NCBI RefSeq assembly: GCF_008831285.2
Contig: NC_045149.1
Coordinates: 18,553,035 to 18,617,034, forward strand
Origin: Nymphaea colorata
Lineage: Eukaryota > Streptophyta > Magnoliopsida > Nymphaeales > Nymphaeaceae
DNA length: 64,000 bases
Direction of reading: 5' to 3'
Below, in pieces: positions 1 to 64,000 of the stretch (its first letter is position 1; the number at the start of each line of letters is the position of its first letter). A model generated the notes under the pieces. That model did no database searches. It was given only the letters and a program-made list of their open reading frames with translations, and had not been told where the DNA came from. The position numbers were made by a program, and so were the translations under genes.

Positions 1-3000
1 GGAGTTCACATCAGAAATGAGGTGTTGGAATCAGACAACAGGATCTATTTGCATCCATTTAAGCAAATGTCATATCATAAGTCTCCAAAGATTAAACTTT
101 AAAAAAAAAATCTATCATTTTATTTGTGAAATGAAGATGAAATGGGATATTCTCATTTTCTTGTAAACTCTTAGAACTAAAAGTTTCAGGTCTCTCTCTT
201 CAATGATTTATAAGGAAATAATGTTGTCAGGAATTTCAGAACATGTGATGCCGTCTCAAAGTAAATCTAAAAAGTTGGTCTCCATCGAAAGTTTTGCACC
301 GTTGATCTGGGAAAAAAAGAAAAAAGAAAAGAAAAATCTTGCCTGTTCACGTCCAATCTGTCAATATTACATAGAAGAAAAACCCAGCAAAGCACGTTTG
401 GTGGCTGAAAGTTTAAGAATATTTTCATGCAAGAACAACTTTTTGCCTTTAATGATAAAAAGAGGCCTGAAGTTTTTGAAATTCTTGATATTACGAAATA
501 TTCACTGTAAATTACCGATGACCTCGTTCCAATGTTGCCATTGTTGGATCATATCCGGCCCTGGGAGAAACATGGCAGCCCTAAGATTGTGAAAACAACG
601 TATTCTAAAAAATTCAATTATTCTAAGATACTCTTTAATTATTTACTCTATAAAAAAGATTAAAAATAGGCTGGTGAAGTTTAATATGAGTTGGATGTGT
701 ATCTGCTCCCAAAGCGATATAAAATCGGATATCAACAAATTTCCTCGAGATTAATTATGTCATGAAATCATTAATTTTCTTGTATTGTCAAGACAAGTCA
801 TGCCCTTGTCCGGTCCTATGACCCATCACATTAGTTAAATAAACCACGCTGGGCCAGGCTCGGATTTTAATAGGCCCAATGGTCAATTTTTGGACCTAGG
901 CCTGGTCTTATAGCGAGTCGTGTTTTTTAGTTTTCTTTATTTGGTTGAAGTGGCACCCAACTATAATTCAATCATCTCATGAAAAATTCTCGGCTCCACC
1001 TCTGCTGGCAAGTTGTATCTTCTGGATTTGACTTTTTTTTTTTAGCGAATGAAAGAGATGGTATTATTTTCTTCTGTTTTTAATGCTATTAGAGTTGAAC
1101 TCTAAATTCATGAACTGACCACCGCCACCACTATGCGGCAGAAAAGAAAACGCACCCGCGTCGATGCGATACGGGTGCGACCCAGATTCACACCCAAACC
1201 GCACCACGTTCATTTCAGTTCATTTTTTAAGTTTTTTTAACAAATTTGATATTATTAATATATTATAATAATTAATTATTAATAATAATAAATACTCTCG
1301 CTGCACCTAAATTTTTTGAGATGTACCGTGCCGGCATCTGTACCCGCACCGGCACCCATGACACAGGAACGGACCCAGAAAGACTCCATGTTCGGAAGTT
1401 TCACCAGGTGGCATATAGAGAATTTCAGAAGTCTGGGGCCTTTTTCTGTCATTAACGTCAACGAAACGAATCCTAAACGGAATATTCCTTTTTTGTATTT
1501 CAAAAGCCTACCGCTTCCGGGCTCTTCCACCAACCCCCAAGCTTTTCCTTTCTTGCCTTCCGGTATTTTTCTTGATAACGTTAACGTTGGGCAAGAAAAG
1601 TGAAGATATGTGAACGGGTCAGCTCCGGGTTTCACCAGATCAGATCTCTCTTTGCTTTTTCGGTTTGAGACCCAAACACCAATTTCTCAACCAAACCCCT
1701 TATTTATATATATATATATATATGTTTCAGGTAAGAATGGCAAAAACTATGATCATTTAATCGAGTTACTTATGTGCAGAGGTAGATTCATGTGGTGGGG
1801 CCTAACAAGGTATGCATTGGTGACATTTTTCGGGTAAGCGGGAAAGTTTAATACTCAACTTATATCTTTTCACTACAGAATCTAACATGGAGGAGTCAGG
1901 ACGAAGTGGGCGGGCACATGCCTCTCTTAATTGAAAATTCCTTTGATGGGCCATCTAATGTTTTGTGACGAAATTCACCTGCCTTTTCACATGGCGTTAG
2001 AAACTTATAATTAGTTGGTGAGAAAGTTGAATCTCAAAGAGTCGGGACTTTTTCTCCTGGCCTTACACACGCCTAGGATAAATCTACCGAGCTACAAATT
2101 CTACCTCGAGACAAAGTAGAACCAGGTACGCTCAAAGTTGAGCTTGTGAAGAGTAGTCTGCTTCACCTTACGTTGCTGAGTTTAAAATATTTAACCTAAG
2201 ATAAAAAATATATATATATATATGTCAATAAGGTAACATAGAAGATGTAAAAATTCGTTTTAGAATTGTAAATTTTGGAAAATAAAATTGCAAATTACAA
2301 TAAGGTAAGATTGAAAAAAAAAAAAATCATGAAATACCTGGCTACCCATTGTGTGAATGGTGGATTATTAGTATTATTTTTTTACAAGGTTTGGGACTTT
2401 TAGGCTCTTTGCACGTGGATGGTTGCGTGTGGCCAGTAAGCACAATCACACGATGCCAGAATCTGAGCACGTCATCCATGGTAGTTGCCTTTCCAAATGG
2501 CCACGTTCTTCCCGGTATTTACATGAATATCTATCGAGGTGTTTGATGGACTTGGCTCTAATTTGCTTGTCAAAACTTTATTTGTTTTTAATTTGCTTGA
2601 CAAAACTTTATTTGTTTATAAACGAGCTTAAGCTTTAGTTGAGATGTATGCTTAAAATGTTAAACTAGTCTAGTTTGAGTTGTAAGAATTGGACTCGTTT
2701 AAACCCGATTTGGTTAGACTATACAAAAAAATATGAAGTTATATTAAGAAAATAGTTAAATGAGTATCAACTAAACGAGTTAACTAATTAAACGAGCTAA
2801 AAGAAACAAGATATTCATAACAAACGAGTTAACGAGTCGAGTTCGAACTCAACATTGTATCATCGATTCAAATTGGAGGGAACTCAATTCGAGTTTTCTA
2901 AGTCCAGTGGAGCTGATTGAACTCGACCTCGGGTGCAGTCGTTGGGGGTCTAAGATCTAACTCCATCGTCGACGGCGGCGCCATGCGACCAAAACCGCAA

Positions 3001-3100
3001 TAATTTCTCTCGTTAGAAGGGCATAAGAGTAAACTCTTCACCAACCAACTCACCATTCCCACCGCCCTTCCTCTGTTCAGATCTTTCCTCGTCTGTTCCA
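1..3100. other. 5' intergenic region, no gene recognised
   Basis: AT-rich spacer with only short open frames, none resembling a known protein. Around 830-920 and 1130-1370 there are GC-richer patches (runs built on cacccgcg and gtaccgtgccgg) of the kind left by decayed dispersed plant repeats. AT dinucleotide tracts lie near 1700-1725 and 2209-2223. The last few hundred bases before 3252 are probably promoter and leader of the downstream KAB1-type gene. Confidence 0.6.
2560..2619. repeat. 30-bp tandem duplication
   Basis: Two adjacent near-identical 30-bp units, each containing atttgcttg followed by caaaactttatttgttt, differing at only a couple of positions. It lies in AT-rich intergenic DNA upstream of the KAB1-type gene. 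No function is apparent; replication slippage is the simplest origin. Confidence 0.85.
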
Positions 3101-3251
3101 GAACGAAGCCAGAGGTCAAACATCCTCTGTTGCTCTGCTTCGTCTTCTCTACCTGTCTGTGTGACTCTCACCGCCACCAACCACCGGAAGAAGAACAAGT
3201 AGAAAGAAGCAGCGGAAGGACTCCCTCCCCACCTAGATCAGAAGAAGGAAA

Positions 3252-6200
3252 ATGGCAACGAAGATGCAGTACAAGAATCTGGGAAGGTCGGGTTTGAGGG
3301 TGAGCCAGCTATCTTACGGGGCGTGGGTGAGCTTCGGCAACCAGCTGGACGTGAGGGAGGCGAAGTCGATATTGCAGTGCTGCCGCGACCATGGCGTCAA
3401 CTTCTTCGACAATGCGGAGGTGTACGCCAATGGGCGGGCGGAGGAGATCATGGGGCAGGCGATCCGGGAGCTCGGGTGGCGCCGCTCCGACCTTGTCATC
3501 TCCACCAAGATCTTTTGGGGAGGAAGCGGCCCCAATGACAAGGGGCTCTCCCGGAAGCACATCATCGAGGGCACGCGCGCATCCCTCAAGCGCCTCGACA
3601 TGGATTACGTCGACGTTCTTTACTGCCACCGACCGGACGCCTCGACGCCGATCGAGGAGACGGTCCGCGCCATGAACCACGTGATCGACCATGGGTGGGC
3701 CTTCTATTGGGGAACCAGCGAGTGGTCCGCTCAGCAGATCACCGAGGCGTGGTCCGTCGCCCAGCGCCTCGACCTCATCGGACCTGTCGTCGAGCAGCCG
3801 GAGTACAACCTCCTTTCCCGCCACAAGGTCTTCCCTCCCTCCCTGACATTTTTCTTTTCCTCCTGTTTTTCCTTCGGTGGTCTTGCTGTTGTGTTGCTGG
3901 GTGGCTGCTTCACCATTTTGATCCATGTCCTTGTTTAATATTGCTATGTTCGTTTTTCCTTCTGTTGGTTTGATTTAGTGTGGCCTCGTTCTGATTTGGG
4001 CTGGTTTTGTTTTGCTTTTTTGTGGCGTCGATCGATTGATGATTAAATGAGTTTGATGGTAGATGTAGGTGATTTGGTTTGATGTTGCTTTAGATTTATT
4101 GTAATTAGTCTTGTTATCTTGGAATAGATTATGATTTCGCAAATTCGATGGTGAGTATTCAAACTTGTCTAGTGGCAGTTGATTGATTCTGCATTCTGAT
4201 GGGTTTGATCGAATTGCTGGTTGGGTCGGGAAGGTGTTGGTTTTCGGGTTTTAGTCCACCCTTTAACGAGAGTTGAAGAATTTTGCTTCACATGTGCTGC
4301 TGCTTCCTGGTTTATTCAAGCTCTGTGGTCGATCATTTTACTTTTCGGTAGAGTAGGGATCATCGTGGCTTCTCAGAATCTCCTCTTGTTATTTTTCTTT
4401 TTTTGTTTATCATTTAATGATTGTTTGACAAATTTTTAGATCGCAGGTTGAAGTTTAAGTTCTTTTATTCCTAAGGTATTGCTGTTTTTACAGGGTAGGG
4501 TGATCGAAGCTTAATAGATTAAACAGTTTGCCCTTGGGTTTCTTCTTCTATTCTTTTGCCTGGTCCACACATAATTTATTTGTTTTGATTTTGTTTTATC
4601 CTTCTGATCTTGTTTACGTTCTTCATTTCCTCTCTTGTTCTTAATACTGTAACTGTTCACCTTTTCCTTACCTGCTAACTGTAAAAACCTTTTCACGTTT
4701 TTTCAGTGTTCTACTTTTCAACGTTGCCTGTCTGTTTGCCAATCAGTTGTTTGTTTCACGTCATGGTGATATTGTTTTGTCGTGCATGCAAGAAACCAGT
4801 TAAGAAATACCCAATAATGTCTTATACAGATTTAAACATGTTTGGGCATAACATGCCAAATTTGAGCGGCCATAAGAAAGTATAGTGTCTGATTCATGCA
4901 TTTGGCTTGTATATTATGCGCAGGTTAGCCTTCTCTTGAATGTAATTTGGAAAGTTTGTCTTTACAGTTTACACAACTAAAGCATGATTACCTTTTCTGA
5001 CAATAATTTGGAAAATTTGGCCTTCACACAACTCAAGATGTATCAATTCAAGAGTCAATACTTTTGAAAAGCATTATGCCTTTGTGAACTTTTGTGCGTG
5101 CATCTGTAAATCTATGCACATGCACATGCACATGCACATGCACAACCACAACCACAAGGCACAAGCTCGTGTGCCCCCATGCCAGCAAGTACTTATTTAC
5201 ATATGTGTTGACTTGTATACATCATTGTTCTCTTCTTACGTTGAAATGCTATCATGGTATGTTTACTTCATTAATTTTTGAAATGCCTTAGTCCTAAGCA
5301 TGAACTCGATGGGATCAGGTTGAAGTGGAATATCTCCCGCTTTACAGCACATACGGTCTCGGTCTTACAACATGGAGTCCACTTGCATCTGGAGTCCTCA
5401 CAGGAAAATACAATGACAAAACCATACCTCCTGATAGTCGATTTGCCTTGGAAAATTACAAGGTAAAATGCTCAAATTTCATGAATTTATTTAAACTTTG
5501 AAGCGACATATCATAAACTGCATGGAATTCCTTGTTCGGTGCTGTAGTTGTATCTGCTTTCTGATCATTAGCTTGTTTGTGCAATACATTCATGGATGTT
5601 TCAACTGTTCAAGTCAGTTTTCTGTTGAAGTTGAAATGAGGTAGTTTAAAATGATGCAAACAAAATCAGCTATGTAGAAATTTTAAAGCAGTTTTATCTG
5701 TGAAGGATCAAGAGTCTTATATGAGATAAGAAGAAGTTTTAGGGGACCATATGTAGGAGATGCAAGAAAGTTAGAGGAAACAAAGGATTAAGTGACAAAA
5801 CATTCTAGTTTTGGACCTTTATGCAAATTATCAGCTGGTAGAACAACTCCGTCCTTGTCTGTCTCTCAAGTTAGTCCTTGATATTAAACTTGTCAATTGT
5901 ATAAGCATTTTACAATGACATAAACTCATTTTGCTGATAACATTACTTACTAAGATAAGTCATTGAACATGTTCAAGAATATTCCTTTTGCTTTAACGTT
6001 GTTTGTTCACACTTCATCTTTCTTCTTCCTTCAGGAAGTTCTAGAGTACCAAAATCTCAAGGAAGTTGTTTCCTCTCGTTGTCCTTCCCTCTTCAAAGAA
6101 ATTAGTCTATTGCATGTTTTCTTCAATCATCTTTAATAAGAACTGGTTGTTGTTTGGACCTCTTGGTTTCTTGTTCCTGTTTGTCAGAGTGACATCTATA

Positions 6201-9200
6201 TTCACAGGTGGTGCATCCCCTTCTCATTGTAATAACACACACATGTCAATTGCATATTAGATAACGTCTAATTAAACATGTCATAATTTTCAGAACATGT
6301 CAACACCCTCGCTACAATCAATGTCTACTAGTGATGAGTAATTATGTGATTCTTCATTCTTGCATATTTGAACAAGATGAGACATTTGTAAAGCTACTAA
6401 ATTTCAAATTTGTTTTTATACTATCTACTCTTGATGGACCACCTTTTGTAGATTGAAGTATAATGTTTAAAGGTTGTTTGTGCATTTTCAAATTATGTCC
6501 AAGATTGTCACATCTCCTACCTGACATTGTGTAGGTCAATGTACCCTTTTTAAAGTGATTTCATCCTTTGATTCAGTTCTTTTTTTTTTTTTTGGGTCAC
6601 TCAACACTATATCATACTTCAAGAAGTAAAATCGAGAGATTGTCTTGTGGCCAAAACTGTTTATCAGGTAAGACATGTATTGCCTCTGCATATGCTTTTC
6701 TTTATGCAACAACTAAAAAACAAAAAAAATCATCTATCTATGGCTTAGGATCATCACCGAATTTTCAATAACATATATGGTATGCTTGCTTGGAATTTCT
6801 CTCTCAAATGCATTGTATACTTGAAATCGTTTTCTACCGCTTCCTATTCATTGTCATTTATACATATACACAATAACATATCGTTCATTTTAAAGAGAAT
6901 GTTCACTACTTAGTACGGGGTGCCAAAATAAAATTTACGAAACTTGAACATTACTAGCCAGTGAGATAATATAACATAGCTCCACCAGCTACCATGTCAG
7001 TCATCTTTTTTTCTTCACTGTAGACAGAACTCCACCTTCCCAAGTGTTTTCTTTGTAGCTTATTCTTGCTAACAGTGTCATATGATTATTCTAATTCGAT
7101 CTATCATCTCAATAATTGAAAGTGATCTATACTTATTTACTACATTGTTAAAAGATCTGCTGATGCTATTGGTGTTAACTTCATTGGATTATCTTAGTAA
7201 AAATAGCTCTTGCCCAAAAATGTCTTTCTATGCCATCCAATCAATTCTAAGCATGAATGTTGATTCTTATAATATTGTCCATTGCTTGATCATGTATGAC
7301 CTTTTCTGATGTATTTGCTGTAATCTTGAAACATTTATGTTGTTGAGCCAAAAAAGTTGTTTTTTAATACTAATTTGAACAACTGGAGGCTGCAAAACCA
7401 CACTATGCTATTAAATGTAAGTTTCAAGTGTATAATGCCTATTAGAATAATTCGTGTAACAAACTAGAAATTTTGTTGCACAAGTGGAAGGACTTTAGCA
7501 GGTAGCAGACTTTTTTGACAATCACTCATAATAATGGTGTTTTCGACTTTTCGTTATTAATTTAACATGTTGCATCTAAAAGCCTAAAAAATCATTTCCA
7601 ACTTATATGTGCTTCTGTCCCACTATATCATATGCTAATGGAAACTCCCTTTTTTCCATCTTGAGGAACAATACTTTCCATATAAGAGGTATCCATTTGC
7701 ATAAATAAATTTGCTTGGAGCATCTTTGTATCATTGAAGGCATGCTATATTCTTGAACCAGATTCGGTTTTCATTCTTTCTCCATGTGATGATGCTATTT
7801 GGATTTGTCTCATAGAAAAACTTATTAAATTTGATAACTTTGTCAAGTTTTTCTTTATGTTGTAGATATGACATCATACAAAGTGATAAAAGTATTTGAA
7901 ATTGATAGCAAGTTTGCAGTTGTACTTAACGAAATGTTCCTATCATGTTTAGAAGATGAGAATTACACAAATGATGAAAGTTCACATGATGATGATAATC
8001 ATGAAGCAAATGTAAGTTTTGATAATGGTCACCATGTGCTTGAAGTTTTTATGTAAGGAGTTTGAATTAGGGGAGTTTTTTGAGTCTAAGGCATAGTTTA
8101 GAAGGTGTTTGCCAAATGCTCCATACAGGCGGTGTAATTGCACACCAACCTTTTTTGGTGGCATAGGAGGGATGTACTATATATAGAAAGAGAAATACAA
8201 AGTACACAATTGGAAAGAAAGGCTAAAACATCATACAGTTACAATCTTTAACAGTAGGCACCAAAAATCTCTAGTGAGTCGATGACTAGGTTTGATTAAT
8301 TGCCCTAGTCAGGCGACTAGTTAAAGAAATTAGTTGCTGCTTACTGGCGACTTGAAACTGGTCCAACTAGGTGACTGGTTGGGCTGATCAATTGCTGGTT
8401 TGACATCATAGGTTAAGATTATTATCATTTGGTCTCTCCACTCAGATGTCCATCCTTGTATATAACTTGAAACTAAGAGTAGCTACTCACTACTTATTTG
8501 TCAAGAATCTCTCTCTTGGTGTGCATGCCTGATGTGTGCTTACAATTTTCATCTCAGCTTCTCATGTTTAGTTAGCCATAGGATGGGCACTCTGCTCAAT
8601 GGATGGCCGTTCTTGGTTGAAATGTCACGACGAGAATTGCTTTTTTTCCTTTAATTCTATAAAACTAAAAATTACTGCCACTGTGGTAACTCGGTTCCAT
8701 TTGAAAATGGAGATACCTAAATTTGAGCATAGGGAAGAACATGAGTTTCACTATTGCTTAGGTGCTGCAGTATCGTTTGAGTGATTCTTTCTTGATATTT
8801 TGCATGCTATCTGGGTTTCAAAGATGTTATGGTTTATACTTTATAGTATGTCTGATCAGAGATGAGGTTTGACGGTGCATAGTCACCTGTAAGGTTAACT
8901 TAGTTGTTAAGGCTTGGACTAGTCCACACCTAGGCATGAGACCACACCCGTTGTAACTTAGTTGTTAAGGCTTGGACTAGTCCACACCTAGGCATGAGAC
9001 CACACCCGTTGCCTAAGTCCATCACTTAGGCGACATGTTAGACTGGCACCTGGACTAGGCGCTAGCATGCCTAGTCCATGGGAAGGTGGAAAGTCACCTT
9101 CCCTTCAAATTAAGTCATGTAATTTTATTATATGCTGTTATACAATATATACTTATATTAAATGCAGTTATATTATATAATTTCTGTTCTTTAAGTACAG

Positions 9201-11226
9201 TTTGCTGTACTTTAATTACATATTGTATATCAACTCATCAAGTGGAAGTTCCAGTCATATGTTAAGTACATAGTCTATAAAACCGTGAATCTGTATATAT
9301 CTTATGTGCTCTAAAACATATTTTGTGGAACCTATGCCAGCCTTCTTACCCATGTTAAAACCTAGGTTTATGGTAAAAAGATCATCAGTTTCTCTTTGTT
9401 TAGTGCATGTCTAGTAATCAGAGAAATATGTGTAGACCTCACTTCAACATAGTCTTATGTTAGAGCTGCAAAGATACAATATGAACTATGTAGATGATAG
9501 TCCACACATGAAGCATAAAACATTTCCTAAATTACTATGTTGTAAAAATTTCATTTGATGCAGATACTTATGAAGTCATGGTCATCAAATATTCAGTACA
9601 CAAGTAACATAGTAAAAGTTTGTTAAATATTGGTAAACTTCATCTTCATTTACAGACTAAATGCAATGCTTGATTATGGCAATTAATTTTAAGTAGATAT
9701 GACTTGATTACAGAAGAGCTCCCAAAGAACTGAAGTGTTAGTAACAGAATAAAAGTCTCCTAGATATTGGACGCCTTTTTAGGCCAGGTACGCCTAAGCG
9801 CCAGGCATTGGCTGGCGCCTAGGCAGCGCCTAGACACCTTGACAACTAAGAAGGTTAATGGATAAACACAAAACATGCATCATATTGCTTCATCAAATAA
9901 ATTGCAGATCCAAATTGAAGTATGAGCTCAGTATTATGATGTAAGCAAAAGGTCTTTCTTGCAACAATTCTATCAATAGACTACATAATTGGAAATGCGT
10001 AGACAACAATCATGAGAATGGTTTGTGACTTCATTCTATGGCTACCATGGGTAGTTGAGTTAATTTAAAAGGGTATACTTGATTCTAAGATTTTGAGTGA
10101 GTGTAAACGTAAAGATACTAATTACTGGTAAATATACTAATTACTGAATGACCGAACAGTGACCAAGGCCTTCAAGTTATGGTATTGATTCTGAAAATGT
10201 CGAGCTTTTCAGAGGGGAAGATTAAATCATAATTGCTAGGAAAATGTAGCTGTTTTGATTTTTGAGCAATAATGAAAAATTCCGTGGCCATAATGTCCCA
10301 TATCAAGTTGAAGCCCTATAAGTCAATTTTCACTAGGATCCAGATGGAAACCTGTTAATTATTTTATGTTGACAACGGGTGCAACTATTTGACTTGAAGG
10401 AATCACTTTATATGACAATGCACTCATTATGCTCTTCATTTAAATTGGCTGAGCACTAGTTTATCCATATAGAATTTCTGGCATTAGATTTAACAGATTA
10501 ACTGAATGTTGCCAGTCACCGTGATGATGTTGGGGACTATCCAAGTAATGTGTTCTTTTTGTTGTTGATATTTATAATATTCCTTTTCGACGCTATCGCT
10601 ACAGAATTGTCTTTTCCTGAGCATACTGCTCGCAGCAGCTGATGCAACCAGTCATCATACATGTTTGGCCGTCCAGTACTCTTTACAGTGTCATCTTTGT
10701 GTTTGCTGTGCTATTTCTGAGGAGTTCCCTCTATGATTGGTTTGTTTGCTCTGTAGAACTTGGCAAACAGGTCGTTGGTTGATGATGTGTTGAAAAAGGT
10801 TGGCGGACTGAAACCCATTGCAGAGGAGTTGGGTGTGAGTTTAGCTCAACTTGCAATTGCTTGGTGTGCCACAAATCCAAATGTTAGTTCCGTCATCACA
10901 GGTGCTACAAAGGAGAGCCAGGTAGGCAATTTTTCAATATCTCTAAAACTCATGATTTCAGTCATTTGGGAGAAGTTCTATTTTGTAGCAGACATGCTTT
11001 CAGTCATCTGGGAGAGGTTTTCTTTTATTGTCTGCTATAGCACTATACAAAACTAATAATACTTTTTACGTAGTCAAATTCTAATGAACGCTGCACTGAC
11101 TTCCATGTGCAGATTCATGAGAACATGAAAGCTCTAGATGCAATTCCCTTGCTGACACCAAATGTGATGGACAAGATTGAGGCAGTTGTTCAAAGCAAGC
11201 CAAAGCGTGCTGAATCATACAGATAA
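3252..11226 (+). CDS. KAB1: Voltage-gated K+ channel beta subunit, aldo-keto reductase family (KAB1 type)
   Basis: Four coding exons, 3252-3827, 5319-5462, 10757-10921 and 11113-11226, all with GT-AG borders, give 332 aa. This is four residues longer at the N-terminus than Arabidopsis KAB1 as I recall it (328 aa). The start ATG sits in a good context (aaaATGG). The protein is one NADPH-binding (beta/alpha)8 aldo-keto reductase domain. The family's catalytic tetrad is visible as Asp53, Tyr58 (in AEVYANG), Lys86 (in ISTKIFWGG) and His126 (in LYCHRPD). It ends in [10 protein letters not shown], close to the known plant beta subunits. In plants this family forms a cytosolic oligomer that binds Shaker-type potassium channels and may couple redox state to K+ uptake. 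Exon 1 is GC-rich with C or G at most third positions; exons 2-4 are AT-rich. Intron 2 is 5.3 kb. The gene converges on the Aux/IAA gene. Family assignment is near certain; orthology is inferred. Confidence 0.96.
5114..5143. repeat. Hexanucleotide microsatellite (ATGCAC)5
   Basis: Five exact copies of ATGCAC, followed by two aaccac units. It lies in intron 1 of the KAB1-type gene. Confidence 0.95.
8896..9011. repeat. Perfect 58-bp tandem duplication in intron 2
   Basis: Units at 8896-8953 and 8954-9011 are identical as read. Each begins taacttagttgttaagg and ends accacacccgttg. Perfect identity in otherwise diverged intron DNA implies a recent slippage or unequal-exchange event. The following 60 bp (gcctaagtcc, ggcgacatg, actaggcgctag) belong to the same degenerate repeat neighbourhood. 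Confidence 0.95.
9774..9840. repeat. Degenerate GC-rich repeat with gcgcct motifs
   Basis: A short GC-rich island in AT-rich intron DNA, made of overlapping variants of gcgcctag and cgccaggc in both orientations (tacgcctaagcgcc, ctggcgcctaggc, agcgcctagaca). The same motifs recur near 9030-9075. It is probably the remnant of a transposable element; I cannot assign a family. Confidence 0.45.
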
Positions 11227-14200
11227 GTGAATGGCGGTGTATTTGTCATCAGTATTTGGGATTGGCTTTCCGGATGATTTTGTGCTCAACAGTTTTCAAG
11301 CCAAGGTTGCTGCAGATTACCTCTTTGAAGTTTTTTGTTGCTTCTCTTTCTTCCTAGTCTCTAGATCATTTATGGGAAATTAAAATACTGGAAATTGGTC
11401 TCGTTTTCGTTTGGGGTTACTCGTATACTCACAGAAGTTATTTGTGCACGGGGATATGATGTGTGAACACAATGCCCTTGGCACCGTTTTTCTTACGAAG
11501 AATGGTACCGGGCTGGACAAATGTAAAACATTTCTGTTTCTTAGTAGCAGAACAATTTTTTGGACTTGGTTTTGGTCCTTGTGTGGTGTCATTATGGAAT
11601 TCTATTATAACAGGCATTGCCGATCGTCTCAGTTTGTGGTCAGTTACTCGTCTTTGTGATGGAGTATGTGATTATGCATGTCGCAAAAAGTCGCCTCGAA
11701 ACAACTTTGACCAAGGGCTTCTACGCAGTACCAATGTTGCATTTAACTAGATCAAGATAAAGCTATGTGGAGAACAAAATTACCGTATTCTAGGCTTCTA
11801 GGGTGAAGGTTTGTCCCTTCTATCTATAGAGCTTTCTTTGTTACTTCATCTGGGTCTGCAACTCTGCACTGATCGAGATGAACTAACCTGAAATTCAGGT
11901 AGTTATGTTTGACAAGAAAATGGGTTCCTATCAAGTTTGGCCTGCGTTGGTACAAGTTTAGCCTGCAAACCAATTAAGAAATACAAGTGCATCTAGATGT
12001 CGAAATTTCATCTATTGGGTTTAGCTTCACAAAATCGTATCCAAACCTGGTTCTAAATCATAACCGATTGAACAACATCGAATTAGTTCAAAACTCAGGA
12101 CACCTTCAAGAAATTCGCGATCCATGTTATGTTGTTCCTCATCAGTTAGTAAGAAACCGGCTGTGCTACTCAGTTTCTAAGTTTTGTTACTATGAAGTCC
12201 CAGGAGTCGATTAAGGACTCGAAGGATTTACTACATATCTCACGAGGCGGGGATGTCAAAGGGGTCGGATTCAAACTGGAAATAATTTCGCCCGGAATCA
12301 GATTTGACTTGAGATGTAGATAAAGAGACAAAAACCTGTCCAAAATTTTCAGGTAATCAGATTCAGATGTCCTGAAAATTTGGGTATCCATCAGGTTTAC
12401 AAAGAATCACCTTCGGTATCTGAATCTGATTACTAGGAGGATGTGAATTTTCTTATTGGAGTAGATTACTTCGGAATCAGATATTGGATTGGACGCAAGG
12501 CTGATTTCTCCCTTCAACTGCTGAAAAGAAAGCAAAAAGGATGTGCAGGAAAAGAAAACGAGGATGTGATTAGTCTTGATAACGTGGTTATAATATAGTC
12601 TGGTTGTACTGATCATCTGTACTGCGGAAATTGAGATATCGATACGTCCTGCAAGAGGTAAGTTAGGCATGCTCATTCACCTGAGATATCGATATCGAGT
12701 GTTCTTATCATCTGCAATGAATGTCAACAATGTCGACAGTATTGGTATGAAAAGTGATCGAACACAAGGCGACGATGCTCCTGTCTAAGCTTTTATAAAC
12801 GATGAACCATTTTTTTCTTCTCTTTTTGCAAAAATCGAACCGTCATTTATTTTTGACTCCAGAAACACGCTAAGATTGATCTTTGTAATCAAGGACTTCG
12901 TATCTAGTGGTTCCTCCATCATCATCTGCCATTAACACCAGGATTCAAATGTTGAGTGCTTACAGGTCCTACTGCAAAAGCGACAAGGACCAATCTGTGA
13001 AAGAATTCAGCTACTGTGGAGAGATTCCATTACAAAGTTCTCACTCAACTCCATAAATGAGCTGTGACTGATTTCATCCAGTGGGTTCACAGATTTGTCA
13101 TGGTAAATGTGGTGCAATAGGATCAGGGTTAGGTTCGAAGTGTATCAGAATGGTATAATTTGACCTAATTTTGTTCCCCAACAAGAGGACAGGGAAACAA
13201 TAAACAACCAAGCTACAACTATCCCAAGAGAATCATTTGGGTCATCACCAACTCCCAAACAGCAACATGTTGGTGGACAGCCAAGTACTGTGATGCATTC
13301 AATGAACATAAATTAATCAAGCAGTTCAGCTTCATCGGGTTCCTGCTAGGCTTCAACTGTACTCGGCTGAGGGTAGGTAGGAAGTTCTGGTGCAGGAGGA
13401 AGCACTTTTCGGAACTAATCTGTTGCAGATGAATGGCTTGATGAACATGTCAAAACAAACATCTCATTTGAATTCATTAAATTCAAAATGCTTTCTTTTA
13501 GACTTTTTGGCTTTGATTCTTTAAAATTAACATCAAGTTGCTATAGCTTTTTCAGGTTTAAATCCATCAAATATTACTCAAGCAAACTGTATCTGGGTTG
13601 AGAGACTTTGTTGCTTGCTTGGCGGTGCAAAACACTAAGACTATTCCCTGGCCCCCAGGTTCATAACATGCATAGGCAAGAGGTAAGAGAAGTGGAGCCG
13701 GATGTACCAAACACCCCTGGGGCTCCATCAAATATCTACTTGAGAAACAAATGGTCTATCCAAATTACTCTTAGTTGCACTGCTTTCTTTCTTTCTCGCT
13801 CTAGAGTGAAGATGATGAGTGTAAGTTTATCAATGAAATTCTTTTGGGGAAACGATTAAATTTTGTATCCCTCAAATTTTCTCCCAAACTGTAGCAATAA
13901 ATGTGGCGCATAAGACATTCAATGATGAACATTTTCATATTCCCATCTTTTCTGTCATTTACATCCTCAATTTATGGCAAACCAATTACAGATCCACTCA
14001 CAAGGCTAGGATTCATCTTAAGACTTCTGGAATTTCAGTTAGCTAACTGATACTTGTTAAAGCCCTCAATTAGCTGGATGAACCCAATCATGCAGGGGCT
14101 GGAGACAAAGTGAGGTATCGTGTGGGCAATTGCCCACACAGACCCCAAAAAATACTTATTTTATATTAAAATTAGAGCAATTTTTTTTTTTCATTTACAT

Positions 14201-14975
14201 CAACATGTTGATGCCCCTTAAAATTTTAAAATTTGTTAAAACCAGAAATTTCTAGCTCCACCCATGCAATAATGGTAGCCAAATCCCATGCTCTAGCACA
14301 AAGTCGACCCAGTGAGATATGAATGTACCATGCCTTGTTCTGGTTGTCTCTTTTCAGAGCACACATCATGCTTACCAGCTTCAACTTATTGACAGAAGAC
14401 GTATATATATACATACACCTTCGGTGTTGAACTTTAAACTCTTAAAAAAGACTTCTTCTCTGAAAGCACAATAATAACAACGAAACATTTAACATCATTT
14501 CTTTTATGGCTTCAGCAATTCGCGTAACTTTGTTCTAGAAAATTACAGGAGTTGAAAAGGTCTAACCAGATGAGTAAGAAACACTAATATTACAAAGCAT
14601 TATATTCTTTCATACCAATTATGTGAAACTACATGATAACAAACCAAAAGAGAGGGAGGAGGCAAGAGAGAAGAAACACCACTAAACAAGTGAGATGGAG
14701 GAACTGAACTTGCAGGCTTGTGAGTATCCGTCTGTGGAAACCCAAAAACTGGAATTTCGAGTAGGAAACTATGAGAGCCACCAAGGAGAGAGAACTGTCA
14801 AACAAATAGGTTGTAAGTTATGGACACTAAATATGACAAAATGACATGATCCTCTACTTGTTCCTCCATTTTTCTTTTTACTGCCAGTCTGCCATCCTCC
14901 ACAGAACGAGCGGTTCCTTTTCACTTCTTCCCCTGTTCTTTTTCACTGCTATCCCTATGTGAAACAGAAAACCCA
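11227..14975. other. Convergent intergenic region, no gene recognised
   Basis: This is the spacer between two genes that converge, so it should contain both 3' UTRs: KAB1-type from 11227 and Aux/IAA down from 14975. Open frames are short and unlike known proteins. A dispersed repeat with a 20-bp palindrome lies near 14120. I see no tRNA or conserved RNA gene. Confidence 0.65.
14088..14270 (+). repeat. Dispersed repeat copy A with 20-bp perfect palindrome
   Basis: The core at 14120-14139 reads GTGTGGGCAATTGCCCACAC, which is its own reverse complement. It is followed by an A/T-rich stretch, a segment with acatcaacatgttgatgcc, then ttaaaattttaaaattt and a ccagaaatttctagctcc end. The same order of elements is found, inverted, at 22555-22740, so this is a dispersed repeat family and not a chance palindrome. 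The family is not identified. Confidence 0.75.
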
Positions 14976-17900
14976 CTAGTAAACTGGTTTACTTCTCTGC
15001 CCATTAACCCTGTCCTGGAATCTTGTCCCTGCAAGAAAAACAAAACCAATTATTCCTTGCGCAAAAAGGTGAACATGCAAATCAAATGAAGCAAACCAGC
15101 AGGGGACAGCAGGAATCCACGTACAGGAACTCTTGTAAGACCCTAAGGGGTGTTTGATTACTCTGGATTTGAAATCCATGGATCAGATGTGGAACTGACA
15201 TCGCATGCTTTTGCTCATACACAAAAGATTGATGATAAAATGTATGATTCATCAAACCAAGGATTTTAGTTCAGACCTAAGGTTCACATGCAAGTTCTTT
15301 ATTTTACTTCTTTGCATTGAAAAAAAAAAAGGTTGAATTTAAGATTGGGGAGGGAGGGTCCGATCTGAAATCCATGGTTATTAAAAACTCGGGATCTCAA
15401 ATCCAAGGCTATCAAACGCCCCTTCAGGAGATCAAGGTTAACTGTAGCATTTAATTCCTTTAAAATTAAAGGCAACACCGGAAAGAGTAACTGTAACTGT
15501 TACGGCACAAAACTCACCAAGCCCATTGACTTCAGAAGTCCTCATAATTCTGAGCCTTCTCACAGTGCTCAAGAACATACTGTAAGACAAAATTAAAATA
15601 TAAGAATAGTGACATTTTGACAAGATATGAAATAATGAAAGGTATTTAAGAGTTAGGTTGCCAAGATTATAAACCGACTGTGGAATTTTTCTTTCATCTT
15701 AACAAGTTAAAATTACTCACCCCCATGGAACATCTCCAACCAACATCCAATCCCCTTCCTTGTCTTCATAAGTAAGGACAAATTCAGAGTTACCATCCAG
15801 GAGCTTTGAAGACTTGATATCAACCATCAACCCATGCTCCCTCCCCATGGCTGGAGCTAACAACAAAACCGCGAAATGAATAGTCATTCACCAAAAACAA
15901 AATCCATAAACTCTACCTGGAAAAAGAAAGTTGGTAGACAGCACATTCTATACCATTGGCGGTAGGCCTCTTAAACATCTCCTCCAATGCATGGGCCAGA
16001 GATTCATAGGAAGCATGATTCTTCAGATCCACCTTCCTTCCGATGGGAACTCCGTCCATGTTAACTTTAACGAACATGGACTTGTTCTGCCGTTGGCCAG
16101 CTTTCTCCTGCCTACTCTTATTTTTAGTCATCTCACCATAGCTGTCACAATTAATGTTGTTCTCAGCATCTTCCTCAGCTGGAACTCTGCATTGGTTTAC
16201 CAGACTGTTCATCCTGTAAGTTCTGATGGGAGGCCAACCCACTACCTGATTGCTGCTGAAATTTGTCAGATGAAAAGAAGTCAGAAATAGAAACATATAT
16301 ATATATATATACTCGCTCAACCAAATTTGAAAAGAGAAACGCCAAAGAAAATATGTTGAGTTTGATGGGGGAACACAGCAAATTATTGTGAGGAGGAAAA
16401 AACCAAAAGGAATCCAAGTTGCTGTGGTGAAAAGAAAGTATAGCTACAGAATGTCCTAGGCGGATACCGAGGGTGACTCATGAACAGCAAATCCAGACAA
16501 AAAATAAAATTATTTGTGGAACCCGATTTCGGTAACAGTAAAATCTCCAGGCCGCGGTTACCGAGAAGCCAAAATAGAAAAGTTAAAAGCAGAAACAGCT
16601 GCAAGAGACAATTTTTGCTCCAGAGGACACAAGGATCCGAGAAGAAAGAAGCCAAAAACGGCAATAAGGAAATTACCGTAGCATGGTAACTGTTGGCATC
16701 CATCAGACTTTCCGCAGTAAACATGAAAGAAACCATCGAATTACTTGAAACAGTAAGTATATATACATAAGACTCCACCCAGTATCAAAAATCTCAGAAT
16801 ATTGGGGTGTAACCCCAGAAACTAAAACCGTATTATTTGCCAAACATATATATATCTGAAATATAGATATGTGGATGCTAATCATAGTCATTAATACAAA
16901 AATTCACTCAGAAACCAACAAAGCAGATATTGATAATCTGCCCGCTCCTAACAATAAGCATGACAGGAAAATTTGATGCTGAAAAATCAAGCAAAATTTC
17001 ACATAAAGGGAATGCTTTAACCCATTCAATAAATGCCTGAAAGCCAAGTAACATAGAAAACAAGAAATATGATCAAACGTCTTCATCTATCAGAAACCAA
17101 CACATGAACAATAAATAAACAGGGTAACCATTTTTGTAAAATTTGAAAGACTTAGAAGAAATGGAATTTGGAAATCATAAACAAGGATAAACAAACAGCA
17201 TCGATACCCAAAAAAGAACCTTAAAAGTACTCCAGTATCAGAAGAAAAACAATTCCAACATGACCACAAACGAATAGAATAAATAATCTACACAAAGAGA
17301 TACCATTTTTCATTGACGCAATAGAAACAGGAAGAAAGGACTTGCTGCTCCATAACAGTTAACACGAGAACACAGCAAGGTAAAAATGAACCAACATGAA
17401 ACCAGTAGACCCAGTAACATTCCCAAAACATACTATGAAAAGAAAATTAAAACGAACCATAAAACTTGTCAACAATAAATGAAAAAAGAAACAAAATCAT
17501 TCAACAGGAAAAATGAAATAATAGAAGGTAAAAAACACACAAACAAGAACGGAGAACCTGGAAATCTCGGATCATATTGTGCCAGTAAAACACCAAATAC
17601 ACAATGAGGGAAACAAAGAGGAACAAGTATTAAGCTCATTCTTCTTCAGTACTCCACATACACACAGACATACAAACAGAGTAAATCCTATACCATCATA
17701 AGAAAAAGAAAAGACAAAACTGATCCATACAACAAAAGAGAATTGATTTAAACAAAAAAAAAATGATTTATCTCCTTTTCTTCTCATCTCTCACCTTGGA
17801 TGAGATGTCACTTCTTGAACAGAATCAGCATCTGCAGATTCATTGTGCACCCTCTTAGTCCCCGTCTGAACCATCGACGAAACCAAGTTAGTGAAATCTT

Positions 17901-18243
17901 TGGCAGTCAATATCCTCCCGATCCTCCTCCCTCCGCTGCTGCTGCCATTCCTCCTCTGATACATGTCATCTTCATCAACCCTCCTCTCATTCATGCTGTT
18001 CAAGCTCAACCCCAGATTGAGCTCCGTCTCCTCCAACCCCATCCCACCTTCCTGGCTCTTCTTCTGGTTCAGCAGACCAGAACAAGGATAGGAAGAGACC
18101 TCAGAGATGCCAATGTAGTCCTGCTCGGTGAGGCCACCACCACAAACACCATTCTCTACCTTGGACACTGTTGACATTGAACCATTGGCGGAGCTTCCTG
18201 TAGATGATCCACCACCGCCCCTACCTCTTATAGCCTGCTGCAT
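14976..18243 (-). CDS. Aux/IAA auxin-response repressor, IAA12/BODENLOS-IAA13 type
   Basis: Five exons on the minus strand, 17795-18243, 15954-16255, 15721-15856, 15518-15579 and 14976-15028, encode 333 aa. The start is the first in-frame ATG, at 18243; the frame stays open further upstream but without an ATG. Domain I is the EAR motif [10 protein letters not shown] (residues 72-81), which recruits [17 protein letters not shown] segment near residue 109 is typical of IAA12/IAA13. Domain II is the TIR1/AFB degron [19 protein letters not shown] (153-171). Domains III and IV form the PB1 dimerisation fold: [18 protein letters not shown] (210-227) and [20 protein letters not shown] (276-295), with the basic and acidic faces both present. 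The tail RQRSKPVY-like end (GQRSKPVY) also fits the clade. In the family, the protein represses ARFs such as MONOPTEROS until auxin triggers its ubiquitination. Assignment to Aux/IAA is certain; assignment to the IAA12/13 clade is likely. Confidence 0.97.
15143..15427. mobile_element. MITE-like element with ~33-bp terminal inverted repeats, copy 1
   Basis: The left end reads aaggggtgtttgattactc then tggatttgaaatcc. The right end, reverse complemented, reads aaggggcgtttgatagcc then ttggatttgagatcc. The ends match over about 33 bp with a few changes. The interior has no coding capacity. It lies wholly within intron 4 (15029-15517) of the Aux/IAA gene. No clear target-site duplication is visible, so the superfamily (hAT or PIF/Harbinger) is open. 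Related copies lie at 38773-38992 and 45532-45787. Confidence 0.8.
16256..17794 (-). other. Intron 1 of the Aux/IAA gene with NAGNAG acceptor
   Basis: AT-rich intron of 1.54 kb separating the exon with the EAR motif from the exon with the degron. Its 3' end reads ttcAGcAG in the gene's direction, so either AG can be used in frame. The proximal choice (exon from 16255) gives Ser-Ser-Asn-Gln before the degron; the distal one (exon from 16252) removes one serine. I see no other feature in it. Confidence 0.7.
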
Positions 18244-18354
18244 GTTCTGCTTTTCCCTCCCTTTTTCTTCTTCCTTCAACCTTCTGAATGCCCAGCAAGC
18301 CCAAAAGCAAAATAAAAGAAAAAGAGAATATTGGGAAAGAAACTTGGATTTGCT

Positions 18355-18377
18355 AGAGAGAGAGAGAGAGAGAGAGA
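18355..18377. repeat. (AG)n tract in the Aux/IAA leader
   Basis: About 11 AG units, read as (CT)n on the coding strand, about 110 bp upstream of the Aux/IAA ATG. CT/GA tracts in plant 5' leaders are common and are bound by BPC/GAGA factors; that role here is inference. Confidence 0.8.
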
Positions 18378-20518
18378 AGAGCAGAGAGGGATGAACAGAA
18401 GCGAAGGGGTTGTTATCAAAGACGTTTATATTGGAACGTTGTTTTTCTCAACGATGACTGATAAGTGTGAAGACCATTTTTCAAATGACAATTATGTCCT
18501 TTTGGTGTCGCCCTACAATGACTAAATTGCCCTTTTCTAGGTGTGGCACAAACCTAACCTCTTCTAGCTTGCCTAAGTTTGCTCGTGAATCCCTTTTCAT
18601 AAAATACAACAAAAACGAAAACTCAACCAATATATATACACACACATATATATATATATATATAATCAACTTTCTGAATTTCAAGAGTTGTGCATGAGAT
18701 GTGACATCTTGATGTTTGATATGATAGGAAGCGCCATTGATATTTAAAATCAATTTCAATTATTCAATACATATTGTTGTTCGATATGATAGGAAGCACG
18801 AATCACATTTAAAATCAATCCCAAATATTAAGTAGAATCTATTTTAGCTCTGAATTCTTATATCATTTAGATATAAATTACAAAATGAAAACCATTAACA
18901 TGGTAGGTGCTAAACAAGCACTATTTCCTCATATTGCTGCCAACGAAATTTATTTACTTGTATGATCAATTTTTACATAGAATACAAGAATATGTCGCGT
19001 CGTGGCCAAGTCTGTCTGCTCCACACAATTAAATTATTCATGGGAACGAAAGGCGAGGGTAAAACCGTCACAGTGAAGATTCGAGCGCCTCGCGTATGGA
19101 AAGGGGAGAATGTCTTATCGTCGGGAAATCGCGCGGTGGGGCCCACCGTGAAAATAATCGCCACATCGGAGCCCACTCCCCGCCGGTAGATCCAATCAGC
19201 TGTTGCCACCTAAGCCGACAGCAGGGAGAGGATTGGATCTCGTCCTACGTGTCAGCTCGCTTTGCCGTCCGATAAACTTATAGCTTATATGTATCGTGTC
19301 GCCTCCTTGCCGATACGGTACGGGACCGATACAGTTTTTTAAAAATATATAATATTTTTTTTAGGTCAATATATTATAATGTATATCACATAACATGGTT
19401 TGTTAGACACAGGATTCTGACAATTGTTTTTTTTTTTTTTTTTTAAAGGTCTTCGCGTTGAAAATCCTATAGAGTCAAATGGCGGGTGCCCCGTTATTTT
19501 ACCTTAAATTGAGGATCTCAAATCTCACAAAATCAGGGATTTGCCGTCTGAGATTTGGAATCTTCTCATTATTCGTTGCAGGACGTTTTAACCTACTGTC
19601 CATCCTCTGCTGCTTTTGCGCACGCACCCACACACACTATTCTAACGACTCTTTATAAAGAAGCCTTGTTTAAGAGTACGGGCTGACCCGATATTTTACG
19701 ATCCATATACATCCGAACCCGGCGACCCGACCCAGAAGGGTGGGAATTAAATCCCTGGCGTCGAATCCGGGCACTATCGGAGCTCTGATGGCCGCAGGAT
19801 CATGTCTGGACCAGGGGAGACAGGTCGCCGCACCATGGGGCCCACCGTCCCTTAATTAACCCCCTCTGAAACTTTATTTCCTCCCGTAATTATTATTCCC
19901 ACCCCCCTTTTTTTACGTAATTACTAACACACCCCTGTCCTCCGCTTGATTCTAGAAGGTCGCCTCAAGGACCTAAATACCCTCGACCAGCCTCCCCCTG
20001 GATCTCCATTCCACGTCGGGGTACGATTGTCATTTTCTAAAATTGTTTTAATTTATTTTTCTTTTTTTGTGTTTAATTATTATTTATTAGTGTTGGCGGG
20101 AATGAGACACCACCCGAAACACGAAGAACCTGTCGCCCACCTGCTCAATCTTGCGTCGACACGTGTCCTGTGCAATATATAAAACAAATAAATATTTACC
20201 CTCAGAAAAAAAAAATCTTTTTTTTTTTTTTAAATGTACCGAAAGGAGAGCCACTGTGTGATAGCCACCTAGAAGTGAGACCAGGTGTCACGAGCATAAC
20301 ATAAGCGAGATAAAATGTCGCCGTCTTTCCCTGCATTCCTTACAAGTTCTGTATATATATATATATTAATCTTTATATCAATTGCCGTCTTTTAACTAAA
20401 TAACATGTTATTCATTACCCACGACATTTTAAGTGGCACGATGTTAACCAATTTCAGCTCTTGTTGCTAACTACATTAAGCTTCAAATCCAATTATAATA
20501 TATCTTCATTATTCTTGT

Positions 20519-20520
<2 letters not shown>

Positions 20521-20550
<30 letters not shown>
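20521..20550. repeat. (AT)15 microsatellite
   Basis: Thirty bases of uninterrupted AT dinucleotides in the 18.2-28.2 kb spacer. Shorter AT tracts lie at about 20353-20366, 21834-21848 and 21904-21928. Confidence 0.95.
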
Positions 20551-20553
<3 letters not shown>

Positions 20554-20687
20554 GAAGATCAGACGAAAACTTTGGGGGAGATGAACTGTCGCTGTAGAAC
20601 TTTTGGGGAGAGTAGCAGGATAATGATTTGAGCGCAAGTCAAAGGCAGTTGGGGGGAAGAAAGGTGAAGAGAGGTCCGAACCCATGT

Positions 20688-20715
20688 GGTCAGGTCAGGT
20701 CAGGTCAGGTCAGGT
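20688..20715. repeat. Pentanucleotide microsatellite (GGTCA)5.6
   Basis: Five exact GGTCA units plus GGT. TGACC/GGTCA can resemble W-box or nuclear-receptor-like half sites, but here it looks like a simple repeat. Confidence 0.95.
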
Positions 20716-21898
20716 GTCAGTTGAAGCCCGTGACTTTATGATGGGCTAGGGACCGGACCTGGACTCACCTCCTCTTTCACCTATTTCCTTTTCAATCTTG
20801 CATGTACTTTTACATAAGAACTTGATTCCATGAATATATTTATATTTATATATCTTTCAGTGTTTGGATGGACCTTATTGGCTTTGGGAGGATTCCATTT
20901 TGCCCCACAAACAAACACACCCCGAAGTGTCTCCTCCTATATTTATGCGTTAATTTCTTTAGTTATTATTTATTTTATTTTTCAAAAAATGTTATTAATC
21001 AACTATTCAGTCATCTAGTTGAATAACTTTAATCAATTGAATTCTTTTGCCAAAAGGGTCGACAACGAGTTCAATTGTATAAACTAAAATTTAAAAAACC
21101 AATATCTTCTAAGCATTTTTTTTTCCGAGAAGTGCAAACACAATGAAAAGAAGAGTTTGTAGTATTTTCATGCCTCGTTATTTTCATTTCTTTACTACAA
21201 ACAGTGGCATAGGTTGTTTTTCTTCCCAAGAACTGCAAGAGGAAACCGGAACCATGTTCTTTATGTTGGTATCGGTGCATAATAATTTATATTTTTAAAT
21301 TAAAGCTAGTGATTATTATAGCATTTTTAAAATTAAAAAGAGAGAGAGAAAGAGAAAAAAAAATGCAAAAAAAAATAAAAAATTTAAATGCATGGTCTCA
21401 GTTTCCTAAGCATCTTGAGCCGAACCTCCACCCTGAGACCTTGGACCACATAACATCCTAACTTGGGTCCAAAGTACTCTTTTTTCTTTTCTGAAATCTC
21501 ATTAATAATAATACAATAATCAAATTTTTAATTAACAAGAAAAAGGCTATCAATATTCCTAAGAGCATAGCATCCAAAGAATACTTTTCAAAAAGGTGTA
21601 CTGCAACTTTTTACCCTGCATGAGCACTTTCTTGGGTTTCATGAAGCTCCATGGAAGCTTGGCCATTTAGTTGCTGATGAAATCAAATTGCATGTTAATG
21701 ACGTTCATCTAATAATTTTCTTCAGTCAAAGTAAGAGAAACATTGTTTTGTTACATAAGTGTATCCTTGGATTTGAAATAATCTATAAGAAATGAGGAAC
21801 TAGATATTACCATCCTCTCTCTCTCTCTATGTATATATATATATATATCTTTATTTGTACCTTGTGATTTGTTGTCAACCCTTTTTGCTAATATATTT

Positions 21899-21939
<41 letters not shown>

Positions 21940-22554
21940 CATACATCCATTGTGGAATATTCTTGCCAGATGAAGAAATTGCTTACCTGGGAATCTACTC
22001 TCATTTTTAAATTTTGCTTCATTCATATTTTATTCCTTTGCCGAGTTATTTGCTTTCCTGCTTCTATTTTGTGAATTTTTAGAGGAGTAACAGTAAAAAC
22101 CCTTTGAGGTTGTTTAACAGAAGTTCACATGATCTGAATTCAACTTTTATTTTCACTTCCAACCCTGATTTAGTTTTTAAATGCACTGCTGAATCTGCAC
22201 TGCATTATGATATGTGACGAACAGAGTTTCAAGATATAAGTATATTGGATATAAGATATTTATTTGAAACCAAGCATGGATCCTACCAGATGTGTCATTT
22301 CTTAAATTCAAATTGAATTCAATTTCTTAATGGGATGTTAAATCTTTTTCTCGAATTCAATCCATTGACATCCCTGCTTCTAGAATAGAACTGTATGATC
22401 CATTCCGTTGCATCTCCGGGCCTCAAGAAGGAAAAGAAAAACAACCATTCAGTGACATCTCCGGACCTCAAGAAAGTAAAGAAAAAAAACGACCAATATC
22501 TCAAAACCCATATGAAAAGGAAAGATTTAATGAATGATATCTAACTTTCTCTCA

Positions 22555-22740
22555 TGGGCAGGACCAGAAAATTCTGGCTAAGAGGCAGTAGTTATAAAAT
22601 TTTAAATTTTTAAGCCGCACCAACATGTAAATAAATGAAATTTCCTTAAAGTATCAACATGGAAAAAAGATTTTCTTTTTTCTTTTTTGGGTGTGGGCAA
22701 TTGCCCACACTGTGCTCACATCTGCCTCCCTTGCTGCTTC
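22555..22740 (-). repeat. Dispersed repeat copy B with the same 20-bp palindrome
   Basis: The core at 22691-22710 is the same 20-mer palindrome as at 14120-14139. Reading the minus strand, it is followed by an A-rich stretch, an acatgttggtgc segment, then ttaaaaatttaaaatttt and ccagaattttctggtcc. This is the same order as copy A, so A and B form an inverted pair about 8.6 kb apart. Neither has coding capacity. Confidence 0.75.
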
Positions 22741-23257
22741 TAGACCCTTTTCTCTTAGCCGTTGGATCATGACCTGAAGTTAAGCAGACAGGCAAAAGGT
22801 GTGGCCCGTGTGGGAGGATGAACAAAACAAAATATCATGATAAAAGGAGACATGGGGAGGCAGGATTTAAAGCTGCTTTTGTTCCTCTATTTGGGTGTAA
22901 AATAAGGTTTTCTTTTGGATGCATGGTGGGCTTAAGCCAACAAGATCCGTGCTTGGAATTGCAGAAGGATCCCTTTAAAGACTGTGCATATGACCCCTTT
23001 GGGGCTACCCCAGCCTTTGGGGGGCAGTTCCTTTGGAAGTAGGTGAAGTGGGGAGGGGTTTAAAGGACTTAAACCCATGTGGGTAGTGCAGGAAACAACA
23101 TGAATTGAGTAAAGTAAGTGCATTTTAGCAAAGCAGGCTCTGGTTAAAGCTGGCCCTGTAGGGTTCATGGGGGTACAGGGAAAACAAAGGTAACATACCT
23201 TTGGGTCTTGCTTCCTTTTAGTCAGATCAGTGCCAAACCAAATTCTAGTTTGGCCCT

Positions 23258-23415
23258 GATGGGGGTGGCATAGCTGGTTGGGCCAGCAGCCGGTCAGCGG
23301 CCAGTTGCTAGTTCAAATCTCAATGGTGCCTGCTCCTTGTGAAAGCCGACGCAAGCCAGGACCATGAGGCAGAAAATGACCTTGAAGGAAAAGATTCCAA
23401 GAAAAACAAAAAAAG
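23258..23415 (+). mobile_element. Possible tRNA-derived SINE fragment
   Basis: A tRNA-like head is visible: an A-box-like tggcatagctggttgg near 23269-23284 and a B-box-like gttcaaatctc about 40 bp later. A region with A-rich sequence (gaaaaacaaaaaaagg) follows about 80 bp downstream. It does not fold into a full tRNA cloverleaf by eye, and I see no clear target-site duplication. It could be a degenerate SINE or chance. Confidence 0.35.
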
Positions 23416-26400
23416 GTTCAGCTTCTCCTCTACTCTTGTGGCTAGTGTTGCAAAAGATCAAAATACATTAGAAACAAGTGGGCTTAAGATGTTCAAGCTC
23501 GGGGTTTCTTCTTTTTCCTTTCTTTTAAAACTAAGAAAACCATGCTTGACTAGGCTTATATCACTTGAAATTTAAAGACAACAAGGTTTGAACCCTTAAC
23601 CTATTGAACCAACTGCGAGCCGGTTTAGGCCAAGGGACTCAATGCAGACTCCCATGGAAATCAAATTGCTATTGCATGTGGCTTTGGGAGCTCCAGGTAG
23701 AGGCTCCTGTACCTGTGCTTTTTGCACACAAATCCTGGTCTCCAGCCATTGGTGATCACTTTTCTTTTCTTTTTTCTCCCCTTCCATCTAATATGGAGAA
23801 TCATGGAGATATTTGTACAATAGGGTTACAATATCCACCACTGCAAGTAGTTTGTAAAAGCTGGATAAAATCTTCTGCTGCTTTTCATTTAGCTTGAATG
23901 CAGACTAAACTTCTACGAGTTGGATATAAGCACAATGGTAACTTTGCCTATGCAGCTTATTATCATAGGGAAAGAGTTTCTTGCAGTTTGCACCATGCAT
24001 ATTCAAAAAGGTCAGCAGTCTCAAAAAGATACTTGTGAGTCCACATCTGCCTGCCTTACAAAAGATTCACCAAGTTGGTTGCAACTTTATCTTTTGAAAA
24101 ATCAACAGCAATTATATCACTGGAGTGGATGAACCCAGTTTTTAAGGAATACAATGGCCTGATTCAAGGAAGGTAGGGCCACAGGCCATCATCAAAATAT
24201 GCATATAGGGATTTCTTTTTGGTCACTGTATCATATCATACTGTATTAACAATTCAAATTCTGGATTTAGTATGTTGGTAGTTCAACCATTGGAAGCCTT
24301 GTTTTTCTTGCTTCTGAAGTTTGAGAGAACATTCAAAACGATAAATGAAGCATGACAAAAGTCAGTCCTACTGTAAAGTGGCCATAAGATTTCTACAACT
24401 GTGGCAGAGATCAGACAGCATGTTGGCGTTAATATGGAGGTCACTAGCATGGTTTCCAAGGTAGGCGGCATTGCCTCCAGCCCACTGCAAGCAAGTGGTC
24501 TTGAGTGGGCAGTTGGAGCCCACTGCACAGAAATCAGGGGGACAAGCTTTTAGGATGAAGAGGGAAAAGTTTCCATTGACAGGGATATCCACTAAGTGTG
24601 TAATCTTGATCCAAATGGTTGGGATTGCCTAAAACAGATTTGATTAAGAAATCTGAGTACAACAGGAATCTTTAAGTTCATTGTCTTTCTAAAATAAGAA
24701 TTGACCATCTAGAGCTACTCAACCAAGGGAAAATCAAATAAAAATCTCCTCTATGTCCATTGAACTCTGGAAAAAGAGGGAACATACAGAAGTTGATGAA
24801 TTGATTGACTCCCATGATTAAATGCTAAATCTGGTAGTTGGATTTCCTATTTCTTCACTTAGAACAACACCCATTTCTCTCATAAAAAATTCAAAAGGAA
24901 GATCAATATAACAAAACAAAAGCAACGAAACACTCTACTGCCAAAATATACAACTGCCTCTCCAAATTCAGCCCTTAGTGCAACACATACACCACCTATG
25001 TTATTGTGACACATATAATATTAGTAATAACATCCAAACATTTGACTGGTAGTAAAGCTCAAAACTTCAAGATCTAATCATGATGATATCTTTATCAAAA
25101 GAATTACCAACACAATTTATAACGGCATTTGTTAAGTTATCTTTATATATACATATATTATTATTACCACATCACAACATTGTCACTCTAACGTCATCGC
25201 TATTACTGTAGCCGCAGATGATAAATTAAGCAGCTTACATATAAAGATCAAGTGTCTCAGCAGGACAAATGGCTTTGGAAACCAACCGCTGTAACAGGAG
25301 TTGGACCTACAAGGTAAAGAACGTAGGGCTCACATGCCCTATGAAATGATAATCGTTTTCAAGTACTCCAAGTCCCAGCAAAGAGAATCAACCAGACACA
25401 CTCGAGTAGTGAGCCCAACTTTAGAATTCATAAACCTTGTAAAAGTTTTCTTCTTATTTTGGAACAGTTGAGTAACAAGATAGAATGAGGGGAAGAAACA
25501 AACAAAAGTGCGAGGAGGTGAGGAAATTGTGGTGGCACAGGGCTTTTTGTCTTTGGATCTCAACCTGGAGGAGTAGTTGCAGAGTAATTCGCAGACGTGC
25601 ATGCTGGTGATCATTACAGGCCAAAGGAAAAGAAAAATATAAAGAAGAAACCAAAAACACCTTTGCCTTGTTTTCTGTACGTGCTGCATCATTCAGTGTA
25701 CAGCTTTCAGAAGGGTACACCAACTTTATTCAGATAAACAGTGTCTTCTTCCAACAATTACTGTTCCATTGACAGTACCAAAATTCAATGGTGGTGATAA
25801 ATGAAAGATAAAAGCATTCTTTCCATGTTTCCACAACCGCATACATAAATATATGCTGTTGAACATCTTTGCAGTCACTCATGCAGCAACCACCCTCTCT
25901 CTCTCTGCACTTACAGATGTTCTCTGAACTTGAAAGCCAACCACAGAACGAAGCGGAAATTTGGTTCATATCAACAGTTCATCTGAATCTGATTCACAAA
26001 TCTCGGGTACCAACCTACAATTTGTTAATGTTATTCATTATCATTTCACGCAATCGCTCCCTTTCACCTAACCAAGGGATTGGACTCAAGACCTTTACGC
26101 CGAATGAGCTTAAAAGCTTAGTATCTCTTAGGCACAATCTGGTGTGAATATAATCAATCCTGACTTTCTAGATATACTCCATGTTCGAGGCTATCACGAT
26201 TGAAATATCTTTGCTGGAATGTCCGAGAACTTGAAAGGTAAAGAAGAAAAAAGGAAGGCCACCATATTTAAGAGATTTCTGGGCGGTTGATTCTCAATAT
26301 TTATAAAAAAAATTACAAGCACACAAACCGAGTGCTAGTTCTCGCAAAATCAACAGCTTAAATTACGCCCTCATGGTTACTTTGAACATCGTCATAAATT

Positions 26401-28106
26401 CCATAATTTCAATTTTCCGGTCATCTTGAGCTCTGTACAATCACAGCTCCATCCCATGGATGGAATTAAATACACTACTCAATACAATGCATCAGTGAGA
26501 AACTGGGAGATTTCTCCATCCAATCACACACACATGCTCAATCATACATGCACGCACACACACACATTACTTTCCAGAAAAGTTGGCGTGTTTGATTCGA
26601 ATGTTTTCAACAAACAAAGCGTGTTCCAACCCGTATCGCCGACACAAATCATACTGGCCCCTCAATAAAATGAGACGGGCAGATACAAATCTTCTTTTTC
26701 CCTTTCCTTCTTTATTTTTTAATTACTTCGATTTAATTTTTGGGTTTTTTTGGTTTATGGTTCGTGTTGATGTTCAATTGTGGGTCGCGCGAGTAGATGC
26801 CGAAAGAATGCGATTAAGAAAATTTGACATGCACATATAAACAGGGAACTTTCCAAGAGACTTTTCATGTTGGTGCGACCCAATAAGACTCAATTACTTG
26901 GGAATTGAAACCTTCATAGACAAATCTTTGCAGAGCATTGAAAATCAATGGAGTAAATCAAGCACAAAATGAATTACATATGTTGTCCGATAATCTTGGA
27001 TTTTCAGTCCGACCTTTCCAGGTCCGACTAAAATTTGAGTAAAATTTCAAAAAAATAATGTAAAATGTATTAAACCAAATGAAAAAATTTTGAACTTTTT
27101 TTTTCTTAAACTTATGTTTCAACTGATACCATACGGTGCAGACATCTAGCTACTGCAGACATATTTTCCGAGCAATTAAACAAGATCTGAGAAAGGGACA
27201 GTGCTGCCCACCACAGTTTTCTTTTTTCCCTCTCTTTTTCTAGTGGACTTCAAAAGAAAGCCCAAGCCTGACTTTCTTAAAAGCAGAAGGAAAGCCACTT
27301 GGGTATACCTCTTGACTCGTCAACATTGGGAGAAGATATAAGCCCAACCTAAGCACCTTGTATGTGTATTAGTAATGTTAATATAATAAGGCAAAGGCAC
27401 TCTCACACATATACACGCACCCTGCAGCATCTTTCACACTTGAAACGTCAAATCAGTGTCTGCCAATGCCCTCTTGCTCACAATCGTGGGGTGAGAATCA
27501 TTCTTGGGGAGGCACCACTGGTGCGGAGGATCTTTGGCACAGAAAGCACAACCCCGCCCTTTGGAACCATTTGCAAGTTCAAAGGAGAGAATCTATACCA
27601 GGACGTTCATTTTCTGAACGGTCCTCGTCAACCTTAGTGCCCCTTCCCCTCCATCATATTCCACCCCAAGAGAAACGGGATAGAATCAAATACACACGCA
27701 ATCCCCTCCCCACCATGAACATTGGGCTGCTGCTTCACTGTCAAATTATATGTTACCTATTCTCTATGCCATCTTAAGTACGTCCTTGGTAATATTTCTG
27801 GTCCTCTCTCTTTCTTTCCAGGCAACATAGAATCACTCCAATCAATGACAATGAATGTATGCAAGCATAAACGGAGTAGTTTCTGCTTTTTCCATCTAGC
27901 CCATCAAGGGGTATGCATGAACAGGAAAAGGATATAACTAGATCCGGAAAAGCAGAAGGGATAAACAAGCCCCACAAATTATGCCGCACGATGTCCCCAT
28001 TCAACAGGCACGAGGAATAGTGAGCTTCGATGGCATTTATTATAATCATTGATCGTAACAGCAGAGGTCCCGTACCGAATTCTGCATTCCACTTAATGGT
28101 TCGTTC

Positions 28107-28112
28107 TTTATT
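28107..28112 (-). terminator. Candidate polyadenylation signal of the thiolase gene
   Basis: AATAAA on the minus strand, about 70 bases downstream of the thiolase stop codon at 28182, a normal distance for a plant near-upstream element. It is the only exact AATAAA I noticed close to that stop. Confidence 0.5.
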
Positions 28113-28181
28113 CCCCCTTATCCTCCTAAGACTAGTGGAACATAAATAGATCCTTTTTTTTCCCTTCTCTGCATCTATGGA

Positions 28182-38196
<10,015 letters not shown>

Positions 38197-38237
38197 CCTT
38201 CCTACCGCTGATCGATCGACCGAATGTCCGACCAATC

Positions 38238-38240
<3 letters not shown>

Positions 38241-38272
<32 letters not shown>
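38241..38272. repeat. (AG)16 tract in the thiolase leader
   Basis: Thirty-two bases of AG, read as (CT)16 on the coding strand, starting 45 bases upstream of the thiolase ATG. This parallels the CT tract in the Aux/IAA leader and is probably transcribed 5' UTR; that placement is inferred. Confidence 0.9.
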
Positions 38273-38274
<2 letters not shown>

Positions 38275-38772
38275 CGGAAAATGAAGGAGTCGTGTCACGC
38301 TTCCTTTTTTGTAGGAAGAATGCTCGGATAAGAACAGAGAGGCGCGATGGACGGAGTCGTTGAAGCGTGTGCCGACGTGGTAGCGTGGGCAAGTCAGTTA
38401 CTTGGCGAGGCCCTTCTGCGGGCCCTTTCCCGCTCCCCTTGCGCTCTTCCTTCCCGCTTTTTGTCCTCTTCCTCCTCCCAAATGCCACGACAGTGGACGG
38501 ATTAGCAGGTTCGTTGCAATACCATCCGGCGTAAAAACATTACAAGAACAAAACTGACTATCTTTGATCAAATCTGACGCTGCAATATTACCCATGAAGG
38601 AAGATTTTGCTAGTGTTGTCCAACATTTTGTGGACGGTTACAGCTAATAAGATTTGAACAAATCTTAAAAAAAGAAAACAGATAAGCAAAGTAATTCGAA
38701 GAACGCTAGAGTTAATGCTCGAGTTATGTATCGTATTTAATTTTTGGTTTAAGGAAACCGCTTGAAACACTT

Positions 38773-38992
38773 CTAAGAGGTGTTTGATGGCCTCTGATTT
38801 GAGATTCAAAAAGATTTGAGATCCGAGGTCAGATTCCCCTCCGTTCGGCCTCTCAAATCTGAGATTATGGCCATAAACTGAAGATATCAAGTCCTCTTTT
38901 CCATGTAACGGCAAAATCTAGCGTTTGCACATAAAAGGAATCTTAAATTATCTTCGAATTTAAAATCCAAGGCTATCAAACACACCTTTTAG
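38773..38992. mobile_element. MITE-like element, copy 2
   Basis: The left end reads ctaagaggtgtttgatggc then ctctgattt. The right end, reverse complemented, reads ctaaaaggtgtgtttgatag then ccttggatttt. There is no coding capacity; the length is about 220 bp. It belongs to the same family as 15143-15427. It lies about 580 bp upstream of the thiolase ATG, so it may be in that promoter. Confidence 0.75.
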
Positions 38993-40596
38993 ATGACACC
39001 CTCGAATGGCAATGCTTGTTGAAAACTAATTAACGAAAAATTAAGTTTTTAAGCCATTTTTGAAACATAGTTTGTGTGCTTAGGCGACGAACAAAAACCT
39101 AAGGAAAGACAAAATCTGATTTCCCTTTTGAAGAAATTGAGTTTTGTCTAAATTGGAATTTTGGAAACGCAGTTTTGATGTCACCAAAACACACTTAAAA
39201 CGACGTTTTAGAGGCTCAGTGCCGTTTTTAAGGCTCTCATCCAAACAGTCCCTTGATCATTCTCTTCTGGGAGTAAAACCTGGATGCTAATACCCTTAGT
39301 TTGAACGCCGATGTTTGGTTTTGCTTGAGCACAAGTTAACACCTACATAGTTTGAACAATCATCCAGTAGTCCAACTAGCTATGCCACGCCCCTTGCCCC
39401 TTGAACTTATCAACTTATGTTTGTTATTTTAAAAAAAGAAAAAGATAACATTTTGTTCCACTTGCTTCTACAACAACAAATCCTCTTTTAAAAATAGCAA
39501 TCCACTTTATGGGTTGGCTGATCAACTTTTTTTTTTAAACCAACTTGGTGGTTTGCATGAGACATGAATTACCCACAAAATTACTGTTTGCATGACACTA
39601 AAAGCCAATCTTTAAAATTAATTCTGAACATAGGCCAAGTTTGAGTGTATGAACGTAGTGTGATATCATATATAAGGAAGTTAGGACCTCCTAAATGTGA
39701 AATGAGAATTATTGTGAGCAGGGGCAGGGTTAGAAAATTTTTGTTAGGAGTGAGAACTATAGTTTCAAAATTTTGATAAGGATCGAAATATAGTTTTTTT
39801 TTTTAATGTTTATATAAGTTAAATGAATTACATATGAAATTGTTAAAAAACAATTAGGCGAGGCCATGCCCCCTGCCAGCCCCACCTTGGGTCCGCCCTT
39901 GATAGTGAGTTGCTATCGTTTTAACAAAAAGGCTTACAATTATCACACAAGCAACTTTACATAGACCAACAAATCGCCATATGCTTTTCGAGAAGCTACT
40001 TTTGAGATGCCAAATTGAAGTCAACTTTTTTTTTATGAACTTTTTAAGAACCGCCCAACTTTTGCTCATATAAAAACACAAGGCGGCGTTTCCAGAACTT
40101 CTCATTGAACCACCTGAGTTAAGGAGTTGTTTACAAGTGAACTGCGTCCTTCCTACCAGCTGACTGAAACCATCAACTTTTTTGGTTATTTTGCATAATG
40201 CATCCAAGTACCCTCAGACCTTCGTGGAAGAAAGAACTCTCATAACAGCTGCACGACACAGGACCACTGGCAAAGATCTCAACAACCTTGAGCTTAAGAT
40301 TAAGCACCCTTGAGTGAAATTTGGAAAACAAGGAAGAAAATACTACAGGTAAATAGATACCGCAGGTCACATTTTTCATTCTCTTATTCATAAAAGTATC
40401 GGGAACAAAAAGTGTTTTAATGGAAAGACGGGATAAATGGGCAGCAAAATGATGCCAGGGTTTATAATTTTTTCACCAGAAATAAGGTGAACCTGAATAC
40501 GAACACTTAAAATTAACGGGCTCACAAAGCCCATAGACTATGTATATGGCATTAGGCAGAACATAATACGTCATACCAATGCAGCTGATGTAAATG
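38993..40596. other. Intergenic region between the COA1-like and thiolase genes
   Basis: Holds the 3' flank of the COA1-like gene and the distal promoter of the thiolase gene. Apart from the MITE-like copy just upstream and the dispersed repeat at 39715-39903, I see no feature. Confidence 0.55.
39715..39903. repeat. Dispersed repeat remnant with GC-rich end
   Basis: It begins caggggcagggttagaaaat, has a T-rich middle (tttttttttttt near 39796), and ends in a GC-rich segment with gaggccatgccccctgcc and ccttgggtccgccc. GC-rich ends of this kind around an AT-rich body are typical of decayed plant transposon copies. The family is not identified, and it is distinct in sequence from the palindrome repeats. 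Confidence 0.5.
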
Positions 40597-41531
40597 TCAC
40601 TTGTTTTCAGTATTGGAAGCTTGAGGCATACATGGCTGGCAGTCTACATGCGTATCGGGTGAAGGATTAGTGAGACTGATTCGAAATGTCTGCTGCTGTT
40701 CGTCATCTCCAGGAACATGGATAAGTGCTTCCATTATTAGAATGTCCCAGTCTTGGTGGCCAAAAAACGTAAACAACCTGCTGTCTGGCATGTCAAAGGA
40801 AATTGGTTTTAAAACAGCACAAGAATCAGAGTACTTCGTTGTGACTGTGTGCATAGCAATAGGCAAGCCATAAGTCGGAGCTCAATAAGACGGCTGAAGT
40901 TATAGCCATCTCAACCAATGGGGTGTGAGTATCAATTAAACCGCGAAGACAATCTAACAAAACAAGAAGCGAAAATAGCTGTGGATGGCCAAACTTCTGA
41001 TGCATTAATCAAGGTGGCCCAAAAATCTAATAGAGAGACTGCACACCCCAAGTCCGTAGGTTGTCTATCGCAGCTAATGAAGAAAGGCAAGTTCTAATTT
41101 TGGTGGATCTCCTAGGCCAACCCATGAAGAACGTGTTAAAATGAAAAACACAAGAACAATTTTCTTGTTCACTGAAAGTTGTCAAGGTTGCCGAAACCTA
41201 TGTAACCATTTGTTGGTTGGCTGAGAATTAACTCACCAACGTCTTTTTGGCAGCCGGAAAATAGCTGCTTATAGCATGACAATATGCACTGGCTTTACTG
41301 TCCAACAGAAATTAAAGTTGATCATGATTGTTTAATTAGAAAATTTATGAAAATTTCCTCAACTACTTTCTAATACAAAGGACTACAATTTTACGGACAT
41401 TGTGGTTGTATATTTGCTCCTTAAAGAAGATATTTTGTGCCCACTAAAATGCTACCAGCATCACCAAAATCAGATATGCCAGTCCCAATAACTCAAACAG
41501 CATAAACCAATTCAAAGTTATCTGTATAACA

Positions 41532-41562
<31 letters not shown>

Positions 41563-44500
41563 AGGGAGAATCAGTAACAATTCCCAAAAGTTACCTCCAT
41601 GACGGACAGCCTTCAGCTGAAATATGCCACTTCCTTTTGGCCCTGACACAGGGAAAGTGCAAGATACCGAATGCCGTCTATGGGCAACGGCAAGTGATGC
41701 ATTGTACCAAGGACCTCTGACAATTGGCTCTCCAATGGCTTCCTTGATTTTCTGATTTTCACTGGCCTTCTCTATAGCCTTACTGCAAGGTGCCAATGCA
41801 ACACCCAAGTCATGCAACATATATGAATATCAGTATCACATTCTTATTTTGGCTTAGTTTCTGTAGAAATCAAACTTTGATATAGAAAACTGCAAACAAA
41901 TGCATCATCCAAAACTATTTTCATCTCTTTCTCACATTGGTAGCAAGATTCAAGTAAAACAAGCAACATGAAATATTAACACAAAGCCATCATGTACAAT
42001 CTTTTCTATTTATCTGTAAACTGTAACAAAGTTAGGATAAACAAAAAAGAACCAATTATCCACAGCGATATACTATGTTGAAATAAATATGTCTCGAAAT
42101 CTTGACTTTCAAGAGGAATTGTCTCTTGCAGGGCCACACTTTCTTTCCCTTCTACTCCCTTCTCCAACCACACACATACACACAGCAAACAGAAAATACT
42201 TATTAGAAAGAAAATTGTCATTCCATGCTGTTTTCCTATTTGAAAAGGGTTGACATTCATCTAGCATTCCAATGGCTCAAGGTCATATAAGACTAAACAA
42301 ATTAAGAACAAGTGGTCCACCTGCTACAACCATGATAAATTGCCAAGTCATCAAATGCACTCAAGGCAAATCCACCAGTAAGACTAATTAGCACCACTTT
42401 AACAGCTCTACGGCCATAAATGCCAAGCCTGCTTACTTTCCCATCCTCAGCCAAAGTAGAGAACCTACAGGAGCAGAAAGAGAACAGATTTTTATTTTTT
42501 TAAAATGAGAAGACTCATATTACAAACACACAGGGTAACAAGAAAAAATTTCAGAAGGAAAGATACAAGTCTTGCACAAATAGCAATCACAAAGGTAAAG
42601 GTCTTAAGCACAACTATCAGAAATCAGTAATAGATGGCATCATGACTCATCATGATCCTGTGTGCAACTATGCAGTGAAAAGAGTACTCAAAATGAGTGT
42701 CCCACTGGACAGTCCATATCAGTGACAAGACAATACAGCCTAGAGAATTATTCCATTTATTTAATTGCCCCAATGTGAGGTAGCTCTGTACATTTGGACT
42801 CAAGATTCTTCAGGCAAAATATCACTTGGATAACACAGAGATCAAATATCTTAAGAGCACAAGTTGAGAAATGTCGAGGTTTCTTACTACAAGGTATTAA
42901 CTTTTTTATGTAGCAAACGTGTGATATCCAGCATGATTCAAGTGGCAAACAATCTATCAATCCTACTATTTGTATAATTGATAAGACATGTTGCACCTAA
43001 ACCTGTCTGAGTATAAGCACAATTCACCACCAAAACGTGATCAAATTTCCTCAGATAGTTACTGGATTGGATGAGCTTTCTGTTCCAGCATTTACTAGCT
43101 TGGTCAAGATTGTAGGACCTGCATTAGCAAAATATCAATCACTTCTTCAAACTCCCCATTTCCAGGCTTTAACCTTTGAGCTGTTCCATTCGAGCTTAAA
43201 GTACTTGAACCTGTGACAGCTGCTTAATATATGTGCATGCAATTACGTTTCAGAAACTCATAACTTCTACAGACATCCAGATGTGCCTATCCAAACATGC
43301 ATAGTGGTTTTCCCAAGGATTTGGTTGATGCCGTGATGGGTGCCTAATTCATGTGTATGTGTTATTGGCTTCCATAAGATACAAACATGTAACTTAATCT
43401 TCCTTTTTAAGTTAGAAATTTGGTAATTGACTAAAACACGTGACATAAACAGCTTATACTGGACACCTAACATGATGTATCCACTTTGTGCAGGTGAACT
43501 ATTTCAAAAATGTGATCCTCCACCACTTTCAGGCATAGTTGGCAAAGCAAATTGACTTGCAAATCATCCAAGTCAACTCGAAGTCTCCAACTGAACCTAA
43601 TGGATCATCAATTCAAGACCATTACCGGAAACAGTTCTTTGTAATTACCCCTTTTGGTCTGTGAGAGCATGACGTTTTCATCGAAATAAAAAACAAAGAC
43701 CAAATTATGCCTCTTACAGGTTGCTTATCATGCAGTTTGTGATTTAGGAATGAAGTGCTTATAGAAAGATACATGCTTTAATCGTAGATGTTAATGATCA
43801 TGTTAGTTGTATGCCAGTGTGGATTTAAGTAATTCTATATCTTATTTTTTTGTGCCAAAAATGAAACCATTTTTATTCTAACCCATCCATGTTACTGAGC
43901 CAACCCACTCGAGCAAATTTAAAGTATTGGGCAATCTAGGTCCAAGTTACTAGTTTGTGAACTCTGCCTTCATGTATCATATCTATTTATAGAAATTAAA
44001 CGCCTGCATTTTATATCTCTTAGGAAAGAGCATATTTGAAAATTGATTTCCTGAGGGCCTAGAGAGAGAAAAAGGTTTAAATGATCAGAAACAATAAGAT
44101 CCCACAGATTTTGATACATTTGAAGACAGGTAAGCTCAAGCATAAAAGAGCACAATCCTCTAGTGCCCAAGTGCTTCCAGGAATTCAGTCTGAAAGAAAA
44201 TATGAGATGCATCACATACTGTTCTCATATTTTGCTTACGATTCTAGTATAGAGAGAAACAAAGAAAAGCTATCGAAAGAACCTCAGCTCTCTGCCACTT
44301 CTTCCCTGTAGGGCAGGCAAGAAGCACTGACATTATTGGTGAAATTATCAGTTATTACCAATGTCGTGTCTATATGATTGACAATCTACGGAAACAAGAG
44401 TATAGCACAAAGAAGGTGTCAACGATCAGATTTTCATATAACAGAAAAGGCTCAGAATACAAAATCATAGAACATTGGAAAAACCAAGAGAACCAAGACC

Positions 44501-44998
44501 ACAAACTATACAAAGGAGGAAAAAAAAATCAACTGTCGCAGGTTGAGAGAATCGATTGTTTATACTTCTGCAAGTGGATCAGCACGATTACCACGGTAGC
44601 AAATCGATACAGTGATGACCATAGTAGTGAGAGAGGTAACGAAGTCGTTCTCGGTAATATTTTCAAAATTTCCAATACAATGCAAGACCTAATCTTGAAA
44701 AACAATATTTAAGAAGTGGGCTGAATGACGGACAAGACTAACTACTGGGCCTTTCACAACCAGATTAGTAGCAATGTGAGAAATAGAATCAGTTCGAATA
44801 TGTAATGCTGAGGCGCAAAAAATCCTGTAAAATTTTTCTCCATAGACAAGGTTAAGAGAGAAAAATTCTGTACTCACGAACTAAGATGACAAATTGACAA
44901 GGTTGGTACAATCGAAACAGCAAAGAGGAAGGAATAGGAAGAGACAGGTACCGTGAGGAAGAAGAGATTTTAAGGAGTGAAGAAACTCCGCGCAACAT
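40597..44998 (-). CDS. COA1-like mitochondrial cytochrome c oxidase assembly protein
   Basis: Four exons on the minus strand, 44952-44998, 42321-42464, 41595-41782 and 40597-40784, join in phase to 188 aa. The N-terminus, MLRGVSSLLKISSSSRF, is basic and serine-rich without acidic residues, like a mitochondrial presequence. A single hydrophobic segment follows at about residues 37-57 (VKVVLISLTGGFALSAF). The soluble part carries the COA1 pattern also seen in human COA1/MITRAC15: an AIGEP segment (79-83), then CTFPVSGPKGSG (105-116) and a DWDILIMEALIHVPG segment. In yeast and humans COA1 is an inner-membrane protein acting with the SURF1/COX14 group in early complex IV assembly. The plant role is inferred from that. 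The start rests on the first ATG in frame with a donor; the short first exon (47 nt) is the least certain part. Its neighbours are thiolase downstream and the PHD/GNAT gene upstream, all in the same orientation. Confidence 0.82.
41532..41558. repeat. (CA)n microsatellite
   Basis: About 13 CA units in intron 3 of the COA1-like gene, close to the donor side. Confidence 0.9.
42465..44951 (-). other. Intron 1 of the COA1-like gene, 2.5 kb
   Basis: AT-rich sequence between the presequence exon and the transmembrane exon. No recognisable coding sequence or repeat family was found by eye. Confidence 0.6.
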
Positions 44999-45531
44999 CG
45001 CCCCCAACTTCCTGGCGATCGGCCCGAGCGTCCGGCGGTGCTACTCCCGGGAACTGCCTCCTCACGCGATACCAATCCGGTTTCTAGTTTATGACCATGC
45101 GTTATGACCGAACTAGTCGGGTGAATTTGAAGAGCGACGCAGTCCACTAGCTCGTTAAATTTTTAGGCGCTCCGTTTTTCAAAACTGGCCTGCCTGCCAG
45201 ATGAATAAAACTTGACACCATAGATCGACCTGACCCATTGAAACACCAAAAAGGATCAAGGTGTTTCCTACCTGGAATTTGGATGGTCGCTAATCCTATC
45301 CGTGATACTCACTTCATTCCCGAACACGTCCAAGTTTCTTTTTAGCAGAAGGTTCATGAAAATTTTGTGATCTTTAGATAGATCATAATCTGCAAGCTAC
45401 TGATTTGGGACCCCTTTTGGTTCATATTGTAATACACGAGCGATTCAGCCTAGCTATCCATTTAGACACCAAAAAGGTCAATCGTAGCTGAGGAACTAAC
45501 AAATAATTATAACAGTAATAATTTAATATTT

Positions 45532-45787
45532 TAAGTTGTGTTTGATTGCTTCCGATCTTACATTCTAGGAATACAAAAAAAATTGCGTTGAAGATTTTTA
45601 AAAAAATAGTGTTTTGAGAAATCTTCTGTTTAAACTGACGATCTAATTTTAAATTCATGTTACATGTTAAAAGCCATGGATTTAAGGTCGGATAGGATCG
45701 GACTGATCTTAAATTCATGGATATGAGATCTTAAAAATATCATATCACCAGGGATCTCATATCCGAGGTGAAACAAACACAACCTTA
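45532..45787. mobile_element. MITE-like element, copy 3
   Basis: The left end reads taagttgtgtttgattgc then ttccgatctta. The right end, reverse complemented, reads taaggttgtgtttgtttcac then ctcggatat. The ends are more diverged than in copies 1 and 2 but share gtgtttg and the taag/ctta termini. The length is about 256 bp, non-coding. It lies about 530 bp upstream of the COA1-like start codon. Confidence 0.65.
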
Positions 45788-48474
45788 CATTTGAACAACT
45801 ACCAATACCATGGAAACTTTTGACCGATTTGGATAACAAAGGATGTGAACACAAAGTTTTGAATGTAATTTTAATGGTTCGGTTGTTTCAGATAAACTAG
45901 AAGACAAAATCAAGAAATGATAAAAAGAAAAGGATATGAAAAAAGCACCAATAAACAAAAAACGAAAGTGAAGAAGGTTAGAACGGAGGATGAATAGGCA
46001 AAGAACTCAAACTTAAGATACATTAAAAAGGGCAAAAAAATTGAGAATCTGCACAGGATCCAAATTAAGATGGTAAAAAGATTACCAAAGGATCAATGTA
46101 GATGAGAGAAGAGGGAAAATGAAGGGTTCAAAGTTCAAACTAAAAGGACGCAAAGGACCCAAGCCAGAAACACATTCTACGAAAGTCTAGCTCACGATGG
46201 AGAAGATATGACCATGATTTCCTGTAAACGAGCTAGAAGTCGTCAACAGGAAGCATGTGACTACACCTCCAATATTTTTACTTTATAGCTTTCCGACAAC
46301 ATTTTGCGTCCCACATATATGACTTTCATATATATATCTATATATAAAAGAAAGAAGAATATATGGTCTCAGTTAAAGGAAATCATTATATAGAAAAGTA
46401 CCAGCCCAAGAAGGGATAAACATAAATACCTTATAAGGATCATTTGGTGGGCTGGCATATGTCTATGAGGAATTTCAGACATTATGGTTGTCTTAATGTA
46501 AATATTCGCTTAAGTGATTGTATTTTGAGATATTACGTCATTTTATGTGATATGGGGTAATTTTGTAATGTATAGATACCTGTACGTAATTATGGACTCT
46601 TTGATCGGTTGAATCTGTAATTGCCCATAATATAAAATGGTAGTGGTCCCTGGGGTCGTACGAATTGTTGCTTGAAACATTGGTTTCTAGGACTGTCTTT
46701 CCCCATCTGAGAGAGACTTCACGTGCCCCGTAAAGACCCTGGAAGATCCTACTGCAATCCGATCGTCCATTTGTTCAGATGGATTCAGGTACACTTCCGC
46801 TACAGTTAAAATTTTGTTTCAATGATTTAGCATGAACATGATCCTGTTTAGGGCATATTCGTTTTGTGTATGCATGAGGGAAATCTCCCATCATACCTCG
46901 CATTTGCTTAGTATAGCATACTTTTCCTATCCTACTTAGCATGCGTTTCAGAAAGATCTTTCCTATCCTACTTAGCATGCGTTTCAGAAAGATCTCCCTG
47001 AAGGGGATGTCGACTGCTACAGTCCATTCATATGAAAAAAAATCTCCACAAAAAAAAGGCGTCCCCGTTCTTTTCACCATCACCCTCAGGTCGCAACTTT
47101 CTAGACATCCCCACCAATCCACCATAGAAAAAATGGCCCTTATAATTCGATGAAACTACAGATGACACAATCTTGACAATCTTGACACATGGTCAAGGTA
47201 AACTAATACCAACCGTTTTCTAGCCTATACGAATGTTCTCTCCACATTTTCAACCACTCCACTGGATGACAGTCAGCATCAGCAGTTGTACTATTTTCCA
47301 CTTCCTTGGAATGTTTTCAGGTGAAGTAAACAAGAACGAACCCAGAGGAAATCTGCGGATAAGACGAACATAACAGTTCTGCAGGCAGCAAGAAACAGTA
47401 AAAACGGTCAACCACACAGTTGCTATAGTGCAACTTATGGTGACAGCCGAAATGGAAAAATCAACCGCACAGGTGTTGTATCGCAACTTATATGTCCTCT
47501 CTAGTAACCGGTACATATGCAAATAGAGACATGTCATTAGGAAGAGAACAAGGCAGGCATTTTAACAGAAGCTTTTTATTCTCATTCACAGGTAATACAT
47601 TGATTTACAAAATTCAAGTAGATAGGAGTAAACATGGACAACCAAAATCAGCAAGACAAGGACCATGTGTCATGGTGATCATTCAGGTGGTCAGCTACAT
47701 TTTATGTGATTGAATGTCGAATGGTTAGTCAACTGTTTCTATGTTAAAGAGCTACAGAGAAGATCTTTACTAATTTGCAAGCTTCATGTTCATATTGAAA
47801 GTGAAGATCTGATGATGTCATAACTGCCAATCTTTCCAAGTCATTTTCGCTAGCTGTTATTGGTTCAACTGAACTCACGGAAGCTGGAGCCTGAAATTCA
47901 TTTTCCAATACTGCCCATGGACAGGACATAGTAGTGGAACCAACATCTAGCATGCTAAAAAAGATAAATTTCTGGAGAAAATCCTGACGAGATCTGACCA
48001 CCCCAAAAATTCAAGGGGGCATTCTCAAAGTCCCCTCACACCATGTTACCAGATTTCGTGAAACATATTTGATCATGAACGCATGGTAAAAACAATCTCC
48101 ATGGAAATCCTCACTGGATTACTGAAACCAAGCACCAACATGTTGAATATTCATAGCCCAATATTTCTGCTGCTCTAACAGAAGACAGTGATATATCCAT
48201 GGACTGCACAAAAGAACCGCCTGATTGCTTGACTGTAGAGGGCAGGCTTTTCACAAAAAAATGAAGAACCAAATGTAGAGCTTAAGTATAGAGGTTCCAC
48301 TTTATCTGATTATAATCCAATAAACAAGGGCCAGTTTCAGCATACTTTTTGCAGTTTAGCTCTGGCATTATGGCCTGATGACAAATTCGAGGAAGCTGCA
48401 TTAATGTCCAGCAAAAATTTTCACCATTACTCGCCAGTTAAAAGAATGGTACAAATGATTTAGGAAGTTAACCC
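45788..48474. other. Intergenic region 3' of the PHD/GNAT gene
   Basis: Contains the distal upstream region of the COA1-like gene and the 3' UTR of the PHD/GNAT gene, whose end is not defined. A segment near 46480-46800 has tataaaa and direct flanking simple sequence and might be an LTR relic, but no LTR ends can be shown. A perfect 36-bp duplication lies at 46923-46994. Confidence 0.5.
46923..46994. repeat. Perfect 36-bp tandem duplication
   Basis: Units at 46923-46958 and 46959-46994 are identical as read, beginning tttcctatcctacttagc and ending gtttcagaaagatc. It lies in the spacer between the COA1-like and PHD/GNAT genes. Perfect identity implies a recent event. Confidence 0.95.
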
Positions 48475-51400
48475 TTATAACCAGTCATGAAACTTTGGGT
48501 TTCCACCATTGCCCTTAATAGAACTGCTCTTCAAAGGGACATCATCAAACGGTTGGCACCCCAAACCCAGAACAATCTCCTTGTGTACAGGACTTGTTTC
48601 TTTGGCACTCTTTGGAACCGATGGAGAATTCTGATCCTCAGCAAGAGTACCAGAACCTACTATGGAACGCAAGAAGTAGGACTTTGATGGTATACCCTTA
48701 CCTTTGGTTGATCTGCAAGAAGGACTAAAATTCAGTCTTTTTGAAGGATCCTCAACATTCCCAGTAGGTTTCTGACAACTTTCACATTCCATAGTTGAGG
48801 GATCAAGAAAGAGGTTGGGAAATTTTTTATCAACATTTCGAGTTCTCACCAATTCTCTAGCTATTCTCTCTTCCCCACTGTTATCTTGGAAGAAATTGAT
48901 GGCCTTGTCTCCCGTGTTCACAGTAGCTTTTTCAACTTTCAGATTCTCAGTCAGTGACTCTGATGGAAGCCTCATCACATTCAACTCAGCAGGACCATCA
49001 GGATGTTTTATTGTGGGACATTCTGGGTCAAGAACTTTTGCTGTTTCAGCCTCTGGATCAAAAGAAGAGGAATCTAATGAAGCAGCTAAATCAACTTCAG
49101 GGCAAGAGATAGAATATTCATGCTGAGAAGCATTTTCTGGTATACTGGAAACCTCGTCCACATTCAAGTTGACAATCTGACGATCTTCATTTTCTAACCT
49201 TTTTGAATGAAATACTTCCATGACATGACCATTTTGATTTGCATTCAATCCACTGCTGGACAGCCTCAAAACACAGTCTACTAGGAAGTTCCCTGAACTT
49301 TTCTCAACATAGAGTTCCTCACTAGTTTTATTTTCACCTAGAGATAATTCCAGCCCTTCTTTCTGTGGGGTTCTAAGATCAATATTGGAAAGATTCACTG
49401 AAGCAAGATGATCTTCTATCACCTTAGCAATCTCATGGTTTTGTTCCTCTGATGTACACAACAATGGAACATACATTGAACCTGAAGTGCCATCGGAAGA
49501 TCCTTCCTGCAGTACAGGAGATGTTATTTTAAAGTCATTGACTATGTGAGCATCTGCAGATTTTGAGATAGTCAGGTCGACTCTGTTTCCACAATGTTCA
49601 TGTTTGCCAACCAACTCACCGCAGTTGCAGCTCTCTAAAATCCTGGGTTTGTCTATTGCAAGATAGATCTCAGCAGTAGATTTTGCCACTTCAATGCTAT
49701 TTTCCAAATTCCCATATCCCTCCAGATCAGGCTTTGAACTTCCACTTTCCTGACCCAATGTGCCATCTGAACAATCCTTTGCTTTGGAGGACAGGATATC
49801 ACCATCTGTGACCCCACATGGAATGTCATTAGCAATTTTCTCTGCAGGCACAGAATGATAGGAATCACCATCATCAGTAGAAACACTTGTAACTGTTGTC
49901 ACCATATCAACAGCATGATTCCCTTCAGTGTCTTCCACTGCTTTGTTCTGCATACTGCAGGTCTCAAGTCTATCAATGACATCTGAAATGATATTGGTGG
50001 CTACGGGAGTAGCACGTGTTGGAGGAACATCTCTTGAAAAATCAGCTGCAACACTTGCAACTGTGAGCAAAGAGATATCTGCAGGTGTTTCTCTTAGCAA
50101 TGGATTCTCATGAACAGATTCCATCTCCATGTCATTTTTAGCATTCTGAATAGTAGCAACTTGCTGACCGGCTTCAAGCACAGGAAATGCCTTGAACGGA
50201 GGCACTTCAGATCTTTCTGTTGACACCTTGCACCTTTCCCCTGTTCATTAAACGAGAAAAAAGAAAATAGTACCACTTTCAAGATCCAAGAATAGTTGTT
50301 ATTGTTACAATGCAAAAGAAAGGACAACTTCACCTGCTTGCCCTTCAAATGGTTGCAGACAATTCAAGCGCTTTTCTAGTAATGTTGTTCCAGGAAACAC
50401 CATCAAGTTGATCCTATTGTATAGCTCCTTAGAAGAATCATCTATGTGTTTGAATCCAAATGCAGACGTCCAAGTGTCAATTAATTCAGGAATAGCTGAT
50501 ATTACCAGCCTTTCCACTTTGACAGACATTAACATCTGTTACATAGTACCAGCCAATATGAGACAAAGCAAAAAAGGAAAAGAAAAACAATGAGCAGAAG
50601 AAAGAACTGCAAATCAATTTCTGTACAATAATCTTCCTTCCCATTTCCCCTTTTGAACTTGGTTTGTGAGAACATGTCACCAGAATGACTGCAAAATGAG
50701 GCCAAGAATGGTCCTCTTCACAGCAATCCACAAATATGGGATTGACAAATCAAGATTAAATCAATAACCACTGTTGAAATTAACATATCTGACAAAAGCA
50801 TCTTCGCATGGAAGCTTATTGCGAATAAGGAGTGATCAAGACCACGAAGCCTCTGGATGTGATTTCCATTACGCTGAGTCTCTTGACAATGCAGTCGAGG
50901 AGCCAAGAGAACACAAATTCTAGTACATATGAAACAAAACTTCCACCTTTCATGCCTTCGAGCAGAAAATTTTCAAGCTCTTAATATCCAGATTCAAAAC
51001 AGAAAATGAAAACCAGAAAAAGTGAAAACCTGTAAGAACAAACAAAGCCCACCTATCATTTCCTAGCGCAGTACTACTCAAATCAAATGGTGTTCCGTTG
51101 AGGTTCACCATTAAACCAATGAAACATTACTTCTTGTCCATAATCTCATTAACATGGTCCACTGATTTTCCCAGTTCATCCAAAAATAACTTTCTAGTAT
51201 TCATTGGCAGAGTATGCTACTTTTGCCCTTTAGCAAACCTAAAAGTCTGTATGTCTAGAGTTATAACTCGTAATGCAGCTATATCACCATTTCCCAACTA
51301 ATTTTCCCAATTTCTGGCACTCATTCAACAAATCGTCCGATTACAACTCTTCACTACCTGAGTACCCATTGTGCAAATAGAGGAAGAATATGACATATGG

Positions 51401-54400
51401 AGTCTAGGTTAGTCCTATTAATGTCAAAACTACTGGACCAAGTTGTGACCATGGTAGGCAGCTCAACTTTTCAAACCATAAATTTCAAAATACGGCAGGT
51501 CAAGTACGATGGAACAGAAGGAAAGCATCAATTCAAGAAGCTACATATTTCATCAGCAGCAGCATTTGAAACAATTTTGTACTTTCTGAGATTAAAAAAA
51601 AAAAGATGCATTCATTGTTAGAGGCCTAAGGCCTAATGGAAGCACTTACCTCTTCAATGGCCTTAATAAGCCGGCGACACATGCCCTGACGACGATATCC
51701 ACTACAAGTTGCAACAAGGGGCAACTCTGCCACTACAACTCCATGCACCCTGCACAACCCCAGCTGTGAGAATGTGTTATACAACCTTATCAGAAGAGCA
51801 AAAGCATAACAAACACATTAAATCTCATTTCTAAAGAGGCCAGAACACAAATACTAAGACATGAATTTGATTTTGTGCAACGAATTCCAGTAGGATACAA
51901 GTAACACTTAATGCCTACAAAGGACTCTACAAAACGAATTTTTGCAGTTATTAGGGCACAAGCACCTTGATCTTGGCTTAACTGCACAAATAAAACACGT
52001 ACAGCACAGAAAGATATACATTCTCCCTTAGGATCATCACATTGTGACCACTCTATCCAGGCTCATCCGTGACTAAAGCATGCACATATGAAATGGTCAA
52101 AGTCAGCCCCTATAACTTGAAACTGTACCTCGATTAGCTTAAACCTGGCCAAATAAAACATATACAGCAGCAAAAGATATATATTCTCCTCAATTGAGGA
52201 TCGTGACATTCTGACAACTCATTCAAGGCTTCTCCCAGACTAAAGCATGGAAACACTAAGATTATCAAAATCAGCACCTTTCACTTAAACCTGCACCTCC
52301 TTTGGATAAACCTAGGGAAATAAAACATGTACAGCACCTAAGGACATACATTCTCCTCAGTCAGAATCATAACATTCATGCCACTCTTTCCAGGCATGTC
52401 TCTGACTAAACCATGGATACAATGAAATGGTCAATATCAGCTACTTTGACATAAACGTGTACCTCTTGTGAAGCCTAAAGACCTCATAAAAGAAACATGC
52501 GAAAGTAAACCATTTTATATCAAAGTATCAACCATTTGGAACTCCAGATTTGAGCCATAGAACCATGAACCAACAGCACACATTAACAATAAGATCGACT
52601 TAGTCTACGACTGTATACTTCCAATCAAACTATTTCTTCAAACCTCTAGGAAGTACTTTCAAACTTGAAACTTAATGAAAACGTTTTTAGTTCCTAGTTC
52701 TTACCAACTCCGCTACATTTTCTTTGTTTAGTTCCATCCACTGTTATAGTATGTTCATTTGCCAGGTGAAATAGAAACTAAGTCGATGAAAATCACAAAC
52801 AAACACTGTGACATTAGCAGCACTGAAGGATGACGCACAAAAATTTCACATTCCATTGTGGCATTCTCGAATTACATATATCCAGGCATATATGTCAACT
52901 ACATGTAGTTATTTAACAGCAGAAATGCACATGTACAACGATGGATCAACTACAAAACTCAAAGTACTGATGAACTCCAGTACAATGAACTAGAAGTGCA
53001 ATCAAGGTTACCACAGCTACCAGGCATGTAGATATAGAGAAATCTGTCAAACCCTGTTTCACATGGATGCTAGATCTTCACTCTGATTATCATGGGTCCT
53101 TATATACAACTTACCATAACAGCACAAAAGCTATCAAATCATTTTATTCACTCAGCATAGCCATGTGACATGGTCCAATGGTCATAATGGAGCATGTCAC
53201 CATCAATCCAAGACAATAATTCTTCAACTCAAAACTGAAAACCACATTTAGATGGGAATATCCTGGTGACATGAATGAACTAGTAAACCAGTACCTCATG
53301 GATGCTACAGAGATGAGCTCATCGCCTCTCTCCAGGATCACAGTATAAAACCCTTGATAATTTAGCCGTGCAAAATTAGATCTGTGAACATCAAAAGCTA
53401 CATGAATGTCATAATTTAAGAGTTGTACTGACAAATCACAAAAAAAAAATGTCAGACTCTGGTAAACTGCTGTAGGTAATACTGAAGAGTAGCCAGCTAA
53501 CCCGTCCTCAATTAATTAACAAAGAATAGCTTATATCTCTAACTAACATGCTACATTTGTGATTATCTTGTAGACTATTTCAACATGTTTGACAAGAAAT
53601 GATATTAAAAAATGTTGTGACCCAAAGAGCTGTATTATTGACTGTATGCCCATTAAAGGTTAATACTTAACTTCATACCAATCTTTTATTCTCAACTTAT
53701 TTGTTTAATAATCCACAAAATGAATGATGACCAAATCTCCCCTGCATGAGATATTGCTTTTCACAAGTGAAAAGCAAAATTCATTGGCCAGTTCTTCACC
53801 TTATGGTAAGGTTGTGGACTTAGCACCTTGTCCAGCAAAGCACCAACTCATATGAAATTTACAGTAACAATATACATTGAGCATGTCATCCAAAGAGAAC
53901 CAACAAAAAAAATTACAAGCCTTAGCATGAACAACTCACAACCCCCCATTTTGACAAACAGTTGCTATCTTTTCACCAAATAAGACAAAGATGCAAATGT
54001 GCACAAAAAATGGCAAAATAGCCTGAAAATGACATGTTATCCACCATATGAAAGAGTTAAAATAAGAGACAAAGCACTAGCATAAAATATGAAATGCAAA
54101 ATACAGAAGAAAACAAAAGATCTGACCAAATATTCTCACAGAAAGCCTATCATGGTCAGGATGGCACACTACTTAACAATAAAAAAAGTTGAAAAATACG
54201 AAAAATGGGTTTGTGTAGCTAATAGGTACAGTATACTGTTGCACAGCCAGAAAATTCTAGTTCTATTGGTCACAGCTATGTAAACCACTGCACACGTAAC
54301 GGTGTTTGTCACTTCTAAGAAAAACAGCACGCTCTCAATACGTTTCTTTTGGGACAAAGGGGCTGGTCTAAGATGAGGGGCTTTAGGAAGATGGGTTTCA

Positions 54401-57400
54401 TTTCTACATGGAATATCGAAGGTGAGATTTATTTGCTAGATTCTTAAGATTGTATAATTCACAAACAAGAAACAAGCCAAACAGGAAAGAAATGGAAAAG
54501 AAAAAGAAAGCTACACAACAAGGTACAAGTCTAGAAAAATTATCATATGACAAAACATGGACAAAATAAATCAAGGTGAAGGCCTCACCCCCAACTATAT
54601 AGGACATGTGGAATCATATCAATGCCAGTTCTTGGGTCTATCATAGGCATAAAGCACTCTTCCATAATAGTAAGTGCAACAGCTAGTTTAGTATTGCACT
54701 CTGCCATTAATGCAAGTTTTTGTACTGAACGAACTTTTGGATCGCTGTCAATGCATTTCAGAAGCGTCCAAGAAAAACCTCCTTCAATATGGTGCACAAC
54801 TCCAATATGAGAACGTAATTCTGAATAAACCTGCAAGTAAATTGTTAGATGATTTTATTATGCACTTACTGTCTTGCATACACATAATCAAGTGCAAGGC
54901 AAACATACACAGAAGAGAGAGAAATAGATGGTTGCTAATGCAAATGCATGGGGTACTAAAGATCTCTACGTATATTGTAATTATAATTGAAAGTCAAAAA
55001 TGTTCTTTTTCTTAATTTCTCAGCAAGGAAATAATAAGCATATTTACATTTCTTCTGCTTTTCTAGAAAAAAACTCAGCAAGATCTCCATTCATAAGTAT
55101 ATTCGGTTACTAGTAAAAATTATTAGTATCTATATTTTTATTGAACTGTTAATACAAATGACCAGACTATGGTCAGAAGTTAAGATAGATGTCAGTTAAA
55201 AAAAAAACTTGTTCCATGTCAAAGAAAATGAAGAAAATAAACACAGAAGTGCCCCTATATTTGGAAATAATAAGAAATCAGGAAGTCAACATGCAAAAAC
55301 CCAATTGGTGAATAATTTATTATTCAAATTGCCTTGCCCAAAACAAAAATGAAATGGTGAAAGTAGGCACCTGTGTCAGTCATCAAATTTCTTATCTTCA
55401 ACTAAGAAATAATACCATAATAGGTTTTTCCTTATCATGCTACAATTGCAAGAAAATTATTCAAATAATATGAGAACAGACTTTTGAAGGGTTAAGTACC
55501 TTCTGACAGTTCTCTCCACAAAACCATGTTTCTGTGATTGATGCATCACCCTCACACCGAACTCTATCAGCCAAACAGGGCTTATGATCTGTCCATCAAA
55601 TAACACATAAGTGATGGCATATACAGCTTAATTTCATGTTACTGGAGATTGAGGAAAGCAGAAATTACATTTGCGTTCACACTGTGAACACTCCAACACA
55701 TCCTGCTGAGCAACTTCACCACAGAACTCGCAGATACAGTATGGGCAATACCACTTGTCCTCAGGAAGCAACTGAATATGTTTACCAAAAGAAAAAAGTC
55801 AATGCTCTAAGGATCATAGATCCGCTTCTATTGTAACTTCTAAAGCAAAAACTATCAGATATTTCTTTTATCAGTAGAAGAAACTCATTGTTCTTACAAT
55901 TTTTGTGATAAAAAGCATATATAGAGGTGACTAGAAAATCATAAGGTCAAGCATAAATGTGGTTAGTAAATTTTTGTTAGGAAAGGAAAAAGTTAACAGT
56001 GGAGGGGAGGAAGAGCCTAATGCCAAGAATACTCAGACAGCAGCCGCAATGACTGGGATGCACAAATTCCAAAGGTTTTCCTCTTCTACTAAACATTTTT
56101 AGGAATTTAGCATCATTTGCATCAACCAAATAAGTTGAGAGGTATTTAAAAAGATAACTTCTAGAAGAACAAAATCTCCATAATCCAATAGAACAATAAC
56201 CACAGTATCTGCAACAATAACAAGTCTACATACATATATATTTGGTATGTATGGTCAAGTGCACTTTTTTAGCGATTGTATTCCAGCACTGACCATGAGA
56301 ATGTGGTCTACACAGTGAACATGCTGACATGCAGAAAAACAAGACTCAAGTCATGTCCCATTAGTCTGATGACTCTGATCTTGTAAAGCACATAATTATG
56401 GTCAGATTTTCAAATAAGAAAAACAGAAGCACATTTACTCTCTCTCTTCTCCCTCTCTCTCACTTTCCCTCAACTACTGAAAGGTAGAATGTAGGGTTAG
56501 CAAACAAATTGGATCCAGCACTGTGAAATGCATTAGATGTCAGATCAAAATCTGTTCTGGTACCTTAGAATTTGTCAAAATCCACAAACCAGACCCAGAC
56601 CACTTGCAGCCCTCGTCTGTGAGTTAAGTATGTCATAACATTTAGACATGTGAGCGCATGCATATAGAGATTAAAACAGAAAAAATGATAACCTGATTGT
56701 TTAGGCAAGCATGATGAAAAGTAGATGGGCAGCTGTCACAACATATTAGCACACCTCCATCCCCACAAATTCCACAGGTATCATCATTAAGGTCCACCTC
56801 ATTAATTTCTGCCGCACGTATGCTGCCTTTTCTAGTCTTGTACTCAGCTGACCAAGCCCGAAGCTGACATAGAGTGAAGGATTCACCACTCTCCACAAAA
56901 AGATTTAATGATAAACGGCCAGCTTTGCAACCAGCATGGATCTTAAAAGCTAACAGGGAAAACAAATTATTACAACATTTGCATAACAGGCCATCCCTTG
57001 TAACCCATCCATCTTTAACCAGTGCCCCACTTTTTGGGCTTCGGTAATGAACTAGCTCATTTTCAAATAAAGCACCAGAATCAATCATCCAAGATAGGAT
57101 TGTCCTTTTGTGCAATGTAGACTGCTCTCCCTCTAATGGATGCTGTGCAGCTTGGACGAGATTCCGTGGAAGCAACTTGCAGCCACCTTTTTGACTCTTC
57201 AGCTTCCTTTTTGTTCGTGATGTTGCCTTCCTTCCTCTGAGAGGAGACTGTTTCGTACAAGTGAAATCCTTATTTTTTATTATAGCTGCAATCAAGAGAT
57301 CGTCATCATTTATTCGACATCCTTTTTTACTTGAAACAGCACCATCTTTTATTTTCTTTCGTCCACTTTCATTGTAAGCCTTAGATGTATATAAATTCAC

Positions 57401-60400
57401 AACTTTCCAGCTATCTTCATGATCAACAAACAGATCACCAGTGGAAGCCCTGGCTGGGCTATTCCTTTCATCATCTGCAACAAGTTTTTGTTTCTTTAGG
57501 GCATGAATTTCATCATGAGATTTGTTATTCGTTTTATTGGTAACTTGTTGCACAAATGTACCAGCAAGAGAAGATTTTCTATCTGCTTTACATTGTTTTG
57601 TAGCTGGAGATTCGGAGGCCCTTTTAAGCCTTTCACTTTGACGGCCTGGGCTTATGAACCGTCTTCTACTTTCACAAGCTGGTGAAGCATCTACTTCCAA
57701 GTCACTGTCACATAACTTGTTGGCTTCAATTATCAATGGCTCCTTGTACTTCCCAGTCAACATTTTCTTAGGACTAGGTCCCTCAAAATTGGGACCTTCT
57801 GAGACATCGCATCTTAGCTTCCCATGATTTTTAGAGTAAAAAATTTCCTTGGAAATCAAAGTTAAATCTTGGTTATCATCCGAAATTTCAGCCAGGCATG
57901 CACCATCATCAGTACCAGCAGAAGTACCCTTCCTGCGAGAACTCCTACGGCAACCAACATGCTGGACACTCTTATGCTGTTTAGCCTGCTTTTGAGCAGG
58001 TGATGGCTTTTCATTCACCCAAAGGTGTTCAGGTAATTCATTTTTGTGATTCGAGCCCCTCTCAAAGATGGCCAACTGTGCTTCTTTTTGCTTATTGGCT
58101 ACTTTAATATTCCTTAGAACACCCATCTGACTGCCTTCAACACCAGAATCAACAACAAAAAAATCTGAGGCTTTACATCTTTGTGAAGTACAGGTTGCGC
58201 CTACATCATGAGGAACAATGTCAAAAGAAATACTGGGTGACGCATACGATGAAGCTTCAAGTGGTTGCATGCCAGCATTTTGGATAGAATTCCTGTTCAA
58301 AGCACGCCTGCATAATGTACCATGCAAGCCTTCACTTCCATCAATGTGCAGAGATTCAGTCAACTGGCTGTGAGAACCGTCCGATTCTAGCTGCGGTACT
58401 AGGCTCAAATCCAACCTTCCAGGTTCATCATCAGGGGCAAGGAGTTCCAACCTCCTTTTAGTGGCCAAACGTTTTGATGATCGGCAGCAATGAGAGTTAT
58501 TAGTTGATCTCCTCAAAGCTTTTGTACCCTCTCTGCCTTTCAGTGGTTCAAGCCTCTTGATAAACAGCATAGTCACAAAGGGGTCAAATAGAATCCATCT
58601 CTTTAGTGATGCAACATGATGACCCCAATGTTGTACCTCTCCTTCAACTAGAGCTAATGCATCAGTTAAGTCGGCCCAAAATTCAGTTGTTCCATCCCAC
58701 TTTCTTTCAGCTGAGTCAAATACAGGCTTGTTCTTGCCGCAAAATAGCATTTTAGCAGATGCCTTCCATGCTTTGATGGCTGATGTATAACGAATCCTTT
58801 TATTCCCAGGTGACACATAGACAGAATCAACAGCATTTTTTGTAAGCCTGTGACGCAATTGCACCTCGAATCCTGCAGATACAAGAAAAGCTTTTACATA
58901 TTGGAAGAGCTTAACACGGAGTTCAGCAGTGAAGGTTTTCTTCCATGATGGTTTAACCTCCTCGGACATTAAAAGCAGTGCTTCCTGTGTTCTCTTATCA
59001 GTCTCTTCTGTATAGATGCTTAAAGGTTGGATGTCGTCACCAAATATAACAACTGCATTGTTCTCATCAATCTTAGGAGCAGAGCTCTCCTGTGAAACAG
59101 GAGACATGATCATGACTTTTGCATCAATGGTCTCTTTAGCCAAACCATCACTTGGGCTTGGTGTGTGCAAGCACGATGCTTCAGAAGCTGCTGACATTTT
59201 CTGATGTGATTGAAAACAATCTGAGCATTCTTCCTCAACTTCCCTAGAGTCTGATGCTGCTTGTTTCTTGGAGGCACCATCATGAGAAAACATATCATCA
59301 ACCATAGATTCAGCCACTAATCCTCTAATATATTGAGTCACCACCCTATTGTCTATTGATTCAGTAGCATTATCAACCACTGTGAGGAACACTGAATGCA
59401 CAGAAACATCCCCATTCTTTTCTTCCGCCTTTGAACTCAACATCCCAGACCTGGTTGCATTAGATGCATCAACCAAGACAGTCCCATGCACTAAATCATT
59501 GTGAAATTTTAATTTGTGGCTTGAGTTCAAGATCCCTGAACCATTTTCATGTGATGCAGCCACCTCCTCAGAACCAGGAATACCAGTGTGCAATTTTACC
59601 GGCTTGGATTTCACACCTTGACCGCCTAGTGACAGAGAAAAGCAAGGGTGTTCTGTAGAAGAGGCAGATTTTGTGTGTAACTTGCTCCGAAGCCTGAGTT
59701 TCCCCTTCAGACCTTCAATGTCTGTTTTTGCGGCTTCTCTAGCCAAAACATTATTTGGCCTATGTGTATCCCATCCATTAGCTTCAGAAGCAATTAACTT
59801 TTTCTGACCTAATTCTGTGGAGCACCATTGCTCATGTTCTCTACCTAACCCTACTTGTTTCTTGGCAGGATCATCATGAGAGGTCATATTGTCAGCTGAA
59901 AATATGGCGATTGGTCCTAACATGCATTGACCTGCCCCATTGTCATGCCCTGATTTGATAGTGTCACTGACAACCTCAAGGGCTACTGAATGCACAGAAT
60001 CATTTCTAAATTCTAGACAGGGACTCTTATCAGAAGATCCCTCAAATAAACCAGACCCATGCACTGGATCGTTTTCATTCTTGTCATGAAGTTCTAGGCT
60101 CAGTATCTGAGAATCATTCTCATGAGATGCACCAACAGTAGCAGGACCAGGAGCATCACTATGTACTTCTGCACCTTGGGACTCTAAATCCGATGGTGCA
60201 CATGAGCTTTCCAAATGAGAAAAAGGTGTGGAACACAATTTAATTCCACCTCCTAATTTTCCATTCCCAAAATCTGTATCCATAACTTCCCTTGCTAAAG
60301 CACGTTGTGGGATATGTGTCTCCACGTTGGAGGCTTCGCATGCAGTCGACATTCTCTGATATGATTGGCAGGAACTGGTGTGATCTTGCTCATTCCTGAT

Positions 60401-61252
60401 ATCATCTGATGCTATTTCTTTCAAGGCAGAAGCATTGACAGATGATCTAACATCAACTGCAGATTCGTCTACTGGTCCTACCATGTGTTGGATCAATTTC
60501 CTATGACCAATCGATCCCACAACATCATCAACTGCCTTTGAGGCCACAAAAGGCAGGGAACCGTGGACAAGTTCCTCTTCAGATTCTACATTCAACAATT
60601 GACAATTCATTTCAGATAATGCACCAACCAATCCAGAGCCATGTATTGAAGAATTTTCAACCTTCTCATAGTTTTTCAAATGTGACATCCCAGAACCATT
60701 CTCAGAAGGCGCACCAACTATACAAGAACCAGTACTATCAGGAGACACCTTCAACTGCTTCGCCTTCACACATTGAGGCTCCAATCCCACTGGCAAAAAG
60801 GAGTACTCTATCAGAAGCGTGGGTTTATAACCGCTTAACTCAGGCCCAACTCCAGACTTCCCTTTTGGAGGCCCAAAATTTGTACCAGAGGTACAACAAC
60901 CATCTCCATCCACCACTGGGGCGCAAGACTCATCCGTCCTGGCTGATTTCCTGGAATTTGAGACCACAAAACCATCCATATTACCATTTGCATTTCCTGC
61001 ATTGCCTGACATAGGTTGAACACTTGCATGTGAATTGAACCCATCAAAGGGGCAAGCATTTTGAACACTCCTTGCTGTATTTTCGCACAAATCATTGGTC
61101 TGAGAAAACACAGAAGAGAATATATGGTATTCGCGGTTAGACCCGTCAAGACAACAGTCACCATCAATCAAACTTCCAAGCTCTTCTCCAAATAAAGCTT
61201 TCACCGCCTCTGCCTTATTGAACTCCCAAACCCTTGTTCTTTTGGCACCCAT
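48475..61252 (-). CDS. IDM1-like PHD-finger GNAT acetyltransferase, giant form
   Basis: Eight coding exons on the minus strand, 56693-61252, 55669-55771, 55500-55588, 54589-54830, 53295-53381, 51650-51749, 50334-50535 and 48475-50240, join in phase to 2382 aa. Residues 1-150 contain a conserved-looking start; 155-715 hold three degenerate ~180-residue tandem repeats; 760-906 form a conserved block ([36 protein letters not shown]). About 1380-1475 is the SAND/Tify-like segment ([19 protein letters not shown]) typical of this family. The PHD finger starts at Cys1493 ([18 protein letters not shown]) and continues across the intron to WYCPYC; a second Cys-rich PHD-like unit ends near 1584. A GNAT fold spans about 1585-1790, with acetyl-CoA loop [11 protein letters not shown] Ser-rich tail of ~590 aa follows. 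Arabidopsis IDM1 (about 1190 aa) acetylates histone H3 and opposes DNA methylation silencing. Family membership is firm; activity is inferred. Confidence 0.93.
49339..49353 (-). other. EAR-type LxLxL motif in the C-terminal tail
   Basis: Codons for LELSL within the context [10 protein letters not shown], residues 2091-2095 of the PHD/GNAT protein, about 300 residues beyond the GNAT domain. LxLxL motifs of this exact form recruit TOPLESS-type corepressors in other plant proteins. A five-residue motif in a disordered tail can occur by chance. Confidence 0.45.
51988..52483. repeat. Threefold ~165-bp tandem repeat in an intron
   Basis: Three diverged copies in intron 5 (51750-53294) of the PHD/GNAT gene start at 51988, 52151 and 52318. 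Each begins aaataaaaca, then cagca and acattctcc or atattctcc, then a gactaaagcatgg-like or gactaaaccatgg segment and a tcagc segment. Unit spacings are 163 and 167 bp. Divergence between copies shows it is old. No open frame runs through it. Confidence 0.85.
53382..56692 (-). other. Introns 1, 3 and 4 of the PHD/GNAT gene
   Basis: Within this span the longer non-coding stretches are intron 1 (55772-56692), intron 3 (54831-55499) and intron 4 (53382-54588). They are AT-rich with no recognised insert. Intron 1 interrupts the first PHD finger between its HHACLNNQ half and the WYCPYC half. Confidence 0.65.
59108..60790 (-). repeat. Three degenerate tandem repeats within the PHD/GNAT coding exon
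   Basis: Approximate units: residues 155-340 (60233-60790), 354-527 (59672-60193) and 542-715 (59108-59629). Landmarks recur in the same order: ENGSG / HENDSQ / HENGSG; a VHGS or VHGT step; a KKQ or similar step; ACEASN / ASEANG / ASEASC; and LAREVMDTD / LAREAAKTD / LAKETIDAK. The units are diverged, so the duplication is old. I know of no named domain matching the unit. Confidence 0.8.
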
Positions 61253-62237
61253 TTTTACTGTTCGCCAGACTTGATCATTTCATCGTTAGCCTAGAAAGAA
61301 CAAAGCCAGAGAAATGTGGTCGGACAAAACCAAACAGCAGAGACGTAAAGAAGGAATTTACAGAAAACAGACCCCGTTTCTCCAATCAACTGCCCCTCCA
61401 CGGCTCGTCTGTTTTGACCATGTTGATTACCCAAAACTTACCTCTTCGATCATTTCCAACAAATGCGTGAGTTCCAGAACACACAATCTCCCATTATGTT
61501 CACATCTTAAACTATCCATAACCACTGTATCCTGAATTCCCGAGTCTCCCCTCCCAGCAAAGTCCTGCAATCAATGGAGAATCCTGCAATCTTCCTTCAG
61601 CATTCCCCTGTTCCCTAAAATTAAAACAATAAACAATTCAAGAAACACGAAACCCCCTCACATTCACAATGCCGATATCACACCCGATTCCACATTCACC
61701 AAAACCACATCCCAAACCCATAAACCCTAACTTTCCCAAAACCCACTTATTCCTCATCCGTCCCACCTATCCCATAAGGCAGAGAAACCCAAAAACCCCG
61801 TAACCAAAATCCAACATTCTCCGTCGCCCCAAAATCGAAGACCTCTCATTCAATGCAACCCCAACTAACCCCCTGCGCACAGGAAAGCAACAGAAAAACA
61901 ATAAACGAACCACAAAACCACGACATCCCCACGATTCTTCTCGAAGAAAGCTGCTTACCTCCGAACTCGATCGGCAGACCACGGCAGCAAGAGCTAGTGC
62001 TTCCTTCCTCGTGGAAGAGACGCCCGCACAGAGGGAACGTGGGTGACGGGGGGCAGAGACTCCTGAGAAGGGCAAGGGTACAATGGGAGAAGGCAGCAGG
62101 GCAGGGCAGAGAAGCCAAAAAGATCTCTCTCCCCCCCACTCTCTCCCTTGTGGGTTGGAATGGAATTAGGGCCATTGTTGGGTGACATAGTCGTCTCGGG
62201 CTCCTGCTTTTGCTCACCCAATCCCTTTCTTTCCATT
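61253..62237 (-). other. 5' UTR of the PHD/GNAT gene with a leader intron
   Basis: A strong donor, CGGAG|GTAAGC, sits at 61959/61958, and a polypyrimidine acceptor, TTTCTAG|GCTAACG, at 61291/61290. This predicts a non-coding first exon above 61959 and an intron of 668 bp (61291-61958). The transcription start is not visible; GC content rises near 62000-62130, as at a promoter. Leader introns are common in plant chromatin genes. Confidence 0.6.
61255..61283 (-). promoter_or_regulatory. Two overlapping short upstream ORFs in the PHD/GNAT leader
   Basis: On the coding strand, just 5' of the main ATG (61252), are ATGAAATGA (61283-61275, two codons plus stop) and, overlapping it, an ATG at 61278 that opens a seven-codon frame ending TAA at 61255. 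Only two bases separate that stop from the main ATG. They lie in the last leader exon, so any spliced mRNA should contain them. They are likely to reduce or tune translation of the giant protein; that effect is inferred. Confidence 0.7.
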
Positions 62238-64000
62238 TCCTTTCGTTAGGGACTTAGGCAACTGTTGCAATAAATTTACCCCCACGCCCTCCTTTTGCCT
62301 TTTTATTTTACTTGCTTTCATGAGTTACCTCCTGTGGTTTTGATTCTCTCACTCACACTTGAATGTTTGATCTTTCCCAACTTCAAGCTGGGAATCCAGA
62401 TTCCGAGTACTAGAGATTCAATAATTTATTTAATCAAACTCTAATCTTCAACTGAACCAGGCGGACTTTAAATCTATTGGAATTTATGTGATCTGTTGGG
62501 ACCATGGTCTGTTCAAGCATTGGTAATCTTGATAGAAAGTTTGAGCTCTTGTATGCTTCATCTTGGGTTTATAACTTAGCCCTGAATTAGTCTCAGAATC
62601 TTAAGATTTTCAAGTCGAAGAAAGGTTTATAGTACAGCATGAAGCCATGGTAAGTGTCTATATAATCCTGATTTCGTCACAAAATGAGAATGACATATTG
62701 ATTCTGCCAAAAGATTCAAACTCAGATCTGCTAGGCTACCACTGCTGGTGCCGCTGCCGCCATCGTCACCGCCGCCATTGCCGCCGCCAATGTGACTCTT
62801 GTGCAAACTCTCTGCTGCTCGGTAAGAAAAGTTTTCTATCGGCTAATCTACCCAGCCAGTCCATACATCAATCTTTCCTATGGAAGGCACTTATATTATA
62901 GCCCAAGTGCTAATGATTTTCAAATTTTGACCGTTAAGAGTGCTATTTCTTTATGTATTTCTCTTCTGGCCTCCTAATATTCAATCTATATTCTGACTCA
63001 CATCTATTAATTGGCCCCATCTCCATTATGTCCCTCACAAACTAGATTTGGATCCAAAACACCTGCTCCTACCAGATCCAAATCTGCCAAATTGGGTCAA
63101 ACGAGAAAAGCTGGTCTAAGGTCCAATCAAATAAACCCGGGTTCGAAAACGCAGCACGCACTGCCGAGTCTCTCAAAGCAAAGAGGGTTAGAAAGAAAGC
63201 TGGCTTGAACGAGATCTTGTTCTGGATCTACCATAACCCGAGTCTAGAGTTATTTGCATCAACTAAACTGAATTAGAGATACCAAGTTCGTGATTTGGGA
63301 GGTCACCTAACTACATGAGCACAATAAGATCGAGATCTTGGGAAATTTGAAAGCTCTGTGCCTCCTTTCCAGATCCATCCTATCCCTTGAGGTTCCATAG
63401 ATTGAATCACCTACTTGCACGAGAAAGGTGATATTATTACCGTTTGAAACCATGGTGAAAACCTTCTTCATTATATAATTGAGCTACACCTCTTTTATTT
63501 GTGGAGAGATTACAATATTTCCATGATGGTCATCAACAAATCTACTGACATGAATCCTACAGATGTTTTCACCATATTTATCAATGTCAACCTTATCTGT
63601 ATTTAAGAAGTTGATTTGTAAATATGAATCAAAGGCAAAGAAGGAGGACAACGATACAGGTCCAGTTTCTCTTTGCCTGCAATTTCAATTCCTTTTTTTT
63701 TTTCCTTGTCAAATCTTGCCTTGTAATCTGTTCTTGCCTTCTTAAATCCTACTTATGGTGTGCATACCATAATTCTCTCTGCATACTATATTTTCCTGTG
63801 GCTCTTGGTAAACGAAAGAGAGCCTCATTCTTGAATTGTGATTCTACCATGAGCGGTGGAATTATGATTGTAGAAGTTTAGATTTTTTTTTTCATCTCTT
63901 TTTAGAGCACACGTTATGAATTTTTAATTCATCAATAGAATATTGTGGAATCACATTGAAGGCTATCAAACATAAATGAAAACTATAACTAAAATTTTCT
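62238..64000. other. Distal promoter and intergenic region, no gene recognised
   Basis: AT-rich with a compound GCC/CCG trinucleotide tract at about 62741-62790 (gctgccgccatcgtcaccgc). An aaggctatcaaac segment near 63959-63971 matches the right end of the MITE-like family, so another copy may run off or sit at the window's end. No coding sequence is recognised. Confidence 0.5.

Follow-up and report, generated by a model that had tools for sequence, protein, structure and literature searches.

A hierarchical internal triplication in the first coding exon of an IDM1-like gene from Nymphaea colorata

The first coding exon of an IDM1-like gene in Nymphaea colorata hosts three diverged, head-to-tail copies of a unit of 187-201 residues, and each of these units holds a further duplication of about 30 residues. 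The triplication is confirmed and the nested duplication is a new observation that goes beyond it; outside this array the 2382-residue protein has no clear internal repeat. We consider it likely that the array is an old, hierarchical and weakly constrained expansion within the gene, one that is disordered and acts mainly as a spacer. The gene was studied in a stretch of 64,000 nucleotides, here called the window, which covers positions 18,553,035-18,617,034 of the forward strand of contig NC_045149.1 (assembly GCF_008831285.2).

The IDM1-like gene lies on the reverse strand at 48475..61252, where an open reading frame joined through GT-AG junctions predicts eight coding exons. Exon 1 (61252-56693) begins with the ATG at 61252 and occupies a reading frame of 4.6 kb. 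It is followed by exons at 55771-55669, 55588-55500, 54830-54589, 53381-53295, 51749-51650, 50535-50334 and 50240-48475, the last of which includes the stop codon. The model was built from sequence alone, with the GT-AG sites picked by means of anchors and phase, and the spliced frame, ending at 48475, gives the same length of 2382 residues as the first-pass annotation of this DNA. The IDM1-like character proposed there is likewise borne out by Pfam, which recognises three domains on the reverse strand. These are a Tify domain binding domain (TDBD, PF16135; aa 1415-1463, 56864..57010, E 1.7e-14), a PHD finger that is interrupted by intron 1 and was matched as a spliced fragment (PF00628; aa 1493-1532, 55736..56776, E 1.5e-10), and an IDM1_C/GNAT acetyltransferase domain spread over exons 4-7 (aa 1644-1782, 50371..54653, IDM1_C E 1.4e-59). 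The IDM1_C match (PF23209) scores 200.6 bits against a cut-off of 33, and Acetyltransf_10 matches the same acetyltransferase region with an E-value of 2.7e-5. An IDM1_C domain, a PHD finger upstream of the GNAT domain and a TDBD upstream of the PHD finger are all features of the IDM1 family, and the predicted protein is a member of it, an assignment made at the level of the family.

The TDBD, the PHD finger and the GNAT-type IDM1_C domain are common to the Nymphaea protein, to Arabidopsis IDM1/ROS4 (At3g14980), which has them in the same order, and to the Pfam IDM1_C family. However, Arabidopsis IDM1 is about 1190 residues long, roughly half the length of the Nymphaea protein, which differs from it by the tripled N-terminal segment and by a last exon that carries 587 residues C-terminal of the acetyltransferase domain and has no Pfam match at an E-value of 0.01. 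From the N- to the C-terminus, the Nymphaea protein is composed of the tripled block (aa 130-713), a region at about aa 745-900, the TDBD, the PHD finger, the IDM1_C/GNAT domain and the last exon. The stretch aa 1826-2382 is acidic, with a net charge of -39.

The three units were delimited with Smith-Waterman, BLASTP and HMM comparisons. Unit 1 spans aa 130-325 (196 residues, 60278..60865), unit 2 aa 326-512 (187 residues, 59717..60277) and unit 3 aa 513-713 (201 residues, 59114..59716), all on the reverse strand. The first-pass annotation had described three diverged tandem units of about 180 residues at 59108..60790, that is, aa 155-715. The tandem array is real, but its units are longer than this and it extends further upstream, to 60865.

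The units can be aligned from end to end, with pairwise identities of 29-38%. Smith-Waterman scores of 168 (units 1 and 2), 215 (units 1 and 3) and 185 (units 2 and 3) compare with maxima of 67, 77 and 69 in 2000 shuffles per pair; the shuffles preserve composition, therefore composition does not account for the match. With a word size of 2 and a lowered threshold, filtered and composition-corrected BLASTP gives E-values of 4.6e-16, 5.8e-23 and 4.3e-20 for the same pairs (2.1e-18 to 7.9e-27 without filtering and correction) at identities of 29-36%, and the alignment of units 1 and 3 runs over 177 columns without a gap. HMMs built from two units found the third in 3 of 3 cases, with E-values of 6.7e-35, 9.5e-30 and 5.9e-38, each test being a search against a single sequence.

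The comparison of the whole protein with itself, as suggested in the first-pass annotation, gives the same picture. Of 276 pairs of 190-residue blocks taken from the 2382 residues, 12 scored higher than any shuffle (maximum 63). Each of these pairs joins blocks that start at aa 96-666 and lie within the array or overlap it; pairs that include a block beyond aa 855 reach 46 at best. Local entropy in 45-residue windows (unit means 3.66-3.82, minima 3.40-3.50) is close to the values for the protein after shuffling (mean 3.80, 5% point 3.55), and some windows fall below these. These windows and the Ser-rich (12-15%), acidic-leaning composition of the units are what a chance or low-complexity resemblance could appeal to, yet this explanation is refuted and its probability is negligible, since 0 of 2000 shuffles per pair reached the observed scores and the filtered BLASTP matches persist.

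Some searches did not register the repeat. When exon 1 and the last exon were each compared with themselves by BLASTP at the default word settings, no repeat was reported, and Tandem Repeats Finder reported no long-period DNA repeat. A tblastn search of both exons against the window returned self-matches only; the same search missed the internal repeat, so it is weak evidence against further copies in the window.

A second level of duplication becomes visible when the three-unit profile is compared with itself. There is one strong off-diagonal, where columns 50-79 align with the 30 columns that follow at a score of 24.4; in 500 column permutations the mean was 10.8 and the maximum 16.4, thus none reached this score. 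We refer to the two halves as A and B. On the reverse strand, A is found at aa 175-204 (60641..60730) in unit 1, aa 369-398 (60059..60148) in unit 2 and aa 560-589 (59486..59575) in unit 3. B follows at aa 205-234 (60551..60640), aa 399-421 (59990..60058) and aa 590-619 (59396..59485), respectively, the copy in unit 2 being shortened and the weakest match of a B element to the A profile (1.1 bits). A profile trained on A recognises B and a profile trained on B recognises A (0 of 1000 shuffles each), although the anchors for these profile tests were picked after viewing the sequence and the column permutation is the unbiased test. A candidate third element after B was rejected, its score being reached by 193 of 1000 shuffles with the A-trained profile and by 24 of 1000, a borderline result, with the B-trained one.

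With a 30-residue sub-duplication in each unit, the array is hierarchical. Identity is 43% among the A elements (39/90) and 30% among the B elements (23/76), and between A and B it is 31% both within units (26/83) and across units (51/166). A and B are thus as similar within a unit as across units and as B elements are to each other, and all of these values are below that for A. This implies that the A/B pair predates the triplication, or that the two events were near-simultaneous.

Are the landmarks shared by the units motifs, or the remnants of a longer similarity? The first-pass annotation listed four, said to occur in the same order in every unit. The HENGSG-like landmark (aa 183, 377 and 568), the ASEAS-like landmark (aa 304, 488 and 689) and [13 protein letters not shown] (aa 319, 503 and 704) are indeed in register. 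The fourth, VHGS, is out of register in unit 1 (aa 229), where the true counterpart of aa 397 and aa 588 is the IHGSG that starts at aa 203.

In the ungapped alignment 37 of 180 columns are identical across all three units. A simulation of decay at a uniform rate, matched to the mean identity, yields 36.0 +/- 5.1 such columns (200 runs), and gamma-distributed rates with shapes of 2, 1 and 0.5 yield 41.5, 43.4 and 48.5, with 37 or fewer in 22%, 14% and 2.5% of the runs. Strong rate variation is therefore disfavoured, while moderate variation is compatible with the data. The invariant columns are also unclustered, with 5 adjacent pairs where 7.5 are expected (p 0.92) and 5 columns in the densest 12-column window where 5.9 are expected (p 0.99). 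These simulations, run with three sequences on a star tree and with rates taken from BLOSUM62, have low power for one short motif. Judged by the alignment, the landmarks are probably the survivors of uniform decay and not motifs.

How strongly has the protein sequence been maintained? Nei-Gojobori estimates for the three pairs are 0.92, 1.08 and 1.03 for dS, 0.64, 0.56 and 0.58 for dN, and 0.70, 0.52 and 0.56 for dN/dS. The identity of 33-37% fits a simulated omega of about 0.7, whereas simulations at omega 1 average 22-25%, with 97.5% points at 28-30%. This comparison flatters constraint, in that an alignment was fitted for the observed sequences but not for the simulated ones. The dN/dS ratios lie inside the neutral ranges for a kappa of 2.5 (0.48-1.11) and of 4 (0.39-0.92), consequently the case for constraint rests on identity; for a kappa of 1.5 (0.63-1.18) two of the three ratios fall below the range. 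The tripled stretch is most likely under weak constraint at the protein level.

These same ratios, together with the uniform decay, are what would be expected if the units had no particular function and were insertions tolerated through a neutral ratchet. We regard this as possible but doubtful, given that the identity exceeds the neutral means, with the caveat of the fitted alignment, and that the frame has been kept open.

The values of dS near 1 indicate that the copies are old. At the rates that we assume for plants, their age would by inference be at least tens of millions of years. The three pairwise distances are alike, therefore the copies either formed within a short time of each other or have undergone homogenisation.

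The first-pass annotation suggested that the array could be a multivalent binding surface. In a structured or sharply conserved form this is not supported by the invariant columns, which fit a uniform rate and are unclustered, by the dN/dS of 0.52-0.70 or by AlphaFold2, which gives no fold with an alignment of three rows. A looser version is that each unit, or each A/B element, serves as a disordered short motif to which an alpha-crystallin-domain partner of the IDM2 type binds. Three units would then raise the avidity towards oligomeric IDM2-like proteins and, through them, towards methylated chromatin marked by MBD7. According to PMC4416881, IDM2 binds the N-terminal part of Arabidopsis IDM1 in yeast two-hybrid assays, IDL1 binds the C-terminal part, and MBD7 binds IDM2 and IDL1 in yeast two-hybrid assays, though not IDM1. 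Assemblies of IDM2/ROS5 of about 670 kDa are described in PMC5462541. The tripled block lies within the N-terminal third of the Nymphaea protein, so that an IDM2-like partner could dock there weakly at repeated sites, although the sequence does not demand it.

The A elements are somewhat better kept than the B elements, as the identities above indicate, which speaks for docking, and some constraint may exist. However, no motif is sharply conserved, the invariant columns do not cluster, and their density is similar in the A/B elements (13/53) and elsewhere (24/127). Moreover, the text consulted in PMC4416881 does not map the IDM2-binding stretch to this region more closely than to the N-terminal part of IDM1. 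We consider docking of this kind rather unlikely. The spacer, the tolerated insertion and the docking site overlap and are not mutually exclusive, and the probabilities that we attach to them are not meant to sum to one.

The structural evidence comes from AlphaFold2, applied to unit 3 with the other two units as its alignment (three rows); prediction for a single unit had been among the first-pass suggestions. The result is no fold, with a mean pLDDT of 35.6 and nothing but one weak helix (residues 163-180). The control, aa 735-975, a stretch expected to fold and modelled as a single sequence, scarcely does better (mean pLDDT 39.6, core 52-64), so that structure prediction offers modest evidence for disorder. 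Aromatic residues make up 3.0-3.7% of the units compared with 12.8% of aa 745-900, which points in the same direction. Family searches with a unit stayed below the cut-offs in Pfam (best E 0.13) and NCBIfam (best E 0.045), and the best E-value in the PDB was 1.5. In view of the dN/dS, the uniform column decay, the composition and the AlphaFold2 model, disorder is the most likely state of the tripled stretch. That the units are instead three copies of a structured domain with a new fold would accord with their end-to-end alignment at this length and with the gapless match of units 1 and 3, but it is very unlikely with no predicted fold, few aromatics, near-uniform decay and no match in the PDB or Pfam.

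Long tandem repeats occur in disordered regions of eukaryotic proteins. The Nymphaea array resembles these in its diverged in-frame copies and its lack of a predicted folded unit, and differs from them in that its units are few and long and contain a nested 30-residue duplication.

The preferred explanation, an expansion that serves mainly as a spacer, can be described as a series of steps. From the A/B similarity we infer that a segment of about 30 residues was doubled inside exon 1 and, from the homology of the units, that a larger unit of some 190 residues, with the A/B pair inside it, was then multiplied to three copies. The tripled stretch would have turned into a long flexible spacer that connects the N-terminus to the domains of the remaining protein. 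Any binding of partners would take place via weak, repeated short segments and not via folded modules.

Downstream of the array, on the reverse strand, there is a probable folded domain at aa 735-975 (58328-59050), where the methyl-DNA-binding domain of IDM1 might be expected. PMC4416881 describes in-vitro binding of CG-methylated DNA by an MBD located N-terminally in Arabidopsis IDM1. The Nymphaea segment had no Pfam match up to an E-value of 10, and Pfam identified no MBD; that the protein reads methylated DNA, as the first-pass annotation had it, is thus not confirmed by these searches. AlphaFold2 gives a core of helix-strand-strand-strand-helix with low confidence, and a fold search of this model against the PDB returned no match at E <= 0.001, a result to which we give no weight in view of that low confidence. 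Composition and this weak model make it probable that about aa 745-900 are folded.

Searches for relatives covered prokaryotic, viral, phage and plasmid collections, and their empty results are therefore silent on the spread of the array in plants. None of 31 pattern stretches in prokaryotic genome contigs and none of 211 in viral contigs was confirmed for the unit alignment. The same is true of 3 stretches for the exon 1 protein and 10 for the TDBD-PHD fragment in viral contigs, and of 280 for the PHD-GNAT fragment in prokaryotic genome contigs. The array DNA had no match among plasmids, nor the exon 1 protein among phages. In the literature, the titles and abstract openings among the matches listed describe no repeat in the N-terminus of IDM1.

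IDM1-like proteins of angiosperms have a conserved SPVSQES-like motif. In the Nymphaea protein the letters SPVSQES stand directly after unit 3, following [13 protein letters not shown]. On this basis unit 3, which adjoins the motif, would be the ancestral segment, and we offer this as a lead.

Elsewhere in the window, Rfam and tRNA scans of the whole stretch found nothing. An ORF at 3252-3938 on the forward strand encodes an aldo/keto reductase domain (PF00248, E 2.4e-40) and presumably resembles a plant potassium-channel beta subunit. An ORF at 15916-16443 on the reverse strand encodes an AUX/IAA domain (PF02309, E 1.5e-29). A further ORF at 17791-18447, with no Pfam match at an E-value of 0.01, may be the first exon of this AUX/IAA gene. 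The AUX/IAA exon and the IDM1-like gene both point to plant DNA.

What would the array mean for the IDM1 family? The most far-reaching proposal is that a plant lineage rebuilt the N-terminus of an IDM1-type protein as a hierarchical docking array. Its three units and six 30-residue elements would bind oligomeric alpha-crystallin-domain partners by avidity and so tune the recruitment of anti-silencing acetylation by methylated chromatin. We believe this to be improbable. If the units do bind a partner, the number of copies would offer a natural means of adjusting how the IDM complex is recruited to methylated DNA. If they are a spacer, as we prefer, the array would be an ordinary instance of growth by duplication in a disordered region, and the case would be a caution against reading the landmarks of diverged copies as motifs.
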